Below, piece after piece: positions 1-43,401 of a stretch of DNA of 43,401 nucleotides. Source of the stretch: Acidobacteriota bacterium (lineage in GTDB: Bacteria > Acidobacteriota > Terriglobia > Bryobacterales > Bryobacteraceae); contig JACRKW010000075.1 of the NCBI GenBank assembly GCA_016215215.1, positions 1 to 43,401 of the forward strand, given 5' to 3'. The position numbers and the translations under genes were made by a program. Numbering within the stretch: the stretch's first letter is position 1; each line of letters opens with the position of its first letter. Under the pieces are notes generated by a model that saw only the letters and a list, made by a program, of their open reading frames with translations, made no database searches and had not been told where the DNA came from.

Positions 1-1789
1 CTCGATAGAAAAGCTTCTGGTAGAGCGCGCCGGCTTTGATCTCCACCTCGGCGCCGGGAGCGAGCTTGAGGTTCTTCACACCATTCAGGTGAATACGGGA
101 CCAGTTGGACCGGAGCGAAGTGCGATTGAGGCAGCGGTGGAGAGTGCCGTCAGGAAGGAGGAGAGCCAGGTCCGTGCGTCCATCGGCGTCGAAGTCGGCC
201 GCGGCGAGCGTGATGGAGCCCGAGGGGAGGCCGGTGGCGTTCTGCGTGGCGGTGAAGCGGCCCTGAGCGTTGTTGCGGTAGAACCCGTCGGAGGCCAGGA
301 CGTCCAACAGACCGCGGCTCTCCAGGTCCGCCAATGCGAAAGAGCCTCGAGGCTGCCAGGGAACTGAGGTGACGGCTCCGTCCCTGTTCAGAGCGGCGCC
401 GGAGCTCCAGATGAGGTCGGGGAATGAGTCGTTGTCGAGATCGGCGGAGAGGAGGGCCGTGGCCCCGGAAGGAACTGCGGCGAGGGAGGAGGGCTCGTAC
501 TTGCCGCCGAGGCGGTCTTTGTAGAGGACGGCGGGGCGATCTGCGTAGGTGATGACGAGGTCGTGGGACTTGGTGTCGGGGATGATGCGGGTCACCGCAG
601 CGGAGAGAGCCTTGCCGGTTACGAACGGAATATCCGCAGTCCGCTCGGCGAAACCCTGTGGGAGTTGATTGCGCAGAAGCGTGGTGGTGGCGCCGAGCAA
701 GAGCAGGTCGAGGTCGTAGTCGTGATCATAGTCCAGCCAGACGGCGGTCTCATAGCGGCCTGCGGGCAAGTTGATGGATGATTCCTGGAAGCCCGTGCGG
801 GTGTTGTGAAAGAGGATGGGGCCGGTCGTGGTGAGAACACAAAGGTCTACCAGACCATCGTTGTCGTAGTCGCCCGGGATGGCGGCCAGGATTCCGGTCA
901 CAGACGCCAAGGCGGGCTGCGGAACGGGTGTCAGGCCCTTGCGAAAGACCGTCATGCCCGTGGTGGAGACCACGAGCAGGTCAGAGGAACCAGTGCCGTC
1001 GAGGTCAATCACGTGCAGGCTCGTGTTGGCGGCCGGAAACTTGCCGGGCAAGGCCGTGCTGGCAAAGGAAAGCGCTGCGGGCGGCGCGGGAGCGGCGGAG
1101 AGGGCGGCGTCGATGGGATCGTAGACCTCGGAGTAGGAGCACCATTCGACATCTTCGTTGCCGGCGCCTGATTCTTCATGGCGGTTCTTGAGGTCCTGGA
1201 ACAGGGCGAGCTCGGCACGGGCATGCGTTTGGTCGCCGGACTGGCGGTAGAAGTTGAAGAGCTGGAAGTGGGGCGCGGCGAAGTTGGGGTCGAGGCGGGC
1301 GGCGAGTGTGAACTTGGCGTTGGCTTCTTTCTGCTTGCCGTCGGCCTTGAAGAGAACACCCAGGTTGTAATGCGTAATGGGTTCGCCGGGAACGAGCTTC
1401 GCCATTTGCTCCAGTTGCTGGATGGCGCGGGCGGTTTCGCCGCGCTTCTTGTACTCGATACCGAGATTGAACCAGGTGTGGGGGAGGCTGGGGTCGATCT
1501 TCTGGACCGCCTCGAGTTCGGCGATGCCTTCGGCGGAACGCCCGGCGCGGAGGAGCGCAAGGCCGTAATTCAGCCGGTCGGCGGTCGACTTGGGGTTGAG
1601 CTCCAGCGCCCGCTTGAATTGGTCGACTGCCTGGGCCTGGGTGGTGGGGTTCTCGTAGAACGCCTTGCCGAGGTTGCGGAGGCGGAGAAGGGTCTCCGGC
1701 GGCGGCGCGGCGGATTGTCCCGTGAGCGCAATGGCGGCAAGAACGAGAGCAGTAGCCGCGAGACCAGGAAGGAATCCCCAGAACTTCAT
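1..1789 (-). CDS. Secreted TPR and FG-GAP/VCBS repeat protein (3' end outside window)
   Basis: The reading frame starts at ATG 1789 and stays open to the window edge, giving about 596 residues with the C-terminus missing. Residues 1-28 form a signal peptide (MKFWGFLPGL, then a hydrophobic stretch ending in GQSAA). Residues 30-170 hold TPR-like helical repeats with phrases such as LNYGLALL, TWFNLGIEY and THYNLGVLF. From about residue 230 there are at least six FG-GAP/VCBS repeats with Ca-binding D-x-D-x-D/N-G-x-x-D-L loops (DYDNDGLVDL, DYDHDYDLDL, DFDADGRTDL). The last visible residues resemble an ASPIC/UnbV domain. Such proteins are common in Acidobacteriota and are inferred to be exported beta-propeller proteins. 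Substrate unknown. Confidence 0.85.
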   Translation of the reverse strand, partial: MKFWGFLPGLAATALVLAAIALTGQSAAPPPETLLRLRNLGKAFYENPTTQAQAVDQFKRALELNPKSTADRLNYGLALLRAGRSAEGIAELEAVQKIDPSLPHTWFNLGIEYKKRGETARAIQQLEQMAKLVPGEPITHYNLGVLFKADGKQKEANAKFTLAARLDPNFAAPHFQLFNFYRQSGDQTHARAELALFQDLKNRHEESGAGNEDVEWCSYSEVYDPIDAALSAAPAPPAALSFASTALPGKFPAANTSLHVIDLDGTGSSDLLVVSTTGMTVFRKGLTPVPQPALASVTGILAAIPGDYDNDGLVDLCVLTTTGPILFHNTRTGFQESSINLPAGRYETAVWLDYDHDYDLDLLLLGATTTLLRNQLPQGFAERTADIPFVTGKALSAAVTRIIPDTKSHDLVITYADRPAVLYKDRLGGKYEPSSLAAVPSGATALLSADLDNDSFPDLIWSSGAALNRDGAVTSVPWQPRGSFALADLESRGLLDVLASDGFYRNNAQGRFTATQNATGLPSGSITLAAADFDADGRTDLALLLPDGTLHRCLNRTSLRSNWSRIHLNGVKNLKLAPGAEVEIKAGALYQKLFYR

Positions 1790-1797
1790 TTCACACA

Positions 1798-1815
1798 TTG
1801 GCGCACATTCGCCAA
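1798..1815. promoter_or_regulatory. Perfect 6-bp inverted repeat upstream of the TPR/VCBS gene
   Basis: TTGGCG and CGCCAA flank a 6-base centre, 8 bases upstream of the ATG at 1789. The right half contains TTCGCCAA, the same 8-mer found in the lexA promoter repeat, but here only one copy is present. It could be an operator or a short hairpin. The rest of 1790-1931 shows nothing clear. Confidence 0.3.
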
Positions 1816-1898
1816 AGGGTGGTCAATAGCATGACTGTATTAGTCCGGGGCATCACCGAACGGACCGCCAGGCCGGGGAGTTTGGATTGGAGTAAGTG

Positions 1899-1922
1899 GC
1901 GGGCCGGCCGGAACCGGCCCGC
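1899..1922 (-). terminator. GC-rich hairpin downstream of the CHRD gene
   Basis: Nine perfectly paired bases (GCGGGCCGG with CCGGCCCGC) enclose a 6-base loop, 10 bases after the stop of the CHRD gene read leftward. No T-run follows, so it may terminate poorly or mainly protect the mRNA 3' end. Confidence 0.5.
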
Positions 1923-1931
1923 GTGTATCGG

Positions 1932-4013
1932 CTACCGCAACTGGATGGTGACGGCGTTCGAAGTGGAGGGACTGCTGGCGCCCGGTACGAGCTGTGCGAC
2001 GGAGACGGGAACGACGCCGGAGAGGCCGTCGGGGACCGTGGCGACGATGAGATAGAAGCCCACGTAGCCCGGGACCAAGCCGGCGCCGGTCACCGAGGCC
2101 TGTTTGCCGCCCATGGTGACGGTGGGGTTGGGCAGGACGAAGGACAGCGCATCGCCCGGAAGGATCGCGCCGGTGGGCAAAGAGGGAATGGTACGGCCGA
2201 GCCCGGTGGCGAGCAGGGCGATGGGCTCCCCGGAGGCGGCCGGACGTGCGGGGCGGATCAGCGTCATGTCGTCCACGTGGAATGCGATACCCCCGATGGC
2301 GTCGAAATACAGGGCGGGCGCGGCGGAGGCGACCGGCACGGTGAAGGATGAGCTGTCGCCGCCGGCAGTGGTGACGACTACGGGCTGAGGGCCGGTGGGC
2401 GCGTCGACGGGCACCTGGGCGACGATGTAGTCGGTGGGAACAAAGCCGGCTTCCCGGCTGAGAGCGACGATGGCGGCCTTGCGGCCGCCGACGGTGACGC
2501 TGGTACCGTTCAGTTGCAGCGGCGCGGCGGATTCAAAGGCGTCGCTGGAGGAGGGCGCGCTGAGCAGGTTCGAGCCGAATATGGTCATCAGGCCCTGCGG
2601 AGCGACGGCGGCTCGCGAGGGATCGCTAACCCCACTGATGATGGCGGAGACCGCGGGGACGGACAAGGCGGGAGCCGTCTGGGCGCGCATCACGCCGGCC
2701 GGAAACGTGGTGGTGTGGATGTTGTAGTAGGTGGCGTTCGGATTGATGGAGATCAGGTTCATGGCGCTCAGGGCGCCGACGGTGGACTGCGTGGAGACGC
2801 GATAGATGTTGCCGAAGCCGGACTCGGAGTTGGGCTGGTTCGCGGTGGCAAGACCGGAATTGAGGATGACGGCGCCGTTGGTGGTGGCCGAACCGTCGTG
2901 GATGTGGAGGCCCGAGATCTGCGCGGCGCCCGGGAATCGATAGTTGAGGTCGAAGATAGAGACGCCGGCGACGATCCACCCTTCGTTGTTTCGCAGAGTG
3001 TGAAGGGTGAGAGCGGCTGGGGCGGTGGCGTCGAGACTGATGGCTGGCAATTCGTTGGCAGGCAGAAGCGTGGTCTGGAAGTTCATCCTGTCGGTGCGGC
3101 GTAGCTGCCCGCGGACGGCGCCGCCAGGGTTTGCCTGGGTATGGATATTCACGTAGAAGAAGGACGGTTCGGCGAAGATCCCGGCGAAGGCCGCGGCCTG
3201 CGTGGGATTGGCTGGGTCGATGGTGACCTCGTAGTGGAGGTTGCGGCCGGCGGCGACCGCGGGGACGGTTCCGCTCAGACCGGTATTGATGACTACGCCC
3301 GCGTTGAGGCCCGCCGGCGCGTTGTGGATGTGGAAGCCGGTCATGTTCGTTCCTTCCGCGAAGCCAGAGTAGTTGGCGTCGAAGATCACCTCTCCGGAGA
3401 GGGGTGCGCCTTGGGCGTTGCGGGAGGCGATAGCGATCACGGAGCACACAGCGGTGGCATTGAGGCCGGCGATGGGCGGCACTTCGTTGCCGGCGTTCAT
3501 GAAAGCCATGGTGACAAGCATTTCAGCCGGCATGAGCTGGCCGCGCATCTCACCGGCGGCGTTGCGCGTGGTGTGCAGGTTGAGATAGAAACCGGAGGGG
3601 TTGGCGACCAGGTCACGCAGCGCGGTGAGGGCGGTAGCGTTGGACGGGGGCGCCTGGCCCTGCGTGCGGATGACGCCGGAGGAGGCGTCGGCGATGGGGC
3701 CGGCGAGGCCGGAGTCGATCACCACGCCGCCGTTGACCCCGGCGGCTCCGCGGTGGATGTGCATGGCGGTGATGTTGACCGCGGGCGCGGTGAGGGAGTA
3801 GTTCACCTTAAAATCGACCGAGCCGGATATGATTTGCCCCGACGCGTCACGGACCAAGTGGGCCAGGACGGTGGCGGTCCCGGTGGAGGGCGTCCCGCCG
3901 ATTGCCGGCGACTCATTCAGAGAGGAGAGGTTGACTCGAAACGGGATGGTCTCCACGGACTGCGCGGAGACGGAAAGCGTGGCGGCGAGGGCAAGGAGCA
4001 ATACGGTTTTCAT
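1932..4013 (-). CDS. Secreted protein with three CHRD domains and a Solibacter-type C-terminal domain
   Basis: The start is taken at ATG 4013, which gives a 693-residue protein beginning with a clear signal peptide (MKTVLLLALAATLSVSAQS); the frame is open further upstream but without signal-like sequence. Three CHRD (chordin) domains follow at roughly residues 20-165, 165-305 and 305-445. Each has a NEVPPI/NESPAI/NELPAI-like opening, an MHIHRG/FHIHNA/LHIHDG histidine motif and a closing YLNLHT/YVNIHT/YYNIHT motif. The final 240 residues match what I know of TIGR03437, a domain described from Solibacter, with the segment GLMTIFGSNL and paired immunoglobulin-like halves. It is probably an exported adhesive or surface protein; function unknown. 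Confidence 0.88.
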   Translation of the reverse strand: MKTVLLLALAATLSVSAQSVETIPFRVNLSSLNESPAIGGTPSTGTATVLAHLVRDASGQIISGSVDFKVNYSLTAPAVNITAMHIHRGAAGVNGGVVIDSGLAGPIADASSGVIRTQGQAPPSNATALTALRDLVANPSGFYLNLHTTRNAAGEMRGQLMPAEMLVTMAFMNAGNEVPPIAGLNATAVCSVIAIASRNAQGAPLSGEVIFDANYSGFAEGTNMTGFHIHNAPAGLNAGVVINTGLSGTVPAVAAGRNLHYEVTIDPANPTQAAAFAGIFAEPSFFYVNIHTQANPGGAVRGQLRRTDRMNFQTTLLPANELPAISLDATAPAALTLHTLRNNEGWIVAGVSIFDLNYRFPGAAQISGLHIHDGSATTNGAVILNSGLATANQPNSESGFGNIYRVSTQSTVGALSAMNLISINPNATYYNIHTTTFPAGVMRAQTAPALSVPAVSAIISGVSDPSRAAVAPQGLMTIFGSNLLSAPSSSDAFESAAPLQLNGTSVTVGGRKAAIVALSREAGFVPTDYIVAQVPVDAPTGPQPVVVTTAGGDSSSFTVPVASAAPALYFDAIGGIAFHVDDMTLIRPARPAASGEPIALLATGLGRTIPSLPTGAILPGDALSFVLPNPTVTMGGKQASVTGAGLVPGYVGFYLIVATVPDGLSGVVPVSVAQLVPGASSPSTSNAVTIQLR

Positions 4014-4116
4014 AGGTCTGTCTCTTGGACAAGGAGTTAGATCTTGACGGAACGGAAAAGATTCATCGAATGAGAGGGATGGGGCATAATGGGAGGAGTC
4101 CGGCTGAGAGAGGTCC

Positions 4117-4551
4117 ATGTTCTTCAAGCGCCAAAAACCTGTAAAGATGACGTTCCAGGAGCGGATGGAGCAGTTGAGAGCGAGTGGATACGTGGTGGAG
4201 AGCGCCGGCGGAAAGACGCGGGTGGTGAGGGGCAACCTGGCCTCGACGCTGGTGGAAGGCCCGGGCGGCGAGCCGACGATTGATGCCGTCGGGCTGGCCG
4301 TGGGGAGCGAAGTCGCCGAGCTGACAGATCTCGGCTTCCAGAAGATCTTCCTGACCGCCTCCGGCAGGAAGACGCCGGCCCTGGCCGAGCACCTTCACGC
4401 GCTGCACGAGTTCCGTGAGGACCTGGGCGAAGCCCTGGGGCTGACCAGCCACTACAACGAAGGGTTAGGTAGCACCAACGAAAAGCACCTGTACGACCGG
4501 GTGAAAGACCGGGACGGGGGGGTGCCCCGGCGGGCCTGGGAAAAAGGCTGA
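4117..4551 (+). CDS. Small conserved-looking protein of unknown function
   Basis: A 144-residue soluble protein with no signal peptide or membrane segment. The start at 4117 is preceded by a GAGAGG ribosome-binding site, and CATAAT at 4085-4090 is a possible -10 box in the divergent spacer shared with the CHRD gene. It opens with MFFKRQKPVKMTFQERMEQL. The second half is dominated by helices around HLHALHEFREDLGEALGL and ends with a charged LYDRVKDRDGG tail. I recall similar proteins of about 140 residues in Acidobacteriota genomes but know no function. It converges on the M48 protease gene. Confidence 0.7.
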   Translation: MFFKRQKPVKMTFQERMEQLRASGYVVESAGGKTRVVRGNLASTLVEGPGGEPTIDAVGLAVGSEVAELTDLGFQKIFLTASGRKTPALAEHLHALHEFREDLGEALGLTSHYNEGLGSTNEKHLYDRVKDRDGGVPRRAWEKG

Positions 4552-4609
4552 GAGTTCAAAGCCTTTCGGCAGGGTGGTGTCAACAGCGGTTGGTCGCGCA
4601 CGCCAAGCC

Positions 4610-6511
4610 TCATGAGGCGTTGGAGGCTGCCGGCATCGCCGTCTTCCGGTAAGTGACCAGCGGTGCCAGTTCCGCAGCCATCGCGCCCATGGCGACAAGG
4701 GGCGGCAGCCAACTCAACTCACCTGACACAAGGGCGCTGGCAGCCAACGAAGTGAGTCCGGCCAGCAACATGACGGTAAGGATGCTGCCATTCAAAGCTG
4801 CCTGTCTCGGGCCGACGCAGCTGATTGTGGGGAATGCAGGAGGAGAAAGGGCTGGTGCCGGCTCGCTGTCGTAGGTGCGCAACCACGATCTTGCGGCATT
4901 CAGCAGTGCTGCGGGCGTCGTGACATCCACCGGACTCATGACAAAGGTGCCATAGAAAGTGTCGAAGGAGACCGCTTCCGATTGCAGCCAGCCGGGGGCC
5001 ACGCGCATGAGGGAGACGGAGAAGGTAGGGGACGAATGCAGCGAGAAGCTCATCCGTTCGCCGGTGTAGTACAAAACGGAGCCTTTGAACCTAACGACCC
5101 CGACATCCCAGAATGGATACCCTCCATAGTAGCGAGGCTCGGACGTTGGCCGTAATGCGACCAGCGAGCCGCCGGCTTCGCCAAGCCGGCCTCTGATCCG
5201 GCGCTCCAACGCTGGCATCTCACAGCGCCGAACCAAAGACGGGATCAACAGAATCGCACAGAAAGTAAGAACCGCGGCGGCGACCCAAATTGGGATGTCC
5301 GGCATCGTCAAGGCGAACTGGCTGGCGGCCGCCGAAGGCAAGGCCAGACAGGCGAGGTAGATGGCGAGGTTGCGGACGCTCACTCGCTGTTTGTGGGCGT
5401 CCCATACCGAGTCTGAATGATCGTGCGGTAGGGAGTACGGTTCAAAGGGTGCATCATCGACGCGGAGCAGTTCAAGCACGCGTGGCTGGGGGATGGAAAA
5501 CTGCCGGGCAATCTCGGCGGCGCGTTGTTCCAGCGAAGGGTGGGACATGACCGTCACGTCCCAACCGGTCCAGCGTGAAGGAAGCAGATTCAACTGCGTG
5601 AGCCGGGCGAGCATGCGGATGGCCACCTCGGGATCTTCGACCGTGGCGGAAGCTGCCTTGTCGGCAGCGCGCTCGATGCGGCGCGACAGGAAGGCACCGG
5701 TCAGTATTGCGGGCGGTAGTCCTACGAGTATGTAATTCAGCGCGATGAAAGGAATCTGAACGAGACTTGCCAGCCATCCGAACAGGAGTAATGGGACGAT
5801 GTTGGCGAGCAGCACCAGGGGGACGTGCCGGTGGCGGAGGTGGCCAAGTTCATGAGCAACGACCGCATCTAGTTCGGCCCGGGGCATGGAACGAATGAGG
5901 TCTTCGGCGAGCAGGATAGTGCTCGCAGATGTCGCCGCGGCGTTCATGACGGGTCCGTTAGAAGAACGAATGATCAGCACGCGCTTCAACGGCGTCCTAG
6001 CCTTTGCTGCAAGTTCAAAGATGCGATCGCGCAATTGGCCGGAATCCAGCGGCCGGCAGTGAACGCCGTAGGAGGCATCCCGGCGATTTGCGGTCAAGAA
6101 AAACGAAACCAAAACCCAGAACCACTGGGCGGCCACGTCTCCCGCCCTCCGTTCGACACCCCTGAGGATTCGCGGAACGGACCGTGAGAAGACCATGAAC
6201 GCAAGCCAGGCCAGCAGGGGCGGTGCAGCGAGAAGAACGAGCGTGAAAATCAGAACACCGTTCGAATCCGTCCTGAAGAGCTCGTAGAAGTCGACATGTC
6301 CAATCAAATAGACATAAAGTACAACCCACGAGAGAGCGCAAAGCGGCAACAGCCAGCCGGAGACGCGCATATAGCGAAACCAAACCGACGGCCGTTCCGG
6401 CAATTCTGCCCGCCTGGCTTGGCTGCTCAGCCACAAGCCAATGCCGATTGATGCCAGATTCCAGCAGATTGCCGCTACGACCAACGTAAGAAGGAATGTC
6501 GCCGAATTCAC
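4610..6511 (-). CDS. Membrane-bound M48-family zinc metalloprotease
   Basis: This 633-residue protein begins at GTG 6511; an in-frame stop lies five codons upstream and no ATG fits better. Two or three membrane segments occupy residues 5-30, 50-72 and 85-108. The zinc site HELGH is at 220-224, inside VVAHELGHLRHRH, and the glutamate of the third-ligand motif is at about 280 (RRIERAADKAA), the M48 E-x-x-x-D arrangement. Further hydrophobic segments lie at 232-272, 385-430 and near the C-terminus. The region after residue 300 is much longer than in HtpX and unlike anything I recognise. By family knowledge it should cleave membrane or envelope proteins. Its gene stands alone. Confidence 0.85.
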   Translation of the reverse strand: MNSATFLLTLVVAAICWNLASIGIGLWLSSQARRAELPERPSVWFRYMRVSGWLLPLCALSWVVLYVYLIGHVDFYELFRTDSNGVLIFTLVLLAAPPLLAWLAFMVFSRSVPRILRGVERRAGDVAAQWFWVLVSFFLTANRRDASYGVHCRPLDSGQLRDRIFELAAKARTPLKRVLIIRSSNGPVMNAAATSASTILLAEDLIRSMPRAELDAVVAHELGHLRHRHVPLVLLANIVPLLLFGWLASLVQIPFIALNYILVGLPPAILTGAFLSRRIERAADKAASATVEDPEVAIRMLARLTQLNLLPSRWTGWDVTVMSHPSLEQRAAEIARQFSIPQPRVLELLRVDDAPFEPYSLPHDHSDSVWDAHKQRVSVRNLAIYLACLALPSAAASQFALTMPDIPIWVAAAVLTFCAILLIPSLVRRCEMPALERRIRGRLGEAGGSLVALRPTSEPRYYGGYPFWDVGVVRFKGSVLYYTGERMSFSLHSSPTFSVSLMRVAPGWLQSEAVSFDTFYGTFVMSPVDVTTPAALLNAARSWLRTYDSEPAPALSPPAFPTISCVGPRQAALNGSILTVMLLAGLTSLAASALVSGELSWLPPLVAMGAMAAELAPLVTYRKTAMPAASNAS

Positions 6512-6574
6512 TAGGGTTCTATTCTATTGAACCCTGACGCGGTTTTGTGAATCGCGAATTCGGGGGGGCTGGGC

Positions 6575-6895
6575 CTAGACAGAAGTCTGTGCGGGGAAAG
6601 TGCGGATGTCGTCGCGGGGCATGCAGATCCAGGCGATGAGGTAGGCGATCATGCCGATGCCGTGGATGACGAGCGCGGCGAGGAAGGCGATGCGCACGAG
6701 CGTGACGTCCCAGCCAAGGTGGCGGGCAAAGCCCGCGCAGACGCCGGCGATCTTCTTGTTCGCCATGTCGCGGGACAGGGGCCGGCGCGGACCGTAGGCC
6801 GGGTGAGGAGCGGCCGGGCCGCCGGCGGACTTGCCGCAGTGACCGCAAAACCTATCGGCGCTTTCCATGGGAGATCCGCAGTTGGTGCAGTACAT
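6575..6895 (-). CDS. PspC-domain membrane protein with N-terminal zinc ribbon
   Basis: A 106-residue protein. The start at ATG 6895 is chosen because GGAAGGAG lies 7 bases upstream and because the protein then opens directly with the ribbon. Cysteines 3, 6, 17 and 20 (CTNC and CGHC) form a double-zinc-ribbon-like knuckle. A proline-rich linker (25-38) leads to a PspC domain at about 40-95, with the KKIAGVCAGFARHLGWD signature and one hydrophobic segment at 68-91. PspC proteins relate to envelope-stress responses in other bacteria; no other psp gene is visible here. The zinc ribbon plus PspC layout is common outside enterobacteria. Confidence 0.88.
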   Translation of the reverse strand: MYCTNCGSPMESADRFCGHCGKSAGGPAAPHPAYGPRRPLSRDMANKKIAGVCAGFARHLGWDVTLVRIAFLAALVIHGIGMIAYLIAWICMPRDDIRTFPAQTSV

Positions 6896-6914
6896 GGTGG
6901 ACTCCTTCCCGGAC

Positions 6915-6934
6915 CCGCTCGCTATCGCTTGCGG
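6915..6934. repeat. Short imperfect palindrome upstream of the PspC gene
   Basis: CCGC and GCGG bracket an inner sequence in which CGCT and AGCG-like blocks recur, in the 5' untranslated region of the PspC gene. It could be a REP-like element or a leader hairpin; only one copy is seen in this window. Confidence 0.25.
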
Positions 6935-6986
6935 CTCTACTTCCAACTACGCAGTTTCCTGACGCCGTGTTCCGTGGAGAGGCAGG

Positions 6987-8252
6987 TCAAAGTAGTTTGG
7001 TTTCGCCGGGAATGTAGACCGGGTAAGAGCCGTCGGGACCGGGTGCGACCGGCGGGGCGGTATCCTCGCCGCACTCCTCCGGTTTCGGGCCGTAGTGGAA
7101 GCCGGAGTCCTGCATCTGCTGCCAGGTGACTTCCCTGCCCGTGTAGCAACTGAGTTGGCCCATGACGCCGATGGTGGTACTGCGGACCATGTAGTCGCCA
7201 TTGTTCACCGGCTTGCCGGAACGGATGGCGTTGAACAGGACCTCGTGCTCGATGTCGTAGGCGTTGTTCTTCGAAGGCGTGGAGGTGGACTGCCAGTTGG
7301 TCTCGCCTTCGATGCGCAGGCGGAGCAGGTCGCAGCGGCCCTTGGAGCCGAGGATGAGGCTGGAGTTCTCGTTGTAACAGTTGTCAATCGTTCTGCAAAA
7401 AGCGTAGACGCGGACGCCGCCGGGGAAGTCGTAGACGACGGAGTGGTGGTCGAAGACGTTGCCGTAGATTTCACCCTTCAATGAGGAGCGGCCGCCAAGG
7501 CCGTAGCAGCGGGTGGGGGAGGCGTTGCCGAGAGCCCAGCTGGAGCGGTCGAGGTTGTGGATGAGGGTCTGGGGGACGTCGTCGCCGGAGAGCCAGTTGA
7601 AGTGGTACTGGTTGCTGCCTTGGTAGACGATCTCCTTCATGCCGGGGCGTCGGGGATAGAGCACATAGGGCGGCCGAAGCCAGGTTTCCTGAATGGCGAC
7701 GATCCTGCCGATGGCGCCGTCGTGGACGCGTTGCATGGTCTCGATGTAGCCGGGGTGATAGCGGCTTTGGAGGCCTGAGACGAGGGAAAGTCCCTTTGCC
7801 CGGGCGGTGTCGATAGCCTTCTGGAGCAGCTTGAGGGTGTAGGGATCGATGGCGTGCGGCTTTTCGAGAAAGACGTGCTTGCCGGCATCGAGCGCGGCCT
7901 TGGCGTGGAGGGCGTGGAACTTGGCGGCGTTGGCGATGATGACCACATCTACGCCGGAGGCGATCACTTTTTTGTAGGCATCGTAGCCGGAGTGAATATG
8001 GGCGGAAGAGACCTCGACCTGGCCAGGGAACTTCAGTTTGAGGGCGGTGAGCTTTTCCTCGACGCGGTCGCGGAGCAGGTCGCCCATGGCGGTGATGCGA
8101 ACGTCCTTGCCGGCGTGCATGGCGTTCATGGCGGCAGCTTCGCCGCGGCCGCCGCAGCCGATGACGCCCACCTTGATGGCGCCGCCGCCCTGGACAAAGT
8201 AGCCGGCGGGAGCCGCCAGGAAAGCGCGGCGGGGGAGATCAGGGGAACTCAT
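6987..8252 (-). CDS. Gfo/Idh/MocA-family oxidoreductase with Tat-like N-terminus
   Basis: A 421-residue protein; the start at 8252 has GAGGTG upstream at good spacing. Residues 7-20 (PRRAFLAAPAGYF) resemble a short twin-arginine export signal, as in many acidobacterial and planctomycete members. The NAD(P)-binding Rossmann motif VGVIGCGGRGEAA is at 28-40 and the family EKP motif at 130-132. The C-terminal half has the family's beta-sheet dimer and substrate domain. Such enzymes oxidise or reduce sugars and sugar-like alcohols; the substrate cannot be read from the sequence. The gene follows anmK by 9 bases, so a shared transcript with mutS and anmK is likely. Confidence 0.87.
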   Translation of the reverse strand: MSSPDLPRRAFLAAPAGYFVQGGGAIKVGVIGCGGRGEAAAMNAMHAGKDVRITAMGDLLRDRVEEKLTALKLKFPGQVEVSSAHIHSGYDAYKKVIASGVDVVIIANAAKFHALHAKAALDAGKHVFLEKPHAIDPYTLKLLQKAIDTARAKGLSLVSGLQSRYHPGYIETMQRVHDGAIGRIVAIQETWLRPPYVLYPRRPGMKEIVYQGSNQYHFNWLSGDDVPQTLIHNLDRSSWALGNASPTRCYGLGGRSSLKGEIYGNVFDHHSVVYDFPGGVRVYAFCRTIDNCYNENSSLILGSKGRCDLLRLRIEGETNWQSTSTPSKNNAYDIEHEVLFNAIRSGKPVNNGDYMVRSTTIGVMGQLSCYTGREVTWQQMQDSGFHYGPKPEECGEDTAPPVAPGPDGSYPVYIPGETKLL

Positions 8253-8261
8253 ACATGCACC

Positions 8262-9401
8262 TCACTGTGTGGGACGGCAGAGCTTACCCAGGACCGCCGG
8301 CCGGCGCGCGCCGGTGGCGGAGGGCAAGTTGGACGCCCGGCCGTGCCAGGTTTCGTGGGCCAGGATGGCGAAGGCGACGGCCTCCTTGGCGTCGGGGTCG
8401 ATGCCGTGGATCTCCGAGCGAACCACCTCGGACTCCGGCAGTTCTGCGCGAAGGAAGCGGAGCAGGGTCTTGTTGTGCACGCCGCCGCCGGAGACGAGTA
8501 CTTCGTCCGGAGGATGATCCTCGCCGCCGGCAAAGCGCGCGATGCCTTCAGCGATGGCGGCGGCAGTGAAGTAGGTGGCCGTGGCGACGGTATCGGCAGG
8601 GCTCAGGTTGAGGGCGAGCAGGCGCTTGACGAACTCGACGCCGTACTGCTCGCGGCCGGCGGTCTTGGGAGGGCGCTCGGAGTAGAAGGGATCGGCGAGC
8701 AGACCGGCGACAACATCGGGGTGGACGAGTCCTTCGGAGGCCATCTGGCCGGAGGCGTCGTAGTTCCGCTCGCCGTTGGTGTAGTGGCTGACGAGCTGAT
8801 CGACCACCATGTTGCCGGGGCCTGTGTCGAAGGCGATAACCTTCGACGGCGGCGCGCCGGCAGGAATCCAGGTGATATTGGCGATACCGCCGATGTTCAG
8901 GGCGACGCGGGAGAGCGTCTTGTGGTGCAGCAGGATGTAGTCGGCGTAGGGCACCAGAGGCGCGCCGCGGCCACCGGCGGCGATGTCGGCGGGACGGAAG
9001 TCGCAGACCACGGGGATGCCCGTGCGGTTTGCCAGGAGACTTCCGTCGCCGATCTGCAGCGTGGACGCAACGCTGTGGCCCAGGACTTGCGCAGGCGCGC
9101 CTTCGTGGTAGATGGTCTGGCCATGGCAGCCGATCAGGTCCACCTCGGAGGCGCCGATCTTCAGCCTTTTGCAGGTTTGCTTGAACGCGGCGGCATAGAG
9201 TTCCGGGAGAAGGAAGTGCAGGCGCGCGATCTCGCGGGTGTGAGTGTCGCAATTGGAGACGGCGAGCAGCGCGGCACGGACCTCAGCGGGATAGGGAGTG
9301 GAGTGGAAGCCGAGGGTGTCGATGGAGCCGCCCGCGATGCGGATGAGGGCGACGTCAATGCCATCCAGTGACGTCCCCGACATGATGCCGGCGATGATCA
9401 T
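8262..9401 (-). CDS. anmK: Anhydro-N-acetylmuramic acid kinase
   Basis: At 379 residues it is the usual AnmK length. It shows the family landmarks in order: IMSGTSLDGIDVAL at the N-terminus (phosphate-binding loop), CHGQTIYH near 95, NIGGIANITW and DTGPGNMVVD in the middle, and VSGGGVHN near 310. AnmK phosphorylates and opens 1,6-anhydro-N-acetylmuramic acid, giving MurNAc-6-phosphate in cell-wall recycling. The start codon overlaps the mutS stop by 4 bases (ATGA), so translation is probably coupled to mutS. The oxidoreductase gene follows. Confidence 0.95.
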   Translation of the reverse strand: MIIAGIMSGTSLDGIDVALIRIAGGSIDTLGFHSTPYPAEVRAALLAVSNCDTHTREIARLHFLLPELYAAAFKQTCKRLKIGASEVDLIGCHGQTIYHEGAPAQVLGHSVASTLQIGDGSLLANRTGIPVVCDFRPADIAAGGRGAPLVPYADYILLHHKTLSRVALNIGGIANITWIPAGAPPSKVIAFDTGPGNMVVDQLVSHYTNGERNYDASGQMASEGLVHPDVVAGLLADPFYSERPPKTAGREQYGVEFVKRLLALNLSPADTVATATYFTAAAIAEGIARFAGGEDHPPDEVLVSGGGVHNKTLLRFLRAELPESEVVRSEIHGIDPDAKEAVAFAILAHETWHGRASNLPSATGARRPAVLGKLCRPTQ

Positions 9402-12007
9402 TGCCGATTCAACTCCTCTTTGAGGTCGTTCAGAATGCGCAACGCTTCAACAGGCTTCAGGTTATCAATATCCAGTTGCCGGATTTTCTCGGCGAGTTGA
9501 TACCCGACCGGCTCGAACAGTTGGATCTGGATGGAGGGCTGGCCGCCCGGACGCAGCCGCGGCGCTTCAAGCTGCTCAGTGACGCTCTGCTCGGTCTTTT
9601 CGTGGAGGGCTAGAATGTCGCGGGCGCGCTCGATGACAGGCATGGGGAGCGCAGCGAGCCGGGCCACCTCAATGCCGTAGCTCTTGTCGGCGCTGCCGGG
9701 CTCCACTTTCCGCAGGAAGATGATCTGGTCGCCGGACTCCTTCACCGAGACGTGGAGGTTGCGTATGCCTTCGAGCTTGTCGGCCAGCTCGGTGAGCTCG
9801 TGGTAGTGCGTGGCAAAGAGCGTGAACGCGCCGGTGCGGTCATGAATGTGTTCGATGACGGCCCAGGCCAGCGCCAGCCCGTCGTAGGTGGCGGTGCCGC
9901 GGCCGATTTCGTCGAGTAGGATCAGGCTGTTGGCCGTGGCCGTATTGAGGATGACGGCGGTCTCGGTCATCTCCACCATGAAGGTGGAACGGCCGCGGGC
10001 GAGGTTGTCAGAGGCGCCGATGCGCGTGAAAACGCGGTCCACCACGGGCAGCACGGCTTCATCGGCCGGGACGAAGGAGCCCATCTGAGCCATGACGGAG
10101 ATGAGCGCCGCCTGGCGCAGATAGGTGGACTTGCCGCCCATGTTGGGGCCGGTGATGAGGGCGACCCGGGCGGTGGTGCGGTCGAGGTAGAGGTCGTTTG
10201 GAATGAAGCGCTGGGCGTCGCGCTCGGTGAGCTTTTCGATGACGGGATGGCGCGAGGCGGCCAGTTGAAGCATGGAGCCATCGGAGGAGAAGCGAGGGCG
10301 CGAATAGCGGTTGTCCAACGCCGCCTGGGCCAGCGCACTGTGAAAGTCGATCTCGGCGACGGCGGCTGCGGTGGCGCGGATGCGGGGAGCCTGGGCGGCG
10401 GCGGCGTCCCGCACCTGAGCGAAGATCTCGCGTTCGAGGTCCAGCGCCTTCTCTTCGGCGGTCAGGACCTTGGCCTCCAGTTCCTTGAGCTCTGGCGTGG
10501 TGAACCGTTCGGCGTTGACCAGCGTCTGCTTGCGCTCGTAGTCTGCGGGCGCGAGGTGGAGATTGGACTTCGAGATCTCGATGTAGAAGCCGAAGATATT
10601 GTTAAACCGGACCTTGAGGCTGGCGATGCCGGTGCGGTCGCGCTCGCGCGCCTCGATGGCGGCGATGATCTGGCGGGCGTTGGTGGCCAGGTGCCTCAAT
10701 TCGTCCAAAGCCGCATGGTAGCCGGAGCGCACTACACCGCCGTCGGCCAGATTGGGCGGCGGCTCGTCGGCGATGGCCGAAAGAATGGCGTCGCGCACTT
10801 CGGCAACGTCGTCAAGTTGCTGGAAGACGAGGGCGAGGCGCGCGGGCAAGTCGCCCTCCAGCGCGGCGCGCAACGCAGGGATCTTCGCCAGCGTGCGGCC
10901 CAGGCCGAGCAGATCTCGAGGGGAAGCTGTGCCGACGGTGATGCGCGAGAGGAGCCGCTCGATGTCGAGCATGCCGCCGAGCGTGTCGCGCAGGCGGGTG
11001 CGCGGGATGGTGGCGTCCTTCAGCCATTGGACGGCGTCGAGGCGCGCTTCGATCTCGGTGAGTTCGAGTTCGGGGCGGAGGAGGCGGCGGCGCAGCAGAC
11101 GTCCGCCCATTCCGGTGCGGGTGAGATCGAGAACGGAGAGGAGCGTGGACTCCTGGCGCGCGTCGAGATCGGCGGAGAACATCGGCTCGACCAGCTCCAG
11201 GTTGCGCACGGTGACGGCGTCCAGCAGCATGGCACCGGCGCCCTCGTAATAGGAAGGCCCGTCGAGGTGCGAAAGGGCCGACTTTTGCGTCTCCTTGAGA
11301 TAGGCCAGCAGCGCTCCGGCGGCTGAGACTGCGAGCCGGCGTTCGGCGAGGCCGAGGCCATCGAGGGTGAGCAGGCGGAAGTGATCGCGCAGGCTTTGAG
11401 CGGCATGGTCGGCGGAGAAGGTCCAGGCTTCCACTTTGGTCTGGATCCAGCGTCCGGATGGAGCGTCGCCGTCGGTATCAGACACAAGCAGTTCGCGCAC
11501 GTTGAGCTGCTCCAGAGCCGGAGCGGCCTCGGGCGCGGGCAATTCGGTAGCGCGAAACTCGCCGGTGGAGATGTCGACATAGGCGAGGCCGGCGCGGCCG
11601 GCTTTGACGGCGACGGCGGCGAGGTAGTTGTTCTCATGCGACCGGAGCAGCGCGGACTCGGTCACGGTGCCGGGCGTGACGATGCGCGTGATCTCGCGGC
11701 GGACGATCTTCTTGGTGAAGCGCGGATCCTCCATCTGGTCGCAGATGGCGACGCGATAGCCTTTCTGAATGAGGCGCGCGATGTAGTTTTCCACCGAATG
11801 CGCGGATACGCCGCACATGGGGACGGGCTCGCCCTTTTCCTTGTTGCGCGAGGTGAGGGTGATTTCGAGCTCGCGAGCGGCGGTGATGGCGTCCTCGAAG
11901 AAGAGCTCGAAGAAGTCGCCGAGGCGGAACATGAGCAGCGCGCCGGGCGCCTGCTGTTTCGCCGCGTGGTACTGCCGCATCAGGGGCGTTGAGGGTTCAC
12001 CGGCCAC
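9398..12007 (-). CDS. mutS: DNA mismatch repair protein MutS
   Basis: An 869-residue protein starting at GTG 12007; ATG at codon 9 is an alternative, and neither has a strong ribosome-binding site. The N-terminal mismatch-binding domain carries the phenylalanine/glutamate element as FRLGDFFELF (about residues 28-37). Connector, lever and clamp domains follow. The ATPase has Walker A GPNMGGKST at 620-628, Walker B LLDEIGRGTATYDG and the TLFATHYHEL switch motif. A C-terminal helix-turn-helix ends the protein. MutS recognises mismatches and recruits MutL; no mutL is in the window. It is the first gene of the mutS-anmK-oxidoreductase run and is divergent from the amidase gene. Confidence 0.97.
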   Translation of the reverse strand: MAGEPSTPLMRQYHAAKQQAPGALLMFRLGDFFELFFEDAITAARELEITLTSRNKEKGEPVPMCGVSAHSVENYIARLIQKGYRVAICDQMEDPRFTKKIVRREITRIVTPGTVTESALLRSHENNYLAAVAVKAGRAGLAYVDISTGEFRATELPAPEAAPALEQLNVRELLVSDTDGDAPSGRWIQTKVEAWTFSADHAAQSLRDHFRLLTLDGLGLAERRLAVSAAGALLAYLKETQKSALSHLDGPSYYEGAGAMLLDAVTVRNLELVEPMFSADLDARQESTLLSVLDLTRTGMGGRLLRRRLLRPELELTEIEARLDAVQWLKDATIPRTRLRDTLGGMLDIERLLSRITVGTASPRDLLGLGRTLAKIPALRAALEGDLPARLALVFQQLDDVAEVRDAILSAIADEPPPNLADGGVVRSGYHAALDELRHLATNARQIIAAIEARERDRTGIASLKVRFNNIFGFYIEISKSNLHLAPADYERKQTLVNAERFTTPELKELEAKVLTAEEKALDLEREIFAQVRDAAAAQAPRIRATAAAVAEIDFHSALAQAALDNRYSRPRFSSDGSMLQLAASRHPVIEKLTERDAQRFIPNDLYLDRTTARVALITGPNMGGKSTYLRQAALISVMAQMGSFVPADEAVLPVVDRVFTRIGASDNLARGRSTFMVEMTETAVILNTATANSLILLDEIGRGTATYDGLALAWAVIEHIHDRTGAFTLFATHYHELTELADKLEGIRNLHVSVKESGDQIIFLRKVEPGSADKSYGIEVARLAALPMPVIERARDILALHEKTEQSVTEQLEAPRLRPGGQPSIQIQLFEPVGYQLAEKIRQLDIDNLKPVEALRILNDLKEELNRQ

Positions 12008-12077
12008 CTACATAGGGTAGACAAAGCGAGGGGCGGGACGCAGGGTGAAGATGCCCGCGGACGCTATCATTGATGCG

Positions 12078-13466
12078 ATGGACGACCTTGTGTTTCTTTC
12101 GTTGAAGCGAATGGCGGCTATGGTGCGCCGAAAGGAGGTTTCATCGGCGGAGTTGATTGGGGCGCATCTCGACCGGATCGCGGAAGTGAACCCGAGCATC
12201 AACGCCGTTGTCGAACTGGCCGCGGAGTCTGCTGTGGCTTCGGCGAGAGCGGCCGATGAAGCGTTGGCCCGTGGGGACGAAACCGGCCCGCTGCATGGCG
12301 TGCCCATGTCGGTGAAGGGCGCATGGGACTGCGCCGGCCTGATCAACACGGGCGGCACGCTGGGACGCAAAGGCTTCGTCGCGCAGCAGGATGCCACCGT
12401 GATCGTCCGCATGAAGCGGGCCGGAGCCATCCCGATCGGCGTGACGAACCTGCCAGAGTTTTCCTTCGCGTTTGAGTCCGACAATCTCATCTACGGGCGC
12501 ACGTCGAATCCGTACCTGACTTCCCGTTCGGCCGGAGGTAGCGGGGGCGGAGGCGGAGCGGCCATCGCCAGCGGCTGCTCTCCTTTCGAAGTGGGAGGCG
12601 ATCTGGGCGGCAGCATCCGGCTGCCTGCGCACTACAACGGCATCGCCGGTTTGAAGCCCACGCTGGGGCGCGTCCCGCTTACCGGCTACTTCCCGGGGCC
12701 TTTCGGGGTGGTGACTCTCGCCTCGACGGCAGGGCCGATGGCGCGATTTGTCGAAGACCTGGCGCTGACCTTGCCGTTGATCGCGGGACCGGACATGATC
12801 GATGCGAGCGTCGTGGACGCCGCGCTCGGCAACCCAGACGAGGTCCGGCTGGCCAAACTGCGAATTGCCTTCCACACCCACAACGGGATTGAGCCCTGCA
12901 CGGCAGAAACGGCAGCCACAGTCGAGCGGGCCGCACGGCAGGCTGCGGAATCGGGAGCGGTCGTCGAGGAAAACATCCCCGGCGGCACGGCCGATTGCCA
13001 TGACATCTTCATGGGCTTGATCGCGGCTGACGGCGGCGCCGGCCTGCGTGAACTGCTGAGAATGTCCGGAACTACTGAGATGTCGCCTTTATTGCGCAGC
13101 ACACTGGAGCTGTTTCAACAGCGAGCGATCTCCGGCTCGGAGTTCGGCTCCCTGCTGGTGCGCAGGGACGTGTACCGCATGAGAGTGCTGGAATTCTTCC
13201 AGCGCTACGACGCGCTGTTGTGCCCGGTGAACGCCTTCCCGGCGTTGCCGCACGGGGAATCCAGGTTCGATCTGCCGGCCTATTCCTACACCATCGCCCA
13301 CAACCTGAGCGGCTGCCCGGGCGTCGTGGTCCGGTGCGGCGAGTCCACCGAGGGGCTGCCGATCAATGTTCAGATTGTTGCGGCGCCTTGGAAGGAGCAT
13401 GTCGCGCTGGCGGTGGCCTCCCACCTGGAGCAGGCCTGCGGAGGGTGGAAGAGGTCCGCTCTCTGA
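12078..13466 (+). CDS. Amidase-signature hydrolase
   Basis: The start is taken at ATG 12078, where the protein matches the usual family N-terminus (MDDLVFLSL); GTG 12045 would add 11 residues. The product is 462 residues. The Ser-cisSer-Lys triad is visible: Lys in SVKGAWD (residue 80), the cis-Ser in AGGSGGGGGA (155) and the nucleophile Ser in GGDLGGSIRLP (179). The usual second serine of GGSSGG is glycine here, which the family pattern allows. It could be a fatty-acid-amide-type amidase or a GatA-like enzyme. With no gatB or gatC nearby and the FAAH-like glycine-rich loop, a stand-alone amidase is favoured. Substrate unknown. Confidence 0.85.
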   Translation: MDDLVFLSLKRMAAMVRRKEVSSAELIGAHLDRIAEVNPSINAVVELAAESAVASARAADEALARGDETGPLHGVPMSVKGAWDCAGLINTGGTLGRKGFVAQQDATVIVRMKRAGAIPIGVTNLPEFSFAFESDNLIYGRTSNPYLTSRSAGGSGGGGGAAIASGCSPFEVGGDLGGSIRLPAHYNGIAGLKPTLGRVPLTGYFPGPFGVVTLASTAGPMARFVEDLALTLPLIAGPDMIDASVVDAALGNPDEVRLAKLRIAFHTHNGIEPCTAETAATVERAARQAAESGAVVEENIPGGTADCHDIFMGLIAADGGAGLRELLRMSGTTEMSPLLRSTLELFQQRAISGSEFGSLLVRRDVYRMRVLEFFQRYDALLCPVNAFPALPHGESRFDLPAYSYTIAHNLSGCPGVVVRCGESTEGLPINVQIVAAPWKEHVALAVASHLEQACGGWKRSAL

Positions 13467-13483
13467 CAGAAGGGCCGGAACGG

Positions 13484-15643
13484 TCAGGGATGGTCGAGCG
13501 CCTCGCGCACCTTGAGAGCCAGCATGTCCGGCGCAAACGGTTTTTGGAGGAACTTGGAACTCGGGACCGCTTCCCTGCCGAGATCGATCAAGTCCTCCGA
13601 GTACCCGGAGATGAACAATGTTTTCACCCCGGGGAGCGCGGCACTGAGGCGGCGTGCCAATTCTACTCCGCTCACCTTCGGCATCTCCATGTCGGTCAGG
13701 AGCAGGTCCACTCGTTGGAGTTTACTCCGCTCCAAAGCTTCATCGGCGCCAGCCGCTTCCACTACCAGGTAGCCGTGGCGTTCCAGCGTGGATGCGATCA
13801 GCCGGCGGACGTCTGCGTGGTCTTCCACCAGCAGAATGGTCTCCGTGCCGGATGCCGTCCCGGACTCCTGCCTGAGGCTCGCTATCGCCGCCGGTGGCTC
13901 AGCAACGGGAAAGTAGACGCGGAACACGGACCCCTTGCCTAGTTCGCTCTCCGCGTCGACGTGCCCTCCGGACTGCAGTGCGATCCCCTGCACAGTCGAC
14001 AAGCCGAGTCCCGATCCCTCTCCCACGGCCTTAGTGGTAAAGAAGGGCTCGAAGGCTTTCTCCAGCACCTCGCTACACATGCCTGTGCCGGTGTCCCTCA
14101 CGCTCAACTCGACATAGGCTCCGGGCCTGACCTCCGCCTGGCACCAGTGGCAAATTCCCTCCAAAGGGCGAAGTGCGGTCTCGATCGAAAGCGTGCCGCC
14201 GTCGGGCATGGCATCGCAGGCGTTGACAACAAGGTTCAGCACCACCTGCTCGACCTGAGACCGGTCGGCCAGCACGGGGAAAGAGGCGGCGCCAAACCTG
14301 AAGTGCAACTCGACGTTGGCGCCGCAAAGAAGGCGCAGCATCGGTTCCAACTGGTTGACGGTGCTATCCAAGCTGATGACCTCGGGGCGCAGGACCTGTT
14401 TGCGGCTAAACGCGAGCAACTGCCTGACAAGGTCGGCGGATCGTTCACCGGCCTGCAAGACTTCGGTGAGTGGATGAAAATGCGGGTTGGTGGGCTGCAT
14501 CTGACTCAGGAGCAGGTTTGCGTATCCGTTGATCACAGTGAGATGGTTGTTGAAGTTGTGTGCGATGCCCGCAGCCAGCCGGCCGATGGATTCCATCCTT
14601 TGCGCCATTGCCAACTGGGCTTGCAGCCGCTCTTTCTGCTCTTCCGCCTGCTTTCGCGCGGTAATATCCTGAAGGCACAGCAACAGTTGTGGATCGCGCG
14701 TGCCGGGAAGAAGCGCCGTAGACGCCAGCAGCGTCACCGTCCGCCGCTTGCCGGCCCGCTGCAGTGTTGTTTGGTGTTCGACGTTGAAATGGGGGAGACC
14801 GGTTGTGAAGGTGTCGACCAGGGCCTGCCGTAACCGGCAATCCTCGCAATTGATGCCGAAGAGGCAACCGCCAGGATCGTTCCTCGGCTCGATACAGCCA
14901 ACGATACCGCCCACCCGGCCGCCTACCAGATCACCCGCAGAGGCGCCCATGAATGACATGAAAGACCGGTTGGCGTAGAGGACATCCAAGTTGGCCTCGA
15001 CTATGCACATCATCACCGGCGCATTGTCGTAGATGGCCTGCAACTCCGTGCGGCTTCGGGCCAGGGCCGCGTCCTTTTGCATTTGCTCAGTGATGTCGCT
15101 GATCACCATGTTGTACACCGGCATACCGCCAGCGTCCCGAGTTACATTTGCCTCCAGCCTCGCCCAAAAGTAAGAAGAGTCTGTTCGCAGCAGACGAACC
15201 TCGAAGGCCTGCGCTGCGCCAGTTTCAAGGAACTGCTTGTGCTGGAGGTGAAAGGTGTCCTGGTCTTCGGCGACGACAGAACGGACAAACGGATTCGACA
15301 CCAGGTCACTTCTGTCCACGCCGAGCAGGACGGCGGCGGTGAGATTGGCCTTGGCGATCCTGCCCGACTCGTCAACGCTACAGTAGCCAACCGGGGCGAG
15401 ATCATAGAGGTCCACATAAGATGCGCGCGATTCTTCCAGACTTGCCTGCGTACGGCGCAATTCCTCGTTCTGCATTTCGAGTTCGATCTGGTGGACCTGA
15501 AGCTCGTGGACCAGCCTCTGGATCTCTTCAGGCGACAAGCGCTGGAGTTGCTCCGGCGAAAGGTCAGGTCTACCTTGCGCCTTCGCTTCGGCGCGCCGGC
15601 GCAGGCCGGCGGGGTCATCGGGAGGCACTTGAGGATCACCCAC
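13484..15643 (-). CDS. Hybrid sensor histidine kinase with two PAS domains and a receiver
   Basis: The start is taken at GTG 15643 because GGAAGGGG precedes it and it overlaps the stop of the upstream PAS gene; product 719 residues. A charged coiled-coil region (about 15-75) with ELQVHQIELEMQNEEL leads into PAS1 (75-190) and PAS2 (195-332). PAS2 contains Cys250, Cys260, Cys266 and Cys269. The dimerisation box is LAAGIAHNFNNHL with His362. The ATPase domain has NACDAMPDGG, DTGTGM and GSGLGLST boxes. A receiver domain (602-716) has phospho-acceptor Asp651 (LLTDMEMP), acidic residues 607-608 and Lys701. No membrane segment is visible, so it should be cytoplasmic. The response it controls is not evident. 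Confidence 0.9.
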   Translation of the reverse strand: MGDPQVPPDDPAGLRRRAEAKAQGRPDLSPEQLQRLSPEEIQRLVHELQVHQIELEMQNEELRRTQASLEESRASYVDLYDLAPVGYCSVDESGRIAKANLTAAVLLGVDRSDLVSNPFVRSVVAEDQDTFHLQHKQFLETGAAQAFEVRLLRTDSSYFWARLEANVTRDAGGMPVYNMVISDITEQMQKDAALARSRTELQAIYDNAPVMMCIVEANLDVLYANRSFMSFMGASAGDLVGGRVGGIVGCIEPRNDPGGCLFGINCEDCRLRQALVDTFTTGLPHFNVEHQTTLQRAGKRRTVTLLASTALLPGTRDPQLLLCLQDITARKQAEEQKERLQAQLAMAQRMESIGRLAAGIAHNFNNHLTVINGYANLLLSQMQPTNPHFHPLTEVLQAGERSADLVRQLLAFSRKQVLRPEVISLDSTVNQLEPMLRLLCGANVELHFRFGAASFPVLADRSQVEQVVLNLVVNACDAMPDGGTLSIETALRPLEGICHWCQAEVRPGAYVELSVRDTGTGMCSEVLEKAFEPFFTTKAVGEGSGLGLSTVQGIALQSGGHVDAESELGKGSVFRVYFPVAEPPAAIASLRQESGTASGTETILLVEDHADVRRLIASTLERHGYLVVEAAGADEALERSKLQRVDLLLTDMEMPKVSGVELARRLSAALPGVKTLFISGYSEDLIDLGREAVPSSKFLQKPFAPDMLALKVREALDHP

Positions 15644-16193
15644 GGCGCCCCCCTTCCAGCAGCCTCTCCGTGGCGGCAACGGCGTACCCCTTCCCTGAGT
15701 GATCCAACAGGGCAGTGGCGGTCAACATCACGTCCATTGTCGCGCCATCCTTGGTGAGACGCTGTGCGCGGTAAGGCTCCAGGATCTCAGAGCGGCTGAG
15801 GCGCCGGACCACATCCAACTCCTCGTGACGCTGCAATTGAGGGATCAACTCTCGAACATTCATGGCCAACGCCTCAGTTTCGCTCCAGCCGTACATTTTT
15901 GCCGCCGCCGGATTCCAGGCGAGGATTCGGCCCTCCAAATCCTGCATCGTCATGGCGTCATGCGAATCCAGGACGAGCGTTGCCAAACGGCGGTCGGACA
16001 TCCGCACGGTCTCTTCGGGCTGTTTCCGAGCCGTGATGTGAGCAAAGGTGACCACCGCACCCTCGGTCTCGCCCTCCAGTGTGCGGTAGGGCAGAATGCG
16101 TGTCGGGTACCACTCTCCCGCCTGCGACTGTAGTTCGGTCTCCTTGGAGGCGGTTGTCGACCGCAGCGCCTTGGGCTTTCTCGGCGCAGTCAT
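15636..16193 (-). CDS. Short PAS-domain protein, resembling the C-terminus of CheB/CheR-PAS hybrids
   Basis: A 185-residue protein. Residues 28-65 (WYPTRILPYRT to FAHITARKQPEE) look like the end of the PAS region seen in CheB/CheR methyltransferase hybrids. A complete PAS domain follows (70-178), with QDLEGRILAWNPAAAKMYGW and LTKDGATMDVMLTATAL. The methylesterase and methyltransferase parts are absent, and an in-frame stop lies four codons before the ATG, so this is either a trimmed remnant or a real stand-alone PAS sensor. Its stop overlaps the kinase start (GTGGGTGA), suggesting coupled translation and a shared signal pathway. An inverted repeat (GCGCTC-GAA-GAGCGC) lies upstream at 16212-16226. 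Confidence 0.7.
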   Translation of the reverse strand: MTAPRKPKALRSTTASKETELQSQAGEWYPTRILPYRTLEGETEGAVVTFAHITARKQPEETVRMSDRRLATLVLDSHDAMTMQDLEGRILAWNPAAAKMYGWSETEALAMNVRELIPQLQRHEELDVVRRLSRSEILEPYRAQRLTKDGATMDVMLTATALLDHSGKGYAVAATERLLEGGRRG

Positions 16194-16288
16194 GATCCCA
16201 CATTACACCACGCGCTCGAAGAGCGCCGTCACTTATATGGGTGAAACTTCGCCCGACTATCCAGGAGGCGGAAGCGTCGGAACAGATC

Positions 16289-16377
16289 GCGTGAGCCCGG
16301 CGCAGGAGCCCCGGGACAAAGCGAGTGGAGCCCTGGGAAAAAGCGCGTGAAATCCCGGGCTAAAGCCCCGGAACAAA
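16289..16377. repeat. Cluster of degenerate CCCGGG-type repeats with a palindromic core
   Basis: Three related units lie head to tail: 16289-16320, 16321-16342 and 16345-16377. The outer two share GCGTGA, a CCCGG block, an AG(C)CCCGG block and a closing ACAAA. The last unit contains a near-perfect inverted repeat at 16353-16372 (TCCCGGGCT / AGCCCCGGA). Lying just downstream of gdhA, that hairpin may also end its transcript. Confidence 0.55.
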
Positions 16378-16385
16378 GAGCATGG

Positions 16386-17654
16386 TCAGGCGTAGATGCC
16401 GCGCAGCTTGATGGCGAAGGCGACGCGGTCCAGAGCGAGCATGTAAGCGGCGGTGCGGTTGTGAACCGAGTGGCGCTCGGCGTAATCGACGACATCCTTG
16501 AAGGAGTTCACCATGATCTCCTCCAGGCGGCCGTTCACCAGTTGCTCGTTCCAGAAATAGCCCTGGCGGTCCTGCACCCACTCGAAGTAGGAGACAGTGA
16601 CGCCGCCGGCGTTGGCCAGGATGTCGGGGATGACGAAGATGCCCTTTTCGTTGAGGATCTTGTCGGCTTCCGCTGTGGTGGGGCCGTTGGCGCCCTCGCA
16701 GATGATCCTGGCCTGGAGCTTATGGGCGTTGCGCGAATCGATGACGTTCTCCTTGGCGGCCGGCACCAGCACATCGCAGGGCAGGAACATCGCTTCGTTC
16801 TTGTCGATGCTTTCCGCGCCGGGGAAGTGCGTGATGGAGCCGGTCTCGCGGCGGTGCTTTTCCAGCGCGTCGGGATCGATGCCGTTTGCGTTATAGACGG
16901 CGCCGTCGAACTCGATCACCGCGATGATCTTCATGCCCGCCTTGTGCATCAGCCGCGCGGCCTTGCCTCCGACGTTGCCGAAGCCCTGTACCACGACTTT
17001 GGCCTGAGAGGGTTCAATGTGGAACTTGCGCAGGGCTTGCAGGGTGACAATCATGCAGCCGCGGCCGGTGGCCTCCACACGGCCACGCGAACCGCCGAGG
17101 TTCAGCGGCTTGCCGGTGACCACGGCGGTGACCGTGGTCCGCTTGTGCATCGAGTAGGTGTCCATGATCCAGGCCATGGTCTGGTCATTGGTGTTCATGT
17201 CCGGCGCGGGCACATCGCGCTCCGGCCCGATGACGTCGATCAGTTCGGCCGTGTAACGCCGGGTGATGCGCTCCAACTCGCTCTGCGACAGGATGGCCGG
17301 GTCGCAAATGACGCCGCCTTTGCCGCCGCCGAACGGAATATTGACCACGGCGCACTTCCAGGTCATCCAGGACGACAGAGCTCGGACTTCATCCAGCGTG
17401 ACGTCGGGAGCAAACCGGATGCCCCCTTTGGCCGGGCCGCGCGCCAGCGAATGCTGCACCCGGTATCCGGTGAATACCTCCAACCGCCCGTCGTCCATCT
17501 GGACCGGAATGTGCACGGTCATCTCCATGGCGGGGCTCTTGAGGACCTTTTGGAGTCCTTCGTCCAGGCCGAGCAACGTGGCGGCCTCGTTGAAGCGGGC
17601 CTCGGCGGCGAGCCAGGGATTGAATTCTCTTTCGAGAGCTCGCGGCAACTGCAC
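16386..17654 (-). CDS. gdhA: Glutamate dehydrogenase (Glu/Leu/Phe/Val dehydrogenase family)
   Basis: The start is set at GTG 17654, giving 422 residues, the normal family length; TTG 17648 is an alternative and the open frame further upstream does not look coding. Substrate and catalytic region: [20 protein letters not shown] (62-80) and [19 protein letters not shown] (96-114) with the active-site lysines. The C-terminal Rossmann domain has [14 protein letters not shown]. The enzyme interconverts glutamate with 2-oxoglutarate and ammonium; the coenzyme is not certain from sequence. The 5' end lies 11 bases from a divergent gene, so promoter signals must lie within coding sequence or the starts are mis-set. 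Confidence 0.93.
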
Positions 17655-17665
17655 CAGAACAAGGC

Positions 17666-18382
17666 TTGAGCAGGCGTGAGCTGCTCTTATCGATCTTCCC
17701 CTGGCGAAAGCACCACTCCAAGCTGGTGCTGCTTGCCGGGATCCAGTTCGAAAGAACCTCGAATGGCCGGTCCCGCCGCAGGTACTTGCGCATCCACGGA
17801 GACGAGAAGACGGCGGCCGAGGCATTAGCCCAACACATGCGCGCCCGGCGCGGGGTGGCCTTCAGCGTAACCGGCGGGAACCGGCTGGTGAAGGTCGCAG
17901 GAGGCGTGCTGGATCCCAACCGGATGTACTCGCGAGCCGGGGCCGAGAAGAGTTACCGGCGGCTCAACCCGGAATGGAGTCATGCGGAGATCCAGCGGGC
18001 ACTGGACTGGCTGGACCGGGCTCGCCCAAAGCTCGTGAAAGCGCTGTTGCCCCCGAAGGGCGGACTGCTGTTTGCTTTGCACAACAACGCGCGGGGATAC
18101 TCGGCGGAAGACGAGGTAGGGATCTCGCAGGCCGGTTCCCTGCCCCGGCGAGCCGAGCCGCACGAGTTCTTCCTGGCGACGAACGTCGAGGACTACAAGT
18201 TGCTCTCGAAGGGTCCGTACAACGTCGTGCTGCAAAGCTCCCCTGAAGGCGAGGACGACGGTTCGATGTCGCGTCTCTGCGCTCGCTTGGGGGTGCGCTA
18301 CGTGAACCTGGAGGTGGGAGCAGGCAAGTTAGAACTGCAAAAAGAAATGATGAACTGGTTGGAAAACACCCTGCCGGAGTAG
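17666..18382 (+). CDS. Conserved-looking protein of unknown function
   Basis: A 238-residue protein starting at TTG 17666 (GTG 17726 is an alternative). No signal peptide or membrane segment is clear, although LVLLAGIQF near residue 20 is hydrophobic. Visible blocks are [55 protein letters not shown] and YNVVLQ. The His, Asp and Glu in IHGDE and the HNN block could be metal- or catalytic-site residues, but I cannot assign a family. It is divergent from gdhA and ends 13 bases before the aquaporin gene, so it may be cotranscribed with that channel. Confidence 0.7.
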
Positions 18383-18395
18383 TATCCTCTAGCCC

Positions 18396-19172
18396 ATGCG
18401 CAATGGTTTGCTTGGAGAACTGCTGGCCGAATTCACCGGCACGATGATTATCCTTCTGTTTGGCGCCGGTGTATGCGCCATGGTGGTGCTGTTTGGTTCG
18501 GGAGTGCCGGGCGAAGTAGTCAACGGCGGCTACACCAATATCGTCCTGGGGTGGGGATTAGGAGTGACGCTGGGTGTGTATGCGGCGGGCAAGATCAGCG
18601 GGGCGCACCTGAATCCGGCGGTGACGCTGGCCCTGGCCGTATTCCGGGGTTTTTCGTGGGCGAAGGTGGCGCCGTACTGCGTGGCGCAAGTGCTCGGGGC
18701 GATGGCAGGCGCTGGACTGGTCTTTTCCAACTACAGGCTGGCGATTGAGAAGTTCGATCCGTTGCTTGAAAAAACCGCCGGGATGTTTACCACCTTTCCG
18801 GCGTTTCCGGAAGCGCTCTCGGCCGGTTTCTTCGACCAGGTGCTGGGCACGGCGCTGCTGCTGTTCCTGATCTTCGCCGTGACCGATGAACGCAACCAGC
18901 CGGTAGCGGGCAACTTGACGCCCGTGGTCGTCGGGCTGATTGTGGTGGCCATTGGCATCTCCTTCGGGAAACTCCACGGCTACGCCATCAATCCGGCGCG
19001 CGACTTCGGCCCGCGCCTGTTTGTGACGGCCATGGGCTACAAGAACAACGGGCTGACAGACGGTAGCGGCATCTGGTGGATTCCGGTCGTCGCGCCGCTG
19101 GCCGGCGGCTTGGTAGGCGCGGGACTGTACGATCTGCTGATCCGGCGCTGGCTGCCGGCGTCACAAGACTGA
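18396..19172 (+). CDS. glpF: MIP-family channel, glycerol-facilitator type
   Basis: A 258-residue integral membrane protein with six hydrophobic segments and two half-helix NPA motifs: GAHLNPAVTLA (NPA at 73-75) and YAINPARDFGPRL (NPA at 199-201). Asp203 after the second motif and the extended loop before it are typical of glycerol facilitators rather than strict water channels. It should pass glycerol or small polyols by diffusion across the inner membrane. No glycerol kinase or dehydrogenase is adjacent, so the physiological solute is uncertain. It follows the unknown gene by 13 bases. Confidence 0.9.
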   Translation: MRNGLLGELLAEFTGTMIILLFGAGVCAMVVLFGSGVPGEVVNGGYTNIVLGWGLGVTLGVYAAGKISGAHLNPAVTLALAVFRGFSWAKVAPYCVAQVLGAMAGAGLVFSNYRLAIEKFDPLLEKTAGMFTTFPAFPEALSAGFFDQVLGTALLLFLIFAVTDERNQPVAGNLTPVVVGLIVVAIGISFGKLHGYAINPARDFGPRLFVTAMGYKNNGLTDGSGIWWIPVVAPLAGGLVGAGLYDLLIRRWLPASQD

Positions 19173-19218
19173 GGTCTCGGCCTGGCGGGCGGTATCATGG
19201 AGTGAGCAGGAGCCTGCC

Positions 19219-19737
19219 ATGTTCTTTTCATTGACCGAGCTGGAACACCACCCCATCCACTTCGACGTGTCCTACCGGCCCGGGGAGGTGCAGTTTCCGG
19301 ATGAGTTCAAGCAAAACGGGGACTTGAAGGTGGCGGGGACGGCGGAGTTGCTGCGCAATACCCTGGGCGAGATCCGGTTGCGCGGCCACGTTACGGCGGG
19401 CATCGAGGCCGTGTGTGACCGTTGCCTGGAACCAGCCCACTTGCCGGTGGACGGCGACTTCGACCTCTTCTACCGGCCCGCGGTGAAGGCCGGGGGGCAT
19501 GGCGAGGTCCATCTGGAAGAGGGTGAAATCGACCTGTCGTTCTACGAAGGGGACGGCGTGGAGCTGCGCGAGGCCATCCGCGAACACGTACTGCTCAGTT
19601 TGCCGATGCGAGCCTTCTGCCGGGCCGATTGCCGGGGACTCTGCCCGGTGTGCGGAAACAACCGCAACGACAGGGAATGCGGCTGTGCCGCGGTGAAAAC
19701 AGACCCCCGGCTGGACGCCCTGAAGCAGATCCGGTGA
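19219..19737 (+). CDS. YceD/DUF177-family protein
   Basis: A 172-residue protein with AGGAG upstream of ATG 19219. It shows the DUF177 plan: a beta-rich N-terminal half (GTAELLRNTLGEIRLRGHV), the CDRCLEP motif and the C-terminal block with LPMRAFCRADCRGLCPVCG, whose cysteines could bind zinc. In other bacteria YceD is linked to 23S rRNA accumulation and its gene sits just before rpmF, exactly as here. The protein is therefore probably tied to large-subunit assembly. Confidence 0.9.
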   Translation: MFFSLTELEHHPIHFDVSYRPGEVQFPDEFKQNGDLKVAGTAELLRNTLGEIRLRGHVTAGIEAVCDRCLEPAHLPVDGDFDLFYRPAVKAGGHGEVHLEEGEIDLSFYEGDGVELREAIREHVLLSLPMRAFCRADCRGLCPVCGNNRNDRECGCAAVKTDPRLDALKQIR

Positions 19738-19780
19738 CAAGAGGCGTCCGGATCTACTAAAATAGAAAAGACTTGTCATT

Positions 19781-19837
19781 TCTCCCGGTCGCGGCTGGGG
19801 GCTCCGGCGACCCAGCCGGGACCACTCCGCGGGGAGA
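19781..19837 (+). promoter_or_regulatory. Structured rpmF leader
   Basis: The yceD-rpmF spacer can fold into a two-part hairpin: outer stem TCTCCC (19781-19786) with GGGAGA (19832-19837) and inner stem GGCTGGG (19793-19799) with CCCAGCC (19811-19817). The rpmF ribosome-binding site lies just downstream and is unpaired in this fold. It may be a ribosomal-protein leader or just a stabilising hairpin. Confidence 0.4.
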
Positions 19838-19856
19838 GGCTAACAGGAAGGAAGCA

Positions 19857-20039
19857 ATGCCGAATCCGAAACGACGCCACTCCAAGCGGCGTACCAGCGC
19901 ACGCCGCACGCACGACTCACTGAAAGTGGCCGGTCTGAGCGAGTGCCCGAAGTGTCATGAAATGAAGCTGCCGCACCGCGCCTGCCCGCATTGCGGGTGG
20001 TACAAGACCCGCGAAGTGATTGAGGTCGTCCAGGAATAG
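19857..20039 (+). CDS. rpmF: Large-subunit ribosomal protein L32
   Basis: This 60-residue basic protein starts at ATG 19857 behind GGAAGGAAG. It has the L32 N-terminus (MPNPKRRHSKRRTSARR) and four zinc-ribbon cysteines in CPKC and CPHC, so it is the zinc-binding form. The position between yceD and plsX is the standard bacterial arrangement linking ribosome and membrane-lipid synthesis. Confidence 0.97.
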   Translation: MPNPKRRHSKRRTSARRTHDSLKVAGLSECPKCHEMKLPHRACPHCGWYKTREVIEVVQE

Positions 20040-20076
20040 CCTGGACGGCTCGAAGCGCTCCTACTCCGTGGATTGA

Positions 20077-21102
20077 ATGATCACCATCGCAGTGGATGCA
20101 ATGGGGGGCGATCACGCTCCCGTTCCCGAGGTTCACGGCGCTGTTCGTGCGGCCCGCGATCAGGATGTCGCCGTCCTGCTGGTGGGCAAGGAGAACGTGC
20201 TGAAAGCCGAGCTGTCGAAATACGACGGCTGGCGCAAGCTCCCGATCCGGATCGTACACGCCAGCGAAGTGGTGACGATGGATGACAATCCAGCCAAGGC
20301 GCTGCGCACCAAGCGGGACTCCAGCCTCCGCATCGCCTCGAGGCTGGTGCGGGACGGCGAGGCCGACGGCCTGGTCTCGGCCGGCAATACCGGCGCGGTG
20401 ATGGCCATTTCCAAGACCGTTCTGGGGATGATCCCCGGCGTGGACCGGCCGGCTCTGACCAACCCCTTTCCCACCATCAAGGGCAAGCCGGCGGTGCTGG
20501 TGGACGTCGGCGCCAACGTGGACTCGTCGGCGCGCATGCTGGCGCAGTTCGCGCTGATGGGCGAGGTCTATTCGCGGCTGGTCTTTCATACCCAGTCGCC
20601 ACGGGTGGGGATTCTCTCCATCGGTGAGGAAGAGCACAAAGGCAACGACCTGACCAAAGCGGCCGCGCAGTTGCTGAAGACCATGCCGCTGAACTTTATC
20701 GGCAACGTGGAGGGGCGCGATCTCTACACGGGCCACGCCGACGTGATCGTCTGCGACGGATTCATCGGCAACGTGGCCCTGAAGGTCAGCGAGGGCCTGG
20801 TGGAAGTGATCAAGCACATGCTGAAGGAGAGCCTGGAGGCCACCATCGCCAGCAAGATCGGGGCGGTGCTGAGCCGGCAGGCGTTCAAGGACTTCCGCAA
20901 GCGCATGGACTACTCCGAGTACGGCGGGGCGCCTCTGCTGGGCGTGAAAGGCGTGGTGATCATCTGTCATGGAAGATCGAACGACAATGCCATACGCAAC
21001 GCGATCCGCGTGGCTACCGAGTCCGCTTCTGAACATGTCAATGACCGTATCGAGAACGAGATCCACCGTTGGCAGCAGGAGAACGGCCCGGCTTCGGTTT
21101 AG
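20077..21102 (+). CDS. plsX: Phosphate acyltransferase PlsX
   Basis: A 341-residue soluble enzyme that starts at ATG 20077, 37 bases after rpmF. It has the PlsX hallmarks [14 protein letters not shown] at the N-terminus, [10 protein letters not shown] near 105, VDVGANVD near 145, [20 protein letters not shown] near 215 and the C-terminal [14 protein letters not shown]. It turns acyl-ACP plus phosphate into acyl-phosphate, the donor for PlsY in phospholipid synthesis. fabH and fabD, frequent followers of plsX, are absent; the next gene is dsbD, which overlaps it. Confidence 0.96.
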
Positions 21103-22981
21103 CCCGGCGTTCATTCTGCTGTCCTGCGCGCTGCCGCTGGCCGCGCAGAGACCGTCTCCCGCCACCTGGACCCTGACACCGGATGTGCAGAAGGCCCCGC
21201 CCGGCTCGGCCGTCACCGCCCGGCTGAACCTGAAACTCACACCGCCGTGGCACATGTACTCCCTCACCACGCCTAAGCCGGGCCCCACAGGCGGTCCCAC
21301 GGCGACCACGATCAAGCTGGCGGACAACGCCGCTGTGGCCAAGTGGGAAGTCTTCGTCCCACCCGCCAAGCGCAGCTTCGATCCCAATTTCAATATCGAC
21401 ACCGAGACCTATGACGGCGAGCAGAGCTTCCTGCTGCGCATCGAACTGGCCCAGGATGCGCCAGCCGGCGCGCTGGAGTTGAGCGCGCAGTTGCGCTACC
21501 AGCTCTGCACGGAGAAGGAATGCCTGCCCCCGAAAAAGGTAACCGCCTCCGCCGCGCTGGAAGTTTCTCCGGGGAGCCCCAATCCGGCCGCTGTCATTCC
21601 GGCCGGACTGGCGTTGTTCCAGCCCGGCGCGGCGGCCCCGCCGGCCGCGCGCCCGGAGCCCGCAGCCCAGCGGCAGGATCTGGGAGCTTTTCTCCTGCTG
21701 GCCATCGGCTTCGGCCTGGCGGCGATCTTCACGCCTTGCGTCTTCCCGATGATCCCCATCACGATGTCGTTCTTCCTGAACCAGGGCGCGGGCGGCAGCC
21801 GTCTGCAGGCCGTAAAGCAGGCGGCGGTGTTCTGCCTGGGCATTGTGGTGCTGTTCACCGGCATCGGATTCGGGTTGAGCGCTGCGCTGGGGCCGTTTGC
21901 GGTGGTGCAGCTGGGGTCCAACCCGTGGGTGAACGGGCTGATCTCGGTCGTCCTGCTGGCATTCGCGCTGAGCATGTTGGGGGCGTTCGAGATCACGCTG
22001 CCCACGGGTCTGCTCACCCGGTTGAACATGGCGTCCAACCGCGGCGGCTACCTGGGGACGCTGATCATGGGGCTGACCTTCTGCCTGGCCGCGTTCGCAT
22101 GCGTGGGCCCGTTCATGGGCACGCTGCTGGCGGCCTCGGTGGGCGGAGACAAGCTCCGGCCGGCGCTTGGAATGCTGGCCTTCTCCTCGGCGCTGGCCTC
22201 GCCGTTCTTCCTGCTGGCGCTGTTCCCGTCGTTTCTGGCGAAGATGCCGCGCAGCGGCGGCTGGATGTCCCGGGTGAAGGTGGTGCTGGGATTCCTGATC
22301 CTGGCGGCCACCTTGAAGTACCTGGCCAACATCGACCAGGTGATGCAGTGGGGGGTTCTCACGCGGGAACGCTACCTGGCCCTGTGGGTTGTTCTGTTCG
22401 CCTTGCCCGGCCTGTACTTGCTGGGATTCCTGCGCATGGAGGGGATCAAGCGCGACGATGAGGTGGGCGTGGGACGGCTGCTGCTGGGCGTCCTGCTGCT
22501 GGGCTTCGCCCTGAGCCTGGCGCCAGGCATGTTCGGCGGGCGGCTGGGCGATTTGGAGGCCTATGTGCCCGCGCCGGCCGAGGGTGCGGCGATGAGTTCC
22601 GGCGCACAGGCGCCGGCACGCTGGCTGAAGAACGACTTCGACGGCGCACTGGCTCGGGCCAAAGCGGAGAACAAGCGCGTGTTGGTGGCCTTCACAGGCT
22701 ACGCCTGCACCAACTGCCACTGGATGAAGGCCAACATGTTCCCGCGGCCGGAGATCGCCGCCGCGTTGGACGGAATGGTGCTGGTGGAGTTGTACACCGA
22801 TGGCACGGATGCGGCCAGCGAAGCCAACCAGAAGCGGCAGGAGTCGCTGTTCCAGACCGTGGCGATTCCCTTTTATGCCGTCTTTGATCCGGGCGGGAGC
22901 GTGGTCGCCTCCTTTGCCGGCTTGACCAAGAACGAGGCGGAGTTCCTGAAGTTCCTCCAGTCCGGCAAACCGGGCGCTTAG
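21041..22981 (+). CDS. dsbD: Thiol:disulfide interchange protein DsbD
   Basis: The start is set at ATG 21041, overlapping the end of plsX by about 60 bases; ATG 21035 or 20969 are alternatives and none has a clear ribosome-binding site. The 646-residue product has a signal-like segment ([13 protein letters not shown]) and a periplasmic DsbD-alpha-like domain with the Cys of [12 protein letters not shown]. About eight membrane helices follow, with the redox cysteines in [11 protein letters not shown] and [11 protein letters not shown] thioredoxin-fold C-terminal domain carries CTNC in [12 protein letters not shown]. It carries electrons from cytoplasmic thioredoxin to the periplasm. Its stop overlaps the convergent fliJ stop (TTAG). 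Confidence 0.92.
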
Positions 22982-23412
22982 GCCGAATTCCAACGGGCGA
23001 TGACGAGCTCGGCGACGGCTAGCTCGGTCTCCCGGTCCACCTCCTTCCGCCACGCATGCAGGCGCTTCTCCTTGATCCGGTCCAGCCCCTCTACCTTGCG
23101 GCGCGCTTCCACCACGACTCCGCGTTGTTCGGCGATTCTGGAGCCCAGGCCCATTTCTTCTGACCGGATCCGGGTCTCCTCGCGGCTAACCCAACGCCGG
23201 AACGCGTCGAGGGTCTGCAACTCTTCGACATTGACCACGCGGCTGGCGCGGATTGCGGCGAGCGAAACGGCTTCCTGGGCGCGCAGGCCTTCCCGCCGCC
23301 GGCGATGTTCCTCGAACTGGGCCAGCAGCGCGGCCAGGCGCGCTTCTTCGCGCTCGAACTGGGTTTGACGCCAGGCGCGCAACCGGTCGAGCGAGAAGTG
23401 GAATCTCTTCAT
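22978..23412 (-). CDS. fliJ: Flagellar export chaperone FliJ
   Basis: A 144-residue, highly charged, almost wholly coiled-coil protein with the FliJ start MKRFHFSLDRLRAWR and a helix rich in R, E and Q. FliJ works with the FliI ATPase at the export gate. Recognition rests on position after fliI, size and the N-terminal motif, since FliJ sequences diverge strongly. The start overlaps the fliI stop (ATGA). It is the last visible gene of the flagellar operon. Confidence 0.88.
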   Translation of the reverse strand: MKRFHFSLDRLRAWRQTQFEREEARLAALLAQFEEHRRRREGLRAQEAVSLAAIRASRVVNVEELQTLDAFRRWVSREETRIRSEEMGLGSRIAEQRGVVVEARRKVEGLDRIKEKRLHAWRKEVDRETELAVAELVIARWNSA

Positions 23413-24725
23413 CGGGTCTCGGAGAGGTCGCGCAGGGCGGCGATGGTTTGCTCCAGCGAGGAATGCTCGGCGGGGGTCTGCTTCAGGAAGTCCTTGATCC
23501 GGTTCTCGCGCCGGAGCGCGGAGTCCAGTGGCGGGTTGGAGCCCGAGGCATACGCGCCGATGCGGATGAGATCCTCTGAAGCTTGCAGCATGGAGAGCGT
23601 CTCGCGAATACGGCGGGCCGGTTCGGCCTGCTCGGCGCCGACGCGCGAAGCCAGCCGGGAAACCGACTGGAGCACGTCAATGGCGGGGTAGTGGCCAGCG
23701 TGGCCAAGAGCCCGCGAGAGCACGATGTGGCCGTCGAGGATGCCGCGCACGGCATCGGCGATGGGTTCGTTCATGTCGTCGCCCTCCACCAGGACAGTGA
23801 AAAACCCGGTGATGGAGCCGCGCTGGAAACGCCCGGCGCGCTCGAAGACGCGTGGCAGCATCTGGAAAACGCTGGGCGTGTAGCCCTTCTGGCTGGGCGG
23901 CTCGCCGCCGGCGAGGCCGATTTCGCGCTGCGCCATGGCCAGCCTTGTGACCGAATCGGCCACCAGGAGCACGTCCTTGCCCTGGTCGCGGAAGAACTCG
24001 GCCAGGGCCAGGGCCACAAAGCAGGCCCGCACGCGCACGGGCGAAGGCCGGTCGGAGGCGGCGGCCACCACTACGGCGCGCCGCATGCCTTCCGGTCCTA
24101 GTTCGTTCTCAATGAAATCCCGCACCTCGCGGTTGCGCTCACCGATCAGCGCCACCACGGCGACATCGGCGTTGTGGTGGCGGACCAGCGAACCGAGCAG
24201 AGTGCTCTTGCCGACGCCGCTGCCGCCGAAGATTCCGATTCTCTGTCCGCGGCCGCAGGTGAGGAAACCGTCGATGGCTCGGATGCCAGTGGCCAAAGGC
24301 TCGCCGATGGGCTCGCGCTCCAGCGGTCCAGGCGGGGAGGCGTAAATATCGCGGAACTCCTCGGCCTCGATCGCCGGCCCGCCATCAATGGGCTCGCCGA
24401 AGCCATCCAGAACTCTGCCGAGCATCGCGTTGGAGGCGGCCACGCGGGCCGCCAGCGGGCGGGCTATGACGGGGTCGCCGGCGCCGAGACCGCCGGTCTC
24501 CTCCAGAGGCATGGAGAGCAACCGGCCGTCGCGAAAGCCGATGACTTGCACGCGGAAGCTCCGTCCGGAGCGTGTAAGGACCTCGCAGAACTCCCCCACC
24601 CCGGCGTGCGGGCCGCGGCTTTCAATCAGCAACCCGGTGGTGCGAGTCACCTCGCCGCAGGATCGAACCGTTGTGAGCGACTCCAGGGTCCGGAGGTAGG
24701 GAGAAGGATCGAATCGTTCGTTCAC
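23409..24725 (-). CDS. fliI: Flagellar type III export ATPase FliI
   Basis: A 438-residue ATPase of the F1-beta/FliI/InvC class. Walker A is GGSGVGKST at about 167-175, followed by the ALIGERNREVRDFIE catalytic region, LLVADSVTRLAMAQREIGLAGGEPP and the arginine-finger region. FliI powers unfolding and delivery of flagellar substrates at the export gate. The gene overlaps fliH and fliJ by 4 bases each, fitting the FliH-FliI-FliJ complex. Confidence 0.96.
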   Translation of the reverse strand: MNERFDPSPYLRTLESLTTVRSCGEVTRTTGLLIESRGPHAGVGEFCEVLTRSGRSFRVQVIGFRDGRLLSMPLEETGGLGAGDPVIARPLAARVAASNAMLGRVLDGFGEPIDGGPAIEAEEFRDIYASPPGPLEREPIGEPLATGIRAIDGFLTCGRGQRIGIFGGSGVGKSTLLGSLVRHHNADVAVVALIGERNREVRDFIENELGPEGMRRAVVVAAASDRPSPVRVRACFVALALAEFFRDQGKDVLLVADSVTRLAMAQREIGLAGGEPPSQKGYTPSVFQMLPRVFERAGRFQRGSITGFFTVLVEGDDMNEPIADAVRGILDGHIVLSRALGHAGHYPAIDVLQSVSRLASRVGAEQAEPARRIRETLSMLQASEDLIRIGAYASGSNPPLDSALRRENRIKDFLKQTPAEHSSLEQTIAALRDLSETR

Positions 24726-25384
24726 CTACTGCTCCCCCGGCCGGGCGGCAGGCTGGCGAACCCGCGCCCGATCTCGTCCAATTGCGTTTCGGCCGAGGCG
24801 TCGATCGTGCCGTGGGTGGTTTCCACCAGCACCGCGCCCTGTTCCAATGTTGCGTCCGCCTTGACGGTGATCGACTGCGGCGCGCCGATGGCCGCCAGGT
24901 GGGAAGTGAGCGCCGCGGCGAACGAGGGGTGGACGCGAACCTCTGTGACATCCCGCATCGATGCGCTGTCGAAGGCGGCGCGCACCAGCCCCAACAGGGC
25001 ACCGCTGTCGATTTGCACCTCCCGTCGGAGAATACGCTTGGCCACCGCCAAAGCCATGGCCACCACATCGCGCTCCGCGTCACGGCAGTACCGTGCCCGG
25101 CAACCGGCCAGCGCTTCGACGGAACGCGCCAGGCGGACCAAAGCGGCTTCCAGTTCGCTGGCGGCCGCCTGTCGACCCGCGGCTTCCCCTCGCCGGAAGG
25201 CGCGCTCACCCTCCTCGCGAATCCGGCGTTCGGTCTCCTGGGACTGCTCCACGGCGGCGATTTCGCGCTGCGCCGCAGATTGTGAGGGCCTCGCCGCTTC
25301 TCGGGCCGCGGCTCCCCGGCGCCAGGTCCAGGGGATCGCCCCCAACTGCTCCTCCGCGCCGGCTTTGATGATCTTCGATGGCAT
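24722..25384 (-). CDS. fliH: Flagellar assembly protein FliH
   Basis: A 220-residue protein with a long alanine/arginine/glutamate-rich helical N-terminal half (about 30-110) and a C-terminal domain containing LAVAKRILRREVQID and VLVETTHGTIDASAETQLDEI, typical of FliH/YscL. FliH binds FliI, regulates its ATPase and docks it at the motor. It sits 3 bases after fliG and overlaps fliI by 4 bases. Confidence 0.93.
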   Translation of the reverse strand: MPSKIIKAGAEEQLGAIPWTWRRGAAAREAARPSQSAAQREIAAVEQSQETERRIREEGERAFRRGEAAGRQAAASELEAALVRLARSVEALAGCRARYCRDAERDVVAMALAVAKRILRREVQIDSGALLGLVRAAFDSASMRDVTEVRVHPSFAAALTSHLAAIGAPQSITVKADATLEQGAVLVETTHGTIDASAETQLDEIGRGFASLPPGRGSSR

Positions 25385-25387
25385 GTA

Positions 25388-26431
25388 CTACACCACGTAT
25401 TGCTCACCCACGGTGCCCTTCAGGTTGACCACGCCTTCGGTCTCCAATTGCCGGACAACGGCGATGATCTGCTGCTGCGCCGCTTCCACTTCTTTGATCT
25501 TGATGGGCCCGAGAGCGTCCATGTCTTCCCGCAGCATCTCCGCTCCGCGTTGCGACATGCATTGCAGAAAGTGGTTTTTCAGCTGGTCGCTGGTGCCCTT
25601 TAGTGCCACCGTCAGAACCTTGCGGTCGATGCGGCCGAGCACCTCCTGAATACCCATCTGGTCGATGAGCAGCAGATCCTCAAAGACGAACATCAGGTGG
25701 CGGATGGTTTCAGCCAGGGTGGGGTCGTTTTGTTCAATGTGGTCCAGGATGCCCCTGCTGGTGACCGAATCCAGCCGGTTGAACATCTCCGCCACGGCGC
25801 GCACGCCGCCATAGGATTCCCTGCTCAGTTCGCCCAAAGCCTTGAGTTTCTGGCCGATGATACCGGCGATCTTGGAGATGATTTCGGGCGAGATCTGGTC
25901 GAGGTTGGCCATCCTCAGAGCCACGTCGGCCCGCAGGTCCGAAGGGAGCGAAAAGAGCAGACCTGCCGCCTGCGAGGAGCTCAGGTGGCTCAGGATCAGC
26001 GCGACGGTCTGCGGATGCTCGCTGTGGATGAACTTGGCCAATTGCTGGGGATCGGCCTTCTGCAGGGCGTCGAAGCTGGCCGCCTCGTGGCCCAGCACCT
26101 TGGTCAGCCGCTCAATGATCTTACGTGCCGTGTCAGGGCCGAAGGCCGTGACCAGCATCTTACGGGCATAGTCGATGCCCCCTTTCAGGACGTAGTCCTG
26201 GGCTACCGACATCTGGTAGAACTCGTCCAGGATGGCCTCGGCGTCCTCCCCGCTGATGGCTGGGATGCGGGCTACCGCCTTGCCGATGATGGCAACTTCC
26301 TCTTCGTCCAGGTGCTTGAGAACTTCGGCGCTGGTCTGCTCGCCCAGGGTGACCATCAGGACGGCCGCTTTCTGCGCGCCGCTGTGCTTCGGTCCCTCCA
26401 GCTCGCGATTGGCCAGTGTGTTGGTGATCAT
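25388..26431 (-). CDS. fliG: Flagellar motor switch protein FliG
   Basis: At 347 residues it is of normal FliG length. N-terminal domain: SGAQKAAVLMVTLGEQTSAEVLKHL, binding FliF. The middle domain has HPQTVALILSHLSSSQAAGLL (EHPQT motif). The C-terminal torque domain has FVFEDLLLIDQMGIQEVLGRID with the charged residues that meet the stator. It starts 1 base from the fliF stop. No fliM or fliN is in the window. Confidence 0.97.
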   Translation of the reverse strand: MITNTLANRELEGPKHSGAQKAAVLMVTLGEQTSAEVLKHLDEEEVAIIGKAVARIPAISGEDAEAILDEFYQMSVAQDYVLKGGIDYARKMLVTAFGPDTARKIIERLTKVLGHEAASFDALQKADPQQLAKFIHSEHPQTVALILSHLSSSQAAGLLFSLPSDLRADVALRMANLDQISPEIISKIAGIIGQKLKALGELSRESYGGVRAVAEMFNRLDSVTSRGILDHIEQNDPTLAETIRHLMFVFEDLLLIDQMGIQEVLGRIDRKVLTVALKGTSDQLKNHFLQCMSQRGAEMLREDMDALGPIKIKEVEAAQQQIIAVVRQLETEGVVNLKGTVGEQYVV

Positions 26432-26432
26432 C

Positions 26433-28139
26433 TCAGTTCTGTTCGGTGATCCAGGTCCGCAGCAATTGGGCGGTTGCTGCCGGATCTTTCTTGGCTTCTT
26501 CGGTGATCACTTTCTTGAGCACCTCGGACTTCTTCGTGTGTGAGGCAATCGTGAGGGAGGCCAGAGTCTCACGCTCCAGCCGTTCCCGCTCAGCCTGGTT
26601 CTCCTTCAGCTTGGCCATCGCTTTGTCCTCAAAGCCCCCATCCTGGCCGGCCGCGGAAATCTGCGCCTGATCGCGTTTTCCCTGGGCGAGCGCCGGCGTC
26701 ATTTGTGCCACAGCCGCCCGGCGAGGCAGGCGGCGGAACAACATGAATGCGATCAACGCAAATACCACCACCAGCGCGGCTCCCGCCGCACCCCACACCG
26801 CCAGAGGAGCTTTGTTCAGCAGAGGCCGGAGCCAAGCCGGAAGCTGGTCTGTCTGCGGCGCGGAGCCCTGCCGCGCCCCAACGCCCTCCGGCGGCAGAGC
26901 GGTCAGCGTGGCTTCGAATGGCAGGGTCTCCACCAGGATCTGGTCGCCGCGCTCCTGTTTGAAACCCACCACCCCAGCCAGCACGTCACGGACGACTTTG
27001 AGCTTCTCCGGCGGCGGAGGCTCCAAAATGCGACGAGCCTTGGCGCCTTCTCCTTCCCACCGGAGGCCGTGATCCACCAGCACGGCGACCGAAAGGCGCT
27101 TGATGGCGCCTTGTGGCAGTTTCAGGTGGCGCACCACGCGGCTGGCTAGATACGAGGTGTTCTCGGTCTTGCGCGAAACCCCGCCTGGACCTGCGCCGCC
27201 CCTGGGAACTGGCCGCGGAAGATTGGAAGCCGTCCCGGGTACGCCGCCTGACGCCGCTGCCGAGCTGAGATCCTCGCTCTTCTGTGTGGTGGACATCACG
27301 GAGCGGTCCGGGTCGAATGTCTCCTCGCTCTGCTCGCCGCTGGTGAAATCGCATTCAATGCTGACGCCTGCCCGATACTTGTCCTCGCCCAGCAGGGGGT
27401 CAAGGGTCGCCCGGACTTTGGCGATGTAGTCCTTCTCCAACCCTTGCCGGTACTCCAGCGCGACGGCTGAAGCGCCCGCTTCCGGGTCGAGGTCGCGACG
27501 AGGCCGGCCGAGTAGATTTCCAGACATGTCCAGGATCGAGACTGCCTCCGGCCTGAGTCCTTCCACCGCGCTGGCCGCCAGGTGCTGGATGGCCTGCACA
27601 TGCTGGGGAGAGAGCCGGGCGCCCGGGCGCAACTTCACCAGCACGCTGGCCTTGGCGGGCTGGCGATTGTCCAGGTAGACCGAATCTTTGGAAAACGTCA
27701 CATGGACGCGCGCGCGTTCCACCTCCGAAAGCGACACCACGCTGCGCTCGAGCTCGCCCTCGATGGCGCGCCGGAAGTTGATGTGCTCGGCGAAGTCGGT
27801 TGTGCCGAGGTTGGTCTTGTCGAAGATCTCAAAGCCCATCCTGCCGCTACGGGGCAGCCCAGCCGCCGCCATGTCGAGCCGCAATTCGGCCACCTGTTCG
27901 GAGGGCACAAGGATGTTGCCGTTGTCGGCCACCTTGAACGCCACATTGGCGGAGCGGAGCTTTTCCACCATCGGCGCTGCATCCTCGGCGGCAACGCTCA
28001 GGAACAGCGGTTTCAAGTCCCGCTGGCGATTCCAATGCATGCCCCACGCGATGGCTGCGACCGTAGCCGCGGCGGCCAGCAGGAGGGTGATCTTCTGCCG
28101 CAAGGAAAGGGCGCTGATGAGGGCGGTGATCTGGTTCAT
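26433..28139 (-). CDS. fliF: Flagellar MS-ring protein FliF
   Basis: A 568-residue inner-membrane protein with one membrane segment near the N-terminus (about 17-36) and one near the C-terminus (about 445-470). The periplasmic ring-building motifs include VPSEQVAELRLDMAAAGLP and ARVHVTFSKDSVYL, and the short cytoplasmic tail should bind FliG. The linker around residues 300-335 is glycine/proline-rich. FliF is the scaffold for motor and export apparatus. The gene follows fliE by 33 bases. Confidence 0.96.
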   Translation of the reverse strand: MNQITALISALSLRQKITLLLAAAATVAAIAWGMHWNRQRDLKPLFLSVAAEDAAPMVEKLRSANVAFKVADNGNILVPSEQVAELRLDMAAAGLPRSGRMGFEIFDKTNLGTTDFAEHINFRRAIEGELERSVVSLSEVERARVHVTFSKDSVYLDNRQPAKASVLVKLRPGARLSPQHVQAIQHLAASAVEGLRPEAVSILDMSGNLLGRPRRDLDPEAGASAVALEYRQGLEKDYIAKVRATLDPLLGEDKYRAGVSIECDFTSGEQSEETFDPDRSVMSTTQKSEDLSSAAASGGVPGTASNLPRPVPRGGAGPGGVSRKTENTSYLASRVVRHLKLPQGAIKRLSVAVLVDHGLRWEGEGAKARRILEPPPPEKLKVVRDVLAGVVGFKQERGDQILVETLPFEATLTALPPEGVGARQGSAPQTDQLPAWLRPLLNKAPLAVWGAAGAALVVVFALIAFMLFRRLPRRAAVAQMTPALAQGKRDQAQISAAGQDGGFEDKAMAKLKENQAERERLERETLASLTIASHTKKSEVLKKVITEEAKKDPAATAQLLRTWITEQN

Positions 28140-28172
28140 GTGCGGCTGTCTGGCTCAGGCGGCGGCGCGCCC

Positions 28173-28466
28173 TCAGACCTGCATCCTCATCACTTCCTGG
28201 TAGGCCTGGACCACCTTGTTGCGAACCTGTAGGAACAGGTCAAGAGCCGCAGTCGCCCGCTGCTGCTCCAGCGCCACGCGATGCAGATCCTCGCCCTCCC
28301 CGCTGAGAAAACGTTCGATGGATGCGCTGGACTGGGCGTGCAGCGAATCCACGGTCCTCATCGCCTGGCCGATCACACTCTGGAAAGCTCCGGGTTCAAC
28401 TCGCGCAACCGCGCGTGCGGGTGCGATGAGGTCCGGAGGCTGGATGGATGGAATCGAATTCAGCAT
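28173..28466 (-). CDS. fliE: Flagellar hook-basal body protein FliE
   Basis: A 97-residue protein if it starts at ATG 28466; GTG 28475 would add three residues and sits too close to the GGCGG ribosome-binding site. The C-terminal helix ALDLFLQVRNKVVQAYQEVMRMQV is the standard FliE signature. FliE links the MS ring to the proximal rod and is an early export substrate. It lies between flgC and fliF, the usual order. Confidence 0.95.
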   Translation of the reverse strand: MLNSIPSIQPPDLIAPARAVARVEPGAFQSVIGQAMRTVDSLHAQSSASIERFLSGEGEDLHRVALEQQRATAALDLFLQVRNKVVQAYQEVMRMQV

Positions 28467-28479
28467 CGCAGGCACCCGC

Positions 28480-28917
28480 CTACCGCATCAGATCGATCGA
28501 CCTCGCCACCATGTCTTTGGCTGCGCTGATGGCCGCCACGTTCGCCTGGTAGCCGCGCGCAGCGCCCATCAGGTCCACCATCTCTTCGGCGGGATTGATG
28601 TGTGGATAGGAGACGTAGCCCCGGTCGTCCGCGTCAGGATGCCCGGGCTGGTAGCGAACGTCCGGCGGGCGGCTGTCTTCCCGCATCTCCACCACCCCAA
28701 CGCCCATGGAACCGGCATTCAATTCCGTCTGGAACACGGCGGCGAAGGGGGACTCCTGGGCCTCCGGCGCCAGAACAACATCCCTGCGCCGGTAGGGCCC
28801 GCCGTCCGGCGTGCGTGTGGTCTCCGCATTGGCCAGGTTCTCCACGATGGCCTCGGCACGCGCTCTCTGCGCCGCCATTCCAGACGCACTCACGGAGAAA
28901 AGATTGAACAGGCTCAT
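28480..28917 (-). CDS. flgC: Flagellar basal-body rod protein FlgC
   Basis: A 145-residue rod protein with the N-terminal motif FSVSASGMAAQRARAEAIVENLANAETTRT and the C-terminal MVDLMGAARGYQANVAAISAAKDM helix shared by axial proteins. It forms part of the proximal rod with FlgB, FlgF and FliE. The start overlaps the flgB stop by 4 bases. Confidence 0.96.
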   Translation of the reverse strand: MSLFNLFSVSASGMAAQRARAEAIVENLANAETTRTPDGGPYRRRDVVLAPEAQESPFAAVFQTELNAGSMGVGVVEMREDSRPPDVRYQPGHPDADDRGYVSYPHINPAEEMVDLMGAARGYQANVAAISAAKDMVARSIDLMR

Positions 28918-29252
28918 CCGCCGCGTCCCTCCTCGATTGCCTTCTTCATGAGCCGGATTTCGCCTTTCAGCAGGTTGCTGGCGACGTTGAACCGCAGGGC
29001 GTTTTCCGCAAGCAGCCGCGACTCGCGGTCCAGGCTCACATCGTTGCCGTCGTTTTTCACCGTCAGACCGCCTGGCGCGATCGCTCGTGGGCTGTCCCCC
29101 GGCGGCAGAGACATGAACTCAAATTGAAAGTCGAGATCGCGCGTCCGATAGCCGGGAGTATCGGCATTGGCGATGTTGGCGGCAACCATCTTCTGCCGAT
29201 GAGCCAGCAGGTCCATGTAATGTTCGATTCGATTGGAGATGTTGGAGAACAT
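28914..29252 (-). CDS. flgB: Flagellar basal-body rod protein FlgB
   Basis: A 112-residue protein with the axial motif HRQKMVAANIANADTPGYRTRDLDF near the N-terminus and ALRFNVASNLLKGEIRLMKKAI at the C-terminus. It is the first gene of the eight-gene flagellar run and is preceded by a sigma-54-type promoter. An AGGAAG ribosome-binding site lies about 12 bases before the ATG. Confidence 0.96.
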   Translation of the reverse strand: MFSNISNRIEHYMDLLAHRQKMVAANIANADTPGYRTRDLDFQFEFMSLPPGDSPRAIAPGGLTVKNDGNDVSLDRESRLLAENALRFNVASNLLKGEIRLMKKAIEEGRGG

Positions 29253-29282
29253 ACCGGCGCGAGCTTCCTGGCTTCGTTCTCA

Positions 29283-29299
29283 TGCAGGAGCCGTGCCAA
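29283..29299 (-). promoter_or_regulatory. Sigma-54 (-24/-12) promoter for the flagellar operon
   Basis: Reading leftward, TTGGCACGGCTCCTGCA matches the sigma-54 consensus TGGCACG-N4-TTGC with one mismatch and the required 10 bases between GG and GC. A transcript would start near 29272, about 20 bases before flgB. No enhancer-binding activator gene is in the window. The rest of 29253-29370 shows no other clear signal. Confidence 0.65.
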
Positions 29300-29370
29300 T
29301 GCCGCCCCGAGATGCACGGCAGCGCCAAGTGGTTGGAACTAGTAGCTCAGAGCCCGCCCGAGAGCCGGCT

Positions 29371-29784
29371 CTATTCCTCGTACATCGAGGGGTAGGCGCG
29401 TTTCATTTCGGAGGCCGTCTCATGGGCTGTGCCGATTTGGATCAGATTGCCTTTGCCGATGCCCGGACATCGGCGCGCTGTGCGCTCCCAGGCGCGCGCC
29501 GATTCCAACAGCTCCGGCCAGAACGGAAACAGGCGGCACTGGGTCGGCTTGGCCTGATGGATGGAGCATCCTCCATCGATCAAGAAGTGACACTGGCGGC
29601 CAGCCGGCTTGCGCAGCCGGATGAGACGACGGGTGCGATAGACATACCGGTTTTCGAACTCGGCCGGATCCAGACCCAGAAAACCGGCGGCCCGCACCAG
29701 GTCCTCTTCACTCAGATAGACAAACCCCTGCAGGTCACAGCAACTGGTGCAGCCGGGCTGGCACGTGAATCGCACTCCGATCAT
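29371..29784 (-). CDS. YkgJ-type cysteine-cluster protein
   Basis: A 137-residue protein if it starts at ATG 29784, just before the first cysteine block; an upstream extension looks non-coding. Cysteines at 8, 12, 15, 16, 65, 73, 83 and 106 form the CxxxCxxCC...C...C...C pattern of PF03692 (putative zinc- or iron-chelating domain). The block TQCRLFPFWPE is typical. The biochemical role of the family is not firmly known. It is not part of the flagellar operon by spacing (118 bases). Confidence 0.85.
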   Translation of the reverse strand: MIGVRFTCQPGCTSCCDLQGFVYLSEEDLVRAAGFLGLDPAEFENRYVYRTRRLIRLRKPAGRQCHFLIDGGCSIHQAKPTQCRLFPFWPELLESARAWERTARRCPGIGKGNLIQIGTAHETASEMKRAYPSMYEE

Positions 29785-29837
29785 ACAGAACAAGGATATC
29801 CGTTTTGCCGCCGGCGCCCACGCCTCGACAGGAGCGC

Positions 29838-30012
29838 TATAATGAAAAGAGCTTCCCGCCCCCGTCACCTACAGGCCAGGGAAGGTGTCTTTGCCCCCAC
29901 GAAGGGGCGTCATCGCGTTCTTGCAGGCAGGCCGCAGGCCCCCCGCCCATGCGACACAGAACAGCGACTCAGTAGTCACGCCAGATTCTCAGTTCCGGAG
30001 GAAGATCTCAGT
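29838..30012 (+). promoter_or_regulatory. Promoter and long leader of the DUF2934 gene
   Basis: A consensus -10 box TATAAT lies at 29838-29843 without a good -35. About 160 bases of leader follow, including a short GCCCC-cacgaa-GGGGC hairpin and a pyrimidine/GC-rich stretch, ending with GGAGGAAG before ATG 30013. Whether the leader regulates anything cannot be seen. Confidence 0.4.
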
Positions 30013-30339
30013 ATGCCGTCCAAGAAGAAGACCGTTACCGAAACTACCGCGACCAAACCCGCCGAGGGTTCCGCCGCCCCAGCCAAGCGCCGCAACTCCT
30101 CTTCAACGAAGTCCACCGCCGCCACCCACAAGGCGCCGGCCCGGAAAACGGCCGCCCGCCGTAGCGTACCCACAGCGCAGGAACCGCCGTCTCCCGTCTT
30201 CGATGAGACCCTCCACAAGGCAGAAATAGCCCACGAAGCCTATATGCTCTGGCTCAAACGCGGGGCCTCACACGGACAGGCACACCAGGACTGGCTTCGC
30301 GCGGTTGAGATCGTGCGAGCCAGGCGCCAGGCCGGCTAG
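30013..30339 (+). CDS. DUF2934 protein with histone-like basic N-terminal tail
   Basis: A 108-residue protein with GGAGGAAG upstream. Residues 1-55 are a low-complexity Lys/Ala/Thr/Ser/Pro tail resembling histone H1 or AlgP-type tails (blocks KKKTV, PAKRRNSSS, PARKTAARRS). Residues 66-105 match DUF2934: HEAYMLWLKRGASHGQAHQDW followed by an RAVEIVRARR helix. DUF2934 is a short domain of unknown function; the tail suggests nucleic-acid binding, which is inference. The stop overlaps the convergent lexA stop in the palindrome GCTAGC. Confidence 0.8.
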   Translation: MPSKKKTVTETTATKPAEGSAAPAKRRNSSSTKSTAATHKAPARKTAARRSVPTAQEPPSPVFDETLHKAEIAHEAYMLWLKRGASHGQAHQDWLRAVEIVRARRQAG

Positions 30340-30971
30340 CGATACTTCCGAAGAACTGCCAAGACGCGGCCCTGCAGTTCCAGCCTATCGCCGGACACGC
30401 GAATGGGCTCCATCGAGCTGTTTGCCGGCTGGAGCCGGACCATGCCCTCCGGTTCCCGGTAGAACCGCTTGAGCGTGGTTTCCATCCCGTCCACCAGCGC
30501 CACGACAATTTCACCGTCGCGGACGTTCGGTGTCCGTTCCACGAGCACAAAATCGCCACTGCAGATGTGGTCCTCGATCATCGAGTCCCCTTTCACCTGC
30601 AGGGCATAGGTCTCAGCGGACTTGGCGAAGTCAGCGAAGTTCAGCGTCTCCGGCGAAGCCACGGCTTCGACAGGCGCGCCGGCGGCGATCCTGCCCAACA
30701 GCGGTACCTCTGCCGGCGCGGAAGAGACGCCGTGAACGCGCTCACGCTCCGCCATGCGGTAGTCGGCCGACACTTCGATCGACCGGCTCTCGTTGTAGCG
30801 CCGTTTGAGATACCCCTTTTGTTCCAGGGCGGTGATGTGCTTGTGGACGGTGGCTAGTGATGCCAACTGCAGGCCCCGAGCGATTTCGTCAAAGCTCGGG
30901 CTGTAACCTTGCCGTTCCGTATACTCGACTAGGAAGTCAAGTACTTCTTTTTGCCTCGGCGTGAGAGCCAT
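30336..30971 (-). CDS. lexA: SOS repressor LexA
   Basis: A 211-residue repressor counted from ATG 30971 (MALTPRQKEV); ATG 30977 is two codons upstream. The winged-helix domain has SPSFDEIARGLQLASLATVHKHI. Autocleavage Ala-Gly is at 97-98 (GRIAAGAPVEA), catalytic Ser130 in KGDSMIEDHI and Lys168 in TTLKRFYRE. On DNA damage, RecA filament triggers self-cleavage. No ribosome-binding site precedes either ATG, and the promoter places transcription start at the ATG, suggesting leaderless translation. Confidence 0.95.
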   Translation of the reverse strand: MALTPRQKEVLDFLVEYTERQGYSPSFDEIARGLQLASLATVHKHITALEQKGYLKRRYNESRSIEVSADYRMAERERVHGVSSAPAEVPLLGRIAAGAPVEAVASPETLNFADFAKSAETYALQVKGDSMIEDHICSGDFVLVERTPNVRDGEIVVALVDGMETTLKRFYREPEGMVRLQPANSSMEPIRVSGDRLELQGRVLAVLRKYR

Positions 30972-30977
30972 GCCCAT

Positions 30978-31006
30978 ATTCTTGGCGAATAGTTAGCGAA
31001 AGTCAA
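30978..31006 (-). promoter_or_regulatory. lexA promoter with embedded direct-repeat operator
   Basis: Leftward TTGACT (31006-31001), a 17-base spacer and AAGAAT (30983-30978) form a good promoter. The spacer holds TTCGCTAA and TTCGCCAA as direct repeats 11 bases apart (31000-30982 with the -10 edge). The 11-base period is the same as in the GTTC-N7-GTTC LexA box of alphaproteobacteria, so autorepression by LexA is likely. Confidence 0.6.
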
Positions 31007-31051
31007 GCCCCCTGACCATTGGAAGCAATCTAAAGATAGGCAGTCGACCCG

Positions 31052-31279
31052 CTAGTTCATCCCGCACTTCCCCGGAGTGGGGCACATGCCGCCCGAAGGG
31101 CACATTGCGGGTGCAGGCGACTTGGAAGCGCCCATCTGAGGAGCGAAGGTGGACAACTGCCTGGCCAGCCGGGACTCTCCGCACGACGGGCATGTCAAAT
31201 CGTCAAGGTCCGCCTGGCGCCGGATCAACTTCTCAAACTTCGTCCCGCACTCCTGGCAAGCGTACTCATAGATGGGCAT
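31052..31279 (-). CDS. FmdB-type zinc-ribbon protein
   Basis: A 75-residue protein with the FmdB/regulatory zinc-ribbon pattern MPIYEYACQECGTKFEKL and CPSCGE, making one Cys4 knuckle. The tail is rich in Gly, Pro and Met and holds extra cysteines (MCPSGGMCPTPGKCG), which might bind another metal. Function of the family is poorly known. It starts 2 bases after the dacB stop and is probably cotranscribed with it. Confidence 0.85.
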   Translation of the reverse strand: MPIYEYACQECGTKFEKLIRRQADLDDLTCPSCGESRLARQLSTFAPQMGASKSPAPAMCPSGGMCPTPGKCGMN

Positions 31280-31281
31280 AG

Positions 31282-32754
31282 TTATCGTTGTCCTTCGCGC
31301 ATGACCGCTATAGCAATTCTATCAATCAGGGCGCGGATGTCGGCCGCGGGACCGGTGGCGCCGTTGGCGATGATGGAAAACGCCAGCCGGCGGCTGCCAT
31401 TCGGACCCGTGTAGCCCGAAAGCGCCGCCACGTGACTGATTGTGCCGGTTTTGGCGCGGATGGTGGAAGCGCCCTCCACGCCACGGAAGCGCGCAGACAG
31501 GGTTCCGTCTTCGCCGGCCGCAGGCAGCAGGCTCCAGAATGCATCCCCGTGCGGGCTCTGATCCATGTACCTGAGCAAGGAGGTGATGGCGGTGGGGCTG
31601 ATCAAGGTCCGGCGGGAGAGCCCGGAGCCATCCTCCAGTGAGAAGTCCAGCTTCTCAATCCCCAGGCCGACGAGGAACTCCTCCATCTCCTTCTGGCCCG
31701 CGGCGGCGGTCCCTTCGCCTCTCCTGACCCGGCCCACCTCGCGCAACAGGATCTCGGCGTGCAGATTTTGGCTCACCTTATCCACCACGCGGGCGATTTC
31801 GAGCAGAGGGGGCGAAAGCCGCCGGGCCAAGACCGTACCAGCCGCAGGAGCGTAGCGCTGGCCGGCCGCGCGATGAGCGGCTCTGGCCGTCCCGCCCACG
31901 GTGATCCCGCGAGCCCGCAACAACATGATGAATGCCTCCGCGGCGAACCGGGCGGGGTCTTCCACAGCGATCAACTGGGAAACGGCCGGCGAGTTCGGGG
32001 GAACCGTGCCGCTGATCTCGACCACGCTCGACCCGGGAGCCCGGTCGAAGTTGATCTTGCGTTCCGCCCCTGCCTCCGTCTTGAGGGTGACATGAAAGGT
32101 GAAATGCTCCACTGGAGGCCTGACGGAGACCTCGGCCGGCGCACCCGGCGTCTTGCCGGGCCGGACCGTGATGGAGATCGCGTTGTCATTCAGGGTAAGG
32201 GCGCTGACCGCAGCGCCGTATTCCCAAGCCAGGTCGCCCGCGGCCCAGCCGTCCGGGTACGGCTGCCACGGCCACAAGGTATCGTCGCCGACAACGTTGC
32301 CCGCCACAAATCGCACGCCACGGGCCAAGACCTCATCGGCCAGGGCGGCCAATCCGTGCAGCGGATCGCCCTCGATTGGCCCCTTCTGGTACGGCACGAT
32401 CCGCGCCGAAAGGGTAGTGTCGCCCCCGCCGATCAAGCGGAGATCGCCCTGAATCCGGCCTGCTGGGTCCGGGGCCGCGCCCAGTACTTTTGTTTCGAAG
32501 CGGTATTCCGGCCCAAGACGCACCAGGGCCAGCGCGGTGGAGAACAGCTTGGTGTTGGATGCCGGCGTAAAGGGCACGCCTGCGTTCCTGGCATAGAGTG
32601 TGCGGCCGGTTGCCAGGTCGACCACGTGCACGCCCCAGGTGGCCTTGCGCGCAACCGGCGTGGCAAGGATCGCCTCCACTGACTCATCCAGAGACTGCGC
32701 AACCGCGAGACTGGCGAGCAACGTCACTAGTAGTGAGTGAAAAACAGCGCGCAT
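31282..32754 (-). CDS. dacB: D-alanyl-D-alanine carboxypeptidase/endopeptidase (PBP4, S13 family)
   Basis: The start is set at ATG 32754, giving 490 residues with a signal peptide (RAVFHSLLVTLLASLAVAQ). Active-site motifs: SxxK as PASNTK (Ser66, Lys69), SxN as VSQNLHAE and KTG as RAKTGTI near the C-terminus. The long insert between SxxK and SxN is typical of PBP4. The enzyme trims peptidoglycan peptides in the periplasm. The 24-base divergent spacer with the next gene must hold overlapping promoters. Confidence 0.92.
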   Translation of the reverse strand: MRAVFHSLLVTLLASLAVAQSLDESVEAILATPVARKATWGVHVVDLATGRTLYARNAGVPFTPASNTKLFSTALALVRLGPEYRFETKVLGAAPDPAGRIQGDLRLIGGGDTTLSARIVPYQKGPIEGDPLHGLAALADEVLARGVRFVAGNVVGDDTLWPWQPYPDGWAAGDLAWEYGAAVSALTLNDNAISITVRPGKTPGAPAEVSVRPPVEHFTFHVTLKTEAGAERKINFDRAPGSSVVEISGTVPPNSPAVSQLIAVEDPARFAAEAFIMLLRARGITVGGTARAAHRAAGQRYAPAAGTVLARRLSPPLLEIARVVDKVSQNLHAEILLREVGRVRRGEGTAAAGQKEMEEFLVGLGIEKLDFSLEDGSGLSRRTLISPTAITSLLRYMDQSPHGDAFWSLLPAAGEDGTLSARFRGVEGASTIRAKTGTISHVAALSGYTGPNGSRRLAFSIIANGATGPAADIRALIDRIAIAVMREGQR

Positions 32755-32778
32755 GAGTATCCAGTGTATCCTGAGGCC

Positions 32779-33432
32779 GTGAAGATCCTGGCCGTATGGC
32801 TGGCGTTTCTGCCCTTGTTGAGCGCCGGCACGCAACCAAAGCCGTCGGCGGCAGACTACGCGGTCAGCGGCAAGGCTGCATGGGCCTCCCTCGGCGCGGA
32901 GTTCCTCGGCCGCGGCATCGATGCCCCCGGCCAGCACGATGCGTCGTTCTACACGACGAACTACCTTGTGTTGGAAGTAGCCGTGTTTCCCAGCGACAAA
33001 CCTGGGTTGCCGGTTTCACCCGGCCACTTCAGGCTGCGGCTAAACGGCGCGACGCGGGAGTGGGCGCCTGCCACTGCCGGAATGGTCGCCGCCGATCTGC
33101 GGAATCCGGAGTACTCTGGCGACCGCCCGCCGGGCGTTCAGGTTGGCGGCGGCATCGGCGGAGTGGTGATCGCTCCCCGCAGGCCCACGGAGCGATTTCC
33201 GGGAGATCCGGCTGGGCGCAGGCCGGGAACACAGACCACCTCCGACCAGTCGTCCACCTACGCCGACAGAGGCGCAAAGGCGGCCCACGAGTTGGCGTTG
33301 CAGGACGGTCCGGGCGGCTCGGCTCGCAGCGGGCTGATCTACTTCAATTGGAAGGGCAAGCTCAAGGATTTGAAGAAGATCGAGCTCGTTTATGACGGGC
33401 CGGGCGGGCAGGCGGTCCTCAGGCTGCGCTGA
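32779..33432 (+). CDS. Secreted protein of unknown function
   Basis: The start is set at GTG 32779, which gives a 217-residue protein opening with a signal peptide (KILAVWLAFLPLLSAG). The mature part has beta-rich segments such as YTTNYLVLEVAVFP and FRLRLNGATREWAPA, a glycine-rich loop (VQVGGGIGGVVIAP) and the C-terminal KLKDLKKIELVYDGPGG. The pattern suggests an exported beta-sandwich, but I recognise no family. The 3' end overlaps the convergent MFS gene by 14 bases. Confidence 0.7.
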   Translation: MKILAVWLAFLPLLSAGTQPKPSAADYAVSGKAAWASLGAEFLGRGIDAPGQHDASFYTTNYLVLEVAVFPSDKPGLPVSPGHFRLRLNGATREWAPATAGMVAADLRNPEYSGDRPPGVQVGGGIGGVVIAPRRPTERFPGDPAGRRPGTQTTSDQSSTYADRGAKAAHELALQDGPGGSARSGLIYFNWKGKLKDLKKIELVYDGPGGQAVLRLR

Positions 33433-34657
33433 GCTTGTCTTCAAGCAGGATCAGCAACAACAACAGAAGAACCATGACCGAGCCGATCAGCGGCAGGCCC
33501 ATCAACACGCCGATTCCCAGGTAATGGGCGAAGTAGCCGACCGAGGCGGGAGCCAGCAATCCCCCGGTGAGCGCGAGCGAGAAGATGCCGTTGAAAAACC
33601 CGGGATGGAAATAGGGAAAGCGGTCGCCGATCTTTTCCATGACAAGCGGCAAGATGACGGCGAAGCCGCCGCCGGCCAGCAGCACTCCCACCGTGGCGCC
33701 AAACAGGTTGTTGGTGAGCAGCAGAACCAGGCAGGCGAACATCGGGGCCACCACAGCGCAGGCCAGCAGCCGGGCGTGCGACACGCGCGGCAGCAACCAT
33801 TGCGCGCCCACACGGCCCACCAGCAATGCCGCCCAGTAGAGGGCCAGCAGCAGCAGCGACGTTTCCGGGCTGACCCCCAGCCGCTGTGTCAGGAACAGAG
33901 CCAGCCAGCCGGCCAGCGCGCCTTCATTGCCGAACTGGAAGAAGAGCAGCAGAGTGAACAGGATGGCCGCCGGACTGCGAAAATCCCGGACCACCTCGCG
34001 CCAGGCGGGGTGCTCAACCGGTGTGCCGGCGCCAGTCTTCCATCGCGCGTGCTTGATGGAGGCAAGCAGCGGCGCCACGGCAAGCAGCAGCAGGACGCTC
34101 TGCACCGAATAGGCGAAGAAGGTGCCGGAAACAAACAGGGCGCACACCAGGCACCCCATGCCGAACATCGCCCCGCCCAGGTTGATGGCGGCGGCTTTGT
34201 TCAACTGATAGGCAGCCGACATGGCATGGAATGCCGCCGTGTTCTGGGCGCCGGCGCCGAATCCAACCAGCAGCAGGCCCATCAGGCGCCACCAGAACGG
34301 CACAGGCGGCGTGGAGAAGGCCAGCAGGACCAGAGCCGCGGCGGCCACACCGGCTCCCAGGCTGAGCGTGAACGCAATTCCTTTGCGGCGGATCAACCTC
34401 ATGCCCAGCCAGGCCCCTGCAAGAATGCCAACATTCTGGCACAGGAAGTAGGTGCCGATCAGCAGGTAGTTGGGCGCGATGTGATAACGCCACGCCGGCA
34501 AGACCGCTCCCAACAGCGACATCAGGATGCCGGAGATGAACAACCCCGAAAGTCCACGGCCGGCGGCCGAGCCCTGCAACGCGCCCTGACCGGCTCCCAT
34601 CATGGCCGGATCGGAGACGTGCTGCTGCCCGGTGGGTGGCACCATCGTATTGTACAT
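33419..34657 (-). CDS. MFS transporter
   Basis: A 412-residue protein with about twelve hydrophobic helices. The loop between helices 2 and 3 has GAWLGMRLIRRKG, the MFS A-like motif. GFGAGAQNTAAFHAMSAAY and FQFGNEGALAGWLALFLT resemble the fucose-permease/sugar-porter branch (FGHS-like), so a sugar or sugar-derivative substrate is possible; this is inference. GGAG lies just before ATG 34657. It stands alone, convergent with the secreted unknown. Confidence 0.85.
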   Translation of the reverse strand: MYNTMVPPTGQQHVSDPAMMGAGQGALQGSAAGRGLSGLFISGILMSLLGAVLPAWRYHIAPNYLLIGTYFLCQNVGILAGAWLGMRLIRRKGIAFTLSLGAGVAAAALVLLAFSTPPVPFWWRLMGLLLVGFGAGAQNTAAFHAMSAAYQLNKAAAINLGGAMFGMGCLVCALFVSGTFFAYSVQSVLLLLAVAPLLASIKHARWKTGAGTPVEHPAWREVVRDFRSPAAILFTLLLFFQFGNEGALAGWLALFLTQRLGVSPETSLLLLALYWAALLVGRVGAQWLLPRVSHARLLACAVVAPMFACLVLLLTNNLFGATVGVLLAGGGFAVILPLVMEKIGDRFPYFHPGFFNGIFSLALTGGLLAPASVGYFAHYLGIGVLMGLPLIGSVMVLLLLLLILLEDKLSAA

Positions 34658-34751
34658 CCGCTCCGGTCACTCCACCGTGAGCTGGACCGGACGTCGGCGC
34701 GGAGGATCGCCAGGCTGAAACATTTTTCGGCGATCCTGTTCCAGATTTTCG

Positions 34752-34780
34752 TTGACAGACCGCCCAACCTCGATTAGGAT
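34752..34780 (+). promoter_or_regulatory. Near-consensus sigma-70 promoter of the structured RNA
   Basis: TTGACA at 34752-34757 (perfect -35), a 17-base spacer and TAGGAT at 34775-34780 (-10). Predicted start is A34787, immediately before the 5' stem of the RNA. This is the best sigma-70 promoter I see in the window. Confidence 0.75.
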
Positions 34781-34817
34781 GAGGCCATCACTGAAGAAAG
34801 GAGGTGATCCAGCAACA

Positions 34818-34862
34818 ATGAGAACTGGTAGTTATCACACGCGTGAGGTGGTCGACTGCTAA
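34818..34862 (+). CDS. 14-residue peptide ORF inside the structured RNA
   Basis: ATG 34818 to TAA 34862 encodes MRTGSYHTREVVDC. It is preceded by an exceptional ribosome-binding segment whose AGGAGG core ends 13 bases before the ATG, a long spacing. The peptide is polar and ends in cysteine; it has no signal or membrane segment. It could be a functional small protein or a leader peptide whose translation changes RNA folding. Coding status rests on the ribosome-binding segment and promoter only. Confidence 0.5.
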   Translation: MRTGSYHTREVVDC

Positions 34863-34974
34863 AGCTCGTTCTGGTCACTCTCTGGCCCATCTTCAGTGAA
34901 GGGCCGAGATTGACATGCGCCGGCCATCGAAGCGCATTCCTCAGGCAGCAGGCCTGAGAGAGACAGGCTACCGT

Positions 34975-35016
34975 AACGCCCCGCCGCCGGAGTCCGGCTG
35001 CGGGGCGTTTGTATTT
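34975..35016 (+). terminator. Strong intrinsic terminator/attenuator upstream of rpmE
   Basis: Outer stem AACGCCCCGC (34975-34984) with GCGGGGCGTT (35000-35009), one mismatch, inner stem GCCGG (34986-34990) with CCGGC (34994-34998), and a T-rich tail TTTGTATTT (35008-35016). It ends the structured RNA or, if bypassed, gates transcription into rpmE. Confidence 0.85.
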
Positions 35017-35090
35017 GCCCTCTTTCATTCCTGTTCGCCCCGCGGGCCCCGCCGCTCTGCTATACTGACCTTGTCAAGGACATTCCCCCG

Positions 35091-35342
35091 ATGAAAGCCG
35101 GCATCCATCCCGCCTACAGCGAAATCAGTGTGATCTGCGCCTGCGGTCACAACTTCAAGACGCGCTCCACGCATAAGGGCGACATCCGCGTGGAGATCTG
35201 CTCCAACTGCCACCCGTTCTTTACGGGACGCCAGAAGCTGGTGGACACCGAGGGCCGTGTGGACCGCTTTAACAAGCAGGTGCTGCGTTCCAATGCCCTG
35301 AAGGCCAAACGCGCCGGCAGCAAAGCCCAGCCTGTAGCCTAA
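35091..35342 (+). CDS. rpmE: Large-subunit ribosomal protein L31 (zinc-binding type)
   Basis: An 83-residue protein with the L31 signature [12 protein letters not shown], cysteines 16, 18, 37 and 40 (CACG and [10 protein letters not shown]) and [12 protein letters not shown]. All four zinc ligands are present, so this is the C+ form. The basic C-terminal tail ([10 protein letters not shown]) is ordinary. A TATACT -10-like box is at 35061-35066 but no convincing -35 accompanies it, so transcription may partly come through the upstream structured RNA. AAGGA lies 13 bases before the ATG. Confidence 0.96.
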
Positions 35343-35379
35343 GAATTCCAGTCCGCCTTGAACCCTAGCCCAAATACAA

Positions 35380-35416
35380 GAGCAGGCCGCCTCGCGGCGG
35401 CCTGCTCAATTTCTTC
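35380..35416 (+). terminator. Intrinsic terminator after rpmE
   Basis: A perfect 12-base stem, GAGCAGGCCGCC with GGCGGCCTGCTC, with a 4-base TCGC loop followed by AATTTCTTC. Placed 38 bases after the rpmE stop. Confidence 0.88.
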
Positions 35417-35462
35417 GTTGGTGCGTTTTGGGCTCAGGCCCTTCGCCTGCGCTCGGCCGGGC

Positions 35463-35844
35463 CTATTTCCTTTTTGACTCTTCCGCTTTCCTGCGGGCAT
35501 CCCTTTCGGCGCGCATCCTGGTGTACTCCGCCTGCTGCTCTGAGTTCAGCATGGAGTTGATCTTTTCGGTTTGGGCGTCCTGCAGCGCCCTGAACTCCGG
35601 CCGATGCTTCTCCCGCAGTTCCCTGAACTGGTTCCTGGTCTCATCGAGGATGCCTTCAAGCTGGTGTGTCTGCTGGTCGCTCAACTTCAGCCGGGTCTTC
35701 ATTTCCTTCGAGTAGGAGTTGCGGTAGTCGTCAGGCGAGCGTGGTGAACGCGTAGTACCGGAAGCCGACGGCGCCGACCACCGTCCCACTGGCGAAGACC
35801 AGCACCATGGAAAGCACCAGGCTGAGATTGGACTGCCGGATCAT
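35463..35844 (-). pseudogene. Frameshifted membrane-anchored Spy/heavy-metal-sensor-like protein
   Basis: From ATG 35844 the frame reads a membrane anchor (MIRQSNLSLVLSMVLVFASG, then TVVGAVGFRYYAF) and hits TGA at 35731-35733. The next frame carries on with SPDDYRNSYSKEMKTRLKLS and a long charged helix (QQTHQLEGILDETRNQFREL to EKINSMLNSEQQAEYTRM), to 35463. Removing one base gives a continuous 126-residue protein of the anchored, helical type often found beside ECF sigma factors. The start overlaps the anti-sigma stop (ATGA), supporting it as the true start. Either a real single-base insertion, a sequence error or a +1 recoding event. Confidence 0.75.
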
Positions 35845-36203
35845 CGCTGTTGAGAACCCTGCTCGGGCCCCTCTTCGGCAGGCACCGTCACTCGTGCCAC
35901 CTCGCCCAGCGCCTGGTCGTCATCTTGGTCGGCGAGGGTCTCCAGATAGGTTGCGCCGTAGAAATCCGAACCGTGCCGAGGCACCATCTGCAGCATCACC
36001 AGAAAGAGGCTGGCGGCTGCAGCGGCGGCCATGAATCCGTTGGCCCACTTCCAAACCTGCTTGGTCCAGCCCTGCCCGCTTTCGATCCTTGCCCATAATC
36101 CCGGCATGAATTCAGGAGTGGCCTCGGGCACCGGGCAAGCTTCGCGGTAAGCGCTCAACAGCCCTTCGAAATCCCGTTCCAGGTTGTCTGCTTGCTCTTT
36201 CAT
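35841..36203 (-). CDS. Putative anti-sigma factor with one membrane segment
   Basis: A 120-residue protein. The N-terminal 50 residues are cytoplasmic-type (LERDFEGLLSAYREACPVPEATPEFMPGLW), one hydrophobic segment at about 55-72 (FMAAAAAASLFLVMLQMV) spans the membrane, and an acidic tail follows. It starts 1 base after the ECF sigma stop. No zinc HxxxCxxC motif is present, so it is not a classic ZAS-type anti-sigma factor. The role is inferred mainly from position and topology. Confidence 0.7.
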   Translation of the reverse strand: MKEQADNLERDFEGLLSAYREACPVPEATPEFMPGLWARIESGQGWTKQVWKWANGFMAAAAAASLFLVMLQMVPRHGSDFYGATYLETLADQDDDQALGEVARVTVPAEEGPEQGSQQR

Positions 36204-36204
36204 C

Positions 36205-36819
36205 TCAAGCTTCCTCTCTCGGTTCCACGCTTGACCTCGGTTGCGCGTCGGACTCTCCCCTGGCTGCCGCGTACACTTTGAGGACTCTTTGCCTTGCGCG
36301 GAACAACCGCACCTTCAAGGCATTCTCGTTTACATGATAGATCTTCTCTAGTTCCTTCAGCGACAAGCCTTCCACTTCCTTCAGCGTCAACAACAGCCGG
36401 TCCTCCTCGGAGACCCCGCTGAGCAGCGAATCGACCAACTCGCGCGTCCTGGCCCGCTGACGGTCCTCGGTCTGAACCATGGTGCCGGCGGCGGCGTCGG
36501 CCATCATCACCTGTTGCTCGCTCAGGTCGGAGACCCGCGCCTCCAACCGGCGTTTCTTGCGTTTGCGCAAGTAGTCTAGTGCCGCGTTGACCGTCAGCCG
36601 GTACAACCAAGGTTCGAAGACCTCCGGGCTCCGCAACTGGTCGAGCGAAAAGTAGAGCCTGAGGAAGACCTCCTGGGCCACATCCTCGACGTCCTCCGGC
36701 CGGCCGATCATCCGGGACACGATCCCGAAAATGCGCCGCCGGTATGCGGTGACGAGTTCGTTGAAGCCCACCGGATCGCCGGCACGCGCTCGCTCCACGA
36801 CTTCGAATTCGACCAGCAT
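36205..36819 (-). CDS. ECF-type RNA polymerase sigma factor
   Basis: A 204-residue sigma factor with region 2 (GFNELVTAYRRRIFGIVSRM and VEDVAQEVFLRLYFSLDQL) and region 4 (LLLTLKEVEGLSLKELEKIY followed by a HVNENALKVRLFRARQRVL helix). No regions 1 or 3 are seen. It heads a three-gene operon with the anti-sigma and frameshifted anchor genes, the usual layout for an envelope-stress or extracytoplasmic signal. Autoregulation is likely but no promoter repeat is obvious in the 120-base spacer shared with pcrA. Confidence 0.92.
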   Translation of the reverse strand: MLVEFEVVERARAGDPVGFNELVTAYRRRIFGIVSRMIGRPEDVEDVAQEVFLRLYFSLDQLRSPEVFEPWLYRLTVNAALDYLRKRKKRRLEARVSDLSEQQVMMADAAAGTMVQTEDRQRARTRELVDSLLSGVSEEDRLLLTLKEVEGLSLKELEKIYHVNENALKVRLFRARQRVLKVYAAARGESDAQPRSSVEPREEA

Positions 36820-36942
36820 GAATGGGCAGCATCGCCGGGCTCGTCGAAACCTGTCAACACTCCTTCACAAATCTTAAGGCGGACTCGGCTTGTCCCTAGG
36901 TTACAACAATCTCCCCTCAATCCGTTTGATCTTTCATCCGCG

Positions 36943-36951
36943 TGCTAAAAT
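36943..36951 (+). promoter_or_regulatory. Extended -10 promoter of pcrA
   Basis: TGcTAAAAT (36943-36951) is an extended -10 element; TTGATC 14 bases upstream is a poorly spaced -35. Start of transcription near 36958 supports ATG 36972 rather than GTG 36942 as the pcrA start. Confidence 0.45.
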
Positions 36952-36971
36952 TGCCACTTAGCCCTCCCTCC

Positions 36972-39314
36972 ATGGACTTTCTCTCCGGCCTCAACCCTCA
37001 GCAGCGCGATGCCGTCGCCCATGTCGACGGCCCCTTGCTCATTCTGGCTGGAGCCGGCAGCGGCAAGACCCGGGTGATCACCCACCGTATCGCGCATCTG
37101 ATTGCAAATCAAGGTGCTTACGGGCCATCCGTGCTGGCTGTCACCTTCACCAACAAGGCCGCCGGCGAGATGAGGGAACGCGTGGCGGGCCTATTGCGGC
37201 ATCTGCCCGCCGATTCCGGTCCGAACGTCTCGACCTTCCATTCCTTCTGCGTCCGACTGCTGCGGCGCGACGGGGCCGCCCTGGCCGGGCTGAGGCAGAA
37301 CTTCACCACCTCCTTCCACATCTACGACGACGACGACCAACTCGGCCTGATCAAGCAGATCTACAGGAAACTGGGGCTGGACGAGAAGTTTATGCCCTAC
37401 CGCGCCGCTCTGTCCCGCATCTCCCACGCCAAGAACCACGGCCAGGGGCCGCAGGACTTCCTGAAGGCGTCCACCGACCCAAAGAACTCCCGGCTCTCGG
37501 TGGTGTTCGACAACTACAACCGCGGCCTGGAAGAGGCCAACGCGCTGGACTTTGACGATCTTCTGCTGGAGGCCGTGCGGCTGCTCCGCATCGATCCGGA
37601 AACGCGCCGGTTATGGAACCGCCGCCTCTCCTACCTGATGATCGATGAGTACCAGGACACCAACCGCAGCCAGTACGAGTTGATGCGCCTGCTTTCGGAG
37701 GCCCACTCCAATGTTGCGGTGGTGGGCGACGAGGACCAGTCCATCTACGGCTGGCGCGGCGCCGACATTCGCAACATCCTGGACTTCGAGCGCGACTTCC
37801 CCAACGCCAAGGTGATCCGCCTGGAGCAGAACTACCGCTCCACGCGCACCATCCTGGAAGCCGCCTCGCGCGTGGTGGAGCGCAACCTGGCGCGCAAAGG
37901 CAAGACCCTCTGGACCGACGGCGCCCAGGGTGACCCCATCTGCTACTACGAGGCCGACAGCGGCGAACAGGAAGCGCTGTTCATCGCCGACACCATCGAG
38001 AAGATCTTCCGCCGCGATCCGGACACACGGATCGCCGTCCTCTACCGGACCAACTCCCAGTCCCGGCAGATCGAAGAGGCCATGCGCCGCTACATGCGTA
38101 AGTACGTCGTGGTGGGCGGCTTCAGCTTCTACCAGCGCGCCGAGGTGAAGGACGCGCTGGCCTACCTCAAGCTGCTGCTCAATCCCCGCGACAACGTAGC
38201 GCTGCTGCGCATCCTGAACGTCCCGGCGCGCGGCATCGGCAAGACCACCGCCGAGCAACTGGAAAGTATCGCCGTGCGCGGCGGCCTGACGCTTTGGGAG
38301 GCGATCGGCCGCTGCTGCGACGAGCACATGATGGGGGCTCGAGCCGAAGCGGCCCTGGCGGTATTCCGGAAGCGGATCGATGAACTGCGCGACGGCGCCA
38401 CCGCCTGGGGACCCGACGAGACGCTGAAGAACCTGCTGGGGCGCACCGGTTACCGCAAAATGCTGGAGACCGACCCGTCGCCCGAGGCCGAATCAAAACT
38501 CGGCAATCTGGACGAACTGATCTCGGCCGCAGCCGACGCGGCCGAGCGCGGCGAGAGCCTGCAGGAGTTCCTGGACCACGCCGCGCTGGTCTCAGACGCC
38601 GATTCCATCGACGAACAGGCGCAGGTTTCGCTGCTCACCATGCACAACGCCAAGGGACTGGAGTTTCCCTACGTCTTTGTCGCCGGCATGGAGGAGGGGC
38701 TCTTTCCCCATTCGCGCTCCCGTGAAGACGAAAGCCAGATGGAGGAGGAGCGCCGCCTGTGCTACGTCGCCATGACGCGGGCGATGAAGCGGCTGTATTT
38801 GTCTTCGGCCCGCCTCCGCCGGAGATTCGGAGGTTCGCCGCCGGAGCCGACAACGCCCTCCCGCTTCCTGGAGGAAGTCCCGAGGGAGCTGGTGGAGGAA
38901 CTCCACCCGCATCGCCAGCCGGCCGGATCCATCGACCTCCACGGGGAGCGCGCCGCCGTCCGGGAGGCCGCCCGGCGCACCACCTACACAGGAACCACGT
39001 ACAACTCGCTGGATCACATCTCGCAATTCTTCGCCGAGCGCGGCATCTCCGCGCCTGTCACGGCGCGTCCGCCGGTTGCGTCACCGGCGCCCGTACCGAA
39101 ACCGGAACCCAAGCCCACAGCAGCGCCGGCCGCCCGCCCGGGAAAACGCGGCGGCATCCGGTCCGGGGCCAGCGTCACCCACCCCAAGTACGGCCGCGGC
39201 GTCATCGTGCGAACGGAAGGCGAGGGCGAAGACGCCAAGTTCACCATCAGCTTCCCCGGCCACGGTCTGAAGAAACTGGCCGCCAAGTATGCCGGACTCA
39301 CGGCAGAAGATTGA
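36972..39314 (+). CDS. pcrA: UvrD/PcrA-type SF1 DNA helicase
   Basis: A 780-residue helicase counted from ATG 36972. Walker A is AGAGSGKT at 26-33, motif Ia TFTNKAAGEM, Walker B DEYQDTN, motif III GDEDQSIYGWRGAD, motif IV QNYRSTRTI, motif V HNAKGLEFPYVFVAGMEEGL and motif VI VAMTRAMKRLYL. After a Pro/Ala-rich linker (about 700-725) the C-terminal domain has VTHPKYGRGVIVRTEG and a short basic end, the Tudor-like element that binds RNA polymerase in PcrA. It unwinds DNA in excision repair and transcription conflicts. Neither end has a strong ribosome-binding site. Confidence 0.96.
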   Translation: MDFLSGLNPQQRDAVAHVDGPLLILAGAGSGKTRVITHRIAHLIANQGAYGPSVLAVTFTNKAAGEMRERVAGLLRHLPADSGPNVSTFHSFCVRLLRRDGAALAGLRQNFTTSFHIYDDDDQLGLIKQIYRKLGLDEKFMPYRAALSRISHAKNHGQGPQDFLKASTDPKNSRLSVVFDNYNRGLEEANALDFDDLLLEAVRLLRIDPETRRLWNRRLSYLMIDEYQDTNRSQYELMRLLSEAHSNVAVVGDEDQSIYGWRGADIRNILDFERDFPNAKVIRLEQNYRSTRTILEAASRVVERNLARKGKTLWTDGAQGDPICYYEADSGEQEALFIADTIEKIFRRDPDTRIAVLYRTNSQSRQIEEAMRRYMRKYVVVGGFSFYQRAEVKDALAYLKLLLNPRDNVALLRILNVPARGIGKTTAEQLESIAVRGGLTLWEAIGRCCDEHMMGARAEAALAVFRKRIDELRDGATAWGPDETLKNLLGRTGYRKMLETDPSPEAESKLGNLDELISAAADAAERGESLQEFLDHAALVSDADSIDEQAQVSLLTMHNAKGLEFPYVFVAGMEEGLFPHSRSREDESQMEEERRLCYVAMTRAMKRLYLSSARLRRRFGGSPPEPTTPSRFLEEVPRELVEELHPHRQPAGSIDLHGERAAVREAARRTTYTGTTYNSLDHISQFFAERGISAPVTARPPVASPAPVPKPEPKPTAAPAARPGKRGGIRSGASVTHPKYGRGVIVRTEGEGEDAKFTISFPGHGLKKLAAKYAGLTAED

Positions 39315-39331
39315 TATCCTAAGGAACGAGC

Positions 39332-39499
39332 ATGAACACAAAGAACGTTGCAGATACCCAAGAACGCAAGGAACTGAAGCGCAAGGCCCGCAAGGCTGCC
39401 GAGGTGAAGAGCCCCAAGCAGCCGCGCGCCGCCGGCGTGGACCGCGGTTCGATGAAGCGCAAAGTCAAGACCATCGCCAAGGGCCAGCGCAAGCGCTAG
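39332..39499 (+). CDS. Small highly basic protein of unknown function
   Basis: A 55-residue ORF, 17 bases after pcrA, with AAGGA 6 bases before ATG 39332. It opens MNTKNVADTQERKELKRKAR and ends MKRKVKTIAKGQRKR; nearly 40% of residues are Lys or Arg, with almost no hydrophobic residues. Such composition fits RNA, ribosome or DNA binding. Spacing and a strong ribosome-binding site suggest real translation, and the following hairpin at 39518-39552 closes the pcrA unit. I recognise no named family. Confidence 0.7.
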   Translation: MNTKNVADTQERKELKRKARKAAEVKSPKQPRAAGVDRGSMKRKVKTIAKGQRKR

Positions 39500-39517
39500 T
39501 CCGAATCTGAATCCAGT

Positions 39518-39552
39518 GCGCAGGCGGACTCCCTCCGGGGGTCCGTTTGCGC
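39518..39552 (+). terminator. Long hairpin after the small basic gene
   Basis: A 16-base stem including G-T wobbles (GCGCAGGCGGACTCCC with GGGGGTCCGTTTGCGC) around a 3-base loop. The following TTTGCGCC is not a full T-run, so termination strength is uncertain. It lies in the leader of the APC transporter gene. Confidence 0.55.
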
Positions 39553-39587
39553 TTTGCGCCCCACGCTGGCGACAGGAGCCCACGCCC

Positions 39588-41084
39588 TTGAAACAACTCT
39601 TCCGGACCAAGAGCATCGAGGCCCTGGTGGCCGCCTCCAACGAGCCCGGCAAGAAGCTGGAACGCACGCTCGGCGCTTGGAGCCTCATGGCTCTCGGCAT
39701 CGGCGCCGTCATCGGCAGCGGGATCTTCATCCTCACCGGTACCGCCGCCGCGGGAGAGGTGCGGAGCTTCCATTCCGTGCTGCATGTCCCCCTGCTGGAC
39801 CTGATCATCAACGGCACGCAGTCGTCATTCACCATTGGGCGGCCGGGCGCAGGGCCCGGTGTGGCGCTGTCGTTCCTGCTCACCGCAATCGCCTGCGGGT
39901 TCGCGGCGCTGTCCTACGCGGAGATGGCCTGCGCCATTCCCGTGGCCGGCTCGGCTTACACCTACGCCTACGCCACAATGGGCGAACTGGTCGCCTGGAT
40001 GATCGGCTGGAACCTCATCCTCGAGTACGCCGGCTCCAACATGGCTGTGGCCGTGGGGTTCTCCGCCTACTTCAACGACATCCTGGAATCGATCTTCGGC
40101 TTCCACCTGCCGAAACAACTCTCCGAGCCCATGATCGTCGGCGGCGAGTTCACCGGAAGCTGGTTCAACTTGCCCGCGTTCATCATCCTTATGCTGCTCA
40201 CCTGGGTCCTGGTTCACGGCATTCGGGAGAGCGCCAGAACGAACAACATCATGGTGGTGGTGAAACTGGCCGCCATCGCCATCTTTGTCATCGGCGCGGG
40301 CCGCGCCGTCAGCACGCACAACTGGCATCCGTTCCTGCCCAACGGCATGTCCGGCGTCCTGACGGGAGCAGCCATCGTCTTTTTCACCTACATCGGCTTC
40401 GATTCGGTTTCCACCGCCGCCGAGGAGTGCCGCAACCCGCAGCGCGATCTACCCATCGGCATCATCGGCACGCTGATCGTCTGCTCCACGCTTTACATCG
40501 CCGTGGCGCTGGTACTGACCGGCATCGCACCGTGGAAGACCCTCAACAACGCCGCGCCCGTGGTGGAAGCGCTGAAGAACCTCAGGATGAACACGGTCCG
40601 CGAGTGGGTGGGCGTTGGCGCCATCGTCGGCATGCTCTCCTCGCTGCTTGTGTTTCAGTACGGGCAGGCGCGCGTCTGGTTCGCCATGTCGCGCGACGGG
40701 CTGCTGCCGCGTCTCTTCTCCCGCATCCACCCGAAGTACCACACGCCGCACGTCTCCACTTGGATCGCCGGTTTCGCCGTCGGCATTCCGGCCGGCGTCT
40801 GGGACATCGGCACCTTCGCCGACCTCTCCAACATCGGCACCCTGTTTGCCTTCACCGTCGTGAGCGCTGGCGTGCTCATATTGCGCCGCACCGATCCGGA
40901 CCGCCCCCGCAGTTTCCGCGTGCCGTTCGGCCCTCTGTTCCCGCTGCTCTCCATCGCCAGTTGCCTCATCCTGATGATGGCCCTGCCGCTGGAAACCTGG
41001 GTCCGCTTCTTTGTCTGGTCCCTGATCGGCGTAGGGATCTACTTCGGGTTCGGCAGAAAGAACAGCGCTCTGGCGGCCTCCTGA
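39588..41084 (+). CDS. APC-family amino acid permease (cationic amino acid transporter type)
   Basis: The start is set at TTG 39588 (protein LKQLFRTKSIE.. read as M), behind AGGAG; product 498 residues with about twelve membrane helices. GAVIGSGIFILTGTAA is the family's helix-1 substrate and Na/H site, preceded by the KSIEALVAAS cytoplasmic N-terminus typical of the CAT/YfnA branch. FFTYIGFDSVSTAAEECRNPQRDLP and FAMSRDGLLPRLFSRIHPKYHTP are further signatures. It imports amino acids, the exact one unknown. It is not clearly in an operon. Confidence 0.9.
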   Translation: MKQLFRTKSIEALVAASNEPGKKLERTLGAWSLMALGIGAVIGSGIFILTGTAAAGEVRSFHSVLHVPLLDLIINGTQSSFTIGRPGAGPGVALSFLLTAIACGFAALSYAEMACAIPVAGSAYTYAYATMGELVAWMIGWNLILEYAGSNMAVAVGFSAYFNDILESIFGFHLPKQLSEPMIVGGEFTGSWFNLPAFIILMLLTWVLVHGIRESARTNNIMVVVKLAAIAIFVIGAGRAVSTHNWHPFLPNGMSGVLTGAAIVFFTYIGFDSVSTAAEECRNPQRDLPIGIIGTLIVCSTLYIAVALVLTGIAPWKTLNNAAPVVEALKNLRMNTVREWVGVGAIVGMLSSLLVFQYGQARVWFAMSRDGLLPRLFSRIHPKYHTPHVSTWIAGFAVGIPAGVWDIGTFADLSNIGTLFAFTVVSAGVLILRRTDPDRPRSFRVPFGPLFPLLSIASCLILMMALPLETWVRFFVWSLIGVGIYFGFGRKNSALAAS

Positions 41085-41103
41085 AATACCGGTGAATCGA
41101 GCC

Positions 41104-41142
41104 GCTTCGGATTCTTGGCGCTACAGGCGCTGGGCCCGAAGC
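41104..41142. terminator. Hairpin between the convergent APC and hydrolase genes
   Basis: GCTTCGG (41104-41110) pairs with CCGAAGC (41136-41142) around an inner GGCGC/GGCGC-containing loop. No T-run on either side. It lies 19 bases after the APC stop and may serve as a weak bidirectional terminator. The rest of 41085-41196 shows no gene. Confidence 0.4.
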
Positions 41143-41196
41143 GCTCTCCGCTGCTTGGCAGCGGCGGCCGCGCGATGCAGGCGGCTCAGCAGCCTG

Positions 41197-41445
41197 CTAA
41201 TTCCTCGTCTTGCCGCGTTGGGGGGAAACGGGAAGCCGTCTGGAAGCCGACGCATCGCTGGCCCTTCGCACGAAGCTGATCGTGACCGGCTCGCCGGGAT
41301 TGAGGGTGATGCCAAGCGCCGTCACCCGGCCGTTGCTATCGGCAAGCACCATTCCGGACCGCCCCGTTGTTGTCGACCACTCCACCGCTTCGCCCGCCTT
41401 CGGGCGGAAGGCTTGCGCGTTGCCCGGTGTGACGTCCACTCTCAT
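41197..41445 (-). CDS. Small ORF, probably the detached C-terminal piece of the upstream hydrolase
   Basis: An 82-residue ORF starting at ATG 41445, overlapping the hydrolase stop by 4 bases (ATGA). Its sequence MRVDVTPGNAQAFRPKAGEAVEW and ADSNGRVTALGITLNPGEP looks like an immunoglobulin/Fn3-like beta domain rather than an independent small protein, and it lacks a signal peptide although its neighbour is exported. In similar hydrolases I recall such a domain continuing from the segment LDSNPGSGDPKDGD. A coupled independent gene is the alternative. Confidence 0.5.
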   Translation of the reverse strand: MRVDVTPGNAQAFRPKAGEAVEWSTTTGRSGMVLADSNGRVTALGITLNPGEPVTISFVRRASDASASRRLPVSPQRGKTRN

Positions 41446-42950
41446 TCCCCGTGGTCGCCATCCTTGGGGTCGCCGCTGCCGGGATTGGAGTCCAGGCTGC
41501 TGTTGGTAAACACCGGATAGCTCAGGTTCCGGGAGAAGGCAGTCTGATACTGTTTCGCCACCACAGCGGCTGCCTTCGGACCTTCAGAATGATTGCCGTT
41601 GTTCCAACTGAAGGCGAAGCCGAGACGGCACGCCGTCAGCGCATTGACCATATCGACCTGTTCCTGCCAGGTAGCGTACCCGTCGTACCTGCCGATACCC
41701 CAGCCGATGAAGGGATAATCCTGCTCGCAGTGCTCTTGGATGTAGGCGACGCTGTCCATGCGCGCAAGGTAAGGCGTGGTTCCGTCCGGCATAATGGGGG
41801 ACTTGGTCGTGGCGACCTGCGTGACCTTGTTCTGCATGTCGGGAATCCAAATCTGGCGCCAGCGCGGCATGGCCGGGAACACCGCAGCGAAGAGGCCCGG
41901 CTGGCGCAGCGCCCAAGAAGAGATGCCCCATCCGCCCATGGATTGCCCTGATGCGTAGATCCGGGCCGGGTCGGCCTCGTAGTTCTTGATCGCCCACTTG
42001 AGGAGCCAGTCCAACCGGGCCTCGGTGACTGGCCACGCCCTGGCAGTCCGATCCTGCGCCACCGGACGAAGGGCGGTATAGCCGAACCAAAAGGTCTCCA
42101 ACCGCGCCAAACCATCGGAAGTCCAGACTGTATCGAGAGGCGAAACAATCAGCGACGGCACGCCGTGGACCGACCCGCCACTGTCTTCATGGACCGTGAA
42201 CTTCCCCTGGAGGCCCTCCTGGTATCCCATGGCGGAATCTCCCCAATAGACGTATTCGTCTCCATATTGGAGTCCGCCCTCCCCGCCGCCGGAGCCGTGC
42301 AGACTGATCCACATCGGCAGACCACGAGCTCCCGAGAGCTTCGTGAGGTGCGCTTCCCGGCGGTGAACGGTATCCTTCGAATCGTAGTACTTGAGCGGGA
42401 CGATGGCGGCCACCGATTCTTCCACCGCCAAGGTGGTGGCATTGTCTCCGGGCGAGACGACACTCTTGGATTGGCGTTGTGACACGTCGATTGTGATCAC
42501 GGCATAGTATGCCTGCGCCGTTGCTTTGGCGGTGTGTACCGCCAAGCCGCTGTATGGGGGCAGTGGATTCCCACACACCGTGTACGAGCCCGGTCCCCCG
42601 CACGAGCCTTGCTCCACGATGGACATCCGCTTGGAGGGATCCAGCCGGGTGGTTTGGGTGAACGGAAACTGTCCCAACAGTTGACCGCTGTTGTTGAACA
42701 GGGAGGCTTGGATCAGTTGGGCGGCCGCGAGCGAGGCATCGTTGGTGATCGGCGACAGACTGCGGTAGACGTTGTAGCGGTACTGCGCGCCGTCGCTTCC
42801 CGGCTTGGCGTCGGTCCAAGTGACGAATGTCTGTCCGTGATGATGCGTCGCCTGGATATTGGTGACGGCCGGGGCCGTATCGGCGGACACGGCGCTTCCG
42901 GAGAGGAGCACCAGAGCCGCCACGGATGCAATGCAGGAACCAGCTTTCAT
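41442..42950 (-). CDS. Secreted alpha/beta-hydrolase, carbohydrate-esterase-like
   Basis: A 502-residue protein with a signal peptide (MKAGSCIASVAALVLLSGSA). Residues 25-155 resemble a fibronectin-III-like beta domain (TFVTWTDAKPG and YRYNVYRSLSP). The hydrolase domain follows with the oxyanion-type LPMWISLHGSGGGEGG (211-226) and nucleophile Ser337 in YASGQSMGGWG. NGNHSEGP near the C-terminus provides a plausible catalytic His. Substrate, perhaps acetylated or feruloylated polysaccharide, is inference. It ends at TGA 41442 in LDSNPGSGDPKDGDHGE, where a further domain would be expected. Three 17-base repeats precede the start. Confidence 0.75.
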   Translation of the reverse strand: MKAGSCIASVAALVLLSGSAVSADTAPAVTNIQATHHHGQTFVTWTDAKPGSDGAQYRYNVYRSLSPITNDASLAAAQLIQASLFNNSGQLLGQFPFTQTTRLDPSKRMSIVEQGSCGGPGSYTVCGNPLPPYSGLAVHTAKATAQAYYAVITIDVSQRQSKSVVSPGDNATTLAVEESVAAIVPLKYYDSKDTVHRREAHLTKLSGARGLPMWISLHGSGGGEGGLQYGDEYVYWGDSAMGYQEGLQGKFTVHEDSGGSVHGVPSLIVSPLDTVWTSDGLARLETFWFGYTALRPVAQDRTARAWPVTEARLDWLLKWAIKNYEADPARIYASGQSMGGWGISSWALRQPGLFAAVFPAMPRWRQIWIPDMQNKVTQVATTKSPIMPDGTTPYLARMDSVAYIQEHCEQDYPFIGWGIGRYDGYATWQEQVDMVNALTACRLGFAFSWNNGNHSEGPKAAAVVAKQYQTAFSRNLSYPVFTNSSLDSNPGSGDPKDGDHGE

Positions 42951-42957
42951 GAGTACA

Positions 42958-43002
42958 CCAGCCTCGTTGTCATGCCAGCCTCGTTATTAGACCAGCCTCG
43001 TT
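42958..43002. repeat. Three 11-bp direct repeats with 17-bp period
   Basis: CCAGCCTCGTT occurs exactly at 42958-42968, 42975-42985 and 42992-43002, each followed by a different 6-base spacer. They sit between the hydrolase start and the SGNH-like gene. In leftward sense each reads AACGAGGCTGG, and the copy nearest the gene supplies its GAGG ribosome-binding site. Operator, multiplied leader element or slippage product. Confidence 0.7.
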
Positions 43003-43030
43003 CACCTGACGCGCAGAGTCAAGCATGAGG

Positions 43031-43401
43031 CTATCGGGCCAATACCGCGCCTCTCAGAAGCGGCGCCAGCGCCTGAGTGTATGCCCGCTTTCCTCCCGCG
43101 TTCAAATGGAAGCCGTCGCTGAACAGAGCCGCCAGAAACGTGCCCGGCGCGACAGGCTCCAGGACCTCAGTAGCTGCCTTCTTTGCCGCATCAAACACTG
43201 CCCTAGATTCGGATCTTTCCGTGGAGGTGGCCGGCAACAGCAGGACTAGATGAGTGCCGTGCTGGTTCGCCAGACGCTGAAGTTCCGCGAGCCGGGCGGG
43301 AACCCTTCGCCGGATTGCGCTCTCCGAAGCCGGATTCCTGTTCAAGCGTGCCAGGCGAGGTTGCAACTCCTTCATCCCCGGCATCAGCTCAGAGAGAAAC
43401 C
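43031..43401 (-). CDS. C-terminal part of an SGNH/GDSL-hydrolase-like protein (5' end outside window)
   Basis: The leftward frame is open to the window edge and ends at TAG 43031. The visible 123 residues contain a helical region (RLAELQRLANQHGTHLVLLLPA) and the block SDGFHLNAGGKRAYTQAL, whose Asp-x-x-His is the family's catalytic pair in block V. The nucleophile Ser and oxyanion blocks would lie upstream. Esterase, lipase or acetyl-transfer roles are possible. Confidence 0.75.
   Translation of the reverse strand, partial: FLSELMPGMKELQPRLARLNRNPASESAIRRRVPARLAELQRLANQHGTHLVLLLPATSTERSESRAVFDAAKKAATEVLEPVAPGTFLAALFSDGFHLNAGGKRAYTQALAPLLRGAVLAR

What the first reader, a model, noticed from the sequence alone, without database searches (positions are those of the whole stretch)
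34752..35016. Undescribed-looking structured RNA gene with an 18-base complement to the 16S rRNA 3' end
Seen: a perfect -35 (TTGACA), 17-base spacer, TAGGAT, then within 10 bases of the predicted start the segment GAAAGGAGGTGATCCAGC, complementary to the usual 16S 3' end over 18 bases, a 14-codon ORF, three hairpins and a strong terminator. A normal Shine-Dalgarno pairs over 4-8 bases. Known: 16S ends in GCTGGATCACCTCCTTTC in most bacteria. Inference: the RNA could bind free 30S subunits or 16S precursors unusually tightly and sense or buffer translation capacity.
Basis: partly seen in the sequence, partly recalled or inferred. Interest (0 to 1): 0.87.

Follow-up and report, generated by a model that had tools for sequence, protein, structure and literature searches.

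The report
Ribosome-grabbing small RNA shared across phyla
This is a real, single-copy small RNA gene, found across several bacterial phyla, that is built to grip the ribosome's small subunit with an almost perfect 19-base match and to be translated through a tiny reading frame whose position, but not its peptide, is kept by evolution, which suggests a built-in gauge of ribosome activity.

Summary
Window 34752-35016 is a small RNA gene with a near-consensus promoter, a 19-nt complement to the mature 16S 3' tail of family members (predicted -30.4 kcal/mol, the strongest in the window by 7), a 14-codon ORF and a terminator hairpin. All eight other genomes of its genus carry it. It is a divergent relative of the Rfam sRNA Ms_IGR-5 (RF02471), whose function is unknown; the window copy alone misses Rfam's cut-off, but relatives bridge the gap. 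I found the same design in Actinomycetota, other Acidobacteriota, and Zixibacteria, Sumerlaeota, Nitrospirae and Deltaproteobacteria MAGs, one copy in each of eight genomes checked. Two facts seem not to have been described: nearly every copy keeps the full-length anti-Shine-Dalgarno complement, and the ORF keeps its start, frame and a stop six codons from an invariant GAGGTG while its peptide drifts freely. Covarying helices link the 5' end, the ORF end and the 3' part. Neighbouring genes differ between phyla, so it probably acts in trans. Best reading: a regulatory RNA gated by ribosome occupancy, where being translated is the function. What it regulates, and 30S binding itself, are untested. 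Binding to 16S precursors is disfavoured.

The parts
34752..34780 (+). promoter: TTGACA, 17-nt spacer, TAGGAT
   Evidence: the same promoter layout precedes the other Bryobacterales copies
34787..35016 (+). predicted sRNA transcript, about 230 nt (ends inferred from promoter and terminator)
   Evidence: covariance model R1 hit 34786-34939, 117.9 bits (the window copy was in the model)
34789..34797 (+). 5' strand CACTGAAGA of the end helix (H1); partner TCTTCAGTG 34890-34898, in the loop of H4
   Evidence: core pairs present in 96.5% of cells, but they hardly vary
34795..34813 (+). AGAAAGGAGGTGATCCAGC, complement of the whole mature 16S 3' tail (extended Shine-Dalgarno)
34818..34862 (+). short ORF MRTGSYHTREVVDC*; frame, start zone and stop position conserved, peptide not
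34841..34854 (+). ORF-end helix (H3), 5' strand GCGTGAGGTGGTCG; it contains a second Shine-Dalgarno-like GAGGTGG just upstream of the stop
   Evidence: 7 of 12 pairs have compensatory changes
34871..34883 (+). CTGGTCACTCTCT, segment predicted to hide the Shine-Dalgarno in the closed fold
   Evidence: prediction
34884..34905 (+). H4 hairpin GGCCC/GGGCC whose loop carries TTCAGTG
   Evidence: 4 of 5 pairs compensatory; predicted to form when the Shine-Dalgarno is opened
34921..34935 (+). ORF-end helix (H3), 3' strand CGGCCATCGAAGCGC
34966..34972 (+). GGCTACC next to the terminator, likely counterpart of CAGYCACC in other phyla; could pair with the ORF end (GGTGGTC)
   Evidence: position and pairing; not covariation-tested
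34975..35009 (+). terminator hairpin AACGCCCCGC/GCGGGGCGTT, followed by TTTGTATTT

Best explanation
It is an independently transcribed small RNA, a divergent member of the Ms_IGR-5 lineage, that works as a ribosome-occupancy-gated RNA. (1) The free RNA folds on itself and hides its start site. (2) Any accessible 16S tail pairs over its full length and pulls the fold open. (3) The 30S is loaded on a 10-19 codon ORF and translates to a stop at a fixed place, where GAGGTGG sits at Shine-Dalgarno distance upstream of the terminating ribosome. (4) The ribosome thereby melts the helices that tie the ORF end to the 5' end and the 3' part, and leaves the 3' part in another state. (5) The open or closed state then changes something in trans, such as RNA stability, pairing of the freed C-rich 3' segment with mRNAs, or retention of ribosomes. 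Steps 1-2 are predicted from sequence and energies. The translation in step 3 is inferred from strong frame conservation. Steps 4-5 are inference, and the target in step 5 is unknown.
For: Homologues in all eight other genomes of the genus and many of the family, and in other phyla. 16S-tail complement median -29.8 kcal/mol over 168 elements; opening cost about 7 kcal/mol, so net binding stays strongly favourable. Frame: of 169 collected elements, 162 have a stop at the sixth codon from GAG, using all three stop codons, and 156 have an in-frame ATG/TTG/GTG start; most of the rest use near-cognates at the same place. Peptide drifts: substitutions equal over codon positions 1/2/3 (172/163/174 in Terriglobales; 548/545/524 in 18-nt ORF starts). 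Covariation: ORF-end helix and H4; 5' end with the ORF end in non-Bryobacterales, 2.89 of 4 pairs versus 2.15 shuffled, 0 of 2000. Neighbours differ between phyla. A Streptomyces lividans homologue is transcribed (PMC8079986). Extended anti-SD pairing with longer spacers, including G-U at the variable position, is used for initiation in S. aureus (PMC13009471).
Against: No expression, ribosome profiling or binding data for any acidobacterium here. No target is identified. Shuffle tests do not correct for relatedness. The invariant Shine-Dalgarno cannot give covariation, so its sequestration is only an energy prediction. Bryobacterales have rewired the 5'-end pairing, so the exact switch differs between lineages. 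The frame test was run on elements collected with GAGGTG in the search expression.
Confidence: 0.5

Rival explanations
1. Ribosome decoy or buffer: the abundant RNA simply titrates or parks 30S subunits (or terminating ribosomes via the second GAGGTGG); the ORF only cycles them through.
For: Extreme and conserved tail pairing; second Shine-Dalgarno-like GAGGTGG at a fixed distance from the stop; near-consensus promoter.
Against: A decoy would not need the covarying long-range helices or a conserved 3' motif; abundance unknown in these species.
Confidence: 0.22
2. Minute mRNA: the short peptide is the functional product.
For: Frame, start and stop are conserved; peptides share ...EVAxx ends; RyeG of E. 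coli, a 30S-associated 'sRNA', proved to encode YodE (PMC8058203).
Against: Amino-acid-changing substitutions are as common as expected without constraint in the N-terminal part; the shared end is spelled by invariant GAG GTG codons inside an RNA helix.
Confidence: 0.12
3. Cis-acting leader or attenuator of rpmE (bL31), in the manner of other L31 leaders.
For: rpmE lies downstream in most family members, and in the window at 35091 (Pfam Ribosomal_L31).
Against: Terminator hairpin at 34975-35009 followed by a promoter-like TGCTATACT at 35058-35066 just before rpmE, recurring in relatives; other neighbours elsewhere (tsaD-like ORF start in L032; pabC-like in Actinomycetota).
Confidence: 0.07
4. 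Antisense RNA acting on 16S precursors or 16S 3' maturation.
For: Perfect complement to the 16S 3' end.
Against: The complement stops at the mature end (...TTTCT) and does not continue into the precursor; an ORF starts right behind it.
Confidence: 0.04

Closest known systems
Ms_IGR-5 sRNA (Rfam RF02471, Actinobacteria)
   Same: Full-length 16S-tail complement at the 5' end, short ORF ending EVAxx*, helix of the ORF end with a 3' CAGYCACC, terminator; relatives of the window element score E 1.8e-4 (order mate L032) to 47.7 bits, above the cut-off (acidobacterial L076).
   Different: The window copy scores 14.4 bits against a cut-off of 45; Bryobacterales pair the 5' end with a hairpin loop (H4) instead of the ORF end, and most carry rpmE downstream.
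CC2171 (Rfam RF01867, Caulobacter sRNA)
   Same: Consensus contains GAAAGGAGGUGAUCCAG; similar elements in alphaproteobacterial plasmids have it directly before a GTG/ATG ORF of about 24-27 codons, and a terminator-like hairpin.
   Different: Different peptide (MSHC...), no EVAxx* end, shorter Shine-Dalgarno spacing; not shown to be homologous.
rpsU of Bacteroidota with extended Shine-Dalgarno (PMC9976891)
   Same: Exceptionally long pairing with the 16S tail that selects or stabilises particular 30S complexes.
   Different: rpsU pairs over 9-13 bp in front of a ribosomal protein gene; here 16-19 nt in front of a stand-alone 10-19 codon ORF in an sRNA.
RyeG/YodE of E. coli and other dual-function sRNAs (PMC8058203)
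   Same: An sRNA-sized transcript with a short ORF; RyeG sediments with 30S and 70S.
   Different: RyeG encodes a 48-aa bacteriostatic peptide; here the peptide sequence is not conserved.

Membership tests
Ms_IGR-5 (RF02471) | Score over Rfam gathering cut-off (45 bits) | tested here: not met
   Window copy 14.4 bits; acidobacterial L076 47.7 and Zixibacteria L103 55.9 do meet it
Ms_IGR-5 (RF02471) | 5' AAGGAGGTGGTCC-type segment, ORF ending EVAxx*, 3' partner near the terminator | tested here: met
   same order of parts in actinobacterial and acidobacterial copies, with the 3' partner only loosely matched in Bryobacterales
Ms_IGR-5 (RF02471) | Significant similarity through intermediates | tested here: met
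   Order mate L032 matches RF02471 at E 1.8e-4 in a whole genome and belongs to the window's alignment
CC2171 (RF01867) | Score over gathering cut-off (75 bits) | tested here: not met
   13.8 bits, driven by the shared 16S-tail complement
Ribosomal protein L31 leader | Located in the 5' leader of rpmE without a separating terminator and promoter | tested here: not met
   Terminator hairpin and separate extended -10 between element and rpmE; no Rfam L31-leader hit
Ribosomal protein L31 leader | Always next to rpmE | tested here: not met
   Other neighbours in Actinomycetota and other Acidobacteriota
Extended-Shine-Dalgarno autoregulation (rpsU type) | Long pairing precedes a ribosomal protein gene whose product alters anti-SD access | tested here: not met
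   The paired ORF is a 14-codon non-conserved peptide
Dual-function sRNA (peptide plus base pairing) | Peptide with conserved sequence | tested here: not met
   Equal substitution at the three codon positions
Dual-function sRNA (peptide plus base pairing) | Demonstrated mRNA targets in trans | not testable with these tools
   Needs pulldown or genetics

The most novel reading that the evidence does not exclude
A bacterial RNA class spread over several phyla, so far listed only as an actinobacterial sRNA of unknown function, is a general ribosome-availability sensor: it captures 30S subunits through the complete 16S tail and is read out by the act of translating a short frame whose peptide is irrelevant. 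Alphaproteobacterial CC2171-type RNAs may be a second, independently built version.
Probability: 0.35. Interest if true: 0.92.

Novelty: new variant of a known kind. Interest (0 to 1): 0.78.

Why it matters
If right, several bacterial phyla share an RNA that measures or buffers free ribosomes directly through the 16S tail, without a protein sensor. That would give a function to an Rfam family that has none, add a case of a reading frame kept for the passage of the ribosome rather than for its peptide, and make a long-standing question, how cells gauge spare translation capacity, testable with one deletion in a laboratory Streptomyces or Mycolicibacterium smegmatis.

Tried and rejected
Rfam at gathering threshold: no hit in the window. 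STnc350 and MIR1858 weak hits: chance. Terriglobales SD insertion as co-evolution with 16S: tested, not the case; their tail is canonical. Viral contigs: four pattern hits, all in what looks like one coding gene, not the element. RF02471 hits L037, L034 and L035: no Shine-Dalgarno plus ORF of this kind, taken as chance. RF01867 hits in the own genome L192/L193: not the element. L028: true antisense strand of a 16S gene. L177 (Chloroflexi): chance match in coding-like DNA. First register for the P1 test was off by one and gave no signal; corrected. Literature: no paper found that describes the 16S complement or the ORF of Ms_IGR-5; the library lacks most subscription journals, so this is weak evidence of absence.

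Full report
What is there. The interval 34752-35016 reads, on the + strand: TTGACA-17-TAGGAT promoter, CACTGA, AGAAAGGAGGTGATCCAGC, AACA, ATG and a 14-codon ORF (MRTGSYHTREVVDC*), a hairpin-rich stretch, GGCTACC, and a G+C-rich terminator hairpin. It lies between an MFS transporter gene on the other strand and rpmE, which has its own promoter-like TGCTATACT at 35058-35066.

The 16S complement. Three family or order mates have 16S tails ending GGATCACCTCCTTTCT, which pair with the element over 19 nt; another family mate ends CCTCCTTAAC and pairs over 16. The pairing ends where mature 16S normally ends (established knowledge of 16S 3' ends) and does not continue into the precursor. Predicted energy is -30.4 kcal/mol, against -23.1 for the next best place in the window and a median of -7.7 upstream of long ORFs. 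Hiding of the site in the RNA's own fold costs only about 6.8 kcal/mol to undo; over 51 relatives the net binding median is -18.6. A 17-mer search finds one copy in the genome.

Homologues. BLAST finds it in all nine genomes of the genus and many of the family. A covariance model built from 23 sequences finds further copies across Acidobacteriota, and inspection shows the same parts in them. Rfam RF02471 (Ms_IGR-5) matches the window only at 14.4 bits, but an order mate at E 1.8e-4, and Acidobacteria L076 and Zixibacteria L103 above Rfam's cut-off. Each of eight genomes re-searched has exactly one copy and no reversed-pattern hit. By a strict pattern it is patchy: 36 of 296 Actinomycetota; a looser pattern gave 101 of 396 Acidobacteriota, which includes some chance matches, reversed-pattern matches being the yardstick. 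MAG binning errors cannot be excluded for the single-record phyla.

The ORF. Of 169 collected elements, the sixth codon from the invariant GAG is a stop in 162 (104 TAG, 34 TGA, 24 TAA), and 156 have an in-frame ATG, TTG or GTG in the right place although ORF length varies from 10 to 19 codons; most exceptions start with CTG or ATC at the same spot, and ATA appears in some Actinomycetota. Yet in the N-terminal part substitutions are spread evenly over codon positions, 172/163/174 and 548/545/524. So the frame is kept and the peptide is not. The collection expression itself required GAGGTG, so invariance of those codons is only supported by inspection of the BLAST and model hits, where one copy (L019) departs.

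Structure. In the acidobacterial alignment the ORF end pairs with a downstream strand (12 pairs, 7 with compensatory changes) and a hairpin H4 covaries (4 of 5); observed beats 500 of 500 shuffles on the main measures and all slid versions. In Bryobacterales the 5' CACTGA pairs with TCAGTG in the H4 loop. In the other lineages the 5' end instead pairs with the bases just before AGGTGG of the ORF end: 2.89 of 4 pairs against 2.15 shuffled (0 of 2000), with types such as CACGAG/CTCGTG, CCAGAG/CTCTGG, CGCTAG/CTAGCG and CCAAAG/CTTTGG; Bryobacterales show no such signal. A 3' motif AATCC-N-CAGYCACC before the terminator is complementary to AGGTGGC of the ORF end. These tests do not correct for relatedness. 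Opening the Shine-Dalgarno in the window RNA makes the model switch to the H4 form.

Context. rpmE is downstream in most of the family, a tsaD-like ORF start in some order mates (L020, L032), and pabC-like genes are upstream in many Actinomycetota (the tsaD and pabC names are my reading of the translated sequence, not a family search). Together with own promoter and terminator this points to action in trans.

Mechanism. Frame without peptide, an all-tail Shine-Dalgarno, and helices that a ribosome on the ORF must melt fit an RNA whose state reports ribosome occupancy. The GAGGTGG near the stop sits at Shine-Dalgarno distance from a terminating ribosome and might hold it there (inference from spacing). 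The output is unknown; stability, freed C-rich 3' segment and ribosome parking are candidates.

Known and new. Ms_IGR-5 is listed as an actinobacterial sRNA and a Streptomyces lividans copy is transcribed (PMC8079986). I found no description of its 16S complement, its ORF or its spread beyond Actinomycetota, in a library that lacks many journals. Extended anti-SD pairing is known for rpsU in Bacteroidota (PMC9976891) and in S. aureus initiation (PMC13009471), and 30S-associated sRNAs can be small mRNAs (PMC8058203). The combination here is a new variant of a known kind.

Noticed in passing
L194-L197, L199 (alphaproteobacterial plasmids), around locus position 2501: CC2171-like intergenic elements with GAAAGGAGGTGATC(C) directly before a GTG/ATG ORF MSHC... 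of about 24-27 codons and a terminator-like hairpin: a second class with a full 16S-tail complement.
   Followed up: partly
L063-L071 (Terriglobales): One or two extra bases inside the extended Shine-Dalgarno (GGAGG-A-TGGTCC, GGAGG-GC-GATCC) although the 16S tail is canonical in the six genomes seen.
   Followed up: yes
L050-L055 (one acidobacterial genus, g71): ORF carries a repeated module, ...SEV...RTREV..., with two GAGGTG copies in frame.
   Followed up: no
L019 1527: A Bryobacterales copy with the promoter, Shine-Dalgarno and MSFGS start but a changed ORF end (no REVAD).
   Followed up: no
L080, L095, L109, L120; hits in G559, G676 and others: Start codon position occupied by CTG, ATC or ATA, suggesting non-canonical initiation driven by the very strong Shine-Dalgarno.
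   Followed up: partly
window 35058-35091: rpmE has its own extended -10 (TGCTATACT), recurring in relatives behind the sRNA terminator.
   Followed up: partly

Follow-up and report, generated by a model that had tools for sequence, protein, structure and literature searches.

The window (the whole stretch of DNA that was analyzed, 43,401 nt from an Acidobacteriota genome of the order Bryobacterales) contains a region flanked by a minus-strand MFS-like gene, so labelled from its composition, and by rpmE (L31) at 35091-35342. The following features were identified between these two genes.

34752..34780, plus strand: near-consensus sigma70-type promoter, TTGACA-17-TAGGAT; the positions of TTGAC and TAnnAT are kept in homologues
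about 34786..35015, plus strand: predicted stand-alone transcript of ~230 nt; 5' end from the -10 element and conservation, 3' end from the terminator
34788..34797, plus strand: helix A, 5' strand, whose core CACTG (34789-34793) hardly varies within the family
34796..34813, plus strand: extended Shine-Dalgarno (SD) sequence GAAAGGAGGTGATCCAGC (~18 nt), complementary to the acidobacterial 16S rRNA 3' tail
34818..34862, plus strand: 14-codon ORF MRTGSYHTREVVDC, ATG to TAA; conservation of start, stop and frame
34845..34850, plus strand: GAGGTG, codons E-V, an SD-like hexamer inside the ORF, separated from the stop codon by exactly 9 nt
34845..34853, plus strand: helix C, 5' strand, within the ORF; covariation and partner swap; pairing reaches upstream to about 34840
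34871..34883, plus strand: SD-hiding strand CTGGTCACTCTCT; genus-specific, not conserved family-wide
34884..34888, plus strand: helix B, 5' strand GGCCC; covariation and partner-swap test
34890..34899, plus strand: helix A, 3' strand; core CAGTG (34894-34898); sits in the loop of hairpin B
34901..34905, plus strand: helix B, 3' strand GGGCC; covariation and partner-swap test
34921..34934, plus strand: helix C, 3' strand CGGCCATCGAAGCG; covariation; pairs at about 34921-34930
34966..34973, plus strand: GGCTACCG, conserved, immediately 5' of the terminator
34976..35016, plus strand: intrinsic terminator, GC-rich hairpin followed by TTTGTATTT; conserved in homologues, hairpin present in the full-length fold

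The promoter is the sole promoter-like site within 1 kb, where 0.2 would be expected, and the CACTG strand of helix A is the extreme 5' end of the predicted transcript. No competing antiterminator was seen in the full-length fold, in which the terminator hairpin forms. The downstream gene rpmE has a promoter-like -10 of its own, TATACT. It follows the RNA in 74 of 115 loci and is not in reach in the other 41, and the other neighbours, judged from protein starts by inspection, include tsaD-like and dCMP deaminase-like genes and a Rieske/cytochrome b-like pair. The RNA gene is judged to be autonomous, and not a leader of rpmE, because the neighbours change while the RNA, the ORF and the terminator stay. 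The segment 34788-34905 is read as belonging to the 5' half of this stand-alone RNA of ~230 nt, with no regulated gene after it. A first-pass annotation of this DNA had compared the arrangement to an erm-type attenuator, a comparison contradicted by the intrinsic terminator, the separate -10 of rpmE and the variable neighbours.

The 16S rRNA tail complement and the short ORF

In the leader, AGAAAGGAGGUGAUCCAGC is the complement of the 3' end of acidobacterial 16S rRNA. The 16S tail was taken from an antisense 16S match in a genome of the same order (L035) and not from the window's own assembly, which is incomplete. With the whole leader counted, the leader-16S duplex has an energy of -39.0 kcal/mol in the window and a median of -35.5 kcal/mol in the family, compared with a median of -13.5 kcal/mol for the genes of the window, which served as the yardstick of SD strength. 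The pairing potential with the 16S tail is 15-20 bp, G.U pairs included, and lies far above that of ordinary genes. Most relatives carry GUGGUCC in place of GUGAUCC, and since the 16S partner of the altered base is U, pairing is retained as G.U. Family f8, which is large and belongs to the same class, has one extra base in its SD (GGAGGATGATCC) and hence a bulged helix. The RNA looks built to engage ribosomes.

An ORF follows the SD in all 175 distinct copies, and its start codon is ATG in 169 and GTG in 6; for one copy, L245, the automated start assignment was wrong, and GTG there gives VLDGQCTVSEVATS. ORF length in the family ranges from 11 to 22 codons and N-terminal similarity is low. The stop codons interchange (TAG in 66, TGA in 60 and TAA in 49 copies), and the distance from ATG to GAGGTG is a multiple of three in 160 of 162 copies, over many lengths. 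The remaining two frames are open across the ORF in just 24 and 5 of 174 copies. Because stops interchange and the ATG-GAGGTG distances stay multiples of three, the ORF is taken to be under selection for translation. As had been proposed from the window's sequence, the short ORF does belong with the strong ribosome-binding segment.

In 161 of 175 copies exactly 9 nt separate GAGGTG from the stop codon, and the hexamer shows almost no synonymous variation. For example, the Glu codon at -5 is GAG in 173 of 174 copies and in 86 of 86 clusters (85% identity), while GAA accounts for 47% of the Glu codons in the window. Because GAG and GTG are nearly without synonymous change and the 9-nt distance to the stop is fixed, the GAGGTG bases are evidently constrained as RNA also. 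In an alignment of 51 diverse sequences (A1), the partner strand of helix C alternates between C and U opposite the G residues of GAGGTG and the ORF strand is unchanged; a constraint that goes beyond helix C is suggested. The distance from GAGGUG to the last sense codon is 6 nt, and because this spacing lies in the typical SD-start range, the natural reading is that GAGGUG would pair with the 16S tail at termination. Ribosome pausing at internal SD sites has been reported for Caulobacter (PMC4117421), and the same study reports translation of two RNAs formerly taken for ncRNAs. The pairing energy of the internal SD has a median of -14.5 kcal/mol versus -9.6 kcal/mol at ordinary gene ends, which is only a moderate difference, and the invariance of GAGGUG could instead stem from helix C and the peptide. 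In one copy (L026, position about 1524) GAGGTG is out of frame with its ATG and stands 8 nt before the stop; this frame shift fits a constraint at the RNA level and could alternatively be a sequencing error.

The C-terminus of the peptide shows a pattern of residue properties, with a small last residue in 160 of 174 copies, an acidic residue at -2 in 148 of 174 and a consensus end of R/S-E-V-A-D/E-small residue. This pattern leaves room for a function of the peptide.

Helices A, B and C

The minimum-energy fold of the 118-nt segment has an energy of -47.8 kcal/mol (z -4.7), and none of 200 dinucleotide shuffles was as good; in this model the region is folded beyond chance. The fold contains a 10-bp outer stem and the SD-hiding helix. 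The sequences and pairings named in the first-pass annotation are present in the window at the coordinates it gives, where TCACTGAAGA and TCTTCAGTGA form a perfect 10-bp stem and GGCCC and GGGCC a perfect 5-bp stem.

Unguided RNAalifold on A1 recovers helices B and C, and with the helix A core entered as a pseudoknot 93.5% of the cells in A1 are paired. Double changes occur in 59 cells versus 15.9 in shuffles, and the signal is lost when the partners are slid. Swapping strands between species weakens both helix B (-12.3 kcal/mol native, -9.2 swapped) and helix C (-25.4 kcal/mol native, -21.0 swapped), by many times the s.d. of the swapped means (0.34 and 0.31, respectively). The helix C duplex of the window itself has an energy of -19.6 kcal/mol. 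Covariation argues strongly for helices B and C. Support for helix A is mainly conservation because its core is nearly invariant, with a few A-U to G-C changes; an exact downstream complement of the first five bases is found in 111 of 119 sequences versus about 14 by chance.

The stems proposed earlier are thus real conserved structure: covariation is strong in B, and in A the CACTG/CAGTG core is near-invariant. Their supposed mutual exclusion is not upheld. Because the 3' strand of A lies in the loop of B and both helices are conserved, the simplest reading is that A and B likely coexist as a pseudoknot or loop-strand kiss; competition with B could arise only in the window's genus, where A is lengthened to 8-10 bp. 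Nor does an exchange of A for B switch the SD: when fold B was forced, the energy was -45.1 kcal/mol, a small difference of 2.7, the SD-hiding helix was unchanged and the SD was equally paired. The SD-hiding helix is present in the minimum-energy fold of the window, but it is not conserved family-wide (52.3% of cells paired versus 52.0% in shuffles), and homologues keep the SD while lacking the pairing and any covariation, which argues against its role as a switch. A third pairing, between the SD region and the ORF, exists in sequence but is weak (-6.7 kcal/mol). The expectation holds that the fold is necessarily disturbed when a ribosome occupies the ORF.

Two other pairings were considered and set aside. 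A hairpin between CACTG and the SD, drawn by RNAalifold (columns 2-7/19-24), shows almost no variation, and the CACTG/CAGTG pairing is preferred. Pairing of the SD with a downstream GGACC in other genera, inspected by eye in alignments, does not track the change between GATCC and GGTCC in the SD.

Distribution and relation to known RNAs

Homologues were sought by BLAST in 60 relatives, by a pattern scan of 84,980 species genomes and with a covariance model (R1), all of which recover the RNA. R1 matches 143 of 150 genomes of the Bryobacterales, nearly all with a single copy, and 65 of 396 genomes in an even sample of Acidobacteriota at E 0.01 or better. When the loci were read one by one, copies proved genuine in another family of the window's class, in several further families of the phylum and in other classes; among the weakest matches, a few are antisense 16S or doubtful. 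For the copies in distant classes, probable homology rests on the SD, the ORF end and the layout more than on full-length alignment.

Several copies have features of their own. A metagenome record titled Bordetella parapertussis (L110) carries the Bryobacterales RNA and is probably mislabelled. Copies outside Bryobacterales (L205, L213, L219, L243 and similar) share AATCYCAACAG followed by ACCG before the terminator. The search for a second site of this 3' motif in the genomes gave nothing consistent, and CAATCYCAACAG was rejected as an rRNA antisense seed on that account. In family f8 (L201, L208-L218, L243-L274) the ORF is of the type MKIDS...REVTEA, and its end ACTGAGGC is able to pair with GCCTCAGGT just 5' of the terminator.

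In Rfam 15 there were no matches at gathering score for the window and 12 diverse homologous loci. The only full-length weak matches (E 0.24-0.8) were CC2171 (RF01867; window 13.8 bits, E 0.62, gathering 75) and Ms_IGR-5 (RF02471; window 14.4 bits, E 0.24, gathering 45). These two match weakly because both have such an SD near the 5' end, and membership in either was rejected as the scores are under threshold and carried by the SD string. Nothing matching was found in the literature on acidobacterial sRNAs. The Solibacter-1 candidate motif (Weinberg 2010) is listed for Solibacter usitatus only (PMC2864571).

CC2171, a Caulobacter/alphaproteobacterial sRNA, is the nearest Rfam family in architecture. 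It is also stand-alone and intergenic, with a terminator and a leader GAAAGGAGGUGAUCCAG complementary to the 16S tail, and the window has the same succession of 16S-complementary leader, start codon and short ORF; this likeness is one of architecture and not of homology. CC2171 differs in its peptide (MSHC..., MSS...), in its structure and in being without GAGGTG-N9-stop. Homology is not demonstrable because the reverse search with R1 sees mainly the SD. In every fetched copy of CC2171 with the SD located (L224-L242, about position 1510), a start codon stands 13-14 nt after AAGGAGG and opens an ORF of 18-35 codons. CC2171, annotated as an sRNA, thus probably codes for protein. A contig labelled Burkholderiales (L055:2612-2780, fetched as L225) holds a CC2171-like RNA (33.7 bits, E 1.3e-5) with the leader CACTGAAAGGAGGTGATCCAGTG and a GTG-started ORF. 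Ms_IGR-5, an sRNA of Actinobacteria, likewise has a consensus leader GGAAGGAGGUGGUCC near its 5' end and a terminator-like 3' hairpin, but aligns poorly beyond the SD.

Other known systems share part of the layout. The dual-function sRNAs (SgrS/SgrT, RNAIII, SR1, PhrS) are likewise discrete small RNAs with a short translated ORF (PMC5521070), but their base-pairing targets or proteins are known. The window RNA resembles them in having a short ORF that appears selected for translation. No dual-function sRNA is known to carry a complement of the entire 16S tail or to have another SD next to its stop codon. Attenuators of the erm type and leader peptides also place an SD inside alternative pairings and have a short ORF; here the transcript carries no regulated gene, the SD-hiding helix is unconserved and the terminator is stand-alone, and mutually exclusive stems that expose or hide the SD were not conserved across the homologues. 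The tmRNA (RF00023) is a stable structured RNA with a tiny ORF that ends in structure, whereas the window RNA is without a tRNA-like part and has its own SD and start codon. ARAGORN and Rfam gave no tmRNA match in the window, and tmRNA identity was rejected since the true tmRNA was found elsewhere in the same genome (164 bits). Lastly, extended SD initiation in Staphylococcus aureus also involves SD-aSD pairing longer than canonical, with two extra bp on many mRNAs (PMC13009471), compared with 15-20 bp on one RNA here.

Interpretation and significance

The reading favored here, tentatively and at slightly less than even confidence, is that the RNA is a stand-alone, translated, ribosome-engaging structured mini-messenger RNA of Acidobacteriota, perhaps acting as a translation-gated riboregulator. 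It would be made from its own strong promoter and end at its own terminator. The leader would pair with essentially the whole free 16S 3' tail and load the 30S subunit on the ORF of 11-22 codons, the end of which would serve both as one strand of the long-range helix C and as a second SD-like hexamer. This GAGGUG, 9 nt before the stop, would pair with the same 16S tail as the ribosome terminates. A ribosome on the ORF would force helix C open and tend to be retained at the stop codon; in the absence of ribosomes the RNA would close, its 5' end anchored in the hairpin B loop. As a riboregulator, its shape, its stability or a trans-acting 3' part may depend on ribosome engagement. Comparison of the homologues shows the layout of a stand-alone gene, selection of the translation type, helices B and C, the near-invariance of A, the 16S complement and GAGGUG-N9-stop; capture, translation and structure appear well supported by it, and it is a reasonable inference that the second SD would hold the ribosome at the stop.

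The locus could instead be a small-protein gene whose product is the peptide, with the extended SD and the structure serving only to tune its level. This is rather unlikely. The conserved frame, the interchange of stops and the retained properties of the C-terminal residues are as expected for such a gene, peptides are encoded by many bacterial sRNAs (PMC5521070), and the analogous CC2171 copies likewise have fixed starts and short ORFs. However, the products measure 11-22 aa and resemble one another little at the N-terminus, residues are conserved where RNA pairing is conserved too, the Glu and Val codons are nearly without synonymous variation, and the covarying long-range structure extends past the ORF.

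A role as a decoy that sequesters 30S subunits, titrating or parking them through the 16S-tail complement with translation as a by-product, is quite improbable. It would account for a pairing potential far beyond that of ordinary genes, for the second SD at the stop and for the single-copy, housekeeping-like distribution. A pure decoy would have no need of an in-frame ORF with kept start and stop codons, and since ribosomes normally far outnumber one transcript, very high expression would be needed. Ranked last among the peptide-gene, decoy and cis-leader explanations, and slightly less probable than the decoy, is a cis-acting leader or attenuator of the downstream gene (rpmE in the window), which is close to the earlier idea. 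The frequent presence of rpmE downstream and the series of SD, ORF and terminator resemble such an attenuator, but 41 loci have no rpmE in reach and others have differing neighbours, the terminator hairpin forms with no competing antiterminator seen, rpmE has its own -10 and the family does not keep the SD-hiding helix. That the locus is a remnant of 16S rRNA, antisense or degraded, or resembles an SD by chance, is a negligible prospect: the string is the reverse complement of the 16S 3' end, and the weak model matches L269 and L275-L277 (other classes) are antisense 16S, but the identity ends at the tail complement, a promoter, ORF, covarying helices and terminator are present, and in many related genomes the 15-mer occurs at two separate places of which the 16S one continues as 16S. 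The covariation, the ORF conservation and the presence in 143 of 150 genomes refute it.

The mini-messenger reading may be carried further, to a class of ribosome-engagement sensor RNAs that read out free 30S subunits or translation status; this is speculative and somewhat less likely than the small-protein gene. In such a sensor the saturating SD would capture a ribosome, the ORF would carry it through the helix C strand and the second SD would park it at the stop. In unrelated bacteria, CC2171 and possibly Ms_IGR-5 may either have reached this layout by convergence or have it in common with the window RNA.

The RNA is present as a single copy in about 95% of the sampled genomes of its order and can be traced across a major soil phylum, and because it is kept in this way it likely does something basic. 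Its layout is a natural test of SD pairing at its limit, both at initiation and at termination. CC2171 has this layout too and is catalogued as non-coding, which suggests that some known sRNAs are misclassified mini-messengers.
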